Shown in pieces: positions 1 through 64,000 of a stretch of 64,000 bases of DNA. Origin of the DNA: an uncultured Erythrobacter sp. (lineage in GTDB: Bacteria; Pseudomonadota; Alphaproteobacteria; Sphingomonadales; Sphingomonadaceae); contig NZ_CANLMB010000002.1 of the NCBI RefSeq assembly GCF_947492365.1, positions 248,001 to 312,000 on the forward strand, in the 5' to 3' direction. A model generated the notes under the pieces. That model was not told where the DNA came from. It worked only from the letters and a program-made list of their open reading frames with translations, and ran no database searches. The position numbers were made by a program, and so were the translations under genes. Numbering within the stretch: position 1 is the stretch's first letter; each line of letters begins with the position of its first letter.

Positions 1-1
1 C

Positions 2-460
2 CAGCCGGAACTCGACGCGATCTGGGATGCTCGCCAGCGCCAGACCGGCGCGCAAGGGTGGTCGCAGGACTTCATCTGGCCAGTCAAAGGGCGCATTTCA
101 GGCCGCTTTGGCCGCCAACGCATCTATCGCGGTGAGCCGGGCGGCTACCATTCGGGCATCGACATCGCACCCGGCAACGGAGTGCCCTTTGTCGCGCCCG
201 CTGACGGCGTGGTGGTGCTCGCGCGGACCGGATTCAGCCTCGAAGGCGGGCTTATCATCATCGATCACGGGCAGGGGCTTAACAGCGCCTTCCTTCATGC
301 CTCACGCATCGTGGTCGAGGAAGGTCAGGCGGTCCGTCAGGGCGAGCATATCGGCAATGTCGGATCGACCGGCCGCGCGACGGGTCCGCATCTGCACTGG
401 AGCCTGAAGTGGCACCTATCGCGGCTCGATCCGCTGCTATTCGCGGGGCCGATGAACTGA
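2..460 (+). CDS. M23-family murein endopeptidase, 5' end cut off by the window
   Basis: The open frame runs in from the left edge and stops at 460, so only the C-terminal about 152 residues are visible. It carries the lysostaphin-like LytM fold signature: HSGID (zinc ligands H and D) and HLHW near the end. Peptidases of this family cut peptidoglycan cross-links in the periplasm, or act as catalytically dead amidase activators; here both motifs are intact, which suggests an active zinc enzyme. The next gene starts one base after this stop, so the two are probably co-transcribed. The N-terminus, including any signal peptide or coiled coil, lies outside the window. Confidence 0.9.
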   Translation, partial: QPELDAIWDARQRQTGAQGWSQDFIWPVKGRISGRFGRQRIYRGEPGGYHSGIDIAPGNGVPFVAPADGVVVLARTGFSLEGGLIIIDHGQGLNSAFLHASRIVVEEGQAVRQGEHIGNVGSTGRATGPHLHWSLKWHLSRLDPLLFAGPMN

Positions 461-461
461 G

Positions 462-1475
462 ATGAGAAGAGGCGGCAGGCTCGGACCGCGAATGTTCGCG
501 GCGCTCGCGCTTGCAGTCCTGTGCGCGCCTGGCACTTGGCTGCGCACGGAGGTTCCCCGGACGCTACCAACCGGCATCGAGTTCAATCGCATCGCCGGAG
601 CCTCACCGACCGATCTGCTGCAATGGAACGTCGCAGGCGTTTGGCACTACACCAGCGATCCCAGCCGCTTTTTCGGAGGATTTTCGGCGATGCTGCCGCT
701 CAGGGACGGTCATTTGCGTGCCTTCTCCGATCGCGGCTCGCGCTTCACCTTCACCGAACCGGATTTGCCCGATCCGGCAATGCGCGCGCCCAGTGTGGTG
801 CTTCAACTGGTTGCGCCGAGGCACTCAAACGTATTGTGGGACATCGAATCGGTCACGCGCGATCCGGTCAGCCGTGATTACTGGCTTGGCTATGAGGGCG
901 CCCATGCGATCCACCGCTTCTCGGTTGCCAGCGAGATCGAAGAGGTCCGCTTTCTGGACGGCGAGGTCGACTGGTATGTCAATTCGGGGGCAGAGGCGAT
1001 GCTGCGGCTTTCCGATGGCCGCTTTGTCATCATCCCCGAAGGCCGCGGTGAAGCGCTGATCTATGCCGGTGATCCGGTCGAGGGAGGCACGCCGGTCACA
1101 ATCGACTTTACCGTGCCGGTAGAGGATTTTGTTGTCACTGCCGCCGCGCAAATGCCCGATGGCCGCGTCCTGCTGTTGATGCGTGACGTGGTCTGGGGAG
1201 TGCCGCCCTTTGCCGGACTGCTGGCGATTGCTGACACTCCGCCGACTTCGAGCGATACGGAGTGGAGCGCGGATGTTCTCATTCATTTCGACGGAGTGAT
1301 CCCGCCTGAGAATTACGAAGGACTGGCGGTGCGTGGGCAAGATGATGGCACCGTCGCAGTCTGGGTGATCTCGGACGACAATTTCTCGATCCAGCAGCGC
1401 ACCTTGCTGGTCAAGCTGGTGTTCGATCCAGCTGCCGATCGAGCCACCGATCTCTCGGCAGACCTGTCAAATTGA
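462..1475 (+). CDS. Secreted esterase-like phytase-family protein
   Basis: This 337-residue protein has an N-terminal signal peptide or anchor (hydrophobic stretch around residues 11-24). The rest resembles the beta-propeller family annotated as esterase-like activity of phytase (PF13449 type). Family-like signatures are SDRGSRF (about 85), LGYEGAH (about 143) and SDDNFS near the C-terminus. Substrate is unknown; family members are secreted or periplasmic. The start ATG lies just after the M23 peptidase stop, suggesting one transcript, and a strong hairpin follows the stop. No clear catalytic assignment can be made from sequence alone. Confidence 0.75.
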   Translation: MRRGGRLGPRMFAALALAVLCAPGTWLRTEVPRTLPTGIEFNRIAGASPTDLLQWNVAGVWHYTSDPSRFFGGFSAMLPLRDGHLRAFSDRGSRFTFTEPDLPDPAMRAPSVVLQLVAPRHSNVLWDIESVTRDPVSRDYWLGYEGAHAIHRFSVASEIEEVRFLDGEVDWYVNSGAEAMLRLSDGRFVIIPEGRGEALIYAGDPVEGGTPVTIDFTVPVEDFVVTAAAQMPDGRVLLLMRDVVWGVPPFAGLLAIADTPPTSSDTEWSADVLIHFDGVIPPENYEGLAVRGQDDGTVAVWVISDDNFSIQQRTLLVKLVFDPAADRATDLSADLSN

Positions 1476-1481
1476 CACGCA

Positions 1482-1515
1482 AAAGGGGCGCGGTGAACCA
1501 ACACCGCGCCCCTTT
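1482..1515. terminator. Bidirectional rho-independent terminator
   Basis: A perfect 14-bp stem (AAAGGGGCGCGGTG with its complement) closes a 6-nt loop between two convergent genes. T-rich ends (CCCCTTTG on +, CCCCTTTTG on -) flank it, so it can serve both the phytase-like gene and rpmB. Confidence 0.85.
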
Positions 1516-1556
1516 GATCGCAGACCGGACCTCGAAAGGCCCGAGGCACGCGTCAA

Positions 1557-1844
1557 TCAGGCAGCAACAGCCGCTTTTTTCAGCTCGCGCTTCACTTTGA
1601 GCGCGCGCGCAGACAGCTTGTCGTCCTTGGTCTTGAGCAGCCAGTTATCGAGGCCGCCATTGTGCTCGACCGAGCGCAGACCGTGGGTCGATACGCGGAA
1701 CTTGAAGCTGCGCTCGAGCTTTTCGCTCATCAGCGTAACATTCTGAAGGTTCGGCAGGAAAACACGCTTGGTCTTGTTGTTGGCGTGGCTAACATTGTTG
1801 CCGACCTGGCGGCCCTTGCCAGTCAGTTCGCAAATCCGCGACAT
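1557..1844 (-). CDS. rpmB: 50S ribosomal protein L28
   Basis: This 95-residue protein of normal L28 length begins [11 protein letters not shown] and carries the conserved core ([13 protein letters not shown] and FLPNLQNV). It is a structural protein of the large ribosomal subunit. The frame is open for 32 more codons upstream, but that stretch has no L28 similarity, and the ATG at 1844 gives the canonical N-terminus with a purine-rich GAGACGAGAGA just upstream. It stands alone, facing the previous gene across the shared terminator. Confidence 0.97.
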
Positions 1845-1992
1845 GATATCTCTCGTCTCGTTAACAGTGGCGGAAACAGCGCCCCAAGAGGCGACCCGTC
1901 GATTAGGGTGTTCCGGAAAGCGCGCCGCATAGCGGGCCACTTGCGAATCGTCAATTGATTCGTGGCGATGTCAGGCTTAGCGCTGATGCACG

Positions 1993-2448
1993 ATGAACCA
2001 ATGGCCGGTCCCTCTAGCAATGAAGCGCGCTTTGCAAGCCGCGCATGAAGCCGCCGATGCGGGCGAAGTGCCTGTGGGCGCGGTTGTGATGCGCGGTGAC
2101 GAAGTGATTGCGGTTGCCGCCAACGCAACCCGCTCTCCCCCCGACCCGACCGGCCATGCCGAGGTGCGGGCGCTGCGTATGGCGGCAGAGGCGCTGGGGC
2201 AGGACCGGCTGACCGATTGCGAGCTGTGGGTGACGCTGGAGCCTTGCGCGATGTGCGCAGGCGCAATTAGCCATGCACGCATCTCCAAGCTCTATTATGC
2301 CGCCAGCGACTCCAAAGGCGGAGCGGTCGAACACGGCGCGCGTGTGTTTGAGCAAGAGCAGTGCTTGCACTCGCCCGAGGTCTATTCGGGCATGGGCGCG
2401 GATGAGGCGGCGCAGCTGCTGCGCGGGTTCTTCAGGGAGCGGCGGTGA
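1993..2448 (+). CDS. tadA: tRNA-specific adenosine deaminase
   Basis: This 151-residue enzyme converts adenosine 34 of tRNA-Arg(ACG) to inosine. The zinc deaminase signature is complete: HAE at residues 55-57 (zinc ligand and proton-shuttling glutamate) and PCAMC at 84-88. Length and the ARISKLYYAASD segment fit TadA rather than a free-nucleotide deaminase. The next gene starts inside its stop codon (GTGA), so the two are translationally coupled. Confidence 0.95.
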   Translation: MNQWPVPLAMKRALQAAHEAADAGEVPVGAVVMRGDEVIAVAANATRSPPDPTGHAEVRALRMAAEALGQDRLTDCELWVTLEPCAMCAGAISHARISKLYYAASDSKGGAVEHGARVFEQEQCLHSPEVYSGMGADEAAQLLRGFFRERR

Positions 2449-2813
2449 TCAGAATCGGACTCACATTTGCTTTCTGCATCGCACTTGCTTTCTGGCTTGC
2501 GGCGGACATCTATGTTGGCTCGAGTGGCTCAGTAGTAAGATACGCGCTACTCATTCTGCTCATCGGATTGGTCGCTCTGGCCTTAGCGATGTCCTTTCAA
2601 CAGAAACGGCTGGTTTGGCGTATTCCAGTCACAATAATTGTTTGCATTGTCGGCGCTCAATTTTTGTGGCGCGATCTTATCCATCCTCTTCCAGATTTTA
2701 AGCTCTTAGCGGGGATGTTGTTTTCTGCCGGACCATTTATCGCCGCGCTAGGGATTGTTGCACTACTAATTGAATTGCGTGAATTCAGGTCATTTCGGGC
2801 CTCGGGCTTCTAG
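2445..2813 (+). CDS. Small hydrophobic membrane protein
   Basis: A 122-residue protein starting at a GTG that overlaps the tadA stop. It is almost entirely hydrophobic with about four predicted transmembrane segments (roughly residues 4-22, 28-47, 56-75, 85-108) and no recognised motif. The coding region is visibly more AT-rich than its neighbours, which may indicate a different origin. Function unknown; coupling to tadA may only reflect compact gene packing. Confidence 0.6.
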   Translation: MIRIGLTFAFCIALAFWLAADIYVGSSGSVVRYALLILLIGLVALALAMSFQQKRLVWRIPVTIIVCIVGAQFLWRDLIHPLPDFKLLAGMLFSAGPFIAALGIVALLIELREFRSFRASGF

Positions 2814-2823
2814 CAAACTCCCT

Positions 2824-3336
2824 TCACTCCACTTCAATCTCGCTCACAGTCCCGTCTGCAGCCACCACGAACAGCGTCCCGTAATCCTGCTCGGTCAGTT
2901 CGGGCGCAGCGTTGCCGCCGAAGCGGGTGATGAGATCGCCAACGGTGTTGCTGTGGCCGACGACCAGCACCGATCCATCGCCAGCGCGGACAGCAGCAAC
3001 CAGAGCATCGGGATTGCGCGGATCGTATGGCGTGATTTCAACCCCGATCCGGCCCGCGAGCGGAGCGCCGGTTTGCATGGTTCGACGTGTTGGCGTGGAG
3101 TAGATTCCCGTGATGTTTGCATCCTCGAGGATTGAGGCCAGCACTTGCGCATTGGCCGCGCCTTCGCTGGTGAGAACGGGGTCATCGCCCTGCGCCTTTT
3201 GCAAATGCCGGATCACATAGACCGTCTGCTCGTCCGGAGCCGACACTCCCACAGCGCCGCGCTCGGGCTGAGCCGGTGCCATGCAGGCACCCAAAGCGAG
3301 CGCCAGTAGCAGCGCAATTCCCCGCCAATTTGTCAT
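2824..3336 (-). CDS. Lipoprotein of the histidine phosphatase superfamily
   Basis: This 170-residue protein has a lipoprotein signal peptide (LALGAC, Cys18) and a phosphoglycerate-mutase-like fold. The catalytic block is RHLQK (R43, H44) rather than the common RHGE; the second histidine is in GHSN (H128). PTRRTMQTG supplies the further conserved arginine. It is probably an envelope-anchored phosphatase of unknown substrate, related to SixA-type enzymes. Being a lipoprotein, it should face the periplasm. Confidence 0.8.
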   Translation of the reverse strand: MTNWRGIALLLALALGACMAPAQPERGAVGVSAPDEQTVYVIRHLQKAQGDDPVLTSEGAANAQVLASILEDANITGIYSTPTRRTMQTGAPLAGRIGVEITPYDPRNPDALVAAVRAGDGSVLVVGHSNTVGDLITRFGGNAAPELTEQDYGTLFVVAADGTVSEIEVE

Positions 3337-3456
3337 ATGTGTTTCCCGTCCTCGCCCGTTCTGACCGCGCAGTCTGCACCGGCGGGACTATCGGCGCAAC
3401 CTTGCAGGCCGCGCGAGACCCGCCCAATGCAGAGCGTCAATAGCTGGATGGAGCGA

Positions 3457-4257
3457 TCAGGGCGCCGAGCAGACCTCGCCTGCCATTTCGTGCTCCGGAT
3501 CGGGCAGACCTTCGCTGAGCCAGGCGATCGCCTCGTCCTGTTCGTCAAGGTCAAAGCTCTTTATCGCCGGCTTCACCAGCGCGCCGAAGAATCCGGCGAG
3601 ATTGCCGATCCAGGCGGGTCCACCGACAATGGCATAGCGTTCAAGGTTCTTCAGCAGTTCGAGCTTGCCTACCATCACCTTGCGGCTGATCGCGGCGTCG
3701 GGGTCAAAGCCGTGCCAATGCCGGATCACCATCATCAAGCGCGAGCATTCGGGCGCTTCGAGCGCGGCTCTGACCATCGCCACTCCGCGCTCGGATTCCT
3801 CACGGTCGAGCCTGCCGGAAAGCTCGTAAGCCGCGATTGCGGGGTTGCCGCTGTCGATCTCGCGAAACGCGCCCCTGTGCGGCTGGTCGGTTTCTTCTAG
3901 CACCCAGGCGCGCGCGGCCTCTGCCTCGTCATCGTCATAGACCTGATAGACGACCCGTGGCAGCAGCGCGCTTTCGAGCCGCGCGGCCGTGCGGATCCAC
4001 TTCTCGTCGGAGATGATCGCGATGCGGTCGAGCCCGTAAATATACTTCATGAAGGTGCCCATATGGCCGATCTCCTCGGCCACCGCGGAGAAGGAGAAGC
4101 TCGCCATGGATGTGACATCGATGAGCAGGTTTCCGCCGCCGTCGGATTCGTTTCGCTCCTTGACGAAGTTGAGCAGGGTTTTGACGTCGCCCTGCCGGAA
4201 TTCGGCAATGGCGATAATGCGATGCGCGTGCGGCGCGATGGTTTCGATTTCGATCAT
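3457..4257 (-). CDS. Tandem STAS/SEC14-like (SpoIIAA-like) domain protein
   Basis: This 266-residue soluble protein appears to hold two SpoIIAA-like domains (PF11964 type). The first spans about residues 1-115, with LLIDVTSMASFSFSAVAEE and the RIAIISDEKW strand; the second about 130-245, with AAYELSGRLDREE and RYAIVGGPAW. Proteins of this family are small and often encoded alone, and their ligand is unknown; two-domain versions occur. No signal peptide or membrane segment is seen. It is not obviously in an operon with its neighbours. Confidence 0.7.
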   Translation of the reverse strand: MIEIETIAPHAHRIIAIAEFRQGDVKTLLNFVKERNESDGGGNLLIDVTSMASFSFSAVAEEIGHMGTFMKYIYGLDRIAIISDEKWIRTAARLESALLPRVVYQVYDDDEAEAARAWVLEETDQPHRGAFREIDSGNPAIAAYELSGRLDREESERGVAMVRAALEAPECSRLMMVIRHWHGFDPDAAISRKVMVGKLELLKNLERYAIVGGPAWIGNLAGFFGALVKPAIKSFDLDEQDEAIAWLSEGLPDPEHEMAGEVCSAP

Positions 4258-4313
4258 GCCCGCATATTGCCCCGATCAATGCAGGCGCGTCATTGATGCG
4301 GATCAATTTGGGC

Positions 4314-5027
4314 TCAAAGCCCTCGCCAGATCCGCGCTCTCTGCCCATCGCGCGCGCCCAGCCGCCGCGCATCGCAGCGCGTGGGGCGAAAACGGTCATT
4401 GTAGCACAGGCGGATTTCTTCCAGCCAACCGTCTTCGTTGAGCTTCACGCCGACCATGCTCGGCTGCCACATGCGGCCATTGGCGTCGGCAAAGGCCTGA
4501 CGGATGCGGCCTGCGGTGAGGCCGTCCTCGCGGCTGATCCGGTCATAATCGGGAATGCGCAGGCTCTCCCACAGCACGCGGGTGACGTTGAGGTAAGTCT
4601 CGGGCCGGCGGACCATGCAGGAGCCATGCTTGGCCCATTGCCGCGCGATCAGGCGGGTTGATGGCATCATACACATGTTCGCGCGCGCCTGCGCCGGTGA
4701 GACCCGCTGGCTCGTGGGGCACCATTGCGGATAGGCGCGCGCGCCTTGCGGCCAGAGGCCATGCACGACGAGGCCAAAGCGGCCATTATCGCCCGAGCAC
4801 TGCACCCGGTGCGAGCGTGAGTCCTGCCGCGTCCGGCAAAAGGCAGGCGACCAGCTCAGCGCGAGGGTGTAGCCGGTGACCGGCACGACGCGGGGGCGAG
4901 CATCGGGCGCGATCTGCGGGACGCTCGAGATGGACGGCGCGCGGCATTGGTATGCTTGGGCGTTGCCGACGGCGGGGAGCAACAGGGCGACGACGAAAGC
5001 TATGGAGCTATGCAGTTTCCGCACCAT
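4314..5027 (-). CDS. Secreted ribonuclease T2
   Basis: This 237-residue protein has a signal peptide (cleavage near AQA, about residue 25) and both T2 catalytic boxes: FGLVVHGLWPQ (H89) and WAKHGSC (H134). These enzymes cleave RNA via 2',3'-cyclic phosphates in the periplasm or outside the cell. The ATG at 5027 is preceded by AAGGAGGAGCC, a near-ideal ribosome-binding site, and is preferred over a start 57 bases upstream. Its first 20 bases overlap the end of the preceding membrane-protein gene, so it is the last gene of a nadC-membrane protein-RNase unit. Confidence 0.92.
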   Translation of the reverse strand: MVRKLHSSIAFVVALLLPAVGNAQAYQCRAPSISSVPQIAPDARPRVVPVTGYTLALSWSPAFCRTRQDSRSHRVQCSGDNGRFGLVVHGLWPQGARAYPQWCPTSQRVSPAQARANMCMMPSTRLIARQWAKHGSCMVRRPETYLNVTRVLWESLRIPDYDRISREDGLTAGRIRQAFADANGRMWQPSMVGVKLNEDGWLEEIRLCYNDRFRPTRCDARRLGARDGQRARIWRGL

Positions 5028-5451
5028 CGGCTCCTCCTTGCGCGAAGTATCGGCTTGCCCTCGTGGTCCAAAGCAAAGCGGCAAGCGCGAGCGGGATAAA
5101 AGCCAGCATCAGGCTTGGTAAAAGCATCCGCGGATAGGTGCTCGCATATTCGAGATTCGCAAGGATCAGCGCGAGGGGTACGAAAGCAATCACGCTAATG
5201 AACCAACGTGCAAACGAAGCGGCAAACGCAAGAACGAGGATGACTGGGATCATGTCGATGGTGAACCATGCGCAGATGGCAATGATCGCCAGATCGCGGT
5301 TCCACTCAACGAATGTGAACATGTTTCGGAAATCGAACATCGTCGCATTGAGATTGCCAAGACTTCCGATGAGCCGATTGACGGCAATGTAGGTCGTCGC
5401 AGAGGCAAAGAGCCAGATCGGCCACGGCCTAGGCCCGCGCGCAATCCTCAT
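5008..5451 (-). CDS. Four-segment membrane protein of unknown function
   Basis: This 147-residue protein starts MRIARGPRPW at an ATG that overlaps the nadC stop (ATGA). Hydrophobic segments occur at about residues 11-25, 52-75, 78-100 and 110-135. The open frame continues upstream but there it is an out-of-frame reading of nadC. No family was recognised. Tight overlap with nadC on one side and the RNase T2 start on the other places it in the middle of a three-gene operon. Confidence 0.7.
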   Translation of the reverse strand: MRIARGPRPWPIWLFASATTYIAVNRLIGSLGNLNATMFDFRNMFTFVEWNRDLAIIAICAWFTIDMIPVILVLAFAASFARWFISVIAFVPLALILANLEYASTYPRMLLPSLMLAFIPLALAALLWTTRASRYFAQGGADGAETA

Positions 5452-6317
5452 ACCAGCGCGAAATCCAGCCCAACATCCGCCGCAGGGGCGCTCTGGGTGA
5501 GTCTGCCGACCGAGCAATAGTCCACGCCGCTTGCTGCCTTGGCTGCGATGGTGTCGAGGTTGATCCCTCCGCTGGCCTCGGTTGCGGTGCGGCCCGCGAC
5601 CTTCGCCACCGCCTCGCGCAAGGTTTCGGGTGACATATTGTCGAGCAGAAGGTGATGCGCGCCTGCTGCGATCGCGGGTTCGATCTGGTCGAGCCGGTCG
5701 ACCTCGCAAATGATTGGTTTGACCCCGGCATCGCGCGCACGGCGCACCGCTTCGCCGACGCTGCCCGCGACCGCGACGTGGTTGTCCTTGATCATCGCGG
5801 CATCATAGAGCCCCATCCGGTGGTTCTGTGCGCCGCCCTGACGGGTCGCGTATTTCTCCAGCACGCGCAGACCAGGAAGGGTCTTACGGGTGTCGAGCAG
5901 GGTGCAGGTCGCGGAGCCTTCGCGCATCGCATCGACATAGGTGCGTGCCATGGTGGCGATGCCGGAGAGGTGCTGGACGATGTTGAGCGCGCTTCGCTCA
6001 GCCGTCAGCATCGCGCGGGCATTGCCGGTAAGGCGCATGAGGTCCGATCCCGCTGCGACCGCATCGCCGTCGCTCACCAGAGTCTCGATCTCGACGTCAG
6101 GATCGAGATGGCGGAAGAACGCCTCGGCCAGTGGCAATCCCGCCACCACAATCGCATCGCGGCTGTCCATCACGCCTGCAAAGCGCGCATCGGCAGGAAT
6201 GACGCTTTCCGAAGTGACGTCCTTGCCGCCGCCCGGCAGGCCCACGCCGAGATCTTCGGCAAGCGTTTCGGTCACAAAGCGATCAAGGTCAAAGCCGGGG
6301 AGGGTGAATTCAGTCAT
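5448..6317 (-). CDS. nadC: Nicotinate-nucleotide diphosphorylase (carboxylating), quinolinate phosphoribosyltransferase
   Basis: This 289-residue enzyme joins quinolinate and PRPP to form nicotinate mononucleotide in de novo NAD synthesis. Diagnostic segments are ERSALNIVQHLSGIAT, DTRKTLPGLR, YDAAMIKDNH and EASGGINLD. The start is placed at MTEFTLPGF; a start 12 codons upstream is possible but adds a charged stretch atypical for the family. The nadA/nadB partners are not nearby. Downstream it is coupled by ATGA to a membrane protein gene. Confidence 0.95.
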   Translation of the reverse strand: MTEFTLPGFDLDRFVTETLAEDLGVGLPGGGKDVTSESVIPADARFAGVMDSRDAIVVAGLPLAEAFFRHLDPDVEIETLVSDGDAVAAGSDLMRLTGNARAMLTAERSALNIVQHLSGIATMARTYVDAMREGSATCTLLDTRKTLPGLRVLEKYATRQGGAQNHRMGLYDAAMIKDNHVAVAGSVGEAVRRARDAGVKPIICEVDRLDQIEPAIAAGAHHLLLDNMSPETLREAVAKVAGRTATEASGGINLDTIAAKAASGVDYCSVGRLTQSAPAADVGLDFALV

Positions 6318-6565
6318 GTGGTTCTGCTTGGCCGTTTTTTTGTTTCGCCTCAAGCGCCGGCGTTCGCGTCAAGAAGCTGGGCGCTCACTTGGCTTCCGCG
6401 CCATAAGGCGCGACGGGCGGTCGCCCTTTGACTGCCGTGACCAAGGTTCTGGCTTGGAATGGCTCGACGCCGAAGGTGTCGCAAGCGCGACCGCGCGCCC
6501 GAGCTTATGCGAGGAAAGCCAAGCGGGCCGGACGGCCTGCGCCCGGCGCTTGAGGACGCAACAAA
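6318..6565. other. Intergenic region with a possible dispersed repeat copy
   Basis: No convincing gene lies here. It contains GC-rich palindromic stretches (CGCGCCATAAGGCGCG, 6399-6414) and the 15-mer TGACTGCCGTGACCA at 6429-6443, which recurs at 43683-43697, each time just downstream of a GC-rich hairpin. It may be a degenerate copy of a dispersed intergenic repeat. Confidence 0.4.
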
Positions 6566-7363
6566 CTAATGCACAAACCTAGCCACGACATCCCTATACG
6601 AGCGCGAGACCTTCACCTCGGCGCCGGAATCGAGCACCAGGAAACACTCTCCATTGGTGTGCGGCTTCACTTGCCGGACCTGATCGAGGTTCACGATCGT
6701 AGAGCGGTGGACGCGCTGGAATTTGCGCGGGTCCAGCCGGCGTTCCAAGTCCTTCATCGTCTCGCGCAGGATCAGCGAATTGTCGCCGGTATAGATGCAC
6801 ATATAGTCGCCCGCCGCCTCGATATGCTCGATCGAATCAACCTCGACGCGGAAGATCTGGCCGCGATCCTTCACATTGATGAGCTTCTCGAACCGCTCCG
6901 CGCTCTCGCCGCCATCGCCGCCAAAATCGGCGGCACGGTCGGGCGCGACTTCGGCCAGCACGTCGAGCAATTGCTCGGCATCCTCGGCGCTCTTCTTCTC
7001 AGCGAGGCGCTGGCGCACCCGCTCGACCGTGTCGGCAAGCTTGTCCTCATCAACCGGCTTCATCAGGTAATTGACCGCATTGGCCTCAAAAGCGCGGATC
7101 GCGTGTTCCTCGTAAGCGGTCACGAAGACGAAGAGCGGCGGCTCAATTTCCATCACGCCTTTGACCACCGAAAATCCGTCAAAGCCCGGCATCTGAATGT
7201 CGAGGAAGACAAGATCGGGCTTCTCGGTCTTGATCTTGCGGATCGCCTCGCGCCCGTTCGAGCACGTGTCGATAATCTCGACATCGTCAAAGGGCTGGAG
7301 CCTCAATTGCAGGCCTTGAATGGCGAGTTTTTCATCATCGACGAGGATGGTGCGAATGGTCAT
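6566..7363 (-). CDS. LytTR-family response regulator
   Basis: This protein has an N-terminal receiver domain (acidic pair in ILVDDE, phospho-acceptor in VFLDIQMPG, lysine in YLMKPVDE) and a C-terminal LytTR DNA-binding domain (about residues 160-262; HIEAAGDYMCIYTG and FQRVHRSTIVNL). It is an AlgR/LytR-type transcription regulator. The kinase stop and the ATG at 7363 overlap as TGATG; a GTG one codon earlier is an alternative. It is paired with the upstream sensor kinase. Targets are unknown. Confidence 0.93.
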   Translation of the reverse strand: MTIRTILVDDEKLAIQGLQLRLQPFDDVEIIDTCSNGREAIRKIKTEKPDLVFLDIQMPGFDGFSVVKGVMEIEPPLFVFVTAYEEHAIRAFEANAVNYLMKPVDEDKLADTVERVRQRLAEKKSAEDAEQLLDVLAEVAPDRAADFGGDGGESAERFEKLINVKDRGQIFRVEVDSIEHIEAAGDYMCIYTGDNSLILRETMKDLERRLDPRKFQRVHRSTIVNLDQVRQVKPHTNGECFLVLDSGAEVKVSRSYRDVVARFVH

Positions 7364-8631
7364 CACGTATTTCCAATGGCGCGTTGGTGTTTCAGGGGGG
7401 AGTTGAGGTTGATCACATTGTCAGCGGCCGCATTGTCGGGGAGTGCTGCGGCTGGTTCAGTGGCTGCGGGGTGGGCAGTTTCTTGCGAGGCATAGGGCTC
7501 GGCCCGGCGCTCGGTTTCAAACGGGATTTCGATCAGCACTGTAAAGCCGCCGCCCGCTTGCGAGCGCGTTTCGAACAGATGATCGTCATCATAGCTTTGC
7601 ATCAGACGGTTGCGGATATTGGCAAGGCCTACGCCGGTTGAGACGCGGCGATCGGCGATCCCGCCAGCGCTATCCTGCGCATGTTCGAGCATCGAGAGCT
7701 GCACCGGACCATCCGCGCCGGGCCCGTCATCGGTCACTGCAATGCGCAGACGCTGTCCGACCACGCGCGCGGTGAGCGTGATCTCCGCGCCGTCCTCTTG
7801 CGGGCTGACGGCATATTTGACGGCATTTTCGACCAGAGGCTGGAGCAGCATCGAAGGAAGGCGAGCATCCAGCGCAGCCTCTTCGATATCGAAATTTGTG
7901 CGCAGCCGCTCCTCAAACCGCATCCGCTCGATATCGAGATAGAGCTGGAGTGTCTCAACCTCCTGCGCCAGCGTGACCTGACTGCCCGGCTCGGTAATCA
8001 GCGTGTGGCGGAGGAAGCCCGACAGCCGCGTCAGCATCGCATTGGCCGGCTCGGTCTGTTTGAGCAGGACCAAAGTGCTGATCGAGTTGAGCGTGTTGAA
8101 CAGGAAATGCGGGTTGAGCTGATAGCGCAGCATGGCGAGCTGCGCCGAGGTTGCCTGCGCCTCTAACCGTTCAAGCCGGTCCGCCTGCCTCTCCACCGTC
8201 AGGAAGAAATTGATCGCGTAATAAAGCGCGCTCCAACCGCCCAGCAGGGTGAGCGGGATATAGGTGATCCCGACAAAGCGCTGGGCAAAGCTCGTCTCGC
8301 TCAATCCCGAATAATACAGATCCTGCACCCAGGCATCGATCCCGGCATGGATGATGACCGCTGTCATTAGCGCGACAGCGGTGCCGCCCCATGTCACGAT
8401 CGGTTTGCGGTCGATCAGCTGGCGGTAAACGACCGACAGGATCAGGCTGAGCGAGAAACCGGTGAGCGTCGTCACCAGAATCAGCACCAGCAGATTGTAG
8501 GGCAGACCGTTGGCGAGCGCGTTGACCGCGCGCAGCAGGAATGCGCTACCCCAACCGGCCAGTTGGAGGTTCCAGAAGGCGCGGTTCTTGCTTGCAAAAA
8601 ACGGCGCTGGCTGGAGCGGGATCATCGACAT
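7363..8631 (-). CDS. LytS/YehU-like sensor histidine kinase
   Basis: This 422-residue kinase has about four N-terminal transmembrane segments (roughly residues 20-150), no periplasmic sensor domain of note, the His_kinase motif LRYQLNPHFLFNTLNS (phospho-His near residue 172) and a C-terminal HATPase domain (LLQPLVENAVKYAV, VTDDGPGADG, GVGLANIRNRL). This architecture is typical of partners of LytTR regulators, and such a gene follows directly with overlapping codons. The C-terminal tail (about 45 residues) is low-complexity and Ala-rich. Confidence 0.93.
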   Translation of the reverse strand: MSMIPLQPAPFFASKNRAFWNLQLAGWGSAFLLRAVNALANGLPYNLLVLILVTTLTGFSLSLILSVVYRQLIDRKPIVTWGGTAVALMTAVIIHAGIDAWVQDLYYSGLSETSFAQRFVGITYIPLTLLGGWSALYYAINFFLTVERQADRLERLEAQATSAQLAMLRYQLNPHFLFNTLNSISTLVLLKQTEPANAMLTRLSGFLRHTLITEPGSQVTLAQEVETLQLYLDIERMRFEERLRTNFDIEEAALDARLPSMLLQPLVENAVKYAVSPQEDGAEITLTARVVGQRLRIAVTDDGPGADGPVQLSMLEHAQDSAGGIADRRVSTGVGLANIRNRLMQSYDDDHLFETRSQAGGGFTVLIEIPFETERRAEPYASQETAHPAATEPAAALPDNAAADNVINLNSPLKHQRAIGNT

Positions 8632-8731
8632 TGCGCCTAACTGTAGCCGATTTTTCTGCCGCTGGCATGGTCAATTGCCCGGCCGCTTGCGAGTGGGCGC
8701 AGGTGATGAACCATTGGGCGCAAGCGAGCGC

Positions 8732-9718
8732 TCATGAGTCGGGGTCGATCTCGCGCCGGAAATGCGTCGCCCAATCGGCCTTGCCGGTCTCTTCCAGCAG
8801 CGCCTCGATCTGAGCCAGCTCACCCGCGATGAATTCGGCGCGCTCATCCCAGCCATCGTGGCTGCGGTCGCGCAGCAGCCCGCCATCGTGGCGCGGTCCC
8901 CATTCCTCCATGAAGCGCACTGCCGCAGACGGGTCATAGCCTGCATTGGCGAGCAGCCACGGCATCAGCCGGTCAGCCTCGCGCTCGATCCGGCGGACAT
9001 TGCCCATGCGCCGTCCGTGCCGGTCGAGCCATTGGCTGTGTCGCAGCAGATTGTGCGCCAGTTCATGCGCGACGGCGCCAGCAAACAGGTCTTCGGGATA
9101 GGCGAAACCGGGAAAACGGATTCCGATCACCACGCGTTCGCCATCGGCAACTGCGCGCTTGCCCTCACCCAATAGTTCGAAACGAGTGGCGCAGGCGGGG
9201 ACGGGGGTGAGATGAGCGGAGGCTCCATCTGCGAATGCGACAGTCACAGCCCCCTCATCCGCGAGGCTGGCGTCGATGAAGTCATGCGCGCGGGTGAGCC
9301 GCTGCCAATCGAGCTTTTCGCCTGCTTCCCATCCATTCGGATTGTCGCCGCCAATGCGTGTGACTTCGCGATTGGCGGAGAATTGCCCGCTCTGCGCAGA
9401 CGGCGAGCCCGCAGCCGCCGTTTGCACCGCAAAGTCGCCGGTCAGGCCGAGCGCACGGCGCGCAACTTCGGGTGAGCCGTAACTGGCGAGATCCTGCAAT
9501 TGCAGGCCAACCGAAGGGATCACTCGCGGGCAAAAATCAACATTGCCGCGCACGAGCTTCCACCCGGTATCCTGCAAGCGTTGGTCAAAGCGCTGGAAAG
9601 CCTCGATCGCCGCACGTTCTTCAGCAAGGTTGATCCGGTCCCAATTGATTTCGGCACTCGCCGGTGTCGCAAGCAGGCCTAACGACAGTGAGAGCGGCAA
9701 AGCGAGCAGGAGGCGCAT
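8732..9718 (-). CDS. Periplasmic M48-like zinc metalloprotease
   Basis: This 328-residue protein has a signal peptide (ATPASA cleavage near residue 22). The HELAH zinc motif sits in GAVAHELAHNLLRH, with the likely third ligand in RIEREADRL, giving an M48-like gluzincin. The first half is unusual for M48 enzymes and contains a Cys pair (FCP and PAC) that could form a disulfide. Its ATG overlaps the stop of the DsbA-like gene (TGATG), so it is the last gene of a periplasmic quality-control-type cluster. Confidence 0.85.
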   Translation of the reverse strand: MRLLLALPLSLSLGLLATPASAEINWDRINLAEERAAIEAFQRFDQRLQDTGWKLVRGNVDFCPRVIPSVGLQLQDLASYGSPEVARRALGLTGDFAVQTAAAGSPSAQSGQFSANREVTRIGGDNPNGWEAGEKLDWQRLTRAHDFIDASLADEGAVTVAFADGASAHLTPVPACATRFELLGEGKRAVADGERVVIGIRFPGFAYPEDLFAGAVAHELAHNLLRHSQWLDRHGRRMGNVRRIEREADRLMPWLLANAGYDPSAAVRFMEEWGPRHDGGLLRDRSHDGWDERAEFIAGELAQIEALLEETGKADWATHFRREIDPDS

Positions 9719-10407
9719 CAGCTATCCGCGTTGTCGATCAATTCTTTGAGCCGGTCATAGCCAACCGCGCCCTCGACCGGAAAATCGCCCGCCACAAAGG
9801 CAGGCGTGCCGCCAAAGCCGAGCGATCGCGCCAGCGAGAGATTGCGCACCAGCTCGAGCGAGACGGCTTCGGACGCGGCATCGTCGCGCGCGCGGTCCAT
9901 ATCGAGGCCTATCGACTGTGCGGCGGCTTCGACCGCTTCGGGCGTAGTTGGGCCAAACTGGAACATGGCTTCGTGAAATTCGCGGTATTTGCCCTGCATT
10001 CCGGCGGCGAGCGCCATGCGCGCTGCGCCTTCGCTGCCTTCGAAAATCGGCCATTCGCGCATGACAACTTTCAATTCCGGGTCTTCTGCGACCAGGCGCT
10101 GCACATCGGCGAGGCTCGCTTCGCAATAGGGGCAGTTGTAGTCGGTGAACTCGATCATGACTTTCGAGCCTTGCGGATTGCCCAGAACGACTCCGGGGAA
10201 CGGCTCGAAAAGCTCGTCGCCAATCGCGCTTAGCCGCTCGCGCGCCTCTTGCTCAGACAGCGCTTGCGCAACGTCGCGCAGGATCTCGGGATTGTCGAGC
10301 AGATAGGCGCGGGTCCGGTTGTCGGCGAGGCCGGTCAAAGACCACGAGGCCGCCCCCAGAAAGCCGAAGACAAGCGCCAGCAGCGCGGTGAACAGGGTGT
10401 TTCGCAT
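9718..10407 (-). CDS. DsbA-family thioredoxin-fold protein
   Basis: An exported protein of about 229 residues (signal peptide MRNTLFTALLALVFGFLGAA) with a DsbA-like domain: FTDYNCPYCEA holds the CPYC redox active site, and the cis-Pro region is GFGGTPAFVAG. It belongs to the DsbA/ScsC/Com1 group that oxidises or isomerises periplasmic disulfides. A start four codons upstream (10419) is possible. It is sandwiched between two M48 protease genes and overlaps the downstream one. Confidence 0.9.
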   Translation of the reverse strand: MRNTLFTALLALVFGFLGAASWSLTGLADNRTRAYLLDNPEILRDVAQALSEQEARERLSAIGDELFEPFPGVVLGNPQGSKVMIEFTDYNCPYCEASLADVQRLVAEDPELKVVMREWPIFEGSEGAARMALAAGMQGKYREFHEAMFQFGPTTPEAVEAAAQSIGLDMDRARDDAASEAVSLELVRNLSLARSLGFGGTPAFVAGDFPVEGAVGYDRLKELIDNADS

Positions 10408-10431
10408 TGTCGGTTCCATTGGGAAGGGCTC

Positions 10432-11799
10432 TTAGCGGTTGTCGCGGATACGTTCCAGCGCGGCGCGCGCTTCGAGAGCGACATCCTGCGCGCGGATCCA
10501 GTCGGGCGAGCCATAGGGCAGCCCCGCCTCAGCGGCTTGCGCGCTTCTGAGCGCTTCGGGGAAGCGGCGGGTCATCACCTGTTGTTCCGCGCTGGCAAGG
10601 CGTGCGCGCGGAATGTCGCCGCGCGCGGCATAGACCACGCCCAGCTGATACCATGCGAAGGGATTGAGCCGGTCGCGCGCAACCGCTGCGCGCAGCACGC
10701 GTTCGGCCTCTTCGTAATTGCTCTCATCCTCGGTCGCGATCAGCGCATGGCCAAACAGACCCGCAATCAGCGGCTCGTTGCGGGTGATGTCGGTTGCACG
10801 GCGCAGAGGGGTGAGCGCCTCTGCCGGGCGGCCCGATTCGAGCAGGATCTGGCCCTTGAGCTCAAGGAAATAGGGGTTGTCCGGATCATCCGCGAGCAAC
10901 GCATCGGCTTCATCAACCGCGTTCTGGACCAGCGCATCCTTGTGATAGGCGTAGGCCCTCGCATAGCGCGCTGGGACGCTGTTATCGCTCAGCGGATATT
11001 GCTGATATGTGCGCTGCGGCTCAGCAAGATAGCCATAAAGCTTGGCTTGAACGGCTTCGAAGCGGGACTGGATGTCGGGATCGTCTGGCGCTGCCCATGC
11101 GGCGTCTTCGGACAGAAGCCCGCGCAGGATCTCGATCCGGTCACCGGCGAGAGGGTGTGTGCGCACATAGCCTGCATCGTCGGACTGGCTGAAACCGCGG
11201 CGGATTTCCTGATTGCGCAGCTTTTCAAAGAACGAGATCATCCCGCGCCCCGAAATGCCCGCGCCAGAAAGGTAGCGCGCACCGGCAAGATCGGTGGCGG
11301 CTTCCTGATTGCGGTTGAAGGCGAGGAAGCTTCCCTGCGCTGCCGTCTGCCCGGCCATCAACGCGCCGAAGGCCGCATCGCCGGCGCCCGCCAGCGCCGC
11401 GCCAACGCCCAGCAGAAGCGAGAGGATGGTGATCCCCTGTGCCTGGCGTACCCGCTCGTCAAAGCGCACGACATGGCCAGCGGTGATATGGCCCAGCTCG
11501 TGCGCGATCACGCCTTGCACTTCATTGGCGGTGTCGGCTGCACCCAAGAGGCCGGCATGGATGTAAACGACCTGACCGCCAGCCACGAAGGCGTTGATCG
11601 AAGGGTCGTTGATCAGGACAATTTCGACATTCTCAGGCTCAAGCTCGGAGGCTTCTATCAGCGGATAGGCCATGTCGCGCAGCAGCGCCTCCGTCTCCGC
11701 ATCGCGCAGCACGGATTGCGCAGCAAGAGGCTGCGCGGCGAAGGACAGCGCGGCAATCAGGGCAGCGGCAAAGGCGAAGAGGGAGTTGAGCGAGCGCAT
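10432..11799 (-). CDS. M48-family metalloprotease with C-terminal TPR repeats (BepA-like)
   Basis: This 455-residue protein has a signal peptide (PLAAQS) and an M48 protease domain with HELGH in VIAHELGHITAGH and the likely ligand EAATDLAG. The C-terminal half (about residues 260-450) is helical with TPR-like repeats, including NPYFLELKGQILLESGRPAE. The layout matches BepA/YfgC, a periplasmic protease-chaperone that monitors outer-membrane protein assembly. It is the first gene of a cluster with a DsbA-like protein and a second M48-like protease. Confidence 0.92.
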   Translation of the reverse strand: MRSLNSLFAFAAALIAALSFAAQPLAAQSVLRDAETEALLRDMAYPLIEASELEPENVEIVLINDPSINAFVAGGQVVYIHAGLLGAADTANEVQGVIAHELGHITAGHVVRFDERVRQAQGITILSLLLGVGAALAGAGDAAFGALMAGQTAAQGSFLAFNRNQEAATDLAGARYLSGAGISGRGMISFFEKLRNQEIRRGFSQSDDAGYVRTHPLAGDRIEILRGLLSEDAAWAAPDDPDIQSRFEAVQAKLYGYLAEPQRTYQQYPLSDNSVPARYARAYAYHKDALVQNAVDEADALLADDPDNPYFLELKGQILLESGRPAEALTPLRRATDITRNEPLIAGLFGHALIATEDESNYEEAERVLRAAVARDRLNPFAWYQLGVVYAARGDIPRARLASAEQQVMTRRFPEALRSAQAAEAGLPYGSPDWIRAQDVALEARAALERIRDNR

Positions 11800-11811
11800 C
11801 AGGCGCCAGTG

Positions 11812-12771
11812 CTAGCGCGTTTCGGCCTGAACAGGAACTGAAGTTTCGGCCGCCAGGTCGTCGGGGGCAGTGACCGAATAGGCGAAGGCTGAAATCACTT
11901 CCACAAGGTCGGAATCACCGCGAAACGCTGTAGCGAGCGCGATGAGCGGGCCGTTATGATCCATCTCCGGCTCGATCGCGGTCAGCGCATTGGCTCCGGC
12001 TTCGTTCAGCAGCTCGGCCAGCAGGCGCGAATTGCGCGCGCGAACCAGCGTGTCCTTTTCGCCGTGGACCAGCAACATTTGCGGCGCATCTTCGCGGACA
12101 AAATTGATCGGCTGGGTCGAAGCTGCATCTTCGACATGGCCGAAAGCGGCGATGGTAGAGTCGCTGTCAAACGGAGCGAAGTCGTAGGGGCCGGCCATGC
12201 CGACAACGCCCGAAATATCGCTGGTCGAAAGCCCGCGCCGCCCGAGCCATTGTTCCTCGAGCGCAATATGCACGACATTGTAAGCACCAGCCGAGTGCCC
12301 CGCGATCACGATCCGGTCAGGGTCGCCGCCATAGAAGGCGATTTCCTCGTGCGTCCAAGCGATCGCATTGGCGGTGTCTTCGAGCATGCCGGGATAGATA
12401 CCGTCCTCACCCAAACGGTACCCTGACAGCACCACTATGAACCCCTTTGGCACAAAGCTGCGCGCAAGAAAGCCGTATCCGTCCGGATCGCCGCTGCGCC
12501 AGCCGCCGCCATGCGCAAACAGCAGCACGGGAAGCGCCGCATCGTCGGGATTGCGGTTTACGGGGCCCCAGACATGCAGCTTTTGCGCTGGATGCGGACC
12601 GGTCGTAATGCTGGCAAGCTCGGCCGCGCCGCGGTCTCCGCTTATAACGCGGTCAGCTGCACTGATGAGACGAGGGCCATTGGTCGAAAGCGTCGAATAC
12701 AGATAGAACCCGCCAACGGTAAGAAACACCGCCAATACGCCCAGCGTCCACAGCATCTTTCGCACTCCCAA
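11812..12771 (-). CDS. Alpha/beta hydrolase, HSL/carboxylesterase-like, membrane-anchored
   Basis: This 319-residue protein has an N-terminal hydrophobic anchor (about residues 8-28) followed by an alpha/beta-hydrolase domain. The oxyanion motif is HGGGW, the nucleophile elbow GHSAGAY, a candidate acid lies in VHGEKDTLV, and the catalytic His near MDHNGP. It resembles family IV / BD-FAE-like esterases. Substrate unknown. It ends 13 bases before the BepA-like gene on the same strand, so it may be co-transcribed with it. Confidence 0.85.
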   Translation of the reverse strand: MGVRKMLWTLGVLAVFLTVGGFYLYSTLSTNGPRLISAADRVISGDRGAAELASITTGPHPAQKLHVWGPVNRNPDDAALPVLLFAHGGGWRSGDPDGYGFLARSFVPKGFIVVLSGYRLGEDGIYPGMLEDTANAIAWTHEEIAFYGGDPDRIVIAGHSAGAYNVVHIALEEQWLGRRGLSTSDISGVVGMAGPYDFAPFDSDSTIAAFGHVEDAASTQPINFVREDAPQMLLVHGEKDTLVRARNSRLLAELLNEAGANALTAIEPEMDHNGPLIALATAFRGDSDLVEVISAFAYSVTAPDDLAAETSVPVQAETR

Positions 12772-12879
12772 TCTCCCGTTTCAGCGCGCAAGACAGTGCG
12801 GCCAGAGAATTACAGGAGATGCGCCTAGCCGCCCGAGGCGATCAGGCCAAGCGATTGCTGGATTGCGGTGAGGAGCTGT

Positions 12880-14718
12880 TTAGCCCGCGAGCTTCTTGGC
12901 AACGCGCTCAGTCAGCGCCGCGTCGTCGCCGACTTCGCCGATCACCGAGACATTGCCAGCTTCATCGCGGCGCAGCACTGCGAGCGAGAATTCGGGGCCT
13001 TCGCCAGCCAGGGCTTCGAGCGAAAGCGCTTCGAGTTCGCGCAGCTTTTGCGCCAGCTTGGCGCGGATATCGCCAGCCTCTTCGACCTGTTCTCCGCTTT
13101 CTTCGCGGCGCAGGCGGCGTTCGGCATTGACCACGCCTTTGAGACCGCCATCGGCTTCTGCAAGGAAAGTGGCCAGTGCTCCGCGCTCCAGCCCGACACG
13201 ATGTGCGTGGCTAAGCACGGCGGCGTATTCGGTGAGGCGGGTCTTGTCGTAATCATGGCCAAAGACAAGCTTGACCACCGGCGTCATCGGAGCGCGTTCC
13301 TGCACCGATAGCCCGCTATCCTCGATCAGTTCCTGATAGGCCTCAGGCTCGTCCTGTGCGGCGAGCGAGAAGTCATAGGCACGTCCAACAGCGGCATAGA
13401 GCGCCTGACGGCTGCGATCTTCCGAAGCACGGGCAGTGTGCGCCAGTTCGCGCGCCGAAGCGAGGCAATCATGCAGCCCTGCATCTTCGCTGCATTCAGC
13501 AATCGGTTCTTCAACCGGCACATCGCTTTCCACCGGAGCAAAATCTTCCGGCACGGCAACAGGCACCAGGTTGGACACCGGCTCCGGCACAGGTTCCGAC
13601 ATAGGTTCCGACACAGGCAGGTCAACAGGCTCATCGCCGATTTCGACCGCATCGCTGGCGCCGTCTTCTACCCGGTAATCATCCGGGTCGAACCGGTCGG
13701 CATCCAGATCGATCGCCTTTTTGACCGGCGCCTCGATATGGTCGGTGAGCGAAGCGAAGCTGTAGGAGCTGCTGCCCTCATCTTCTTCCTCGATCTCCTC
13801 GCCAAACTCGTCCACTTCGGGATCGTCGAGCGAATATTGGCCGAAATCGGGAAGCGGCAGGCCGTTTTCGTCCAGCTCGCTCCCGTCCTCGCCATCATCA
13901 TCATTTCCAGCGAACAGCGCGACATTGTCAGGCACGATGTCCGGCACGATCTCGCGCGCATCGCTTTCACCGATAGGATTGATCTGGGGCACATCGGTCG
14001 CGGCGGGCTCGTGCGAAGGCGAATCCGCCCAATCGGTGACCGGATCGGCGTGGTGTTTTTGCGGCTGGTCTTCGTCTTCGACCGGCTCTTCGTCATCCAG
14101 CTCGAGCGCCTGATCGATCTCGAGAAGTAGCTCATCCGCAGTCGCCGCGTCGGCCGCCTCTTTCCAATTGATGACACCGTAGATGAAATCGATTGTCTCC
14201 AGATCGCTGGAGAAGGGCAACAGAATGCCGCGATAGAGGATCGAAGCCCCGCGCTGATTCACGAATTCGGCTTCGAAACCGATCGGTGCCTGATTGGCGA
14301 GGATCTGCATATAATGATCGGTGATCCGGCTGAGCAGCGAGCGCGGCGGAACGTCGGAGAGCTTTCCGATGGTTCCTACTGCGCCGCATTCTTCAGCAAG
14401 CTTGTCACCCAGATACTGGACCGACGGATCTTCGATGCCCGACGAAAAATCGAGCAGGACCGAATTGGGCCCGAAATCAGGAAGGTTTTCTGGCTCTAGC
14501 TCTTCAATCGAGGGGAAGGTCGCATCACCCAGCAGGCTCGCCCAGTGATTATAGGCGCGCACCTGCATGCGGCGTTCGTCCTGGCCGATCGCCTCCGGCG
14601 GCAAATCGCGTACGTTCTCTTCCTCGGGTGCGCCCTCGTTCGAAGAGGTGTCCGCATCCCAATTCTGGCTTTCGTCCGCGGGAATACCGCTGTCGAATGT
14701 GCCCCGAAGATTGTCCAT
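12880..14718 (-). CDS. Acidic PAS-domain protein (PAS_5-like)
   Basis: A 612-residue soluble protein. Residues about 50-190 look like a PAS_5 (PF07310) module, with NHWASLLGDATFPSIEEL, EECGAVGTIGKLSDVPPRS and QRGASILYRGILLPFS. The middle, about 210-400, is strongly acidic and low in complexity. The C-terminal about 180 residues form a helical, probably coiled region (RAKLAQKLRELEALSLEAL). There is no kinase, cyclase or DNA-binding domain, so it is likely a scaffold or regulatory sensor. It stands alone and function is unknown. Confidence 0.65.
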   Translation of the reverse strand: MDNLRGTFDSGIPADESQNWDADTSSNEGAPEEENVRDLPPEAIGQDERRMQVRAYNHWASLLGDATFPSIEELEPENLPDFGPNSVLLDFSSGIEDPSVQYLGDKLAEECGAVGTIGKLSDVPPRSLLSRITDHYMQILANQAPIGFEAEFVNQRGASILYRGILLPFSSDLETIDFIYGVINWKEAADAATADELLLEIDQALELDDEEPVEDEDQPQKHHADPVTDWADSPSHEPAATDVPQINPIGESDAREIVPDIVPDNVALFAGNDDDGEDGSELDENGLPLPDFGQYSLDDPEVDEFGEEIEEEDEGSSSYSFASLTDHIEAPVKKAIDLDADRFDPDDYRVEDGASDAVEIGDEPVDLPVSEPMSEPVPEPVSNLVPVAVPEDFAPVESDVPVEEPIAECSEDAGLHDCLASARELAHTARASEDRSRQALYAAVGRAYDFSLAAQDEPEAYQELIEDSGLSVQERAPMTPVVKLVFGHDYDKTRLTEYAAVLSHAHRVGLERGALATFLAEADGGLKGVVNAERRLRREESGEQVEEAGDIRAKLAQKLRELEALSLEALAGEGPEFSLAVLRRDEAGNVSVIGEVGDDAALTERVAKKLAG

Positions 14719-14901
14719 GGCTGGCCCTATGCCCCTTGATTAACGCCTATTCCGGACTGTTCTGGGGCACCGTGGTAAACATCGCGTTAAGTTGCGCGGG
14801 AAAGTTGCGGGAACTGCCAGCATGCGGGAGCGGAGCGGAATCTACCGCAGCTCAGCGCCTATCTGCCAATCGTTAATTGAGGGCCGAGTTTTGCATACAG
14901 G

Positions 14902-15339
14902 CTAGAGGAAATACCGCATCTTGATGGTCATGGATCGGGAAGATCCGCCCATTTCAAACACCGCATCGTCCCAGTCGGGCGGCGCCATGCGCACCGGAGC
15001 ATCGCGCGAGAATCCGTAGCCCTCGCGCGGAGCCATGCCGAGCACGCGATCGATCTTGCCATTCTCGTTTTCATCATGGAGCACCGCGATGGCATATTCG
15101 CCGGGCGCGACATCATCGAAGCGGATCGTAACAGTGTCGCCAGAGCGCACTGTGGAGCTGCGCGAATTCGGGTCACGGTCGCAGCGCGGAAAGGTGCTTT
15201 CCATCGCAGTCAGACAGGCCCGAACCACGCCGTCGCTAGAGCGCACATCGGTGATCGTAACGGTCAGGCTCTGAGCTGCAGCCGGTGCCGCCATACCCAG
15301 CGCAGCGATGCCCATGCTTACAGCCACCGCGCGCCTCAC
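14902..15339 (-). CDS. Exported DUF2141 protein
   Basis: This 145-residue protein has a signal peptide ending APAAAQS. The DUF2141 domain follows (VTITDVRSSDGVVRACL, LHDENENGKIDRVLG, GYGFSRDA). The start is the GTG at 15339, which overlaps the stop of the lipid-hydroxylase gene (GTGA) and has AAGGGGCGG upstream; longer readings are out-of-frame translations of that gene. Family function is unknown, but the D-x-N-x-N-G-x-x-D segment could bind calcium. A paralogue lies at 38364-38900. Confidence 0.85.
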   Translation of the reverse strand: MRRAVAVSMGIAALGMAAPAAAQSLTVTITDVRSSDGVVRACLTAMESTFPRCDRDPNSRSSTVRSGDTVTIRFDDVAPGEYAIAVLHDENENGKIDRVLGMAPREGYGFSRDAPVRMAPPDWDDAVFEMGGSSRSMTIKMRYFL

Positions 15340-16100
15340 GACCGCGCCGCCCCTTGCTGATCGAGCCGCCGCGAAAGCCCGCGATCGGTCCCGCACAGGC
15401 GATCCCAAAAGCGGAAATACAGACCGTAATTGCATCGATAATCCTCGTGGTGCTTTTCGTGATGGCTGGCGCTTATCAGCCATCCACCCAATACAGAATG
15501 AACAAAGCGGCGCGGGAATATCTCCCACCCAATGTGATTGATCACTCCCATCAGTGTCGCGGTCGCCAGAACTGCGCCTAGCATGGCAAGATGAATGGGA
15601 ATGATAAACACCAGAACCGGAATGACGAGCGCGCCGGTGATCGATTCTAGCGGGTGAAAGCTCATCGCTGTCCACGCCGTCGGGGGACGGCTGTCATGAT
15701 GCACCTTATGCGCAAGGCGGAACAGCAGCGGTGAGCCATGCATCGCGCGGTGGGTCCAGTAGAACCAGCTGTCCTGCGCAAATAGATAGAGAAAGGCCGA
15801 TAGCAGCAGATACCACAGCGGGTAAGCGTTCCAATCGGTGTACAGCAACGTCGCTCCGTGATGGTTCCACAACCAGAAAACTGCGCCCGTAGGCAGGCCA
15901 TAGATGAACGCTGCGATCACCGACCAACCAATTTCGCGCCGGATTTGCGGGCCGAGTTTCCGATAGAGCCCGGGCCGCATTATCCGCGTCAGCCAGGCGA
16001 ACAGCCCGCTCGCAAGGAAATAGCGCAATAGCACAATCACGCTCATCGCACTGCCTGCCAACAAAAAGGCGATCCAGATCGGTGTGTCGGCGGGGATCAT
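15336..16100 (-). CDS. Sterol desaturase / fatty-acid hydroxylase family membrane enzyme
   Basis: A 254-residue polytopic membrane protein with the di-iron histidine boxes of the superfamily: HRAMH, HKVHHDSRP and HHEKHHEDY. These enzymes hydroxylate or desaturate membrane lipids or carotenoids using O2. Transmembrane segments are predicted at about residues 5-30, 55-80 and 140-170. The gene is coupled by GTGA overlap to an exported DUF2141 protein, suggesting joint action at the envelope. The substrate cannot be told from sequence. Confidence 0.88.
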   Translation of the reverse strand: MIPADTPIWIAFLLAGSAMSVIVLLRYFLASGLFAWLTRIMRPGLYRKLGPQIRREIGWSVIAAFIYGLPTGAVFWLWNHHGATLLYTDWNAYPLWYLLLSAFLYLFAQDSWFYWTHRAMHGSPLLFRLAHKVHHDSRPPTAWTAMSFHPLESITGALVIPVLVFIIPIHLAMLGAVLATATLMGVINHIGWEIFPRRFVHSVLGGWLISASHHEKHHEDYRCNYGLYFRFWDRLCGTDRGLSRRLDQQGAARS

Positions 16101-16160
16101 GCGTCCCGCTATGGCGCAAATGCAGCGCCTGGAACAGCTTCGTGGCGCCCGGGCACTGCC

Positions 16161-16670
16161 CTATCCGCCGATTTTCCCGCAATCGGGATCGAGCAGCGCG
16201 GTGTGCCGCCGCATCGCAATACGCGCGAGTCTTTCCACCTGAACCTTGCGCCGCGCGGCAGCGAGCGGATCAAGCGGAGCCTGACGCAGGATCTCTCCGT
16301 CGTATCCATCAGCAACGATCACTCCGCACTTGTCCGGCTGGTAGGCCTCGGTTTCCAGTGGCGCCCGATCAAGTCCCGGCGGCACGCCCCAATAGAAACG
16401 GTCGCAAAAATCAAGATAATCGGGCCACTTGCTATCGCCCAGCAGATCGCCTCGCGCGACCTTGATCTCGACAATGACAATCAGACCCTTGGCATCCACG
16501 CCCATCAAATCGGCGCGGCGATTGTTCTTGAGCGGGACTTCGGCAAGACACCAGATATCATTGCGCGCAAACAGTCGCGTGATCCCGCGCGCAACATCGG
16601 CTGCGATCGGCAGGGGCTGGGTCGAATCAAGTTTGGAAGCGGCGTCCTGCATGCCCCACAATTGGAACAT
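16161..16670 (-). CDS. mmcB: MmcB-family DNA repair protein
   Basis: This 169-residue protein (or 163 if the start is MQDAASKLD at 16652) belongs to the MmcB family (PF06319 type). It has a PD-(D/E)XK nuclease-like core: RRADLMG, then IVIVEIKVARGDLLGD. MmcB was linked in Caulobacter to damage tolerance and mitomycin C resistance. It is transcribed away from the tRNA-Arg gene and is separated by 27 bases from the next upstream gene on the same strand. Confidence 0.88.
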   Translation of the reverse strand: MFQLWGMQDAASKLDSTQPLPIAADVARGITRLFARNDIWCLAEVPLKNNRRADLMGVDAKGLIVIVEIKVARGDLLGDSKWPDYLDFCDRFYWGVPPGLDRAPLETEAYQPDKCGVIVADGYDGEILRQAPLDPLAAARRKVQVERLARIAMRRHTALLDPDCGKIGG

Positions 16671-16697
16671 AGCACGAACACAGTCAAGCGGGTTGGC

Positions 16698-17096
16698 TTA
16701 AGCGGCTGCGACCCCGATTTGAGGCTGGACCAGCGACAGCACGGCTTCGCGGGCATGGTGGAATTCCCGCCACAAAGCCTGCGCGGGAGCGCTCGCGTCA
16801 AGCCCGCGCGCAGTAACTGTGCCGAGAGCTGCCAGACCGGGCCGCATCATCGCGTCGATATCCTCAAGCCCTTGCGAGGCCAGATCGCGCTGCCATTCGC
16901 CCGCATCCGCCAGCAGATCGGGAAAGGCCGCAAGCCTTGCGTCGAACGGTTCAGCCGAAAGGCGCGCCAAGCCGGCAAGCTGCTCGGCACTCGCATGGAG
17001 ATCGCGCCATTTCTGTGCGAGCGAACCGGCTGGCTCGCTTGCCCGGGAAGCGGCATCGCGCATGGTGCGCATCTGTTCAGGAGGAAGTGCTGACAT
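16698..17096 (-). CDS. Small helical protein of unknown function
   Basis: A 132-residue, Ala- and Leu-rich, predicted all-helical protein without signal peptide, membrane segment or recognised motif. The start MSALPPEQM at 17096 is preferred over an 18-codon extension that lacks a good ribosome-binding site. It lies directly upstream of mmcB and may be co-transcribed with it. Confidence 0.6.
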   Translation of the reverse strand: MSALPPEQMRTMRDAASRASEPAGSLAQKWRDLHASAEQLAGLARLSAEPFDARLAAFPDLLADAGEWQRDLASQGLEDIDAMMRPGLAALGTVTARGLDASAPAQALWREFHHAREAVLSLVQPQIGVAAA

Positions 17097-17254
17097 GATT
17101 GGTAAGTTAGAACGTCGCTCTTGCCGATTGGTTAAGCTCCGCCCGACCAATCGAAATTCTCCATCCGGTTGAAGGTTACTCCGGATAATTCGACTGGCGC
17201 GCCGCCAAGAGGCTTGCTAAGCGCCGCCCATCGCACGCATCCATGCCGCGACCC

Positions 17255-17331
<77 letters not shown>

Positions 17332-17361
17332 TTTTTTCAATGACTTAGCGAAGCGCCACTT

Positions 17362-17395
17362 GTTCCGTATGGAATGAGTATGGAAAACATAGGGT
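17362..17395 (+). repeat. Left integrase-arm-like repeat
   Basis: GTTCCGTATGGAATG followed by GTATGGAA and ACATA recurs in direct orientation at 29775-29808, beside the integrase start codon. About 30 of 34 positions agree. Location near both island ends fits arm-type binding sites of a tyrosine recombinase. Confidence 0.6.
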
Positions 17396-17456
17396 CTGTC
17401 GCGCATTCATTTTCTATCGACTTTCTTAATGTAACGACTCATCATGAGATCGACCG

Positions 17457-18206
17457 ATGGCCAATGAATTCACCTTCCGGATCGCCGGTAGCTATAAACC
17501 GGGCGACATACCGATGGAGCGACTTGGGGAATACCTGGTCGCGTTGGGCGATCTGTTGGGCGAGAAGAGTGCAGTGCACTTCGATCGGCTCACTGAGAGT
17601 TCGACCGTAGTCCATGCGAAGATCGATACTGCGGCTTTGCCAAAGGTAGAGAAGCGCGTGCGCTCTGTTGCGGCGGGCGAGGGTTCGAAAGGCGCACGGA
17701 ACGCCTATAACCGGCTGGACGATATGCTCCGGGCCGACAATGCCACCGGGAGTTTGATCGGCGGAGACGGCAACGTAATCCGTGTCGACTTTCAAGGCCG
17801 GGATAGACCGGCAGAACTCACTTATGGGCCGATCAAGCAGATGGGCACTCTGGACGGTGAAGTTGTCCGTGTCGAAGGCCGCGATGCCACCGTGCATGTC
17901 GGCATTGTTGACGGCACAGCAACCTACTCGCTTGAGGCACCCGAGGCTATGGGGCGCGAACTTGCTTCCCTGTTTAGAATTGGCACTGTGCGCTTCCATG
18001 GTGAAGGCAGTTGGCTTCGCCATGGCGATGGCCGCTGGGAGCTTCGGCGATTCAAGATCGACCGCATCGATAGCAAACTTGATCGGGCTCCTGTGAGAGA
18101 TGTTCTGGAGGAATTGCGCAAGATCGGTTCGGGCGGCTGGGCGACGTCCCGCGATCCACACAGCGACCTCTTGGCCGAGCGCAACGGTGGGGAGAGCGAG
18201 CATTGA
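17457..18206 (+). CDS. Unknown protein coupled to a PIN-domain gene
   Basis: A 249-residue soluble protein starting MANEFTFRIAGSY; no family was recognised. It looks mixed alpha/beta: an N-terminal half with PMERLGEYLVALGDLLG and a C-terminal half rich in beta strands (DATVHVGIVDGTATYSL). It is far longer than classical VapB antitoxins and no DNA-binding motif is visible. Its stop overlaps the start of the downstream PIN gene (TTGA). It is the first island gene after the tRNA, about 125 bp from it. Confidence 0.7.
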   Translation: MANEFTFRIAGSYKPGDIPMERLGEYLVALGDLLGEKSAVHFDRLTESSTVVHAKIDTAALPKVEKRVRSVAAGEGSKGARNAYNRLDDMLRADNATGSLIGGDGNVIRVDFQGRDRPAELTYGPIKQMGTLDGEVVRVEGRDATVHVGIVDGTATYSLEAPEAMGRELASLFRIGTVRFHGEGSWLRHGDGRWELRRFKIDRIDSKLDRAPVRDVLEELRKIGSGGWATSRDPHSDLLAERNGGESEH

Positions 18207-18721
18207 TTGTCGCCACCGATGCTTCCGTGCTGCTCTATTTAATTGATCCGGATTTGCCGGCACCGCTGGACGAAGACGGGCAGCCTGTGACGAAGTGCAA
18301 GGAGCGTTTAGATTACCTGCTCGATACGATGTCAAAACGTGGCGACGTCCTTGTAATACCGACGCCAGCATTGGCAGAAATGCTTACGAGGGCGGACGCA
18401 GTCGGCAACGACTGGCTTGCTACCCTCCACGGTAAGAAGGCCGTCCGCATTGCACCATTTGACGAAATGGCGGCGATCGAATGCGCCGCACTCGCACGCA
18501 CCCGAAAGAGCCGGAATCCGAGCGCGACACGTACCAAAGCAAAGTTTGATGAGCAGATTGTAGCGATCGCAGCTACTTCACGAGCAGAGGAAATCCTTTC
18601 TGACGATAGCGACATAAGAGCACTTGCACCCCCCGGAATTATCGTCCGTGGGATCGCTAATTTGGACATTCCGCCTGAGGACCCTCAAGGCGACATGTTT
18701 GCTTCTCCACAAGACGATTGA
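18203..18721 (+). CDS. PIN-domain putative ribonuclease (VapC-like)
   Basis: A 172-residue PIN-domain protein starting at a TTG that overlaps the upstream stop. Acidic residues expected at the metal site are present: D6 (ATDAS), E59 (LAEML), D116 (KFDEQI) and an acidic cluster at 134-137 (SDDSD). PIN proteins are usually Mg/Mn-dependent RNases, often toxins. It is longer than typical VapC (about 130 residues) and its partner is not a normal VapB. Translational coupling suggests the two products act together. Confidence 0.82.
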   Translation: MIVATDASVLLYLIDPDLPAPLDEDGQPVTKCKERLDYLLDTMSKRGDVLVIPTPALAEMLTRADAVGNDWLATLHGKKAVRIAPFDEMAAIECAALARTRKSRNPSATRTKAKFDEQIVAIAATSRAEEILSDDSDIRALAPPGIIVRGIANLDIPPEDPQGDMFASPQDD

Positions 18722-19570
18722 TCACGCGAAGCATATGCTCAAGCTGGCGAGTCCTACCCCGCGAAGGCATGTTGCCTATGCGATGGGCGACCGTTTCTTC
18801 TCAGGCTAGGCTGCTTCCGGGCATTAGTTTCAGTTGGAAGTTACAGTTTGCGCAACGGCTAATTGGCTCTTCAGAAAAGCGAATTGCATGGATCGCAGAC
18901 AACTCCCCGACATTGGCAGATTTTAATCGTTACTTCAGAGACTTGTCGTACAGTGAGTTGGCTGCGGATCGGTGCAAACCCGCTCTACTCGTAGACGGGT
19001 TGATTCCGCCCAAACCGCATTTCACCAATAACTAGAATGGCTTATGTCCCGAAATCGCGGGGTAGGGTGTGCTCCTGTTTCCAGCTACGGTGAAGGATCC
19101 AGGAGAAGCGAGAAAAAATGCTGATGGGACAAAGCCATTTCGTGCCGATGGATTTTGAGCCAAGCTGGCGTTTGAGGCTGTTTCTGGGCCGAGAGCGGAT
19201 TGTCCGGTCGTAGGCAGCGAACAGGTTAAAGCTGACGCAGGGAACTCGACGCCTTTATCGGGAGAGCTCTGCTGGCTGGGAAGAGCGTGAATCTGGGCAT
19301 AGGGTAGCGCCTGACCGTGTCGCTGCGATGCGCGTTTGCTCCTGACTCCATGACTCAGCAGAACCGGGTGTTTGCCGCTTCTGGTCTCGATTTTCTCGGC
19401 AGGTTTCTCGTAGCCCGCTCCCCTAATCACTTCGACCAACCGGGCAAAGTCGCTCGGGAAAGCTGCGCGATCTCGAAGATGGACAAAACTACCCCGTGCG
19501 GCGTTTTTTTCGAGCGGCAGCTTGGCGGATGCGAGGGCGGTAACCACTGAGCCGGAGGGTGCGACTTGGG
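18722..19570. other. Gene-poor stretch of the island
   Basis: No convincing gene. It holds the left copy of a 67-bp inverted repeat (18952-19018). A 171-codon open frame on the minus strand (19032-19547) has no recognisable domain and an odd composition rich in Ser and Pro; it is more likely chance or gene debris. Confidence 0.5.
18952..19018. repeat. 67-bp inverted repeat, left copy
   Basis: Matches the reverse complement of 28317-28383 at 62 of 67 positions. The shared core includes CCCGCTCTACTCGT and GACGGGTTGATTCCGCC. The two copies bracket the whole metal-resistance block. Confidence 0.85.
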
Positions 19571-20002
19571 CTACTCAGCGGCCCGCTCGCTTGAGTTCGG
19601 CAAGTTGGCAGCGCTGCTTCCGGCGAGCACCTCGATCACTCTGCACTCGGCCACAGTGCCGTGCTTGCAACTCTCGACCACTTTGGTGAGCTCTTTTCGA
19701 AGTGCTCTGAGATCGGCCAGCTTGGCTTCGACCTCGCGCAATTGGGCGCTGGCTATCTTGTCGACCGTTTCACAAGGCTGGTCGGGATCATCCGCCATCG
19801 CCATGAGCTCCTTTACCTGAGCCATCGAGAAGCCAAGTTTGCGCGAACGCTTTATGAAACGAAGGCGCGAAATGTCTTCTGGCCCGTAGTCGCGATAATT
19901 TGACGATGTCCTTGGCGGCGGCAGCAGCAGCCTCTCACGCTCGTAGTAGCGGATTGTTTCTGCCTTGGTTCCAGTGACTTTCGCCAGCTCGCCGATACGC
20001 AT
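19571..20002 (-). CDS. cadR: MerR-family Cd/Pb/Zn-responsive regulator (CadR/PbrR-like)
   Basis: A 143-residue MerR-type protein with an N-terminal helix-turn-helix (MRIGELAKVTGTKAETIRYY), a dimerisation helix and metal-binding cysteines C77, C112 and C120, the last two in SCKHGTVAEC. This pattern fits CadR/PbrR regulators of divalent soft metals rather than mercury or copper sensors. It is transcribed divergently from the CDF transporter across a MerR-type operator and presumably twists that promoter open when metal binds. Confidence 0.9.
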   Translation of the reverse strand: MRIGELAKVTGTKAETIRYYERERLLLPPPRTSSNYRDYGPEDISRLRFIKRSRKLGFSMAQVKELMAMADDPDQPCETVDKIASAQLREVEAKLADLRALRKELTKVVESCKHGTVAECRVIEVLAGSSAANLPNSSERAAE

Positions 20003-20005
20003 TGC

Positions 20006-20038
20006 TTGACCTTGTAGTTACTACAAGGTGCATATGCC
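20006..20038 (+). promoter_or_regulatory. MerR-type promoter/operator for the metal-efflux genes
   Basis: TTGACC (20006-20011) is a -35 box. The dyad ACCTTGTAG-TTA-CTACAAGGT (20009-20029, 9-bp perfect arms) fills the long spacer, and CATATG/TATGCC at 20031-20038 is the likely -10. The overlong 19-21 bp spacer with an internal dyad is the hallmark of MerR-regulated promoters. Confidence 0.85.
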
Positions 20039-20069
20039 CTTGCGACTCGAACAATTCAAGGAGAGTGGC

Positions 20070-20690
20070 ATGGCCAAATCTTGCTGCCAAGCGCCAGAAA
20101 ATGATCAGAGCGCGCACAACAATCCGCGCTGGAGGCTGGTCTTATGGATAGCACTGGTCGCGAATGCCGCCATGTTCGTGGTGGAGATACTCGCGGGCAT
20201 CGCAGCCGACTCGCGCGCGCTGCAGGCCGATGCGCTCGACTTCTTTGGCGATTCGGCAAACTACGCAATCAGCTTGGGGGTCGCCGGCCTCGCTTTGACA
20301 TGGCGAGCGAAAGCCGCGTTGCTTAAGGCAGCCACTATGCTTGCGTTTGGCCTGTGGGTTATCGGTTATGCGATTTACGGCCTCATCGTAGGTTCAAGCC
20401 CCGAGCCCCAAACCATGGGGGCTATCGGAACTCTTGCGCTTCTGGTGAACGTGGCCGTCGCATTGCTGCTGTTCCGGTTCCGCACTGGTGACGCCAATAT
20501 GCGCTCGGTCTGGATTTGCTCACGCAATGACGCAATCGGCAACGTGGCAGTTCTGGCTGCAGCGCTGGGAGTATTCGGCACCGGACAATCATGGCCTGAT
20601 CTGCTGGTCGCCGGACTGATGGCCGGTCTGGCTATCTGGGGCAGCGCTGAAGTGTTCGCGCAGGCACGTGGAGAGCTGAAATATGATTGA
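20070..20690 (+). CDS. CDF-family metal cation efflux transporter
   Basis: A 206-residue polytopic protein with about six transmembrane segments and CDF metal-site motifs: ALDFFGDSANY in TM2 and SRNDAIGN in TM5. It lacks the long cytoplasmic domain of full CDF proteins, a short form often found beside cadR-like regulators. An N-terminal CC pair (MAKSCCQAP) may bind metal. AAGGAG lies just before the ATG at 20070; an upstream ATG at 20028 overlaps the promoter and is unlikely. Likely exports Zn, Cd or Co across the inner membrane. Confidence 0.85.
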   Translation: MAKSCCQAPENDQSAHNNPRWRLVLWIALVANAAMFVVEILAGIAADSRALQADALDFFGDSANYAISLGVAGLALTWRAKAALLKAATMLAFGLWVIGYAIYGLIVGSSPEPQTMGAIGTLALLVNVAVALLLFRFRTGDANMRSVWICSRNDAIGNVAVLAAALGVFGTGQSWPDLLVAGLMAGLAIWGSAEVFAQARGELKYD

Positions 20691-21066
20691 CCGCACACCT
20701 TCGCGCATCGCGGCATTTCTGGCTCGCGAATATCAAGCGGCGCAAGCGGCTGAAGATTTAGGGCAGATTGATCGGTCCTGGTATCACCTTGAGCGGGCTC
20801 ATATCGTAGCGCAGGCCCGGCTGAAGCCGCATTGCTACTCGCATTGGCGCATGCTGGCACTTGCCTTCCGGCAGCACGACTGGACGGAACTGCGCGGACA
20901 AGTTCTCCGACTGCTGCTCGCGCCACTGGGCAATGCCTCGGAACGCTTGCCGATCGGCAATACTGGTCGCTCCAATGTCAGCGCCTTTGCAGCGATGGAA
21001 ATTCCCGCCGATCTATCAGAATTAATTGCAAGCACGTCGCCCGGCACAGGAGGTAGCTCACGATGA
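20683..21066 (+). CDS. DUF3703 protein
   Basis: A 127-residue protein with the DUF3703 pattern: WYHLERAHIVAQ, HCYSHWRMLALA, then PIGNTGRSNVSAF. Function is unknown, but the family often lies beside CDF/CadR metal genes. It contains several His residues and no signal peptide. Its ATG overlaps the end of the transporter gene by 8 bases, and its stop overlaps the next start, so translation is coupled. Confidence 0.85.
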   Translation: MIDRTPSRIAAFLAREYQAAQAAEDLGQIDRSWYHLERAHIVAQARLKPHCYSHWRMLALAFRQHDWTELRGQVLRLLLAPLGNASERLPIGNTGRSNVSAFAAMEIPADLSELIASTSPGTGGSSR

Positions 21067-21728
21067 ATGTCCTGAGCAGTGCGGAGACGAGGAAACTCTA
21101 TAACCGGATCGCGGGGGTCTATGATCTCTGCCTCAAGGCCTTCAATGCGGTGGGGACCAATCGATGGCGTTCGCAGCTTGTGGCAAATTTGCAGATCGAG
21201 CCAGGCGACCATGTCGTAGATCTGTGCGCGGGAACAGGTGCGAACCTTCCCTATCTCGCAGAAAAACTTGGAGCCGAGGGTAAGCTCATTCTCCTCGATC
21301 TTTCGGAAGGGATGCTGACCAAGGCGAAAGAGCGCGCGGAGAGGCTTGGCCTGACGAACGTCGAAATCGTCCAGATGGATGTGAACGAGTTTCAATTTCC
21401 GCCAAAAGTCGATGCCATTATCAGCACGTTTGGGCTCGAAATGGTGCCCGCTTACCCGGCGATCATCGAGCGGGCCGTCGCTTCACTACGACCCGACGGG
21501 CGGATCGGTCTGCTGGGACTGAAACACCCGGAAAACTGGCCGCTATGGGTGCTACGCATAGGCATCCTTGTGACAAAACCCTTTGGCGTTTCCCGAGACT
21601 ACGAGGACTTTAAACCGTGGGTAGCTGCCCGAAACGCGGCCAACCAAGTCTGGTTTGAAGAACACCTTGCAGGAGCTGCCTACTCCTTTGTCGGGCAACG
21701 CAAAGCGGCATTGTCCGAGAAACAATAA
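21063..21728 (+). CDS. Class I SAM-dependent methyltransferase (UbiE/PhcB-like)
   Basis: A 221-residue methyltransferase. The SAM site is VVDLCAGTGANLPYL (motif I), LLDLSEGML (acidic residue of motif II) and the GLEMVP region. No membrane segment is clear, though the C-terminal third is hydrophobic (PLWVLRIGILVT). The substrate is unknown. AGGAGG precedes the ATG, and the stop of the DUF3703 gene overlaps it (ATGA). Its place inside a metal operon hints at methylation of a lipid or metal(loid), but that is speculative. Confidence 0.85.
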   Translation: MNVLSSAETRKLYNRIAGVYDLCLKAFNAVGTNRWRSQLVANLQIEPGDHVVDLCAGTGANLPYLAEKLGAEGKLILLDLSEGMLTKAKERAERLGLTNVEIVQMDVNEFQFPPKVDAIISTFGLEMVPAYPAIIERAVASLRPDGRIGLLGLKHPENWPLWVLRIGILVTKPFGVSRDYEDFKPWVAARNAANQVWFEEHLAGAAYSFVGQRKAALSEKQ

Positions 21729-21766
21729 TGCTTTTAAGTTCAAGCCTTCTTCGCTATCCGCCCGCC

Positions 21767-22087
21767 ATGCGTTTCGTTTTCACTCTCTTCGCCGCGATGG
21801 CGATTTTGGTTTCCGGCATCCACGCCGGACCATCGCAGGCGCATGAAAATGATCCCGCGCATGCCAGCGAGTATCACGCCCAAAGCGATGATGACGATGG
21901 CGGTTCGGAAGCCCCAACAAAAGGTGACCAGCATGGCTGCCATCACCATTGTCCGAGCACCGCCGCGTCCAATCCCGGCAAACTGGCATCAGCGGACCAC
22001 TTTGCCAGCGCGCGTCTGGTGCCTTCGAAGTCGTTTCCGCTTAGCTCGACTACGCGTGCACCGCCACTAACCCCTCCCAAGGCCTGA
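21767..22087 (+). CDS. Small exported His/Asp-rich protein of the czc cluster
   Basis: About 106 residues from the ATG at 21767 (an ATG at 21728 overlaps the methyltransferase stop and is the alternative). A signal peptide (MRFVFTLFAAMAILVSG) is followed by an acidic and His-rich stretch (SDDDDGG, GCHHHCP) likely to bind metal in the periplasm. Small proteins like this are common just upstream of czcCBA. The tail is Pro/Thr-rich and poorly structured. Confidence 0.65.
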   Translation: MRFVFTLFAAMAILVSGIHAGPSQAHENDPAHASEYHAQSDDDDGGSEAPTKGDQHGCHHHCPSTAASNPGKLASADHFASARLVPSKSFPLSSTTRAPPLTPPKA

Positions 22088-22150
22088 TTGTTTGCGCCGC
22101 GCGCGGCCTGAACGCGCGCTCTGAAGCAATCTGCCAAGGGATGATTCCCA

Positions 22151-23379
22151 ATGAAATCGATAATTTGCGTGTCCCTGTTTGCCGGGGTCGCGGGGCTGTG
22201 GCCCGCAACGCTTGCGGCTCAGCAGCTGACACTTGACGAAGCGGTCGACCGGGCTGTCGCCGCAGCGCCTGAAATGGTCGCAAGAGAGGCGAGAGTCGAG
22301 GCCGCGCGTGCCGAAATCCGCCAGGCCGACGTGCGCCCCAACCCCACTGTGTCGGTCGAGGCCGAGAATTTCGTCGGCAGCGGTGGGTTTAGCGTGCTGG
22401 AACAACCTGAAGTCACAGTGACCTATGAACAGCGCATCGAGCGTGGCGGCAAGCGCGAAGCCAGGCTGGGATACGCGTCGCGCGGCCTCGACCTTGCTCA
22501 GGCAGAGGCGCGCCTGGCCCGGCTGGAGTTGGCGCAGCAAGTGCAGCGCGCCTTCATCGACATTCAAATTGCTGACCAAATGGTCTGGATAGCCGAGCGT
22601 CGGCTCGAGACAGAACGCGAAATGCAAACGGAAGCCCTGCGCCGCGTTCGCGGTTACCGAGACCCTCTGTTTGTCGAAACCCAGGCTGCAACGCGTGTCA
22701 CTTCGGCTGAACTCGCGCTTGAAGAAGCTCAGGCCCGATCAGCCGCCGCCCGCAATCTGCTCGCCTCTTTCTGGGGCGGAGAGGGCGAGTCGCTTGAGGT
22801 GTCAGATGGCATAGAAAGACTGGCCAGCTCGCAGGGCGAACTGGCGCAGGCCGATGCGAATGTTCGCGAGGCAGCCGTGGCGCGAGCCAGCGCGGAAGTG
22901 GTCCTTGAGCAATCACGCGCTACTCAGGATTACACGATTGGCGGCGGCATCCGTTTTCTTCGGGAAACCAACGATGTCGCCCTCGTCGCAGGCATTTCCA
23001 TCCCGCTGGGCCGTTTTGATCGCAACGAAGGCAATATCGATCGTGCCCGCGCTGAACGCCGGCGGTTGGAGGCCGAGGCGGAAGCCGACCGCCTCGCGCG
23101 ATTGCGCCGACTGGCAGCTTTGCGAGCCGAAGCCAGCGCTGCTGCGAGACGGGCAGATGGGCTGATGCATGAAGTCTATCCGCAAGCTGTCCGGACCCTT
23201 GAACAGGTCCGCGAGGGCTACAATCGCGGAGGCTTCCGCTTTTCCGATGTCCAGGACGCCGCTGACACGATCATCCAAGTCCAGCAACAATGGGCCGATG
23301 CGATGACGATGTTCCGCGACGCCCAATCCGAAATCGATCGACTGACCGGCCGCTTTGACGTGGCTGCGGAGAATCTCCC

Positions 23380-23383
<4 letters not shown>
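22151..23383 (+). CDS. czcC: CzcC-like outer-membrane efflux protein
   Basis: A 410-residue TolC-family protein with a signal peptide (ATLAAQQ) and the long alternating helices and short strands of the family, starting LTLDEAVDRAVAAAPE. It forms the outer-membrane channel of a tripartite heavy-metal pump. The stop overlaps the next ATG (ATGA), coupling it to czcB. Length is normal for CzcC. Confidence 0.92.
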
Positions 23384-27974
<4,591 letters not shown>

Positions 27975-28595
27975 TGAGCGTTTAGGACCAAACTTGGGCC
28001 CCACATTCTTTCGGACTCGGTTCTGTGACGAAGGATCAAACTGTAACTATATCGTTGTCTTTCTCCTTAGCCGAAATGGCCTTGGAGAGTGCCTGCTTTC
28101 GGGAATTAAGATCTTGAATGGCTATGTCCTGGATGGGGCGTAAATCGGCCATTTGCTGCGCTCAATCGCCGCGCGGCTCTTGCAGCACAGGGTTTTTCCA
28201 GAATGGTTGATCCGAGGTGTCTACAAACCGAGGGGAAAGCGCGCGCAAGTCGAATCTGGCGAGCACACCGTACCCCGCGAATTCGGGATGTAAGGGTATG
28301 TTTTGTAATTGAAATAGCGTTTTGGGCGGAATCAACCCGTCCACGAGTAGAGCGGGTTTGCGCCGAACCGCAGACAACTCACTTTGCGATAACTAACTAC
28401 AATAAAGAGATATTTTCACGCGCTGCGGCGGGTCGCAGAAGAGTTGCGAATTTTTGCGCAAACCGTCGGCGGTTCGCTGCCTTGATAGGCACAAATTTCG
28501 CGCACTCGCGGGGCTGATCAAGGTAGTGGCTCCACAGTGTTATCAGCTTCACATGCACTTCCTCTGTGCCTGAGGATGGCAGGCAGCGCTTTCGC
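27975..28595. other. Gene-poor island segment between czc operon and integrase
   Basis: No convincing gene. It holds the right copy of the 67-bp inverted repeat. Short open frames on either strand (for example 28397-28615 minus) show no domain. The loss of the czcD-like gene and the repeat suggest an old deletion or rearrangement here. Confidence 0.5.
28317..28383. repeat. 67-bp inverted repeat, right copy
   Basis: Reverse complement of 18952-19018 with 5 mismatches. Both copies could encode the same short peptide KPALLVDGLIPPK, so they may be remnants of one sequence duplicated in opposite orientation. Confidence 0.85.
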
Positions 28596-29771
28596 TCACA
28601 GCGCCAACTCCCCAAGTGCTTTCACCGCTGCATCGCTGGCAAGGTGGCCGTAGTGTCGCTCAATCATTTCGGCGCTCGTACCGGAAATCTGCGCGATCGT
28701 CAGAAGCGGAAGGCCTGCGCTCACAAGGTCAGTGATGGTGCTGTGCCGTAAAGTGTAGGCGGTGGTATCGGCTGGCAACTCGGCAGCGGTCACGGCGGTT
28801 GCAATGGGCCGTTTCCAACTGTCTTTGTCCCATGCCTTGCCGATGGCGCGCATGAAGAGCGGTGCGCCTGGCAACTTGTTCTTGGCCTGCTTGGCGAGCA
28901 ATTGTGCTGCCTCTTGTGGCAACTGGATCCGGCGCGGCTTTCCCGTCTTGTCCTTGCCGATTGTCAGCTCCGCCGTGCGCTTGTCGAAGTCGCCAGCCGT
29001 AAGCGCCGCCATAGCGCCGGGGCGGAGCGGTAGAAGGCATAGAGCGCGGACAAAGGGTGCTGCCTCTGCATCGGTGTTTTGGATTAGCTTCTTGCGCTGT
29101 GTGCGGTCCAGATAGAGCGTACGGCGTCCATTGGCGTTGGGGATAGCCTTTAGGGCTTCCTGCCAAGCCGCTTCGCTATTCGGTGCGCCGGGAGACAGGA
29201 CCTTGCTCAAGGCTGCTCGCAGGACTGCCATGTCACGATTGACGGTCGAGGGTGCCCGCTCGCGCTCAATTGGATTGCCCTTCTTGCGTCGGCTCACCAG
29301 TGCCGGTTGCGCCGCCAGCCGCTCCCGCCATTCCTTCACGTGACGACGGCGGAGCTTGTCCAGCTTCACCTTGGCAATTGAATCCTCATAGACGTAGCGC
29401 CTGAAGCGCTGCTCCGCCTCTGGGCGGCTCTTGGCATACTCACGGCAGGCATCGGCTACCGTCTCAATCTTGGCGCGGATTTCGCCGCCCGATTCCACAA
29501 GCTCGGCAAGCTTCTCGGCTTCCTTCTTTGCCGCCGCGAACATCTCGTTACCGGGGAGCGTCCCGAAATCGCCAAGCGACTTGACCTGATACTTGTTCGT
29601 GTCCTCGTCATAGACGCGAGCGATCCAAGTTCCCTTGCCGCCGCGCTTGGAAGCACGGAAGCCAAGGAAGCATCCGGCGCGCAGCCTTTGCCAATGAGGT
29701 TCGCGTTGCACTTTTAAGCGCTCCCGGTTGCCGACTTTGCTCAGATCCAATGCCACTGCTAGTTCCTTCAT
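28596..29771 (-). CDS. int: Tyrosine recombinase (site-specific integrase)
   Basis: A 391-residue phage/island-type integrase. It has an N-terminal arm-binding DUF4102-like part, a core-binding SAM-like domain (about 100-190) and a catalytic domain with Arg in LLPLRPGAMAAL, HxxR in YTLRHSTITD and the nucleophile Tyr in ERHYGHLAS. It reads inward from the island's right end, with its promoter region overlapping the arm-like repeat, and presumably integrates at tRNA-Arg. The frame is intact. Confidence 0.95.
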   Translation of the reverse strand: MKELAVALDLSKVGNRERLKVQREPHWQRLRAGCFLGFRASKRGGKGTWIARVYDEDTNKYQVKSLGDFGTLPGNEMFAAAKKEAEKLAELVESGGEIRAKIETVADACREYAKSRPEAEQRFRRYVYEDSIAKVKLDKLRRRHVKEWRERLAAQPALVSRRKKGNPIERERAPSTVNRDMAVLRAALSKVLSPGAPNSEAAWQEALKAIPNANGRRTLYLDRTQRKKLIQNTDAEAAPFVRALCLLPLRPGAMAALTAGDFDKRTAELTIGKDKTGKPRRIQLPQEAAQLLAKQAKNKLPGAPLFMRAIGKAWDKDSWKRPIATAVTAAELPADTTAYTLRHSTITDLVSAGLPLLTIAQISGTSAEMIERHYGHLASDAAVKALGELAL

Positions 29772-29774
29772 TCC

Positions 29775-29808
29775 GTTCCGTATGGAATGCGTATGGAATA
29801 CATATGGG
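29775..29808 (+). repeat. Right integrase-arm-like repeat
   Basis: Direct repeat of 17362-17395, located just upstream of the integrase start codon and about 85 bp inside attR. Its position would let integrase binding also repress its own promoter. Confidence 0.6.
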
Positions 29809-29892
29809 GATGAGCAGATACAAGCGGGGATACAGAATGATGCAAATTCAACAGGTTCGATGTTTCAGCTTGTCCCGGATTGTGCATGAACT

Positions 29893-29942
29893 CTGCCCTC
29901 CGAAGGCAGAGGCCAGAGGTTCGAATCCTCTCGGGTGCGCCA
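29893..29942 (+). repeat. attR: displaced 3' end of the original tRNA-Arg
   Basis: A 50-bp copy of the tRNA-Arg 3' half including CCA, with 3 mismatches to 17282-17331. No tRNA 5' half precedes it, so it is a fragment and marks the right boundary of the island. Confidence 0.9.
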
Positions 29943-30090
29943 GTTTCTCCGCTCTCCCCTTTTGGTAAATTCTTGTAAGATGTGGCCAGAATTGGGCACA
30001 TTCCTTTGCCGAGTTTACAATTTCCCGCTCTAACGGGGCACAGGAAGCCTACGCCGGGAGAGTTGTAGGTCAAACAAGAGCAAAACCAAC

Positions 30091-30792
30091 ATGAGAATTG
30101 CGATTGCCGATGACGATCCCGAACTGCTCGAGCAGTTGGGAAACGCGATTGACGGGACCAATCACCATTGCGAACGTTTCCGTTCGGGGACCGAGCTTGG
30201 GACGTTCCTCAAGCGCGAAACCTGCGATGTTGTGCTGGTCGACTGGAACATGCCGGGGCGTACCGGGCTGGAACTGGTGAAATGGGCTACCACTAGCCTG
30301 CAGAAGCCGCCTGCCTTCATCATGCTCACCAGCCGCTCTGACAAGTCCGATGTGGTGCTGGGGCTCGAAGCAGGGGCTATCGACTATGTGGTGAAGCCGG
30401 AAAGCGAGGAAGTCATTCTCGCCCGGATCGAAGCAGCTGCGCGGCGGATGAAAGACACGACCTCCGATCGATTTGCCAAGTTCGGCGAATATGAGATCGA
30501 CCGGGTCACCCGCCAGATCTCGCGCGAAGGTGAGGCCCTCAACCTCACCAACAAGGAAGCCGAACTGGCGATCCTGTTCTTCGAAAATCTCAACCGGCCG
30601 CTTTCACGAGCCTATATCTTTGGCGAGGTCTGGGGCAGCGTGCCGCAGGTTGAAAGCCGGACGCTCGATCTGCATGTCTCGCGCATCCGCTCGAAACTCG
30701 AATTGCGGCCCAAGCATGGCTTTGCCATTCAAACCGTGTTCGGTTTCGGCTATCGCATGGACAAGATTGTAGAAAACAGCGAGGCTGTTTGA
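30091..30792 (+). CDS. OmpR-family response regulator
   Basis: A 233-residue protein with a receiver domain (acidic DDD at 8-10, phospho-acceptor in VVLVDWNMPG, lysine in YVVKPE) and a C-terminal winged helix (LTNKEAELAILFF, SRTLDLHVSRIRSKL, FGFGYRM). It is the first chromosomal gene right of the island. The kinase most likely to pair with it is the CHASE2 kinase 0.6 kb downstream on the opposite strand. Target genes unknown. Confidence 0.92.
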   Translation: MRIAIADDDPELLEQLGNAIDGTNHHCERFRSGTELGTFLKRETCDVVLVDWNMPGRTGLELVKWATTSLQKPPAFIMLTSRSDKSDVVLGLEAGAIDYVVKPESEEVILARIEAAARRMKDTTSDRFAKFGEYEIDRVTRQISREGEALNLTNKEAELAILFFENLNRPLSRAYIFGEVWGSVPQVESRTLDLHVSRIRSKLELRPKHGFAIQTVFGFGYRMDKIVENSEAV

Positions 30793-30817
30793 TCTCTTCT
30801 CGGGGGCTGGAATTGCT

Positions 30818-31357
30818 GTGAAACTTGATGGATCGCGATCCGTTCTGGCGCTTGCCGGTCTGGCTCTGAGCGCATCGGCGCTGGGCGGCTGTTCGGTTTC
30901 CGAGCCGCTCCAACTCCGGTCAACTACCAGCGCCAGCGATGCTGCGCGCGATGCAATCGTGTTCGCTGTGGCTGATGAGGAAGCGGGCACATTGCGCGGG
31001 CGGTTTGCTGGCGCATTGCTTGATGCTTTCACCTTCCGCGGGGTGACGCCTCAGCCAGAGGCTCGGCTGGTTGCGGACTTTTCCGTCTCCAAAGGACCTG
31101 CCGAAATTGGCATCCAGCGCCCTCCTGCTCCGGCAACCACACTGGAAACCGGGCCTGACTGGATCGAGCCGCCGCGCAATTCACGCCGGTTTGACCGCTG
31201 CAAGGCGCAGGAATTGCGCGGGACATTGATGCTGGTTGATCGCCAAAGCGGCGCGTTGGTCTATCGCGGGACCGGAACAGCGACCGAATGCGAGTTTGGC
31301 GAGGATGAACTGCGCGCGCTGGCCGATGGGCTGGTTGCGGAATATCTGGGCGGCTGA
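30818..31357 (+). CDS. Putative lipoprotein of unknown function
   Basis: A 179-residue protein beginning at a GTG, with a lipobox ALGGC (Cys near residue 25). The rest is mixed alpha/beta with two Cys (RCKAQ and TECEF) that could form a disulfide. It resembles DUF4136-type lipoproteins loosely. It lies 26 bp after the response regulator, so the two are likely co-transcribed. Function unknown. Confidence 0.65.
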   Translation: MKLDGSRSVLALAGLALSASALGGCSVSEPLQLRSTTSASDAARDAIVFAVADEEAGTLRGRFAGALLDAFTFRGVTPQPEARLVADFSVSKGPAEIGIQRPPAPATTLETGPDWIEPPRNSRRFDRCKAQELRGTLMLVDRQSGALVYRGTGTATECEFGEDELRALADGLVAEYLGG

Positions 31358-31376
31358 ACCCGCCTTCCAGCCCATT

Positions 31377-33551
31377 CTACAGAGCGATTGTGAACTGGGT
31401 GCCCTCGCCTTCGCGTGAAGCGACGGTGATTGTGCCGTGATGGGCGTCGACCACCTTTTTCACCAGCGCCAGACCCAGTCCCGCGCTTGGCCCAGCATGG
31501 GTTGCATGCGCGCCAAAACGGGCAAAGGGATCTTTCAGGCGCGCTTCGGGCAGACCTGCTCCGTTATCGGCCACTATGATGCGCGGCTGATGGCCGCCAT
31601 TCGCCTCGAGGCGCACTTCTATCACGGAATTTTCCGGCGAATATTTGACCGCATTGCCAATCAGATTGTCGAGCATTCGGGCGATCAGCGAGGCATCGAC
31701 ATCGGCAAAGCATGGCTCTTCGGGTAGGTGTTGCTCGATGCTGATCTGCTTGGCCTCTGCCAGCACATAGGCGCGGTCGCAGGCCTCCTCGATCAAGGCT
31801 CCGATATCGCTATCCTCGAGTTGCAGATTGGGGCTTTCGAGCCGCGCGAGCTGGACAAAGTCATCGGCGAGCTTGAGCGTTCGGTCGGCCTGCTTGCGGA
31901 TACGCGCCATGGTGTCGGCGCCTGACTTCCCGCTCCCATCGCCATTGCCATGCCCGTTCTTGCGGGTGAGACCAATGATCGCGACCTGCGGCGTGCGCAT
32001 GTCGTGCGAGAGAAATTCGAGCATCTGCTTGCGCTCCTGATCGAGCCTGCGCAGATCGGTAATCTCGCGCAGCGCAAGAATCTCGCCGACAAATTCAGGC
32101 ACGGTTTCGTTATCCATCGCAGCGCGAGCGATCAGGAAAATGCGCCCGTCCTCGCTCACCATTTCGCTGCCAGACCGTTGCAGGGTCGCACCGCCAAAGA
32201 CGATCAATTCGTCCAGGGTCGGCTCCTCCATCTCTTGCCAGCCCGAAAAGATCCCCGCGGCGCTTTCGTTGAGCATTTCGACCCGCCCGCGCCCATTGAT
32301 GACGATCATCGCATCGGGTGCGGCCTCGATCACCTGTTTGAGAAAGGCGAGCGAATCCTGAATCGAGTGGATCAAGCCGCGCATCCGTTCGACCTGGCGC
32401 GCGACATATTCCATGCCGCCATAGGCCTGCGCAGGCCGGTCGCCGCGCATCCGCTTTGCCTCCCGGTTGAGATAGCGGCTGACGCGGGTCAAACGCCGCC
32501 AGCTCCACAGCGGATAGGCGAGCAGGATCACGATGATCGCGGGCGCAACCGGCAGCCACAACTGACCCAAGGCCAACAGGCCGATGCTTGTGGCAAGCAG
32601 AACAGCGACCAGCGCAATTGCGATGTAGAGCGTCATTCGCGGAGGCAGGAACCAGAACGCGATAAACAGCGCCACCAAGGTCGCCGCCGCGATGGAGTTT
32701 TGCCAAAAGGCGCTGATCGGTTCGATCAGCGCGTCTGTCATCAGCGCGTTGAGCAGGTTGGCTTGTGTTTCCACCCCGGTCATCAGCCCGACATCGCCTG
32801 CAGCGACCGAGAACCGGTCGCCCATCCCCAAAGCCGTTGCGCCGACCAGAACGATCTTGCCTTCGACCAATTCGGGCAGGAACGAGCCGTCCAGAATATC
32901 TATCGCGGGCTGGTGCTGGATGCTGCCTTCGGGCTGGAAGGTGATGAGTGCGGTTCCGGCGGTTGCCGCACCCTCTTGTCCATCCAAATGCTTAAGCGCG
33001 CGCACCGAAAGATGCGTAAATGCGCCGCGATCGGTGGCAAGTTCGAGGTCAAAGCGGCGCAAGATGCCGTCTGCGTCAGGGAACGCGGCAACATGGCCTA
33101 TCCCCGCGGCTGCGCGCTCCAGCTGCGCCAGCGGCATCAAGGGATCGACCCCTGTTTGCGCATTCACCCGCGCGGCGAAACTGTGCGGGAGCACGACATT
33201 TCCGGCCCGATCGATTGCATCGGCCAGCGCCTGATCCTCTTGCGGAGTTGAGGCTTCGATAAACAGGACGTCGAGCACAATCAGCCGCGCGCCAGCATCG
33301 CTCAACTGGTTGACAAGCTCTGCATGCACACTGCGCGGCCACGGCCAGCTGCCCACCGCTTCGAGGCTGGTGTCGTCAATCGCGACGATGGCGATATCAT
33401 CGCTGAATGCGGGTCGGGCCAACGCCGAGACTTTGTCGAGCAGCTGGTTATCGATCCGCTGTGTCGCCTCGCTTGATTGCAGGGCAATAGCGCCCAGCAC
33501 CGATAGTGCGAGCAGGATTGCCCATTCAATCGTGAGCCGCATCGTGCTCAA
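31377..33551 (-). CDS. CHASE2-domain sensor histidine kinase
   Basis: A 724-residue membrane kinase. It has an N-terminal TM, an extracytoplasmic CHASE2 domain (about 30-270; IAIVAIDDTSLEAVGSWPWP), a cluster of transmembrane helices (about 280-355), a PAS-like segment (about 400-480) and a HisKA box (LEFLSHDMRTPQ, phospho-His near 516). The HATPase follows (DNLIGNAVKYS, VADNGAGLPE, GPSAGLGLALVKK). Upstream on the same strand lies a LysM-FecR gene, whose product is probably the periplasmic partner; the OmpR regulator is the likely output. Confidence 0.93.
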   Translation of the reverse strand: MSTMRLTIEWAILLALSVLGAIALQSSEATQRIDNQLLDKVSALARPAFSDDIAIVAIDDTSLEAVGSWPWPRSVHAELVNQLSDAGARLIVLDVLFIEASTPQEDQALADAIDRAGNVVLPHSFAARVNAQTGVDPLMPLAQLERAAAGIGHVAAFPDADGILRRFDLELATDRGAFTHLSVRALKHLDGQEGAATAGTALITFQPEGSIQHQPAIDILDGSFLPELVEGKIVLVGATALGMGDRFSVAAGDVGLMTGVETQANLLNALMTDALIEPISAFWQNSIAAATLVALFIAFWFLPPRMTLYIAIALVAVLLATSIGLLALGQLWLPVAPAIIVILLAYPLWSWRRLTRVSRYLNREAKRMRGDRPAQAYGGMEYVARQVERMRGLIHSIQDSLAFLKQVIEAAPDAMIVINGRGRVEMLNESAAGIFSGWQEMEEPTLDELIVFGGATLQRSGSEMVSEDGRIFLIARAAMDNETVPEFVGEILALREITDLRRLDQERKQMLEFLSHDMRTPQVAIIGLTRKNGHGNGDGSGKSGADTMARIRKQADRTLKLADDFVQLARLESPNLQLEDSDIGALIEEACDRAYVLAEAKQISIEQHLPEEPCFADVDASLIARMLDNLIGNAVKYSPENSVIEVRLEANGGHQPRIIVADNGAGLPEARLKDPFARFGAHATHAGPSAGLGLALVKKVVDAHHGTITVASREGEGTQFTIAL

Positions 33552-33595
33552 TGGAAATTCCCTTTCCGGCCCACCCCGTAAAGGCTCCTGTCTGA

Positions 33596-34900
33596 CTATT
33601 CAGTTATGACGAGCGTCTCGGCTGTGCCCCAGATTTTCAGCAGGCCCTCTTCCGCATCGGCCTGCGCGACCGCAACGCGCCATTGATAGCGCCCGCGCTC
33701 TAGGTCGGTAAGGATCACTTCGGTTTCGGTAAGGCCGACCTCGTCGACTAGCAGCGTCTGCGGATTGGCTTCGTCCCACAGCTGGAAGGCAAACAGGCTC
33801 TCGCCTTCACCATTGGCGCGCCAGGCGAACCGGAAGCCTTCATAGTCATCGCCGGGCCCGGCCTCGGCGGCTACGCCCAGTTGCTTGCGGCGGAAGGTAT
33901 AGGCTTCTGAACCCCCTTCGAGGCCGTTTGCGGCTATAGCCCGCCCGCGAACAAAATAGCGGCCATCATCGATGTCAGTGAATGTTGTTTGCGTACCATC
34001 GACGCGCTGCTCGTTGATGACATCGAGAAAGCCTGCTTCGCGCGCCAGCTGGACGCGGTAGCCTACCGCATTGGCTATCGGTTCAATTGCAAATTCGAGC
34101 GCTTCTCCGGTCTGGATCGCTCCGCCATTGATGAATTCGGGCGCGCCCAGCAAGGCCTGCGGCTCGCCGACGCCTTCTGCGCTGCTGGCGATGCCAAAGC
34201 CGGCGGGTGCTGCGATCTGGTCGCCTCCGGCTGCGACATTGACTTCGCCTTCGGTGACTTCGGTTAGGCTGAACTCACCGCTTTCAGGATCATAGGCCAC
34301 GCGGAACTCGGTCCCGCGCACCGCCGTAACCGCAAGCGGCGTGCGCATTTGCAGCCGGTCTTGCCCCTCTAGGCTCGGCGAGCTGGCGCTTGCCCGTCCG
34401 CGCTCGACCTTGAAATCCAGATCGAGAGTATTGCCCAGCGTATAGCGCCTCGCACGCACCAGCCGCGCGGCCGTGTTGGACGGCAGCGAAATGCGCGCGC
34501 CTTCGTTTGTCAGCAGAGTAACGAAGCCGTTGCGACGGGTCTCGATCACATCGCCCTCGTTCACGGCCTGCTCCGTTTGAGCGCCAGTGCCTGCGATGCT
34601 CACCGGGCCGGAGAGCCTGAACACTGTGATTTCAACTGGTGTAAACTCCAGCATCTCGCGCGGGATGCGGATCGCCGAGTTGATCCGCAGGCCTCGGGTG
34701 TTGCGCACACGATTGTAATCGCGCAGCTCGTTCACATTCACGCTGTCGAGCAGGAAGCGCTCCTTGATCCCGTAAAGCGTGTCACCCTTCTGGATCGTAT
34801 AGGTGAGATCGTCGGATTCTTCTGCCGCCGATGGAGCCGCGCTCAGCGCAAGCAAACCGGCGGCACCAACCGCAACACAGTTTCGGATCAGTTTGAGCAT
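33596..34900 (-). CDS. Exported LysM + FecR domain protein
   Basis: A 434-residue protein with a signal peptide (LLALSAAPSAAEE). A LysM domain follows (about 35-80; YTIQKGDTLYGIKERFLL), likely binding peptidoglycan, then a FecR domain (about 110-220; VIETRRNGFVTLLTNEGA and TAVRGTEFRV) and a C-terminal region of Fn3-like repeats. The start is set at the ATG before the signal peptide; the longer open frame upstream is the reverse reading of the M20 gene. It precedes the CHASE2 kinase by 44 bp, so they form one operon. Confidence 0.88.
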   Translation of the reverse strand: MLKLIRNCVAVGAAGLLALSAAPSAAEESDDLTYTIQKGDTLYGIKERFLLDSVNVNELRDYNRVRNTRGLRINSAIRIPREMLEFTPVEITVFRLSGPVSIAGTGAQTEQAVNEGDVIETRRNGFVTLLTNEGARISLPSNTAARLVRARRYTLGNTLDLDFKVERGRASASSPSLEGQDRLQMRTPLAVTAVRGTEFRVAYDPESGEFSLTEVTEGEVNVAAGGDQIAAPAGFGIASSAEGVGEPQALLGAPEFINGGAIQTGEALEFAIEPIANAVGYRVQLAREAGFLDVINEQRVDGTQTTFTDIDDGRYFVRGRAIAANGLEGGSEAYTFRRKQLGVAAEAGPGDDYEGFRFAWRANGEGESLFAFQLWDEANPQTLLVDEVGLTETEVILTDLERGRYQWRVAVAQADAEEGLLKIWGTAETLVITE

Positions 34901-34997
34901 GATTTTCCCGTCCCTATAGGTGACAGAGCAATCGCACATAGCGCACAGAACCGCCAGTTTTGCGGCATAGTGCTTACAAGAAATTACGCGCGCAGGA

Positions 34998-36206
34998 TTA
35001 TGACGCGAAGCCGTTATCGATAAACTCGATCGCGCAACCCGCCAGCATTGCGACACCGCGCGGCAGAGCGCTTTCATCGACATGCATGCGCGGCGAGTGG
35101 ATTGCGCAGCACGCGCTCCAATCGTCGCCTTCGGGCGCAACACCAAGGAAGAACATCGCGCCGGGCACTTTTTCGAGCAGATAGGAGAAGTCTTCTGCCC
35201 CCATGATCGGATCGGCCAGATCGCGCCAGCCATCGCGTCCGCCGATCTCGCGCGCGACCTTGGCGCCGAGCTGTACGGCGCGTTCGTCGCACAGTGTGAC
35301 GGGGAATCCTTGCACAATTTCGCAGGTGGCTTCGACTCCGTGCGCCTTTGCGGTGAGCGTGGCGGTTTCGGCGATAAGATCATGCACTTTGGCGCGGTGT
35401 TCTGCCGACAATGTGCGGATGGTGCCCTGCAACACCGCATCATCGGGGATGACGTTGAAGGTCGTTCCGGCCTCGATCCGTGTGACTGTCACGACCACCG
35501 CATTGGTGGCTTTGAAGCGGCGCGTGACCATTGCTTGAATGGCGGAGACAATCGCGGCTGCTGCGGGCACGGGGTCAGCGCAATCATGCGGCATCGAGGC
35601 GTGACCACCTCTGCCCTTGACAGTGATCGTGAACTGGTCGGCAGCGGCCATTAGCGGCCCCGCTCGCCCCGCCAGCACGCCGAATTTCGCATTGGGCATG
35701 ATGTGGAGCGCAAAGGCGGCATCGGGCAGCGGATCGATCAAGCCATCGTCCAGCATGAAGCGCGCACCGTGATGGCCCTCCTCGCCCGGCTGGAACATGA
35801 AATCGACCGTTCCGCCCAGTTCCTCGCGCCGGTCGCAAAGCACTCGAGCCGCTCCCGCAAGCATCGCGGTGTGCGTGTCATGCCCGCATGCATGCATCCG
35901 CCCCGTGATAGTCGAAGCAAACTCAAGCCCCGTCTTCTCGTCCATCGGCAAGGCGTCCATATCGCCGCGCAGCAGCACGCGCGGGCTATCCTTGCCTGCT
36001 TTGCCGCCCACCAATGTTGCCACTTCGCCGGTTGTCGAAGGGCCAGAGCGCCATTCGAGCGGGAGGTCGGCGAGCGCCTCGCGCACTTTGGCCATCGTCA
36101 TCGGGCAGTGCAGACCCAGTTCGGGTTCGGCATGGATCGCGCGTCGCAGCGCAATGATTTCGGGCGCGAGCATGTCGGCGGATTTGAGCAGGTTTTCGGT
36201 CAGCAT
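34998..36206 (-). CDS. M20-family amidohydrolase / N-acyl-amino-acid hydrolase
   Basis: A 402-residue enzyme with the M20D metal and catalytic motifs: LRGDMDALPM, HACGHDTHTAM and FQPGEEGHHGARFM. The Cys in HACGH marks the aminoacylase/IAA-amino acid hydrolase-like subgroup, which removes acyl groups from amino acids. The start at MLTENLLKS is preferred to an 18-codon extension. No signal peptide, so likely cytoplasmic. Confidence 0.92.
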   Translation of the reverse strand: MLTENLLKSADMLAPEIIALRRAIHAEPELGLHCPMTMAKVREALADLPLEWRSGPSTTGEVATLVGGKAGKDSPRVLLRGDMDALPMDEKTGLEFASTITGRMHACGHDTHTAMLAGAARVLCDRREELGGTVDFMFQPGEEGHHGARFMLDDGLIDPLPDAAFALHIMPNAKFGVLAGRAGPLMAAADQFTITVKGRGGHASMPHDCADPVPAAAAIVSAIQAMVTRRFKATNAVVVTVTRIEAGTTFNVIPDDAVLQGTIRTLSAEHRAKVHDLIAETATLTAKAHGVEATCEIVQGFPVTLCDERAVQLGAKVAREIGGRDGWRDLADPIMGAEDFSYLLEKVPGAMFFLGVAPEGDDWSACCAIHSPRMHVDESALPRGVAMLAGCAIEFIDNGFAS

Positions 36207-36402
36207 GGGAGCAGGATTAGCGCGGGTTTGACGGTTAGGCCAATGCCAAATCCGACGCATTGTCGCAGACTAGAGCAGACCTTGTCCTTGCCAAAATGCG
36301 ATCTCCGCCAATGTAGCCCGGCAACGACACCCTTCATCGATTGTATCGCGCCGCACAAGAAGGCGGTGGCAAAACCCCCGTTCGCTGAGTAAAGGACTTC
36401 GT

Positions 36403-37440
36403 ATGGCACCGCCGATCTACGAATTCGCGCAAGTGCCGCATGTGGATAAGCATGCGGAGCGCGATGCGCGTGCGCGTCGGCAAAAGGCCCCAGGCGAAGC
36501 GCCCTGTGTCGGTGTTATCTACAACCCGCGCAGCCACGGTAACCAGGGTGCTGATTTCGACTGCGGGATCACTCCGCATGTTCACATCGCGCAGCCCGGT
36601 GATCGCTCGCAATTGCCAGAGGCGCTGGCTGAATTTGCCCAGCGCGGGATTGATCTGCTGGTCATCAATGGCGGTGACGGGACAGTGCGCGATGTGCTGA
36701 CTTGCGGTGCGGGGATTTTCGGCGAGAATTGGCCAGCGATCGCTGTCCTACCCAAAGGCAAGACTAACGCGCTGACCGTCGATCTCGGCGTGCCGGGCGA
36801 CTGGACTTTGCAGCAAGCGGTCGAGGCCTTTCAGGCAGGTAAGCGCATCCACCGCCGCCCAATCGAAGTGGCAACGCAGGGCGATACTCCAGCGGGCAAG
36901 GTGCTGGGCTTTATCCTTGGCGCGGGCGCCTTCACGACCGCGACCAAAGCCGGGCAAGGCGCACACAAGCTGGGCGCGTTCAACTCGATGGCGGTTGGTG
37001 TCACGGCCGCCTGGGGCATCCTGCAATGGTTCTTTGCCGGACCCACCAATTCCTGGCGGCGCGGCTCTCCGATGAAAATCCATCTCGGTGAGCAGCAAAC
37101 CCCGATGGAGCATAGCGGCCTTGGATCGCCCGATTGGAGGCAGTTTATGCTGGCCTCCACGCTGGAGGTTCTGCCTGCAGGTATCAAACTGTTCGGCCCC
37201 CTGACCAAGGGGTTGAAGATGATCGTGCTCGACCAGATTCAGCGCCGTTCGATTCTCCTCATTCCGTCGGTCTTGCGCGGCAAAGTGCCGAGCGGGCTGC
37301 GCGAACGCGGCATCCACCAGATCAGCACGCCGCAATTCACGCTCGACATCGAAGCCCAGTTCATTTTCGACGGCGAAGCCTTTCCTGCGGGCAAATATCG
37401 CATCGGGCAGGGTCCCGAGCTTGAATTTGTAACGCCCTAG
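36403..37440 (+). CDS. Diacylglycerol kinase catalytic-domain protein
   Basis: A 345-residue lipid kinase-like protein. The nucleotide-binding signatures are VIYNPRSHGN (about 38-47) and VINGGDGTVRD (GGDGT at 90-94). Members phosphorylate diacylglycerol or related lipids to phosphatidic acid. AAAGGA precedes the ATG. The next gene starts 18 bp after its stop on the same strand and encodes a nucleotidyltransferase-like protein, suggesting a two-step lipid pathway. Confidence 0.85.
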   Translation: MAPPIYEFAQVPHVDKHAERDARARRQKAPGEAPCVGVIYNPRSHGNQGADFDCGITPHVHIAQPGDRSQLPEALAEFAQRGIDLLVINGGDGTVRDVLTCGAGIFGENWPAIAVLPKGKTNALTVDLGVPGDWTLQQAVEAFQAGKRIHRRPIEVATQGDTPAGKVLGFILGAGAFTTATKAGQGAHKLGAFNSMAVGVTAAWGILQWFFAGPTNSWRRGSPMKIHLGEQQTPMEHSGLGSPDWRQFMLASTLEVLPAGIKLFGPLTKGLKMIVLDQIQRRSILLIPSVLRGKVPSGLRERGIHQISTPQFTLDIEAQFIFDGEAFPAGKYRIGQGPELEFVTP

Positions 37441-37458
37441 GGCGACAAGCGCGCCGCA

Positions 37459-38367
37459 ATGTCCGGCCCAGCAACTTCCCTGACCCAGCGTATTTCCGAA
37501 CGGCTCGACGCTCCTGTCGATCCGGCAGTCGCCGATTTTGCACGGGCGCTGGCCGAAGATGCCGGGGCGAGCGCGGTGCTGTTCTACGGATCGAACCTGC
37601 GCACTGGCTCGCTCGAAGGGGTGCTCGATTTCTATGTGCTGCTGCCTGGGGAGGAGCAAAGCCGCATCTGGCCGCGCGTTAGCTATCATGAGCGCGAGCA
37701 TCGCGGCGATACTTTGCGCGCCAAGGTTGCGACCATGGCGCTTTCAACCTTCGCCGAAGCTGCTTCCGGAGAACTTTCCGACACGACAATCTGGGCGCGG
37801 TTTGTCCAGCCTTCGGGTCTGGTTTGGCAGGGCGGCGATGATGCCCGTGAGGCTGTGACCGAAGCGATTGCGTCGGCGGCTAAGACCGCGGCGCGACTGG
37901 CGGTCGCGCTCGGCCCGCAATCGGGCAGCGCCGATGAATATTGGCGCGCGCTGTTTCAGGCGACGTACAAGGCCGAGTTTCGGGTCGAAAAGCCCGGGCG
38001 CGAGAATGACATATTGAGCGTCAATGCGGCGCATTTCGCAGGTCTGCTCCCGCTCGCGCTTGAGGCTGCTGGAATCGCTTTCACCGAAAATGGCGAACGG
38101 ATCACGCCCAGCCTCGCCGCGAGCGAGCGCATGCGTGTTCTGGCTTGGTGGAAACGGCGCCGCAGGCTCGGCAAACCGCTCAATTTCGCGCGGCTGGTGA
38201 AAGCGAGCACGACTTTTGAGGGTGCCGCGCGTTATGCTGCTTGGAAGATCGAGCGGCACACCGGCATGCCGGTCGAAGTGACGCCCTTTCGGGAAAAGCA
38301 CCCGGTCCTATCAGCGCCGGGTGTGTTGTGGGCGCTTAGGAAGCACCGCAAGAGCAATCGCTCCTAG
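37459..38367 (+). CDS. Nucleotidyltransferase-like protein, possibly Tam41-related
   Basis: A 302-residue soluble protein. The only recognisable motif is FYGSNLRTGSLEGVLDFYVL (about residues 42-61), where a GS pair is followed after 11 residues by D57. This resembles the hG[GS]...D of the polymerase-beta-like nucleotidyltransferase fold and in particular the YGSG...DF of Tam41 CDP-diacylglycerol synthases. The family assignment is tentative. It overlaps tail-to-tail by 4 bases with the DUF2141 gene and is probably co-transcribed with the lipid kinase. Confidence 0.55.
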   Translation: MSGPATSLTQRISERLDAPVDPAVADFARALAEDAGASAVLFYGSNLRTGSLEGVLDFYVLLPGEEQSRIWPRVSYHEREHRGDTLRAKVATMALSTFAEAASGELSDTTIWARFVQPSGLVWQGGDDAREAVTEAIASAAKTAARLAVALGPQSGSADEYWRALFQATYKAEFRVEKPGRENDILSVNAAHFAGLLPLALEAAGIAFTENGERITPSLAASERMRVLAWWKRRRRLGKPLNFARLVKASTTFEGAARYAAWKIERHTGMPVEVTPFREKHPVLSAPGVLWALRKHRKSNRS

Positions 38368-38900
38368 CTGAAATACTTCATCGTCACCGCGATCGAGCGC
38401 ACTCCGCCGCCAACGCTGAAACGTGTCTGGTCGACGCCGGGCTTGCCGAGGTTGAAGATGTTGATCGACGGATTGTTCGACATGCCGCCTCCATCGGTGC
38501 GAATGTCGGTTTCGCCATTGCCATTGACGTCATGGCGGATCGCGACGGCGTAATTGCCGCTGGCCGGCACAGGCAGGCAAACGGTCATGCGTCCGCGCCT
38601 TGCAGGCAGTTCGATCCGGTTAAGCCAGCGCCCGCTTTCGAGCCAGTCGGCGCTTGTGCCGTTATAGACCTGCGCGCGGATCCTGCCGGTGGAGCTTTTC
38701 ACCCCGTTGATCGTCACGCGGATCGCAGGGCCTGCGCCCGGCGCACAGGCGCGCATATTGTTGGAGATGATATTGCGATAATCGCTGCCGCTTGACGCTT
38801 GCGCGGCGGCAGGCGCACTCACGCCCGATGCGCCAAGAGCCATCAGCGCCGCAGCGCTCAGCCCGCCAGCCATCATCCTGATCCGCAAATTCGAAACCAT
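38364..38900 (-). CDS. Exported DUF2141 protein, paralogue
   Basis: A 178-residue protein with a signal peptide (VSAPAAAQA) and a DUF2141 domain: IRVTINGVKSSTGRIRAQVY, IRHDVNGNGETDIRTDGGGM and the ending TMKYFS. The D-x-N-x-N-G-x-x-D segment could be a calcium-binding loop. The start at 38900 is chosen because it opens directly into the signal peptide. It is a second copy of the family seen at 14902-15339, here without the lipid hydroxylase. Confidence 0.85.
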   Translation of the reverse strand: MVSNLRIRMMAGGLSAAALMALGASGVSAPAAAQASSGSDYRNIISNNMRACAPGAGPAIRVTINGVKSSTGRIRAQVYNGTSADWLESGRWLNRIELPARRGRMTVCLPVPASGNYAVAIRHDVNGNGETDIRTDGGGMSNNPSINIFNLGKPGVDQTRFSVGGGVRSIAVTMKYFS

Positions 38901-39192
38901 CTTACCCTGCCTAACATATCGATTGGAGCGGCGCGCCCATTTTTCTTCTGACGCTTCTTTCAAAGCACTATTTTGCCGCAAGAATATGACTGGCAACTGC
39001 CCGATTGGTGCTGAATTACGGCTGAACTGGCGAGTCAGAGAGCAGGGGTAAATGTGTAAACCACCCTCCACAGGGTGAAAATGATTGTAACGCATATGAA
39101 AAAGGGCGGGGAAAAGCCTCGCAAGCGCGCTTGCTGCGCGAATCACGCCTACCCTAAGGCAAAGTGCAGTCGAAAAGGCTCGCCGATTAACC

Positions 39193-39852
39193 ATGCCACC
39201 GCTGATTTCCCCATCCATCCTGTCAGCCGACTTTGCGCGGCTAGGCGAAGAAGTGCGCGCCGTCGATGAGGCGGGGGCGGACTGGATTCACATCGATGTG
39301 ATGGACGGGCATTTCGTGCCGAACATCACGATCGGCCCCGATGTCGTAAAGGCGCTGAGGCCGCATACGGACAAGGTCTTTGACGTCCACCTGATGATTT
39401 CGCCGGTCGATCCCTATCTGGAGGCCTTTGCCGAAGCGGGCGCGGATATCATCACCGTCCATCCCGAGGCGGGACCGCATGTCCACCGCACGCTGCAAGC
39501 GATCCGTTCGCTGGGCAAGAAAGCGGGCGCGGTGATCAATCCGGGCACGCCGGTTGAAGTGCTCGACAATCTGATGGACCTGGTTGATCTGGTGCTGGTG
39601 ATGAGCGTCAATCCCGGCTTTGGCGGGCAGAGCTTTATCCATTCGCAGCTTGAGAAAGTGCGCCGCATTCGCGCAATGATCGAAGCATCAGGACGGGACA
39701 TCCACCTAGAGGTCGATGGCGGCGTGAACCCTGAAACCGCCAGATTGTGCGTCGAGGCTGGCGCAGATGTGCTGGTCGCAGGCTCCGCAACCTTCAAGGG
39801 CGGCCCCGGCCAATACGCGGCCAATATTGCTGCGCTCAAGGGTCAGGGCTGA
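39193..39852 (+). CDS. rpe: Ribulose-phosphate 3-epimerase
   Basis: A 219-residue TIM-barrel enzyme that interconverts ribulose 5-phosphate and xylulose 5-phosphate in the pentose phosphate pathway. Conserved segments include [44 protein letters not shown] and EVDGGVN with the metal and catalytic residues. Its stop overlaps the next ATG (TGATG), so it is coupled to the heparinase-like gene. Confidence 0.97.
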
Positions 39853-41726
39853 TGGCGACCCTCTTCAACAAAGAGCCCGTCGAAGCCGAATTTGAACCTA
39901 TTTCCGCTGAGGCGGCGGCAGTCGGGCTCGGCGGCGAGGCAGAGCCGCAGCGCGAGGAAAGCTCCGCCATCGATGATGGCGAAGTCGGGCACGAAACCGC
40001 CCGCGCGCTTGCTCTGACCGATGTCATCGCGCCGCGCAGCAAGCCGGGCGAGGCCCTGATCCGGCTGGCCTATCGAATGGGTGTACCCGGCCATGCACTG
40101 GCCGCGCCTTTCCGCAGGCCCACTGCGACGCGCGTTCTGGCGACGGTCATGAGTCCGGTCACGGGTGACCGCACCGCTGGTATTGCGCTCAGGGCAGGCC
40201 ATTTCCTCGTCCATGGCGCCAAAACGCCTATCGGTCAGCTCGATTTCGACAGCAATGCGCGGCACAATCCCGGGCTTGAGCGGGTGGTTCACAGTTTCTC
40301 CTGGCTCACCGATCTCGCTGCGAGCGCGCCGCGCGCGGATTGTATCGCGATTGCCGAGCGGATCACTGGTCTGTGGCTCGACGCCAATCCCTCACCGGCC
40401 AAGGGGCCCGCATGGGATGTCGAGAACACCGGCCTGCGCCTGATGGCGTGGCTGGTCCACGCGCCGTTGGTTCTCGCGGGACAGGATGGGGCGCTCAAAC
40501 CGCGCCTGCTTGCCGCTTTGGCAGAGACGGCAAACTGGCTCGACCGCAAGACTGTGCGCAATGGCGCAGGGCTGGGGCAGGTTGCCGGATGGGCGGCGGT
40601 GACGGCAGCGGGTCTTTTGCTTCCCAAAGGCAAGCCGCGCAGGCTCTATGGCGAAGCGGCGTTGATCAAATCACTGGGTGATCTGGTGGCCGAAGATGGC
40701 GGCTCGCTCGCCCGCTGTCCGGCCGCGCAGATGACCGCGATCCGCGTGCTCACCGATCTGATCGCCTGCTACGAAGCCGTAGGCCGCGAGGCCCCTGAAG
40801 CGATCTGGGTCATGCGCGAGCTTCTGGTCCCGCCCTTGCTGGCGCTGCGCCACGGCGATGGTGCGCTCGGTTCGTGGCAGGGGCAGGGAGCTATTCCAGC
40901 TGACGAAGTGGCGAGCCTGATTGCTGCCACCGGGATCCGCACCCGCGCGCTCAACGAGCCGCAGCATTGGGGCTATCAGCGCCTGCGCGGCAAAAAGACG
41001 GTGGTGCAGTTTGACGCCGGTCCGCCGCCTCGCGCGCGGCACACGCGCTGCGGCTGCGCATCGACATTGGCGTTCGAGATGTCCGATGGCACCTCGCGTC
41101 TGATCGTCAATTGCGGCGGCGCGGCTTTGGCAGGCGGGCAAGTGCCTGCCCGCATCGGACAGGGCCTGCGCGCCACGGCGGCGCATTCGACGCTGGTCCT
41201 TGATGACGCCAATTCGACGGCAGTCCTGCTCCACGGCAAGCTCGGTAAGGGCGCGGAGACTGTCGAAGTCGAGCGCCGCGTGATCGAGCAGAAGGGCCGC
41301 GAGGCAACCCGTGTCGAGGCCAGTCATGACGGCTATGCCGCCCGCTTTGGCCTCACCCATCGCCGCATGTTGACCCTGCGCGCGGACGGCACCGAGCTGT
41401 CAGGCGAAGACATCCTCCTGCCGGTCAGCCGCAAGGGCAAGCGCGGCAAAGTCGGCTTTGCGATCCGCTTCCATCTCGGGCGCGGGGTCGAAGCGCATTT
41501 GAGCGAAGACGGGCGCGGGGCGAGCCTGCTCACCGCCGATGGCAAGCTGTGGCAATTCCGCCTGCGCAGCGATCCGGCGGGCAAGGACGACGTCAAACTG
41601 TCAGCCGAAGACAGTCTGTGGGTAGATGGCGAAGGACGCCCTCACGCAACCGAGCAATTGGTGATAGAGGGCCTCACATCGCGCGGCGGGGGGCAGTTCA
41701 GCTGGCTCCTCAAGAAAATGGGATAA
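39852..41726 (+). CDS. Heparinase II/III-family polysaccharide lyase-like protein
   Basis: A 624-residue protein with the helical N-terminal half and beta-rich C-terminal half of heparinase II/III proteins (HNPGLERVVHSFSWLTDL; HSTLVLDDANST; HDGYAARFGLTHRRML). No signal peptide was seen; a poorly conserved acidic N-terminal stretch of about 50 residues precedes the domain. The order rpe-heparinase-like-purH is frequent in alphaproteobacteria; substrate unknown. The start at 39852 overlaps the rpe stop; the 267-bp palindromic element begins 5 bp after the stop. Confidence 0.88.
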   Translation: MATLFNKEPVEAEFEPISAEAAAVGLGGEAEPQREESSAIDDGEVGHETARALALTDVIAPRSKPGEALIRLAYRMGVPGHALAAPFRRPTATRVLATVMSPVTGDRTAGIALRAGHFLVHGAKTPIGQLDFDSNARHNPGLERVVHSFSWLTDLAASAPRADCIAIAERITGLWLDANPSPAKGPAWDVENTGLRLMAWLVHAPLVLAGQDGALKPRLLAALAETANWLDRKTVRNGAGLGQVAGWAAVTAAGLLLPKGKPRRLYGEAALIKSLGDLVAEDGGSLARCPAAQMTAIRVLTDLIACYEAVGREAPEAIWVMRELLVPPLLALRHGDGALGSWQGQGAIPADEVASLIAATGIRTRALNEPQHWGYQRLRGKKTVVQFDAGPPPRARHTRCGCASTLAFEMSDGTSRLIVNCGGAALAGGQVPARIGQGLRATAAHSTLVLDDANSTAVLLHGKLGKGAETVEVERRVIEQKGREATRVEASHDGYAARFGLTHRRMLTLRADGTELSGEDILLPVSRKGKRGKVGFAIRFHLGRGVEAHLSEDGRGASLLTADGKLWQFRLRSDPAGKDDVKLSAEDSLWVDGEGRPHATEQLVIEGLTSRGGGQFSWLLKKMG

Positions 41727-41731
41727 GAGCT

Positions 41732-41998
41732 AGGTCGTAAACTCCTAAAGGACACCATCGAGGTTTGAGTCAAAATGGCCCAGCACGAGAAGGAAAGGCG
41801 CAGGAATACCGGCGGTCTTTCAAGCCTTTTCGACGATGGGATGGGCCATTTTGATCAAATCCTATTAGGACGCGGGAATGACTTCCATTTCGACCAAAAA
41901 CGCGCTTGGAAAGGCAACCAGCCTTCCTGGCGCGCGCTTTCGCCCAATATGTTTGTCATTCCGGCGCCTCGAAGGTGCCCTTTAGGAGTTTACGACCT
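41732..41998. repeat. 267-bp multibranched palindromic element (MITE-like or structured leader)
   Basis: Terminal inverted repeats: 20 bp perfect (AGGTCGTAAACTCCTAAAGG at 41732-41751, complement at 41979-41998), extended to about 32 bp with 2 mismatches (to 41763 and from 41967). Inside are two further inverted pairs set side by side: 41762-41782 with 41842-41862 (TCAAAATGGCCCA core) and 41871-41882 with 41955-41966 (GGAATGAC core). The latter encloses a hairpin at about 41904-41931. The whole fills the gap between the heparinase-like gene and purH. No open frame of note. Confidence 0.8.
41984..41988 (+). promoter_or_regulatory. Candidate purH Shine-Dalgarno inside the right terminal repeat
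   Basis: AGGAG lies 13 nt before the purH ATG, and no better site is nearer. In a transcript crossing the element it would pair fully with CTCCT at 41742-41746 of the left repeat, hiding the ribosome-binding site. Spacing is longer than ideal, so its use is uncertain. Confidence 0.45.
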
Positions 41999-42001
41999 GT
42001 C

Positions 42002-43591
42002 ATGACATCGACGACTATCAAACGGGCGCTGCTTTCGGTGTCCGATAAAGAAGGTTTGGTAGAGCTGGGCACGGCGCTCGCGGCGCGCGGCGTCGAACTG
42101 GTCAGCACCGGCGGCACGGCGCGGGCATTGCGCGAAGCGGGCCTCGAAGTGCGCGATGTTTCCGACCTCACCGGCTTTCCGGAAATGATGGACGGTCGGG
42201 TCAAGACGCTCCACCCCAAGGTTCATGGCGGCTTGCTCGCCCTGCGCGACAATGACGATCACGTCGCCTCGATGAAAGAGCATGAAATCGGCGCAATCGA
42301 TCTGGTTGTGGTCAACCTCTACCCGTTCGAAGCGACCGTTATGCGCGGGGCTGAACGCCCTGAAATCATCGAGAATATCGACATTGGCGGGCCGAGCATG
42401 GTGCGCTCTGCGGCAAAGAACCACGGATTTGTGACGATCATCACCGATCCGGCGGACTACGGAACGCTGCTCGTGGAGCTTGAGGCGAATGACGGCGCGA
42501 CGTCGCTGGAATTCCGGAAAAAGATGGCAGCGCGCGCCTTTGCCGCCACGGCTTCTTACGATTCGATGATCAGCCAGTGGTTCGGTTTTGCCGACCAGCA
42601 GCAGATGTTCCCCGAATTTCTGGCCGTTAACGGCAAGGCTCCGCAAGTGCTGCGCTATGGCGAGAATCCGCACCAGATGGCGGCGTTCTACACCCCCACC
42701 GGGCCGCATGTTGCGGGCGTCGCGCAGGCCGAACAATTGCAGGGCAAGGAATTGTCCTACAACAACCTCAACGATGCCGATGCCGCGCTTGAACTGGCGG
42801 CAGAATTCGCTGGTGGCGATCCGGCGGTGGTGATCGTCAAGCACGCGAATCCCTGCGGTGTGGCGCAGGGCGCAAGCTTGCTCGACGCATGGAATGACGC
42901 GCTGCAATGCGACAGCGTTTCGGCCTTTGGCGGGATCGTGGCGGTCAACACCGAACTGGATGGCGCGACGGCAGAGGCCATTGCCAGCATCTTCACCGAA
43001 GTGGTGATCGCGCCCAAGGTTAGCGCCGAAGCGCGCGAGGTCTTCGCAGCCAAGAAGAATTTGCGCTTGCTCGAATGCGGCACCCTTCCTGACCCGCGGC
43101 GCGGCGGGCTCGCGGTCAAGACCATCGCAGGCGGATTGCTGGTCCAGTCGCGCGACAATGGCGCGGTGACCGAGGCTGACCTCAAAATTGTCACCAAGCG
43201 CGAGCCGACCCCGCAGGAATTGAAGGACTGCCTCTTCGCCTGGACGGTCGCGCGTCACGTCAAGTCGAACGCGATTGTCTATGCCAAGGACGGCGCGACT
43301 GCGGGAATCGGTGCGGGCCAGATGAACCGCCGCGATTCAGCGCGGATCGCCGCAATCAAGGCGCAGGAAGCTGCCGAAACCTATGAATGGGCTGCGGCCA
43401 AGACTGCCGGAAGCGCGGTGGCCTCTGACGCATTCTTCCCCTTCGCAGACGGCTTGATCGCCGCTGCCGAAGCCGGAGCCACTGCTGTGATCCAACCCGG
43501 CGGTTCAATCCGCGATGACGAGGTGATTGCTGCTGCTGACGAGGCAGGACTTGCCATGGTCTTCACCGGAATGCGCCACTTCAGGCATTGA
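42002..43591 (+). CDS. purH: Bifunctional AICAR transformylase / IMP cyclohydrolase
   Basis: A 529-residue enzyme for the last two steps of IMP synthesis. The N-terminal IMP cyclohydrolase has [23 protein letters not shown] and [16 protein letters not shown]; the C-terminal transformylase has [18 protein letters not shown] and [10 protein letters not shown]. The start at MTSTTIKRA is family-typical; the open frame extends into the palindromic element but that part is not conserved. A GC-rich hairpin follows the stop. Confidence 0.97.
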
Positions 43592-44063
43592 TGTTTGCGA
43601 AGACGCCTCCGCGTCTTCGTCCTCGCTAGACCCGCGGCAAGCCGCGCCCGCTGCGGGCGGGCGCCCATTCGTAGGCGTCCTATGACTGCCGTGACCAGGT
43701 TATCGGGGCTTTCCTACACGCGGGTGGCGCGGTATTTTTGTGCGCTCCAACTGGCCCTGTTCATGGCTTCAAATGAGACTTTTCGAAAGTTGACACATCG
43801 CGCCCCCGCAATCCCTCTTTATCTCAAGCGAAGCAGTACTTTGCGCCCTGAGCGAATTTTGCAAAAAATGCGACCTGCGTGGTCCAGATCTGCCTCACAG
43901 GAATGAAATTTCCGCTTCATTAACCATCTTTTTCCGAGTTCTACCGTAACTAAAACACGGTTCGTATCGAATTGTCGCAAGAGACCGGTTGTTCATTCAG
44001 CCGCAAGTGCTCGGCGAATAATCGAACGGCAACGAAGATGAGCAACCCCGCGTGAGACAATCC
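43592..44063. other. Intergenic region with hairpins and a possible dispersed repeat
   Basis: Begins with a 9-bp hairpin (CGAAGACGC-CTCC-GCGTCTTCG, 43598-43619) just after purH, then GC-rich palindromes (CGCGGCAAGCCGCG and CGCCCGCTGCGGGCG), then TGACTGCCGTGACCA (43683-43697), also found at 6429-6443. The hairpin lacks a T-run, so it is at best a weak terminator. The last 250 bp are more AT-rich and probably hold the promoter of the next genes. Confidence 0.55.
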
Positions 44064-44255
44064 ATGAACCTCTTTTCCGAAGATCTTTACCGCAATTTCG
44101 GCCTCGGCTTTCTGGCCGGAGCGTTGATGGTGGCTGCCGCTACAATCGGCGATTGGGGTTCCGGCATCGAGTCTCCCGCGCGCGCCGCACAGCCGCTTGA
44201 AGCGCCGCAGCCTGCGGACGACTTTCTGATCGCGCCGCTGGATTCAAGCGAGTGA
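44064..44255 (+). CDS. Small single-pass membrane or exported protein
   Basis: A 63-residue protein (MNLFSEDLYRNFGLGF) with one hydrophobic segment (about residues 13-30, GFLAGALMVAAATIG) and an Ala/Pro-rich tail. A GTG four codons upstream is an alternative start. It overlaps the msrA start by GTGA, so it appears to be a real coupled gene. No family recognised. Confidence 0.6.
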   Translation: MNLFSEDLYRNFGLGFLAGALMVAAATIGDWGSGIESPARAAQPLEAPQPADDFLIAPLDSSE

Positions 44256-44926
44256 TCCGAGCCCGGATTTTTGCCGCCGCACTGGCGCTTGCGATCCCTG
44301 CAAGCCCAGCCTTCGCGCTCGATGAACCGGTCAACGCCCCCGCCCCCTCACGCATCGCCAAGGAAGGAGCGGGCCTGAAGACCGCGATCTTTGCAGGCGG
44401 GTGCTTCTGGGGTGTCGAAGGCGTATTCAGCCATGTGCGCGGTGTGCGTTCTGCCGAAAGCGGCTATCACGGCGGCTCGGCCGCAACCGCGCAATATCGC
44501 CGGATCGTTGCTGGCGGCACCCAGCATGCCGAAGCCGTGCGGATCACATACGACCCCTATGTCATCCGTTACGACGAATTGCTGCGCATCTTCTTCTCAG
44601 TCGTCGCCGACCCGACCTTGCGCAACCGACAAGGGCCCGATGTTGGCGCGCATTATCGCAGCGCGCTGATCCCCACGAGCGCCGAACAGCGTGCGGTCGC
44701 GGAGGCTTATCTGGCGCAGATGGGGCGTTCGGGCGTTTGGAACCGGCCAATCGTTACGCGGATCGAACGCGAGCGCGTCTTCTATCCGGCGGAAGCCTAC
44801 CACCAAGACTACATGGTGAAGAACCCGCGCAGCCGTTACATCATTCGCTGGGATGCGCCGAAAATCGAGGCACTACGCCGCATGTTCCCGAGCGATTTTC
44901 GAGCAAACTTCCTGCGCGACGGCTAA
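44252..44926 (+). CDS. msrA: Exported peptide-methionine (S)-S-oxide reductase
   Basis: A 224-residue MsrA with catalytic Cys51 in AGGCFWGVEGVF and conserved ESGYHGG, GTQHAEAV and YHQDYM segments. An N-terminal signal peptide (IFAAALALAIPASPAFA) indicates periplasmic action, repairing oxidised methionines in envelope proteins. The GTG start overlaps the preceding stop. The resolving cysteine common in cytoplasmic MsrA is not obvious in the C-terminus. An exported MsrB is at 62680-63186. Confidence 0.93.
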   Translation: MIRARIFAAALALAIPASPAFALDEPVNAPAPSRIAKEGAGLKTAIFAGGCFWGVEGVFSHVRGVRSAESGYHGGSAATAQYRRIVAGGTQHAEAVRITYDPYVIRYDELLRIFFSVVADPTLRNRQGPDVGAHYRSALIPTSAEQRAVAEAYLAQMGRSGVWNRPIVTRIERERVFYPAEAYHQDYMVKNPRSRYIIRWDAPKIEALRRMFPSDFRANFLRDG

Positions 44927-44989
44927 GCCCCGAGAAAGCCTGTGCGCCATGGCTGGCGCAAACCCGCTTGCACGCCTATATTCGCGTCT

Positions 44990-45457
44990 ATGGCAAGCGC
45001 ACATCATCATTCCCACGAAGAGCATTCGGGCGAAAGCCTGATTGCCGCAGCCCGCGATGCATTGACCGCATCGGGCGAGCAATGGACCAGCATGCGCGAG
45101 GCGGTGTTCAGCGAACTCGCCACGCATGAACGCCCAGCATCGGCCTATGACATTGCCGATAATCTGTCGAAGGCGCGCGGCAAACGCGTCGCGCCCAACT
45201 CGATCTATCGTATCCTCGACCTGTTCGTGGCGAACAATCTCGCGCTGCGGGTCGAAAGCTCCAACGCCTTTCTCGCCAACACCCATCCGGGCTGCGAGCA
45301 TGATTGCATCTTTCTCGTCTGCGACGAATGCGGTGAGGCGAGCCATGTCGACGACGAGGATGTGAGCAAATCGGTTCGCGCTCTCGCAGCATCGCGGAGT
45401 TTCAAAGCAGAGCGGCCTGTGCTTGAAATCCGCGGGCTTTGCCGACTTTGCGCTTGA
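44990..45457 (+). CDS. Fur-family metalloregulator, probably Zur-like
   Basis: A 155-residue Fur-superfamily repressor starting MASAHHHSHEEH. It has a winged helix (AYDIADNLSKARGK, NSIYRILDLFVANNLALRVE) and a dimerisation domain with two CxxC motifs (VCDEC and CRLC), the structural zinc site. The His-rich N-terminus and HPGCEHDCIFLVC favour a zinc-responsive Zur over iron-Fur, but this is not certain. A longer start at 44942 is unlikely. Confidence 0.85.
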   Translation: MASAHHHSHEEHSGESLIAAARDALTASGEQWTSMREAVFSELATHERPASAYDIADNLSKARGKRVAPNSIYRILDLFVANNLALRVESSNAFLANTHPGCEHDCIFLVCDECGEASHVDDEDVSKSVRALAASRSFKAERPVLEIRGLCRLCA

Positions 45458-45537
45458 GCGTGCAGCGACGAACCGTGTTTTTTGAGCGATAAGCCGTTTA
45501 TCGACAGTTCAGAATTAAAGGTCTAGAGCACCGCCTT

Positions 45538-47460
45538 ATGAGTGTCCCTCCCGAAACTCCGCTGCTGGATCAGGTCCCTACGCCTGACGAACTCCGCCAA
45601 CTCAAACCCGATCAGCTCCGCCAATTGGCCGACGAGCTGCGCGCCGAGATGATCGATGCTGTGAGCACGTCGGGCGGACATCTGGGATCGGGCCTCGGCG
45701 TGGTCGAACTGACCGTGGCGATCCACTATGTGTTCAACACGCCGGACGACAAGCTGGTCTGGGATGTCGGGCACCAATGTTACCCGCACAAAATCCTGAC
45801 CGGACGGCGTGACCGGATCCGCACGCTTCGTCAGGGCGGCGGGCTTTCGGGTTTCACCAAGCGCAGCGAGAGCGAATACGACCCGTTCGGCGCAGCGCAT
45901 AGCTCGACGTCGATTTCCGCAGCGCTTGGCTTTGCGGTTGCGAACAAGCTCAAGGATGAGCCGGGGCGCGGTATTGCTGTCATAGGCGACGGCGCGATGA
46001 GCGCTGGCATGGCCTATGAGGCGATGAACAATGCAGCTCAGGCGGGCAATCGTCTGGTGGTGATCCTCAACGATAATGACATGTCGATCGCGCCTCCGGT
46101 GGGCGGCCTGTCAGCCTACCTCGCGCGGATGGTCTCCTCGAGCGAGTATCTTGGCCTGCGCAGCCTCGCGTCCAAAGCGATCAAGAAGATGAGCCGCCGT
46201 ATGCACGAGGGCGTGCGCAAGGCCGAGGAATACACCCGCGGCATGGTGACCGGCGGGACGCTCTTTGAAGAGCTGGGCTTCTACTATGTCGGCCCGATTG
46301 ACGGGCACAATCTCGACCATCTGATCCCCGTGCTCGAAAATGTGCGCGACACCTCCGAAGGTCCGGTGCTGATCCATGTCGTGACCAAAAAGGGCAAGGG
46401 CTACAAATACGCAGAACAAGCGTCCGACAAGTATCACGGCGTGCCCAAATTCAACGTCATCACCGGCGAGAAGCAGAAGGGTTCGGCAGGCCCGCCCGCT
46501 TACCAGAATGTCTTCGGTGATACGCTCGCCAAGCTGGCCGAAACCGACAGTCGTATTTGCGCGATCACTGCGGCGATGCCTTCGGGAACCGGGGTGGACC
46601 GCTTTGCCAAGGCGCATCCCGAGCGCAGCTTTGACGTTGGCATCGCGGAACAACACGGTGTGACCTTCGCCGCAGGCCTCGCCGCGCAAGGCATGCGGCC
46701 CTTTGCGGCGATCTACTCGACCTTCCTGCAGCGCGCCTATGACCAGGTGGTCCATGATGTCGCGATTCAGAACTTGCCGGTTCGCTTTGCGATTGACCGC
46801 GCGGGACTGGTCGGCGCGGATGGATCGACCCATGCAGGTTCTTTCGACATCACCTATCTGGCGACTCTGCCCAATATGGTGGTGATGGCCGCAGCCGATG
46901 AGGCGGAGCTGGCCCACATGACCTACACGGCTGCCGAACATGACGACGGCCCGATTGCCTTCCGCTATCCGCGCGGAAACGGCATCGGAGTGCCTCTCCC
47001 TGAAACTCCGGAGAAGCTTGAGATCGGTAAGGGCCGCGTGGTCCGTGAAGGCTCCAAAGTGGCGATCCTGTCTCTGGGCGCGCGGCTTGCAGAAGCCCGG
47101 AAGGCTGCCGACACGCTGGAAGCTCGCGGCCTATCAACCACCGTTGCCGACATGCGCTTTGCCAAGCCGCTCGACACAGCACTGATCGAGCGCCTGATGC
47201 GCACGCATGAAGTCGTGGTGACGGTCGAAGAAGGCGCAATTGGCGGGCTGGGCGCGCATGTGCTGACCTTTGCCAGTGATGAAGGGCTAACGGATGGCGG
47301 ATTGAAGGTTCGCACCATGCGCTTGCCCGATACCTTCCAAGATCAGGATTCGCCGGAGAAGCAGTATGAGCAGGCTGGCCTCACCGCCCCGCATATTGTC
47401 GAGACAGTGCTCAAGGCGCTCAAGCACAATTCGCAAGGTGTCGAAGAAGCGCGGGCCTAA
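45538..47460 (+). CDS. dxs: 1-deoxy-D-xylulose-5-phosphate synthase
   Basis: A 640-residue thiamine-diphosphate enzyme, first step of the MEP isoprenoid pathway, condensing pyruvate and glyceraldehyde 3-phosphate. Hallmarks are [17 protein letters not shown], the TPP motif [37 protein letters not shown] and YPRGNG. Length is normal. The stop overlaps the start of the following membrane protein (TAATG). Confidence 0.97.
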
Positions 47461-48035
47461 TGTCAGTGGGCGCTACGATAGCGCCGTTGGAAGCGCGGTA
47501 CTCTCTCATTAAGCTGCTGGGCTGGATGGGCTTGTTGGTGCCAATCCTTGCCATATCGGGCTACTGGCTTCTCGAAGCTGCCCAAGCTGGAATGAGTCTA
47601 AATTTCGCAGCGGCTCTGATCGCTTGCCTGCTTATAGCTGGGATATTCGCCAGTTTTTTGCGTTTGATGTTCGACAGGCGAGTCCAACTGCGTATTGATC
47701 AGGCCGGTATTTATGTCAGGTCACATCATACCAGCGCAATTCCGCTGCGCTCGCTCGTGGGAATCCATGAAACCAGCGGACGAATCATCTTCGGCATAGT
47801 GAAGCCGGAGCGATTTCCGATCCAGAGCCAGTGGCGCCGTTTCCTGATCCGCATTAACAGCCAATCGGCGCGGCAATACTTCGGCGATCTCTGGATTTGG
47901 ACATCACTCCTCGATTGCACCGCCAACGACGTCTACAATGCTATTCACGATTTTCGGGTGCCAACGGACTTTGAAATGGAAATGCGCGCGCGCGGAGCTT
48001 CGGCCAGAAGTGATCTTGTGCCGCACCGGAAGTAA
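47460..48035 (+). CDS. Membrane protein with PH-like cytoplasmic part, unknown function
   Basis: A 191-residue protein with two transmembrane segments (about 18-40 and 48-70) followed by a soluble domain (VQLRIDQAGIYVRSHHTSAIPLRSLVGI) resembling a bacterial PH-like fold. Coupled to dxs by overlapping stop and start codons, but no isoprenoid motif is seen. Function unknown. Confidence 0.65.
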   Translation: MSVGATIAPLEARYSLIKLLGWMGLLVPILAISGYWLLEAAQAGMSLNFAAALIACLLIAGIFASFLRLMFDRRVQLRIDQAGIYVRSHHTSAIPLRSLVGIHETSGRIIFGIVKPERFPIQSQWRRFLIRINSQSARQYFGDLWIWTSLLDCTANDVYNAIHDFRVPTDFEMEMRARGASARSDLVPHRK

Positions 48036-48059
48036 CCCCAGGTCCGAATAAAGAGCTGG

Positions 48060-49139
48060 TTAGCGTCTCCGCGGCTGGGTGATCATCACCGCGACCTCAA
48101 TCGGCGGCAGCTCGCGCTGGTGATCGATCATAGCTTGCGGCGTGTCGTCTGGCACAGCCGGCGCTTCAAAATCATCGTCATATTCGATCGCGTCGAGGCC
48201 TTCCTCGATTTCGCGCAGGATCGCTGGAGGCGGTGGCGGTTCCACCCCGCGTAACTCGGCGATCTCGCGCTCGCGGCGATAGAGGTAGGTGTCGCGGCGG
48301 GCAGCATAGGGATCGATCGTTTCCCCGATCCGCTCCAGCTCCTGATCGACTTCAAGCCGCGCTTCGAGATTGCTCACGATGAAGTAGGGCACCCCATATT
48401 CGGGCGTGTTGAAGGGCTTGCCCACGGCGAACGGGACCACTGCCTGATCGAGCGTATCGCCGATAATATCGCGAAGGCTCGTCGCGCCGGTGATCGGCAG
48501 ATAGAGATAGGTGCCTGACCCGACTCCGTAATAGCCCATCGTGTTGGCAAAGCCGTTGCGGCGATAGGGCAGGTCGATGTTGGAAGTGGCTGCGACATCG
48601 ATCAATCCGCCAAGGCCGATGGTCGAGTTGATTGCAAAGCGTCCCAAAGTCTCAAACGCATCGCCGATTTTGAACTGGAGCAGAAAATTCAGGAAATTGA
48701 CCGGTTCGCGCAAATTGCGCACGACATTGCCGAGCCCGTCACGGATCGGGCCGGGCAAACCGTCGCGATAGCCATATGCCAGCGGTCCGGTGATCGCGGA
48801 ATCCAGGTCCTGCGTGATCCGGTAGCTTGTCTCGTTAAAAGCCGCCACCGGACCAGCCTCGACCGGACCGTAATCACCCTCGACCACGATTTCGTTCCCC
48901 GTCTCGTCCTGGCCTTCAAGTTCATCACCGGCTTCGGGAGCACTGCCAACGGGGGGATCGCCTTGCTCCTGACCTGCGACAAGCGACCAGCTGATCGGCA
49001 ACAATTCTGGCCGTTTGAATGAGACCTCTTGCGCGGCAATAGCAGGCGGCACAATTGCAGCCGCCGCCGCTACATCGACTGCAGGTGCCGGTCCAAGCAG
49101 CATCGGGGACGTCAAAACGATCAGGGTCGAGTTGGGCAT
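48060..49139 (-). CDS. mlaA: MlaA/VacJ-family outer-membrane lipid transport protein
   Basis: A 359-residue protein with the MlaA core (about 120-280; REPVNFLNFLLQFKIGDAFE, GRFAINSTIGLGGLIDVA, GYYGVGSGTYLYLPITG). MlaA extracts misplaced phospholipids from the outer leaflet for retrograde transport. The protein has extra N-terminal (acidic, about 100 residues) and C-terminal segments beyond the family core. No classical lipobox is visible, unlike typical MlaA. Other mla genes are not nearby. Confidence 0.88.
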   Translation of the reverse strand: MPNSTLIVLTSPMLLGPAPAVDVAAAAAIVPPAIAAQEVSFKRPELLPISWSLVAGQEQGDPPVGSAPEAGDELEGQDETGNEIVVEGDYGPVEAGPVAAFNETSYRITQDLDSAITGPLAYGYRDGLPGPIRDGLGNVVRNLREPVNFLNFLLQFKIGDAFETLGRFAINSTIGLGGLIDVAATSNIDLPYRRNGFANTMGYYGVGSGTYLYLPITGATSLRDIIGDTLDQAVVPFAVGKPFNTPEYGVPYFIVSNLEARLEVDQELERIGETIDPYAARRDTYLYRREREIAELRGVEPPPPPAILREIEEGLDAIEYDDDFEAPAVPDDTPQAMIDHQRELPPIEVAVMITQPRRR

Positions 49140-49271
49140 TCAGCTAAACTTTCCGAAACAGAGGCACTTAGCGTAACACGCGGGCGCATAGTTCACACTA
49201 GCACACTAATCTGGCTATAGAATTTATGACAAATGCGTAATTCATACTCTTGAAGGGGCTTCCGCCAATCC

Positions 49272-50069
49272 ATGTCCTTGCTCAACATCACAACAGACGG
49301 TCCGATCACCACTCTAACGATTGATCGTGCAGATAGCATGAACCCTCTGGGAGCGCCGGGCGATGGGGACGAGTTCCACCGTGTCTGCGTTGAGATCAAC
49401 CGCAATTCTGCGACACGATGTGTCATTCTCACCGGCGCGGGGCGGGCGTTTTCTGCTGGCGGCGATATCAAGGCGATGCGCGATAAGAGCGGAACTTTTG
49501 GCGGAACCACACCTGCGATCTCTGACGGGTACCGGGACAATATCCATATGATGCTGCGCGCGCTGCACACTTTGCGCGTGCCCGTAATCGCTGCGGTAAA
49601 CGGTCCGGCCATCGGGCTGGGCTGCGACGTTGCCTGTCTCGCCGATATCCGCATCGCGAGCGAGAAGGCGAAGTTCGGCGTGACTTTCCTGAAGCTCGGG
49701 ATCATTCCGGGCGATGGGGGGACCTGGATCCTTCCGCGCGTGATCGGGATGAGCCGTGCGTCCGAACTGTTCTATACCGGCGATGTAATAGACGCAGCCA
49801 CCGCACAGGAATGGGGGCTGGTGAGCCGGGTGGTACCGCATGACGATCTGCTTGCTTCAGCGCAGGAGCTGGCGGGCAAGATCGCCAAGATGCCTCCCCA
49901 CGCGCTGCGCCAGTCAAAGATGCTGCTGCGTCAGGGCCAGCAGGTGAGTTACGACACCGCGCTAGAGATGGCGGCCAACACGCAAGCGATGATGCACACG
50001 ACGCAGGATCACGCTGAAGGCGTCGCAGCCTTGATCGAAAAGCGCGACGGGCGCTTCACCGGAGAATAG
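49272..50069 (+). CDS. Enoyl-CoA hydratase/isomerase (crotonase) family
   Basis: A 265-residue crotonase with the oxyanion-hole segments RAFSAGGDIKAM and GPAIGLGCDVACLADIRIA, and LKLGIIPGDGGTW where catalytic residues usually sit. It acts on enoyl-CoA esters in fatty-acid or amino-acid breakdown; exact substrate unknown. The next gene starts one base after the stop and is probably co-transcribed. Confidence 0.9.
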   Translation: MSLLNITTDGPITTLTIDRADSMNPLGAPGDGDEFHRVCVEINRNSATRCVILTGAGRAFSAGGDIKAMRDKSGTFGGTTPAISDGYRDNIHMMLRALHTLRVPVIAAVNGPAIGLGCDVACLADIRIASEKAKFGVTFLKLGIIPGDGGTWILPRVIGMSRASELFYTGDVIDAATAQEWGLVSRVVPHDDLLASAQELAGKIAKMPPHALRQSKMLLRQGQQVSYDTALEMAANTQAMMHTTQDHAEGVAALIEKRDGRFTGE

Positions 50070-50070
50070 G

Positions 50071-50883
50071 GTGCTCGGCACACTCGCTTTCCGCATTCTG
50101 GTCGGTGCGGCGACGGCCTATATCGCCTCGCTAGCGATCCTGTTCGCGTTCCAGTCGCGCTTTATCTATCCTGCCCCGCAAGAGCCTGCGCCGCTAACGC
50201 CGGGATATGAGCAAGTTGAACTGACAACCGAGGACGGCCTCACCTTGCGCGCCTTCTATCAGGAAGCGGCGCCGGGCATGCCGACGGTTCTGTATTTCCA
50301 CGGAAATGGCGGGACGCTTCAGGGAGCGAGCGTTTCGAATGCGGCGCTGGTCGAAGCGGGCATAGGCGCGCTGCTGGTCGAATATCGCGGTTATGGCGGC
50401 AATCCCGGCTCGCCATCCGAGCAAGGCCTTTATTCCGATGGTGAGGCCGCGCTGAACTGGCTCAATTCGCGAGGTGTCGCTGCTTCGGATCTTGTGGTTG
50501 TCGGCAATTCGATCGGTGGCGGAGTGGCAGTGCATATCGCCGGCGCGCTCACCGACAAGGCCACGCCGCCAGCCGCACTGATCCTTGTCGCGCCGTTCAG
50601 GTCCCTACCTGATGTCGCTGCTGAAAAGCTGTGGTGGTTTCCCGCGCGATTGCTGGCCCGCGACCAGTTCGACAATCGCGGGAAGATCGGAGAACTGGCG
50701 CTGCCCGTGCTGATCCAGCACGGGGATGCCGACACCTTGATCGATGACAGCCACGGCAAGGCGCTAGCCGCAGCGGCGCGCGATGCGCGGTTTCAACCCT
50801 TCGCAGGTTCGGGCCACAGCCTATCATTTGAACGCCGTTCGCAAGAGGCGCGGCGTGACTGGATATTGGCGCTACAGCGTTAG
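50071..50883 (+). CDS. Alpha/beta hydrolase, BEM46-like, membrane-anchored
   Basis: A 270-residue hydrolase starting at GTG. It has an N-terminal TM anchor (about 5-25), the oxyanion/His-Gly block YFHGNGGT, nucleophile elbow GNSIGGG, catalytic Asp in QHGDADTLI and His in GSGHSLSF. This layout matches the BEM46/YfhR subgroup. Substrate unknown. It overlaps tail-to-tail by 4 bp with the NnrU-like gene. Confidence 0.85.
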   Translation: MLGTLAFRILVGAATAYIASLAILFAFQSRFIYPAPQEPAPLTPGYEQVELTTEDGLTLRAFYQEAAPGMPTVLYFHGNGGTLQGASVSNAALVEAGIGALLVEYRGYGGNPGSPSEQGLYSDGEAALNWLNSRGVAASDLVVVGNSIGGGVAVHIAGALTDKATPPAALILVAPFRSLPDVAAEKLWWFPARLLARDQFDNRGKIGELALPVLIQHGDADTLIDDSHGKALAAAARDARFQPFAGSGHSLSFERRSQEARRDWILALQR

Positions 50884-51554
50884 AGCCAGCGCCAGATCCC
50901 TGCCGCAATGTCACCGATCGGCATGTGCAGCCAGCTCAGCAATGCGAAGAGCGTCAGCCCGATTGCCCATGGCAATGCGCCAACGCTGAACAGCGCACCC
51001 CAACGCGGCCAATAGCTTGTGCGGCTTTCCCATTCCTTCCACGCATCGCCCATCAAGACCTGCTTCTTGCGGTCCTGAAGTCTTGCTCCGACCAGAGCGA
51101 GCAGGGTTATCGCGAGCGCGGTGATGGTGGTGCGCAGGCTCCAGTGGAGCACAATGTGCGAAATGCCCCAGAGCGCGAAGCCCCACATCATCGGGTGACG
51201 AGTGACCTTGAATACGCCTTTGGGCTCCTTGCGAGCCTGCTCTGCCGCATTGGGAACAGGCAGTGCAGGATTGCCCATCATTGATCCGGCATAGAGCACC
51301 ATTGCGGGCAGCGTCAGCAATGTGGCGACAATCCAGCCAATATCGCCCGAACCCGGCAAATCGGCGGGAGGCGCGGCGGTGAAGGCGAAATAGATCCACA
51401 CAAAGGCAACCAGACTCATGGCCGAATAGGCAATCTGGAACCCGGCATTGCCCAGCACCCTAACCATAGGCGCCCGCAGCGGATGCGACATGGCGAAATG
51501 CGAACCGAGTAGAAAGATATTCGCAGCGATGAGATTGAACAGCGTTTCGTTCAT
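50880..51554 (-). CDS. NnrU-family membrane protein
   Basis: A 224-residue polytopic protein with five or six transmembrane segments and NnrU-like features (LLGSHFAMSHPLRAPMV, VTRHPMMWGFALWGISH). The family was named from denitrifiers and is related to isoprenylcysteine methyltransferase-like folds; some members (Z-ISO) isomerise carotenoids. No nitrite or NO reductase genes are close, so the role is unclear. Confidence 0.85.
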   Translation of the reverse strand: MNETLFNLIAANIFLLGSHFAMSHPLRAPMVRVLGNAGFQIAYSAMSLVAFVWIYFAFTAAPPADLPGSGDIGWIVATLLTLPAMVLYAGSMMGNPALPVPNAAEQARKEPKGVFKVTRHPMMWGFALWGISHIVLHWSLRTTITALAITLLALVGARLQDRKKQVLMGDAWKEWESRTSYWPRWGALFSVGALPWAIGLTLFALLSWLHMPIGDIAAGIWRWL

Positions 51555-51584
51555 GACCGTATTCCCCCTTCGATCTGAAGCAGT

Positions 51585-52097
51585 CTATTCTTCGATGGAG
51601 ATAAGCTCCACTCTGAACAGCAATGTCGCGCCGCCGGGGATCGGCCCGCGCCCTCTCGGCCCGTAGGCAAGGCCTGCGGGAGCGGCGAGCTCGATCGTCT
51701 CACCAACGCGCATTTGCGGGATCGCCATCTCCCATGCCGGGATGAGGCCGCTCAAGCCGAAAGTCGCAGGTGTGCCGCGCGCAAACGAGCTGTCGAACAC
51801 TTCGCCGTCGATGAACGAGCCTTCGTAATTCACCGTCACCGTATCGGACGCAGTCGGGCTTTCGCCGGTGCCGCGATAATCGACATAGCGCCAGCGCAGC
51901 CCGCCCTCCATCGTGTACCAGCCATCGCTGGCAAACAGACCCGCGAGATGCGCCTGCTGCGCGTTGTGATAGGCGCGCTCTGCTTGCGCTTCGGCCTCGG
52001 ATTGCTCCGGAGCTTCGCTCTGTTCCTCGTGGCTATCCGCGATGGCTGGCGCGCTGATCAATACCGCAATGGCGGCGAGAAAGGCGGGTTTGCGCAT
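51585..52097 (-). CDS. Periplasmic FKBP-type peptidyl-prolyl isomerase
   Basis: A 170-residue protein with a signal peptide (AVLISAPAIADS), an acidic linker and an FKBP domain (about 65-168; VTVNYEGSFIDGEVFDSSF, LIPAWEMAIPQMRVGE, PAGLAYGPRG). It speeds proline isomerisation in periplasmic folding. The start ATG overlaps the amidohydrolase stop (TGATG); a TTG one codon earlier is a less likely start. It is the third gene of a coupled set with two amidohydrolases. Confidence 0.92.
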   Translation of the reverse strand: MRKPAFLAAIAVLISAPAIADSHEEQSEAPEQSEAEAQAERAYHNAQQAHLAGLFASDGWYTMEGGLRWRYVDYRGTGESPTASDTVTVNYEGSFIDGEVFDSSFARGTPATFGLSGLIPAWEMAIPQMRVGETIELAAPAGLAYGPRGRGPIPGGATLLFRVELISIEE

Positions 52098-53407
52098 CAA
52101 TCATAGGCCTTTGGCAAATCGCTCTCGTCGAGATCGCGATAGCGTTCACGCAGACGGCTTTGATGGCTGGCGAGCGATTGCTCGACCCCGCCGATAAAGA
52201 CGCGGGTTGGCACCGATCCGACTTCGAGCGGGTCGCCGTCCCAGATGACCACATCGCCCAGCGCACCCGGCGTGAGCACACCGGCCTGTCCCTCATATCC
52301 GCTGATCGCGGCGGGAACCGAGCTGATCGCGGCAAAGGCCTGACCCCAACTCAGCCCGCTCGCGCCCGGAATGCGTTGCAAGGCGACCAGATTGCCCGCC
52401 GCCTGCGGCATATTGCGCGGATTGGTGCCGGAATTGGCGCTGATCGCGACTTGAACACCGGCACGCATCATGCGGCCGATATTGCTTTGGGTGGCGGCAA
52501 GAACCTCGAAGGTTTCGGGCAGATCGTCGAGCGCGTCGGCGATCACCGGCACGCCCGCTGCCGCGATTTCATTCGCGACCAGCCAGCCCTCACCAGCTCC
52601 GACAAGCACCATGTCGAGACGCGGGAATTCCTCGCGCAATGCCAGCACTGCACGGATGTCAGCTGCCCGCTCGACTTCGACATAAAGCGGCTGCGAGCCG
52701 TTCACGACCGTCACCAGTGCCTCAGCATCAAAGCGGCCGAGCAGCACTTCGTCGTCGGTTGTGATCTCGGTTGTTTGCGGTGTTCCGTTCGCTCCTGAGA
52801 GCGCGCGCGCCTCGCGCAAGGCGGCATGGAACAGCACGAATGCCGATGCACGGCTGCCCCCTGCTAGCCGCCCGCCGCGTTCGCCCAGTGACACCATCTG
52901 GAACGCGCGGGCGCGCATCACCGGATTGGCATCGCCATCCAAGTCGATCATCGCGCCTTGTCCGGCAAAGATCGATCCTGAGGGCAGCATGGTGGTCGCC
53001 GCGCGGGTAATCCCGGCGCTGCGGCTGACCAGAATGTGCTGCGAGCCGGGGTTCACAATCGGCGCCACGTCAAGCGCTGCGCTGAACGGCGAGCCGCCAG
53101 CGCGGGTATCGTTGCTTTCGCTAACCGCGCCCACGTCCCACAGTCCGAGCGTGGTGACAGTGGCGAAGAGGCCGGGCGTGACCCAGGCATCGCCAGCATC
53201 GATCACGCGGTCGGTCGAGTATGTGCGGCCATCAGCAGCGCCCGCATAGGTAACGCGGCCACCTTCGACGATGACAACACCGTCTTCGATGGGCTCGCTG
53301 CCATCGCCGGTCGCGACGGTGGCATTGGCGATCACAAAGTCCTGTGCAGCGGCTGGCGCTGCGGCAAGAGCAAGGGCGGATGTGGCAAGTGTCAGAAGGC
53401 GCTTCAT
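52097..53407 (-). CDS. Exported amidohydrolase-like protein lacking metal ligands
   Basis: A 436-residue protein with a signal peptide (ALALAAAPAAAQD) and the amidohydrolase frame (ATVATGDGSEPIEDG; GVLTPGALGDVVIWDGDP). The usual metal-binding HxH after VTPG reads ATVT (VTPGLFATVTTLG), and the positions aligning with the partner's HNH, FHH and HSD read VEV, VGAG and SAN. It is therefore probably catalytically dead. It starts inside the stop of the intact amidohydrolase (ATGA) and may serve as its structural partner. Confidence 0.85.
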   Translation of the reverse strand: MKRLLTLATSALALAAAPAAAQDFVIANATVATGDGSEPIEDGVVIVEGGRVTYAGAADGRTYSTDRVIDAGDAWVTPGLFATVTTLGLWDVGAVSESNDTRAGGSPFSAALDVAPIVNPGSQHILVSRSAGITRAATTMLPSGSIFAGQGAMIDLDGDANPVMRARAFQMVSLGERGGRLAGGSRASAFVLFHAALREARALSGANGTPQTTEITTDDEVLLGRFDAEALVTVVNGSQPLYVEVERAADIRAVLALREEFPRLDMVLVGAGEGWLVANEIAAAGVPVIADALDDLPETFEVLAATQSNIGRMMRAGVQVAISANSGTNPRNMPQAAGNLVALQRIPGASGLSWGQAFAAISSVPAAISGYEGQAGVLTPGALGDVVIWDGDPLEVGSVPTRVFIGGVEQSLASHQSRLRERYRDLDESDLPKAYD

Positions 53408-54807
53408 TTCACATCTCCTTCACCCGGCTGGCCGAGCTCGAAATCGCTCACCGGACGCCTGCTACGATCATTTGCGTCATAGAGCAGCGCGCCATCGACC
53501 CAGACCCGTTCGGGCCTCGAATAGACGCTCAAAGGATCGCCGTTCCACAGCACCACATCGGCCATTTTGCCCGGCTCAAGGCTGCCGGTCATTTCGTCGA
53601 TGCCCATGGCCTTGGCTGCGTTCAAGGTGATCCAGCTGATGACATCGGCATCGGAAAGCTCGATGCCCAACCGCCGACCAGCAGCCTGCGCTTTGGCAGC
53701 CTCTTGATTGAGCCGCTGGATATCGTTCTCGCTGTCCGAGTGGATGACGACGCAGGCGCCCGCTTGCTGAAGCAGAGCTGCGTTTTCGAGGATGCCGTCA
53801 TAGGCCTCCATCTTGAAGCCATACCAATCAGCCCAGATCGCGCTGCACACGCCGTTTTCGCGCAGCAGATCGCCGATCTTGTAGGCCTCGACCGCGTGGT
53901 GGAAAGCGGTGACGCGGTATCCCATCTCCTTGGCCATATCCATCACCAGCGCCATCTCGTCCGCGCGGTAGCAATGGTTGTGGACGAGGATGTCTCCGTC
54001 GAGCACGCCGACCAGCGTTTCCATCCCCAGATCGCGATCCGCGTCCTCATTATTGGCGTAGTCGATCGCGTCGAGCCATGTCTGACGGTTCACCGCAAAG
54101 TTGCCCATGCGGGTCGAAGGCATGCGTCCGCGATTGCCGTAGACGCGCTTGGGATTCTCGCCGCAAGCCATCTTGAAACCATAGGGCGCGCCGGGGAACT
54201 TCATCCCTTGCACTGTGCGGCTCGGGACGTTCTTGAGCGTCACCGAGCGTCCGCCCATCAGGTTGGCGGAGCCGGGGAGGATTTGCAGACTGGTGATCCC
54301 GCCATTGGCAAGCGCGCGGCTGAAACCGGGGTCTTGCGGCCAGACCGAATGTTCGGCCCACACTTCGGGTGTGGTCGGGCTGGTCGCCTCATTGCCGTCG
54401 CTATGCGCGTCTACACTCGGCGTGGGGTAATCGCCCAGATGCGAGTGGATGTCGATGATGCCCGGCGTCACGAATTTGCCGGTGGCGTCGATGACGTCAT
54501 AGCCCTCGGTCGAAAGCGAGCTGTCGCCGACCGCGACCACTTCGCCATCGCGGAACAGGACAGTGCCGCCCTCGATCATCCCGCCCGCGCCATCAAACAC
54601 GGTCGCACCGACCAGAGCGGTCGGGCGTCCGGGATAGCGTTCATAGGTGGAAGCGAAGGGGCCGGCTGAGCCTTCGCCCATTGGCGTAGCAGCTGCGTAG
54701 CGCGGGGCCTCGTCATCGCTGTCGGTGGATGCGCTGGCTGAGCCAGTCGTCGCGCAGGCTGCGAGCGCCATCGTGCTCGCCAGCGCTACAAGCGCCGCCC
54801 CTCTCAT
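53404..54807 (-). CDS. Exported amidohydrolase lipoprotein, catalytically intact
   Basis: About 467 residues from the ATG at 54807, with a lipobox ALAAC in the signal peptide; an ATG at 54855 with AGGGGA upstream is an alternative. Metal ligands are present: HSH in VTPGIIDIHSHLGDY, HNH in ILVHNHCYRADEM, HH in TAFHHAVEAYKI and D in VVIHSDSEN. The superfamily hydrolyses cyclic amides or peptides. It is followed, with overlapping codons, by a ligand-less paralogue and an FKBP. Confidence 0.85.
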   Translation of the reverse strand: MRGAALVALASTMALAACATTGSASASTDSDDEAPRYAAATPMGEGSAGPFASTYERYPGRPTALVGATVFDGAGGMIEGGTVLFRDGEVVAVGDSSLSTEGYDVIDATGKFVTPGIIDIHSHLGDYPTPSVDAHSDGNEATSPTTPEVWAEHSVWPQDPGFSRALANGGITSLQILPGSANLMGGRSVTLKNVPSRTVQGMKFPGAPYGFKMACGENPKRVYGNRGRMPSTRMGNFAVNRQTWLDAIDYANNEDADRDLGMETLVGVLDGDILVHNHCYRADEMALVMDMAKEMGYRVTAFHHAVEAYKIGDLLRENGVCSAIWADWYGFKMEAYDGILENAALLQQAGACVVIHSDSENDIQRLNQEAAKAQAAGRRLGIELSDADVISWITLNAAKAMGIDEMTGSLEPGKMADVVLWNGDPLSVYSRPERVWVDGALLYDANDRSRRPVSDFELGQPGEGDVK

Positions 54808-54934
54808 TTTGCCTCTGAGATTATAGCGCCCGTTCTGCGCCCCAAGATCGATCATTGCTGGTCCCCTGATCTGCCGATGCAAGTCCTGTGAAGGCACTTG
54901 CTTGACGGCAAATCAGGGGCTTGTCCAGCGTGTT

Positions 54935-54953
54935 GCCTGACGCCTCGTCAGGC
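54935..54953 (-). terminator. Hairpin downstream of the POT transporter gene
   Basis: An 8-bp stem (GCCTGACG/CGTCAGGC) with a 3-nt loop lies 8 bp past the transporter stop. No U-run follows, so it may be a weak terminator or an RNA-stability element. Confidence 0.4.
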
Positions 54954-54960
54954 GGGTGGT

Positions 54961-56520
54961 TTACGCTTTGGTCGCCGGTGTTGCGGCGGCAGCGGCTAGC
55001 GCGTCCTCTGTAGCGATATCAGCGTCGTCGTCCTTCAGCGTGTCGAGATGCATCAGCTTCTTGATCAGCGGGCTGATGATCATCACACCAACGCCGATCA
55101 CGACAGCGTAGAGCCCGACCGTCCAGTAAACGTCGAGCACCACTTCCTTGCCCGAAGCATCGCCGACGCCTTCCGCGCCGGTCGCTGCTGCGATCAGGCC
55201 AGCGGCAAAATTGCCGGTCGCTGAAGCAAAGAACCATGTGCCCATGATCAGCGACGCCATATGCGCAGGCGCAAGACGGTTCATCGCCGACAGACCCACA
55301 GGCGAGAGGCAAAGCTCACCGGTTGTGTGCAGCAGGTAGATCAGGAAGATGAAGGCCACCGGAACTGCAATGTCGAGGCCGGCGCTTTGCGCGCCCCAGA
55401 CAAGCACGAGGAAGCCAAGGCCCACCTGAATTACGGCAAGGCCGAACTTCATCGGCGTTGACGGATCAAGCCCTCTCTGCCCCAGCCATGTCCACAAGGT
55501 CGCAAAGACCGGTGCGAGCAGGATGATGTAGATCGCGTTGATCGATTGGAAGGTCGAGGCCGGAACCCCGCCGCGGTCAACGTGGCGGTCAGTGAACAGG
55601 TTAAGCGACGAGCCCGCCTGTTCGAACAGCGCCCAGAAGACAATCGATACGAAGATCAGGAACAGCGCCGCGAAGATCCGATCACGGTCTTCGGCAGACA
55701 GTTTCATAACCGCTGTGCCAACGACATAACCGACCAGAAGCAAACCAAAGCCGCCGAGCAGCCAGCCGACAACAGACTGGTACTGGATCAGCACCCAGCA
55801 GACCGCCACGAGGCCGAAACCGATGCCGTACATGCTCCATTCGGTGCTCTTGGCGAGTGCCTTCGGCGGCTCGCCGCGACCGAGCAGCAGGCCTTTGCCC
55901 AATGTGAAGACAATCAGGCCGGCCAGCATGCCGATCCCGGCCAGGCCAAAGCCATAGGCCCAGCCATAGGTCTCACCGACATAGCCGCAAATCAGCGCGC
56001 CAATCGCCGCACCGAGGTTAATTCCCATGTAGAAAATCGTGTAGGCACCATCACGGCGCACGTCGGTGCGCGGATAGAGCTGACCGACCATCACCGAGAT
56101 ATTGGCCTTCAGGAAGCCCGAACCGACGATAATCAGCGCCAGAGCCAGCCAGAAGATGTAGATCACCGGATTATCGGAATTGCCCGCTGCCGGCTCCCCT
56201 TCGAATGCCATGAAGAAGTGGCCGAGTGTCAGCAGGACAGCGCCGAATGCGACGGCTTTCCTTTGCCCCAGCACTTTATCGGCCATGTAACCGCCAACTG
56301 CGGGCGTGATATAGACCAACGCCGTGTAAGCGCCGTAAATGATCCCGGCATCGCTGTCCGAAAACAGCCAGTGTTTGGTGAGGTAGAAAATAAGCAGGGC
56401 GCGCATTCCGTAATAGGAAAAACGCTCCCACATCTCGGCGAAAAATAGCACGAAGAGACCCTTGGGGTGCCCCAGGATTGTGCCTGCGCTGTCGCCGTGC
56501 GGCAAAGCTTGACTGGTCAT
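54961..56520 (-). CDS. POT/PTR-family proton-coupled oligopeptide transporter
   Basis: A 519-residue polytopic carrier (12-14 TM). The PTR2 signature FFAEMWERFSYYGMRALLIF is at about residues 27-46, the ExxER-type proton-coupling residues are within it, and FYMGINLGAAIGALICGYVG is the second signature. It imports di- and tripeptides with protons. Its neighbours include exported amidohydrolases and an isomerase, suggesting a peptide-scavenging locus. Confidence 0.93.
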   Translation of the reverse strand: MTSQALPHGDSAGTILGHPKGLFVLFFAEMWERFSYYGMRALLIFYLTKHWLFSDSDAGIIYGAYTALVYITPAVGGYMADKVLGQRKAVAFGAVLLTLGHFFMAFEGEPAAGNSDNPVIYIFWLALALIIVGSGFLKANISVMVGQLYPRTDVRRDGAYTIFYMGINLGAAIGALICGYVGETYGWAYGFGLAGIGMLAGLIVFTLGKGLLLGRGEPPKALAKSTEWSMYGIGFGLVAVCWVLIQYQSVVGWLLGGFGLLLVGYVVGTAVMKLSAEDRDRIFAALFLIFVSIVFWALFEQAGSSLNLFTDRHVDRGGVPASTFQSINAIYIILLAPVFATLWTWLGQRGLDPSTPMKFGLAVIQVGLGFLVLVWGAQSAGLDIAVPVAFIFLIYLLHTTGELCLSPVGLSAMNRLAPAHMASLIMGTWFFASATGNFAAGLIAAATGAEGVGDASGKEVVLDVYWTVGLYAVVIGVGVMIISPLIKKLMHLDTLKDDDADIATEDALAAAAATPATKA

Positions 56521-56715
56521 ATCTGTAAAATATCCCTCTTTTCGCGCCCTTCATATTGTTGGAGTGAGGGCGCGTCCCGAATGCGCGGCACACTAACGGC
56601 CAAATTTCGCGTGTGAAGCTTTTGTTTCGCAAGCCATGCGCATTCTTGCTTTCCGAAGCTTAGCTTGACGCGCATGAGTGTATTATGGCACTGATGCACC
56701 TGAGCAGAGACTGAC

Positions 56716-57054
56716 ATGACCCAATCACGACCCGTATACCTCAAATTGCGCGACCAGATCGCGGCTGCCATCATTCAGGGCGACTATCCTGAAGGCGCAA
56801 TGCTGCCATCGGTGCGCGCCTTGGCGGCGGAGCAGGGTGCGAACCCGCTCACAGTGGCCAAAGCCTATCAGCAATTTCAAAACGATGGCCTGGTCGAGGT
56901 TCAGCGCGGCGTGGGCATGTATGTGGTCAAGGGCGCAGCGGAATTGCTGCGCAAGCGCGAGCGCGACCTCTTTCTGCGCGAGGAATGGCCGGAAATCCGT
57001 GCCCGCATGGCGCGGCTTGGCTTGAGCGCGGCCGATCTGGTCGAACAGGCCTGA
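56716..57054 (+). CDS. GntR-family transcriptional regulator (YtrA-like)
   Basis: A 112-residue regulator with an N-terminal winged helix (PVYLKLRDQIAAAI, LPSVRALAAEQGANPLTVAK, GLVEVQRGVGMYV) and only a short C-terminal helix, as in the YtrA subfamily without a large effector domain. It is divergent from the peptide transporter across 195 bp and could regulate that gene or a distant target. Confidence 0.88.
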   Translation: MTQSRPVYLKLRDQIAAAIIQGDYPEGAMLPSVRALAAEQGANPLTVAKAYQQFQNDGLVEVQRGVGMYVVKGAAELLRKRERDLFLREEWPEIRARMARLGLSAADLVEQA

Positions 57055-57289
57055 TCCACCGGCTCTGATCGACCCGCAAAGTACGCTCCTTTGCATTCGA
57101 GCCAAAGGGTTAGAGTTAATTCCCGATAAACTTAATTCTCCGCCCGCCTTGCTTGGCGTGCTGCATTCTGGCACCTAGGCACCTTGAGTGTTGCCTAGCG
57201 GGTCCGGGCAATTGGGAGAGTAGCGGGCTTGATGTCCGCAGCGGTGCAATGCGGAAAATCAGGGGCCGCATGCGCGTCGGGAGGGCTAC

Positions 57290-57568
57290 ATGATAAGATC
57301 CGAATTGCTGCAAGAACTGCATAAGGACAATCCCGATCTACGGGTTGAAGAGATCGAGCAGGTTGTCGATGTCTTTTTTGACGAGATCGCGCAGCGACTG
57401 GCCGAAGGCGGCCGGGTCGAATTGCGTGGCTTTGGCGCCTTTTCAACACGCGACCGCGAAGCGCGCGTCGGGCGCAATCCGCGCACCGGCGAAGCGGTCG
57501 AGGTCCCGGCCAAGCGGGTGCCCTATTTCAAAGCGGGCAAGGAAATTCGCAAACGCCTTAATGAGTGA
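57290..57568 (+). CDS. ihfB: Integration host factor subunit beta
   Basis: A 92-residue HU/IHF-family protein with [29 protein letters not shown]-type core (in two parts, about 24-52) and [20 protein letters not shown] arm region. It bends DNA as a heterodimer with IHF alpha. In many alphaproteobacteria ihfB follows rpsA; here a GntR gene and 235 bp of intergenic sequence precede it. Confidence 0.93.
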
Positions 57569-57746
57569 GGCTGGCGAATAGCTACATATTCCAGATTCGA
57601 AGGAATGGACCGCGCTGCTTAACTGCGACGGGCTCCTGATTGCTCACCTGACAAGTTAAGTCACCAGAACAGCGCCGAAGAATGCATTACCTGTGTTGCC
57701 CCGGCTTGCGGCTTTCGGCTATCGCGCCTTGCTGGCCATTCGGCCT

Positions 57747-57833
57747 GCGGGTGTGGCGGAATGGTAGACGCCGGGGACTTAAAATCCCCTGATCCTATAG
57801 ATCGTGTGGGTTCGAGTCCCACCACCCGCACCA
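57747..57833 (+). tRNA. tRNA-Leu(TAA)
   Basis: An 87-nt class II tRNA with acceptor GCGGGTG/CACCCGC, anticodon stem GGGGA/TCCCC with loop CTTAAAA (anticodon TAA), a variable arm (TGATCCTATAGATCG), T-arm GTGGG-TTCGAGT-CCCAC and encoded CCA. No integrated element is seen beside it. Confidence 0.96.
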
Positions 57834-57933
57834 TTAGCCTCACCTTAACCCATTTTGTCCTAAGGCGATTGTTCCCGATCAGGACATTCGCCGGTGCATT
57901 CCCATGTGAGCCGGCGGTTGTGACCAGGCGAAG

Positions 57934-58623
57934 ATGAGTATGGACAGTTCAGCAAGCACACCCAATGCGGACGATGCGACATCGGTTTCGCTTGACGAGG
58001 CGCTTGACGGCGCGCCCGGAATCGAGGCTGGGTTCGAACCCGAAAAACGGGCCACGCCTCGCTTCACTCTGTTGATCCGTGCGGCAAAACTCGTCACTTC
58101 GCAGGGCGAATTTGTGTGTGTCTTGCGAGATGTTTCCGAGCAGGGTGTGAGCATCCGCCTGTTCCACAGGCTTCCCCATGGCGACCCGATCGAGCTGCAT
58201 ATGCCCGGCGGCGGAGTTTATGAGGTCAAGACCATCTGGCAGGAAGAGAACGAGGCCGGATTTGAGTTCGTTGGCGATATTGACGTCGCGCAGATGATCA
58301 ACGAAGCGGGTGAGTATCCCAAGCGCGGCCTGCGTCTCGGCCTGTTCTTTCCGATCAAGATCACCTCTTTGTCGGGCACCTGTGAGGGGATTGTCGAGAA
58401 CCTGTCACAGCAAGGCGCACGGTTTGAATCCGATGGCCGTTTCTCGATCGATCAGAATTTGCGCATCGAAGGCATGGATGGCGGCCCGCAACTCAAAGAT
58501 GTGCGCGCCAAAGTGCGTTGGCGGCGCGATAGCCAGTATGGTGTGGTCTTTGACAACACGCTGACCCTGGGTGAATTTGCACGACTTGCTGCACGTTTGC
58601 AGTGCCCGGTCCTGCTGGATTGA
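57934..58623 (+). CDS. Protein with two PilZ-like domains
   Basis: A 229-residue soluble protein. The first PilZ-like domain spans about 40-130 (EKRATPRFTLLIRAAKL, RDVSEQGVSIRLF, as RxxxR then D/NxSxxG), the second about 130-225 (RGLRLGLFFPIKI, VENLSQQGARFES). PilZ domains bind cyclic di-GMP; the first retains RxxxR-like KRATPR and DVSEQG, the second is more degenerate. A probable c-di-GMP effector of unknown output. Confidence 0.8.
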   Translation: MSMDSSASTPNADDATSVSLDEALDGAPGIEAGFEPEKRATPRFTLLIRAAKLVTSQGEFVCVLRDVSEQGVSIRLFHRLPHGDPIELHMPGGGVYEVKTIWQEENEAGFEFVGDIDVAQMINEAGEYPKRGLRLGLFFPIKITSLSGTCEGIVENLSQQGARFESDGRFSIDQNLRIEGMDGGPQLKDVRAKVRWRRDSQYGVVFDNTLTLGEFARLAARLQCPVLLD

Positions 58624-58779
58624 TCGCTACTGGCTCAATTGCCTAGGTGAATTTACCCATTCGCCGTCAAATTCCCGGCAATTAAGAGGCCGCGTTTACC
58701 ACCCGCTAACCAATTTCCTTCACTCCTGATCATCGAACCGGGCGCAGTCTGTGCGCGCGGCGATCTAACGGGGGCTTGC

Positions 58780-60429
58780 ATGACGCAGCACGGCGCTGAA
58801 CCGACAACAATCGGGCAGGCAGGAATTATCGATGTGGACGTGGCGATTATCGGTGCGGGGCCCGCTGGGCTGACCGCCGGATATCTGCTGACCAAGCAGG
58901 GCAAATCGGTCGCGATCATCGAGAAAGACGACACCTATGTCGGCGGCATCAGCCGCACGGTCGAACATGAAGGCTACCGGTTCGACATTGGCGGGCACCG
59001 CTTCTTCTCGAAGAGCCAGCAGGTCGTCGATCTGTGGAACGAGATCCTGCCCGACGACTTCATCCAGCGCCCGCGCATGAGCCGCATCTATTACGAGGGT
59101 AAGTTCTATTCCTACCCGCTGCGCGCCTTCGAAGCGCTCGGCAATCTGGGCATCCTGCGCTCGACCGCGTGCATGCTCTCTTACCTGCGCTACAAGCTCT
59201 TCCCGATCAAGGATGTGAAGAGCTTCGAGGACTGGACCACGAACCAGTTCGGCAAGAAGCTCTACTCAATCTTTTTCAAGACCTACACCGAGAAAGTGTG
59301 GGGCATGCCGTGCGATGAGATGAGCGCGGATTGGGCGGCGCAGCGGATCAAGGGGCTGTCGCTCTGGAACGCTGTAATCGATGGGTTGAAGCGCTCACTT
59401 GGCCTCAACAAGAAACCCAATGACGGGCAGGAAGTGAAAACGCTGCTCGAAACCTTCCGCTATCCGCGGCTTGGACCGGGCATGATGTGGGACGCCGCGC
59501 GCGACCATATTCTGGCGACTGGCAAGGGTCAGGTTCTGATGGGCCACGCGCTTGAACGGCTCGCCAAGATCGGCCCCAATGATGAGGGCTTCGACTGGTC
59601 CATGACTGCAACAGGCCCGCAAGGCCTCGCGCAAATCCGCGCGAAAGACGTCATCAGCTCAGCGCCGATGCGTGAGCTGTCCAAACGCATCCACCCGCTG
59701 CCGCAGAGCTCGCTTCAGGCGAATGACCTCAAATATCGCGACTTTCTGACAGTGGCCCTGATGGTGAAGAGCGAAGACCTGTTCCCCGACAACTGGATCT
59801 ACATCCACGATGACCGGGTGCAGGTTGGCCGCGTGCAGAACTTCCGCAGCTGGTCGCCCGAAATGGTGCCGGATGAGGACATGGCCTGTGTTGGTCTGGA
59901 ATATTTCTGTTTCGAAGGTGACGGGCTGTGGTCCTCGGACGACGCCGATCTGGTCAAGCAAGCCACACGCGAGATGGAGATTCTCGGGCTTTGTGATCCG
60001 AAGCAGGTCGTCTCGGGCGCAGTTGTGCGTCAGGAAAAGGCCTATCCGGTCTATGACGATGCCTACGAAGCCAATGTCGAGGCGATGCGCGCTGAACTTG
60101 AAGCACAGCATCCCAGCCTGCACCTTGTCGGTCGCAACGGTATGCACCGTTACAACAATCAGGATCACGCGATGATGACCGCGATGCTGACGGTCGAAAA
60201 CATCATCGCCGGCAGCCGCGTCTATGACACGTGGTGCGTCAACGAGGACGCCGAATATCACGAAGCGGGTGACGAGGGCGCTGAAGCCGCGATCCCGAAC
60301 CGCGAAGTGGCATCCGAAACCAAGCCTTTGAACGAGGATCAGGTCGCAGCGCTCACCAGCCTGCGCGGCGTTCCCGAACGGATCGTGCCAGAGGCTGAAG
60401 CAGAGGAAGAGCTGCGCAAGTCGGCCTAG
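58780..60429 (+). CDS. FAD/NAD(P)-dependent oxidoreductase (UDP-galactopyranose mutase / protoporphyrinogen oxidase-like)
   Basis: A 549-residue flavoprotein with an N-terminal Rossmann motif IIGAGPAGLTAGYLL (about 23-37), GGISRTVEHEGYRFDIGGHRFF (in two parts) and a C-terminal dinucleotide end GRNGMHRYNNQDHAM. It resembles amine-oxidase-like flavoproteins often annotated as protoporphyrinogen oxidase or UGM relatives. It heads a cluster with GtrA and a GT-C-like membrane protein, pointing to envelope glycan or lipid modification. Confidence 0.82.
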   Translation: MTQHGAEPTTIGQAGIIDVDVAIIGAGPAGLTAGYLLTKQGKSVAIIEKDDTYVGGISRTVEHEGYRFDIGGHRFFSKSQQVVDLWNEILPDDFIQRPRMSRIYYEGKFYSYPLRAFEALGNLGILRSTACMLSYLRYKLFPIKDVKSFEDWTTNQFGKKLYSIFFKTYTEKVWGMPCDEMSADWAAQRIKGLSLWNAVIDGLKRSLGLNKKPNDGQEVKTLLETFRYPRLGPGMMWDAARDHILATGKGQVLMGHALERLAKIGPNDEGFDWSMTATGPQGLAQIRAKDVISSAPMRELSKRIHPLPQSSLQANDLKYRDFLTVALMVKSEDLFPDNWIYIHDDRVQVGRVQNFRSWSPEMVPDEDMACVGLEYFCFEGDGLWSSDDADLVKQATREMEILGLCDPKQVVSGAVVRQEKAYPVYDDAYEANVEAMRAELEAQHPSLHLVGRNGMHRYNNQDHAMMTAMLTVENIIAGSRVYDTWCVNEDAEYHEAGDEGAEAAIPNREVASETKPLNEDQVAALTSLRGVPERIVPEAEAEEELRKSA

Positions 60430-60434
60430 TTCCT

Positions 60435-60875
60435 ATGGACGTCCTTGTTTCCTCTATCCTTTCCAAACTGCGTGACATTCGCTTCGTGCGCTACGTGCTC
60501 GCCAGCGTCGGCGCGCTTGCCGTTGACGTGGTCTGCTTTCTCGCGCTGCTTTCGCTTGGCATGATGGCAGCTTTGGCGTCGGCGATTGGCTATTCGGTTG
60601 GCATTCTTGCCCATTGGCTGATGTCGAGCCGCGCGGTGTTTCAGGATAGCGTGGCCGAAGGCGGCATGGCGCGCACCCGGCAAAAGGCACTGTTTGTGAT
60701 CTCCGCACTGGTAGGGCTGGCGCTCACCACGGCGATTGTCGGCGCGGGCGACTGGAGCGGGATTGACCCGCGCATCGCCAAGGGCGCAGCCATTTTCGTC
60801 AGCTTCTTTGCCACATGGCTTTTGCGCAGCCGCGTTGTGTTTCGCAGCGAGACGTCCGCGACCGGCGGGGTGTGA
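60435..60875 (+). CDS. GtrA-family small membrane protein
   Basis: A 146-residue protein with four transmembrane segments, beginning RFVRYVLASVGALAVDVV and ending ATWLLRSRVVF, typical of GtrA. Such proteins are thought to help flip polyprenyl-phosphate-linked sugars. It begins 5 bp after the flavoprotein stop and is followed 4 bp later by a large membrane glycosyltransferase-like gene. Confidence 0.88.
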   Translation: MDVLVSSILSKLRDIRFVRYVLASVGALAVDVVCFLALLSLGMMAALASAIGYSVGILAHWLMSSRAVFQDSVAEGGMARTRQKALFVISALVGLALTTAIVGAGDWSGIDPRIAKGAAIFVSFFATWLLRSRVVFRSETSATGGV

Positions 60876-60879
60876 GGCC

Positions 60880-62667
60880 ATGCTGGTCGAACGTCGCCGG
60901 GCGGCATTCCCGCTGGAGTTTCTCACCCGTGTCGGCATCGCCTGGGCGATTGTCAGCGCATTGTTGTTGGCGATCAACTGGAGCGCTATCATTGCTGGCC
61001 GGTTCCCCGATCCCGATGACATCATGCGGCTGGTTCAGGTCCGCGACCTGATCGGCGGACAAAGCTGGTTCGACCTCACCCAATACCGCGTCGATGTCGC
61101 CAGCGGCGGTGTGCCGATGCACTGGTCGCGGCTGGTGGACCTGCCGCTTGCGCTGGTCATTCTGGTTCTCACGCCCTTGGTCGGTTCAGGTGCGGCCGAG
61201 ACGGCTGCGCTTGTGATCGTCCCTCTCGTCACCCTCGGCATTGCGATGCTGCTGGCCGCGCGGATCGCTTGGCGCTTGATGGGCGATGAGGAGGCAACGC
61301 TGACTACGCTGGTGGTCGCGCTGTGCGTGCCTGTTCTCTTCCAGCTTGGTCCGATGCGGATTGACCATCATGGCTGGCAGATCGTCTGCGCCTTGGCGGC
61401 GGTCAACGGCCTGGTGTCCCGGAGCCCTCGCAAAGGCGGATTGATTATCGGCGCGGCGCTGGCGACATGGCTTTCGATCTCGATCGAAGGGCTTCCGCTG
61501 GCTGCGCTGTTCTTCGCCGTGTTGGCGCTGCGTTGGTTCCTCAAGCGCGAGGCGCGGGTGTGGCTTGTAAGCGCGATCCAGTCCTTTGCTGTGCTGGGCG
61601 CGGGCCTGTTCGTGTTGACCCGAGGAGTCTCGGATTTCGCCACCTATTGCGATGCGATCAGCCCGCTGCACCTCCTCATGTTCGCGTGGGGCGCCGGTGT
61701 TTTGAGCGTGCTTTCCCGGTTCGAACCCGCACCGCGCGGAGTGATCCTTGCAGGCTTTGCGGTCGCGGGCGGCGGTGCGTTGGCCATGCTGCTTGCCTCT
61801 GCTCCGCAATGCGCAAGCGGGGGCGGCTTCTCCGAACTTGATCCGCTGGTCGCGCGTTACTGGCACGCCAATGTCCTCGAAGGGATGCCGATCTGGCGGC
61901 AGTCGCTTACCACCGCGCTGCAATATGCGGTCACGCCTGCGATTGCTTTGGTAGCCTCGATCAATCTGGCTTTGCGCTCGGGCGACTGGCTGCGCGCGTT
62001 CTGGCGCGATTATGCGATCGTCCTTGGCGGAGCGCTGCTCATCTCGATCCTGATCTCGCGTGCCGGAGCGGTTGCCGGCGTGCTCGCCGCGCCGCCGCTC
62101 GCTTGGCAGCTGCGTCAATGGCTGCGCTCTATCCGCGTGATGAAGCGGCCTGCTCCGCGTCTGGCAGCCTTGATCGGCGTGTGCTGCGCGCTGCTTCCGG
62201 CCTTTCCTGCTATGCTGCTTGCCAGTGCGATGCCCGCGCGCGCTTCACTGGGCGGAGCGGGTGAAGCGCCGGTCAAGGCAGTCGAGTGCCGCATTCGGGA
62301 TGCCGCCGGAGTGCTGGCTGCCCTGCCCAAGGGCGAGTTCTACGCCCCGCTCGACATCGCGCCGGAGCTGCTGCTGGTGAGCGATCACACCGTACTCGCC
62401 ACCGGCCACCACCGCGGACACGAAGCGATGCGGGTGCTGATCGAGACGGCTTTGGCGGATGAGGCGGAGGCCAAGGCTGCGCTGACCGAACGCGGCACAA
62501 GCTACGTCGCGATCTGCCCCTCGCTTGCCGAAGCGCGGATGTATGCGCGCATTGCGCCTGAAGGCTTCGCTGCGGACCTGGTTAGCGGCAATGCGCCGGA
62601 CTGGCTTGAGCCGGTCGATCAGGCGCAGTCCAACGGCCTCAAGCTTTGGCGCATCAAGTCGGAATGA
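60880..62667 (+). CDS. Large polytopic membrane protein, possible GT-C glycosyltransferase
   Basis: A 595-residue protein with about ten transmembrane helices. The segment RFPDPDDIMRLVQVRDL just after TM1 places acidic residues in the first periplasmic loop, as in GT-C glycosyltransferases that use lipid-linked sugars. A soluble C-terminal domain (about 500-595) follows. The start at 60880 is set by spacing from gtrA; an in-frame earlier start overlaps gtrA. Enzymatic assignment is an inference. Confidence 0.6.
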   Translation: MLVERRRAAFPLEFLTRVGIAWAIVSALLLAINWSAIIAGRFPDPDDIMRLVQVRDLIGGQSWFDLTQYRVDVASGGVPMHWSRLVDLPLALVILVLTPLVGSGAAETAALVIVPLVTLGIAMLLAARIAWRLMGDEEATLTTLVVALCVPVLFQLGPMRIDHHGWQIVCALAAVNGLVSRSPRKGGLIIGAALATWLSISIEGLPLAALFFAVLALRWFLKREARVWLVSAIQSFAVLGAGLFVLTRGVSDFATYCDAISPLHLLMFAWGAGVLSVLSRFEPAPRGVILAGFAVAGGGALAMLLASAPQCASGGGFSELDPLVARYWHANVLEGMPIWRQSLTTALQYAVTPAIALVASINLALRSGDWLRAFWRDYAIVLGGALLISILISRAGAVAGVLAAPPLAWQLRQWLRSIRVMKRPAPRLAALIGVCCALLPAFPAMLLASAMPARASLGGAGEAPVKAVECRIRDAAGVLAALPKGEFYAPLDIAPELLLVSDHTVLATGHHRGHEAMRVLIETALADEAEAKAALTERGTSYVAICPSLAEARMYARIAPEGFAADLVSGNAPDWLEPVDQAQSNGLKLWRIKSE

Positions 62668-62679
62668 AGTCCCCCCGAC

Positions 62680-63186
62680 CTATGTCGGAATGAAATCCAT
62701 CGCCACGCCGTTGATGCAGTGGCGCTTGCCGGTTGGGCGGGGGCCATCGCCGAAGATGTGACCCAGATGCCCGCCGCAATCGGCGCAGTGGACCTCTGTG
62801 CGCGGAACCCCGATCTTGTAATCCACCGACGTTCCGACCGCGCCGCTGTCGATCGGTTGCCAGAAGCTCGGCCAGCCGGTGCCGCTGTCGTACTTGTGCG
62901 CAGAGGAATAGAGCCGGTTGCCGCAGCCTGCGCAGGTGAAGGTCCCGCGCCGCTTCTCATCGTTGAGCGGAGAGGAATAGGACCGCTCGGTCCCCGCTTC
63001 GCGTAGGATCCGGTATTCGGAGCGGGTCAGCTGGCGGCGCCACTCGGCGTCGGTCCGCGTGATCCGGAACTGGCGCTCCTTGCGCGCCTCAACCACGCCT
63101 CCGCCGCAACTCGCCAGCAGCGGCATGGCGGCGGCAAGGCCGGTTGCGGCGATGAAGCTGCGGCGGCTCGACAGGTTGAACTGCAT
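62680..63186 (-). CDS. msrB: Tat-exported peptide-methionine (R)-S-oxide reductase lipoprotein
   Basis: A 168-residue MsrB. The N-terminus has a twin-arginine motif (SSRRSFIAA) and a lipobox LLASC, so it is probably exported folded and lipid-anchored. Zinc-binding CxxC pairs are TCAGC and HCADC; the catalytic Cys157 is in RHCINGVAMDF. It pairs functionally with the exported MsrA 18 kb away to repair both methionine sulfoxide epimers in the envelope. Confidence 0.93.
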   Translation of the reverse strand: MQFNLSSRRSFIAATGLAAAMPLLASCGGGVVEARKERQFRITRTDAEWRRQLTRSEYRILREAGTERSYSSPLNDEKRRGTFTCAGCGNRLYSSAHKYDSGTGWPSFWQPIDSGAVGTSVDYKIGVPRTEVHCADCGGHLGHIFGDGPRPTGKRHCINGVAMDFIPT

Positions 63187-63511
63187 GATTCCTGCTCCCG
63201 ATTGAAGGCGTATCCTACCTCTATCTACGTCGCGGAAGTCCCAAAGGTTTCACCCCCGCTGTTTGAGGCCAGAGATGGACCGCCGACAGGGGGTTTTTGA
63301 AAAACTTTCCCAATCCCGCATATGTCTGAAAACACAAGAGAATTGCCGCCGTAGTGACTGCGCAAGTGTAACCTTAGCGCTTTTGCGGTTGGAGCGCGGT
63401 CCAAGTCGCAAAAAGGGGCCGCCAGAGCATCAACAGTGTCAAAGAGCCGAGCCGCCACAATAGCAGCCGCGCTCTTTGTAGGAAAATGCCCGCAGGAGCG
63501 CGGGTGCGCTC
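63187..63511. other. Intergenic region
   Basis: No gene seen. It lies between the msrB start and the P450 stop. A hairpin overlaps the P450 stop codon; the remainder probably carries the msrB promoter. Confidence 0.5.
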
Positions 63512-63513
63512 CT
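63494..63513 (-). terminator. Candidate terminator of the P450 gene
   Basis: An 8-bp perfect stem (AGGAGCGC/GCGCTCCT) with a 4-nt loop overlaps the stop codon; on the minus strand it is followed by GCGGGCATTTTCC, so a short T-run comes a few bases later. Confidence 0.5.
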
Positions 63514-64000
63514 AGAATTCGGTGATTTCGACCTCGAGCTTGCGGAAACCGTGGACGAAGTTTGCCCGCACCCGCTCGACATCGCCGGCGACATGGACCC
63601 GCATCCGGCGCTTGTGCATCTCCTCAAGCAGGATGCGCAATTGCAGCTCTGCCAGACGCGCACCCACGCAGCGGTGAATGCCATAGCCAAAGGCAATGTG
63701 GCGGCGGGCATTGTCGCGGGTGAGATCAAGCTTGTGCGGGTCAGGGAAGATCTCTTCCTCGTGGTTTGCGGCGAGATACCACAGCACCACCTTTTCGCCC
63801 TTCTTGATGGTCTGGCCGAAGACCTCGGTGTCCTCGGTGCAGGTCCGGCGCATATGCGCAAGCGGGGTCTGCACGCGGAGCATTTCCTGCACCGCATTGG
63901 GGATGATGTCGGGGCTTTCCTCAAACAGTTTGCGCTGGTCGGGGAACTTGTCGAGCGCATGGATAAAGCCGCTCATGGAATTGCGCGTCGTATCGTTGCC
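63512..64000 (-). CDS. Cytochrome P450 (CYP153-like), 5' part beyond the window
   Basis: The C-terminal 162 codons are visible. The I-helix fragment GNDTTRNSM runs across the window edge, the ExxR helix is in VQEMLRVQTP, and the heme-binding loop is FGYGIHRCVGARLAE. The GNDTTRNSM and HRCVG patterns resemble CYP153 alkane or terpene hydroxylases. A ferredoxin and reductase would be expected nearby but lie outside the window if present. Confidence 0.92.
   Translation of the reverse strand, partial: GNDTTRNSMSGFIHALDKFPDQRKLFEESPDIIPNAVQEMLRVQTPLAHMRRTCTEDTEVFGQTIKKGEKVVLWYLAANHEEEIFPDPHKLDLTRDNARRHIAFGYGIHRCVGARLAELQLRILLEEMHKRRMRVHVAGDVERVRANFVHGFRKLEVEITEF

Follow-up and report, generated by a model that had tools for sequence, protein, structure and literature searches.

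The palindromic element that lies between a heparinase II/III-like gene and purH in our window (by which we mean the whole stretch of 64,000 nucleotides of an uncultured Erythrobacter sp. that was analyzed) is very probably a MITE, that is, a non-autonomous transposon, of an apparently undescribed family of the Sphingomonadales, with mobilisation in trans by the IS5 family and arm-to-arm copying as the probable mechanism. In this family the two matching ends of the element have been exchanged several times while the folded middle was conserved. A mobile element of the MITE type was one of the two options put forward in the first-pass annotation, and it is the one that our comparison bears out. 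Judging from the sequences, terminal inverted repeats, flanking TA dinucleotides indicative of a target duplication, the lack of a protein gene, copies dispersed over many genomes and insertion sequences (IS) with the same ends all point to such an element. The category is a known one; what is unusual in this family is how well the core is conserved, together with its exchangeable, matched ends.

The element and its surroundings are organized as follows, the + strand being also the orientation of the family alignment:

39852..41726, + strand: heparinase II/III-like gene (PF07940), upstream of the element, with its stop TAA at 41724-41726
41731..41998, + strand: whole MITE copy of 268 bp, in full-length alignment with 67 others
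41731..41763, + strand: left terminal inverted repeat and outer-stem strand, beginning with the target TA, with a B-like end type (TAGGTCGTAAACTC)
41742-41746, + strand: the sequence CTCCT, in the left repeat
41764..41859, + strand: arm II hairpin, the sole large stem in which G-U changes exceed A-C changes
41860..41870, + strand: small hairpin separating arms II and III, from the family consensus fold
41871..41966, + strand: arm III hairpin, from the family consensus fold
41908..41928, + strand: tip of the arm III hairpin, part of the search motif
41967..41998, + strand: right terminal inverted repeat and outer-stem strand, giving TG when read with the next base, where the family usually has TA
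41984..41988, + strand: AGGAG, resembling a Shine-Dalgarno site, in the right repeat and predicted to be paired in the outer stem
42002..43591, + strand: purH (AICARFT/IMPCHase), downstream, its ATG 3 nt past the element

The stop codon of the heparinase-like gene is separated from the element by 4 bases, and the element from the purH ATG by 3. The inverted repeats reported previously are where they had been placed: the terminal arms (41732-41763 and 41967-41998) are 32 nt long and 94% complementary, the inner arms are present, with a second inverted pair at 41761-41782/41842-41863, and the AGGAG of the right repeat has its complement CTCCT in the left one. The element itself is confirmed, and its size, given before as 267 bp, is 268 bp with the T of the left-end TA included. 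When the RNA of 41720-42020 was folded, the predicted energy was -139.6 kcal/mol, compared to -89.2 (sd 5.2) for 100 shuffled sequences (z -9.6), and none of the 100 shuffles reached that value. A chance palindrome is rejected by this z score and by the 67 related copies that could be aligned. The family consensus fold consists of the outer stem, arm II, the small hairpin and arm III. Because of the extra small hairpin the junction is four-way, so that the branched fold with two inner arms that had been proposed holds and its three-way junction does not.

Copies were searched for with a motif of 19 exact bases, through which all of the aligned copies except that of the window were found. The scan of named genomes with this hairpin motif yielded at least 119 stretches, 91 of which included sufficient flanking sequence for an alignment with the window copy (92 rows). 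We dropped 16 rows with low identity, at least 25 missing bases or at least 30 inserted ones, among them shortened copies and chance or distant matches. The 76 rows kept include the window, and the alignment used below (A1) contains the 68 copies of 267-269 bp. This narrow length range, found in 68 of the 76 filtered copies, is partly made by the row filter, yet in as many as 50 of these 76 copies the length is exactly 267 bp. Similarly, the near-invariance of the arm III tip in the 68-copy alignment is there by construction, since the tip is part of the motif; in copies found without the motif it was largely, not wholly, conserved.

The genome from which the window comes contains a single copy. 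We found matches in 3 of 61 genomes (its own, which is one of the 3, and 60 relatives), in 10 of the 114 genomes of the genus (its own counted; some of the matches are weak and that of G114 is short and doubtful) and, using another copy as query, in 45 of 396 genomes of the order, distributed over 13 of 84 genera (its own again counted). Dispersed copies in this genome and in related ones had been proposed as the mark of a MITE; they are found in the relatives but not in the window's own genome. Among the 80 stretches listed from the motif scan, most belong to Novosphingobium, Sphingopyxis, Erythrobacter and other Sphingomonadales, with a few from elsewhere, some of them due to chance. Very similar copies coexist in one genome in Novosphingobium aerophilum (4 copies) and Altericroceibacterium endophyticum (10 copies), with end branches of at most 0.032, and such near-identity suggests recent movement. 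Four plasmid records of Sphingopyxis and Novosphingobium also matched, again with another copy as query, and the phage collection gave no match to the element. Shortened relatives, with parts of the arms missing and the two ends still matching, appeared in Erythrobacter longus and in two genomes of the genus, G013 and G071 (L134, L010, L020, L022-L027). Besides, there is a divergent subfamily (L101:3491-3759, L150:6010-6276 and L197:3579-3847) in which the inner bases of the outer stem have changed on both sides.

Among the 67 other copies, TA was found at the left flank in 55, at the right in 56 and at both in 48. The left TA was preceded by Y in 51 of 55 cases and the right one followed by R in 56 of 56, so the target can be written as YTAR; the right side of the window copy departs from it, with TG and not TA. 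In 29 of the 67 copies the end of the element helps to form the stop codon of an adjacent predicted ORF (at the left end in 20, at the right in 14 and at both in 5), a count that pools insertion at a stop codon with gene truncation; in two of these 29 (L129 and L165) another ORF spans the element. For the 54 copies flanked on each side by a gene predicted with an ORF heuristic, the orientation to the neighbours was ++ in 19, +- in 18, -- in 10 and -+ in 7, with the left gene pointing at the element in 37. At the six copies that we inspected, the neighbours were unrelated genes.

Two types of IS have ends like those of the copies, which we designate type A (TAGGSTCAGGACCYATTAA) and type B (TAGGCCGTAAACTC). 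Over the 68 copies, identity between copies was 80% in the core, a value raised somewhat by the motif-based finding, and 60% in the outer 23 bases of the left arm. Within one copy, the two outer arms (23 bases) were 96% identical on average. Under the stricter limits used on the core-only tree, the end classes comprised 28 A, 27 B and 13 other copies, and under looser limits 31 were A-A, 29 B-B, 6 other-other and 2 part-typed. On the core-only tree types A and B require 6 changes, or 12 if all other ends are treated as a third class, versus an average of 30.5 when the labels of the three classes were shuffled. Well supported branches alone require at least 5 changes for A and at least 4 for B. 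The window copy, of type B, joins a single A copy and another B copy in a clade that is supported at 100/99 but weakly resolved inside. In none of the 68 copies was a type A end found opposite a type B end, while 2 copies had one untyped end.

Seven IS, with lengths of 796-870 bp, were compared to the copies. The IS bordered by type A ends measure 840-870 bp. The transposase assignment covers three of the seven: L059 and L061 (850 bp, type A), each with a split IS5-type transposase in two ORFs (NF033580, PF13340, PF01609), and L209 (type B), an IS of 796 bp with an IS5-type transposase ORF (NF033580). At E <=0.01, 45 of the 76 filtered copies matched these IS, 26 of them only L209, 19 only type A and none both; the other 31 matched none of the seven. 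All 129 copy-IS matches were located at the ends and no core was matched. These 45 do not include the window copy. Its left end agrees with L209 in 17 of 19 bases (E 0.041) and its right end in 16 of 18 (E 0.15), a weak end match that is no better than a stray internal one. The IS5_3 transposase family gave no match in its genome, and no exact type B end occurs there a second time; with a single copy in that genome, the window copy is therefore an orphan. We analyzed five genomes with type B copies and found relatives of the type B transposase in four, while IS ends were recognised at 1 of 10 loci, those being of type A. In G035 there are nine type B end matches (L207, L213, L216, L218-L223), none of them farther than about 350 bases from the end of a contig, which suggests that the assembly has collapsed a multi-copy IS.

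From the end matches and the flanks, IS5-family transposases would probably move the copies in trans by way of the outer 17-20 bp, with insertion at YTAR and duplication of the TA. The element can be regarded as one large quasi-palindrome, and template switching from arm to arm during replication probably keeps its stems matched, as the strand-symmetric double changes suggest. A new IS end gained on one side could then be copied to the other by the same arm-to-arm copying, which would re-target the same core to another transposase. In the window's genome, one copy sits in the few bases that separate the stop of the heparinase-like gene from the start of purH. The conservation of the core exceeds what a passive MITE needs, and this counts against our main reading. 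Another reading, which we hold only tentatively, is that the core is an independent parasite that switches IS5-type partners. One end would be taken from a different IS5-type element and copied to the other arm by template switching in the hairpin, so gaining a new transposase, and selection, acting partly on the RNA of arm II, would keep the core of about 220 bp and its length. In such a parasite the hairpin would spare translational coupling at operon stop-start junctions, because once closed it reunites the stop and the start.

We have also examined the compensatory changes in the stems. Double changes were present in 65 of 94 pairs, above all 500 shuffles on five measures and above all slid controls, with the caveat that relatedness alone can beat shuffles on some measures. 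Covariation had been proposed as the sign of a regulatory RNA; it is clearly there, but it is no proof of RNA function, because the outer stem and arm III change symmetrically with respect to strand. Selection on an RNA should tolerate G-U pairs far more than A-C pairs. Both were counted as arising from Watson-Crick pairs, by parsimony, with a single reconstruction for each of two trees built with FastTree. In the outer stem there were 22 G-U and 26 A-C changes (and 154 Watson-Crick double changes), in arm III 14 and 20 (with 59), and in arm II 43 versus 10 (p 6e-6), or 29 versus 8 when three doubtful pairs were removed. The core-only tree gave 24/27, 15/21 and 38/10, respectively. Given that the G-U and A-C counts are alike, the two strands are equivalent in the outer stem and arm III, and the changes there fit DNA-level copying better than RNA selection. 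For the grouping of adjacent double changes on the same branch, values as high were reached in the outer stem by 11 and 0 of 500 shuffles on the two trees, against 17 and 233 in arm III and 207 and 67 in arm II. Clustering is clear only in the outer stem, and this counts against template switching, which predicts clusters.

The excess of G-U over A-C in arm II on both trees indicates that this arm may act as RNA. Extended to the whole core, this would make it an RNA under selection, either a small RNA or an element for mRNA processing, that spreads by means of IS ends, with arm II on the + strand as the working part. The predominance of copies of exactly 267 bp, the higher identity of the core than of the outer arm and the covariation above all shuffles would agree with this. 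However, we consider it unlikely, given the strand symmetry of the outer stem and arm III and the mixed orientation of the copies to their neighbours. Neither was a known RNA family found: at the gathering score Rfam gave no match to the element, and in 41600-42100 there were four sub-threshold matches, with E 0.68-9.8, in a search up to E 10. Simple scans detected no promoter-like site or terminator in 41600-42100. Over the whole window, Rfam gave just two matches at gathering score, both of them tRNA genes (17255-17328 and 57747-57830).

At the purH junction, each AGGAG base was unpaired with a probability of at most 0.0007 in three fold contexts spanning the whole element, and in folds spanning the whole element the purH ATG was open at 0.92 or more. 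When the left arm was left out (fold 41900-42060), four of the five AGGAG bases were still about 87-92% paired elsewhere. The distance between the end of AGGAG and the ATG at 42002 is 13 nt, by rule of thumb a long spacing for a Shine-Dalgarno site. Masking of AGGAG is predicted by folding and its effect on purH is putative: the pairing by which the ribosome-binding site had been proposed to be hidden is reproduced, but the spacing is long and AGGAG is, by eye, missing in most relatives. A read-through mRNA would carry a very stable hairpin with AGGAG paired. Translation of purH from it might depend on coupling across the closed hairpin or on breathing of the stem, or it might be reduced.

The gene purH was present in 110 of the 114 genomes of the genus. 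We fetched 30 purH loci, one of them the window's own, and the element was absent from the 29 other junctions read. In these the upstream stop is close to the purH start, and most have, by eye, no AGGAG in between. Such short gaps suggest translational coupling, as far as gene spacing can indicate it. Beyond the fetched loci only listed coordinates were compared: in the nine other genomes of the genus with element matches, no listed match is at purH, and the nearest distance between the two on one contig was about 3.3 kb (G007, C178). The element does not look like a purH-specific switch, and a purH leader conserved in relatives was not found. The dedicated leader of the first-pass annotation, a cis-regulatory RNA hiding the ribosome-binding site until a signal opens the fold, is therefore abandoned as very improbable; the paired AGGAG and the end of the element 3 nt from the ATG are in its favor, but they are outweighed by the 29 junctions that have a short gap and no element, by the unrelated genes beside the copies inspected elsewhere and by the 13-nt spacing. 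A small protein gene inside the element is hardly credible. One minus frame is stop-free in 25 of the 76 copies and one plus frame in 13, but no frame is so in more than 25, and the variability lacks a period of three bases: over 50 copies, the mean entropy at the three codon positions was 0.525, 0.460 and 0.521.

Other copies of the MITE are likewise found between a stop codon and a nearby start in the same direction (for example L115, L195, L117 and L144). In L115 and L195 the flanking genes are, by eye, response-regulator-like and kinase-like. These two copies (L115:4853-5119 and L195:1471-1737) seem to occupy one and the same junction of two-component genes in two genomes that resemble Sphingopyxis, where the element may supply the stop of one gene and an ATG for the next.

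There is prior evidence of comparable elements in other bacteria. The IS427 group of the IS5 family (for example IS1248 and ISPpa6 of Paracoccus) is described with lengths of 832-865 bp, inverted repeats of 13-21 bp and, in all but one, direct repeats of 2 bp, some members having two overlapping ORFs (PMC3281130). The partner IS analyzed here are candidates for this group: they measure 796-870 bp, with IS5-type transposase ORFs in L059, L061 and L209 and two ORFs each in L059 and L061. Unlike the IS427-group elements described, the MITE lacks a transposase, and what it has in common with the IS compared is confined to the ends (PMC3281130). MITEPsy1 of Pseudomonas syringae is also non-autonomous and probably moved by an IS with nearly identical ends, and it has inverted repeats of 18 nt and the target CTAG or YTAA (PMC3189936). 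It differs in its 100 nt and its 4-nt duplication, and the six copies reported in strain 1448A are identical at their ends, whereas ends have been exchanged in our family (PMC3189936). As in our case, MITEAba12 of the Moraxellaceae occurs in several species of one bacterial family; a single autonomous parent, ISAba12, is proposed for it, and neither exchanged ends nor a conserved folded core is mentioned in the abstract or the section headings (PMC6382973). QMITE1 and QMITE2 of Coxiella burnetii are MITEs with very stable predicted folds too, found through small-RNA loci and discussed at gene ends, but with sizes and repeats different from those described here (PMC5896051). Template switching has been put forward as a mechanism for simultaneous double changes in hairpin stems, the evidence presented coming from reconstructed histories of RNA genes and not from MITEs (PMC8794818).

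In a limited search of the open-licence literature, the family was not found in print. MITEs are usually grouped by their ends. Here the ends are variable and the folded middle is conserved, so that searches based on ends would split one family. The family also calls for caution in RNA discovery, since it passes covariation strongly, yet two of its three large stems are strand-symmetric; a tree-based count of G-U versus A-C intermediates is a cheap check. In the Erythrobacter genome analyzed, a mobile hairpin has been inserted just before a gene of purine synthesis, at an operon junction that appears to be coupled, and this provides a case that can be tested.
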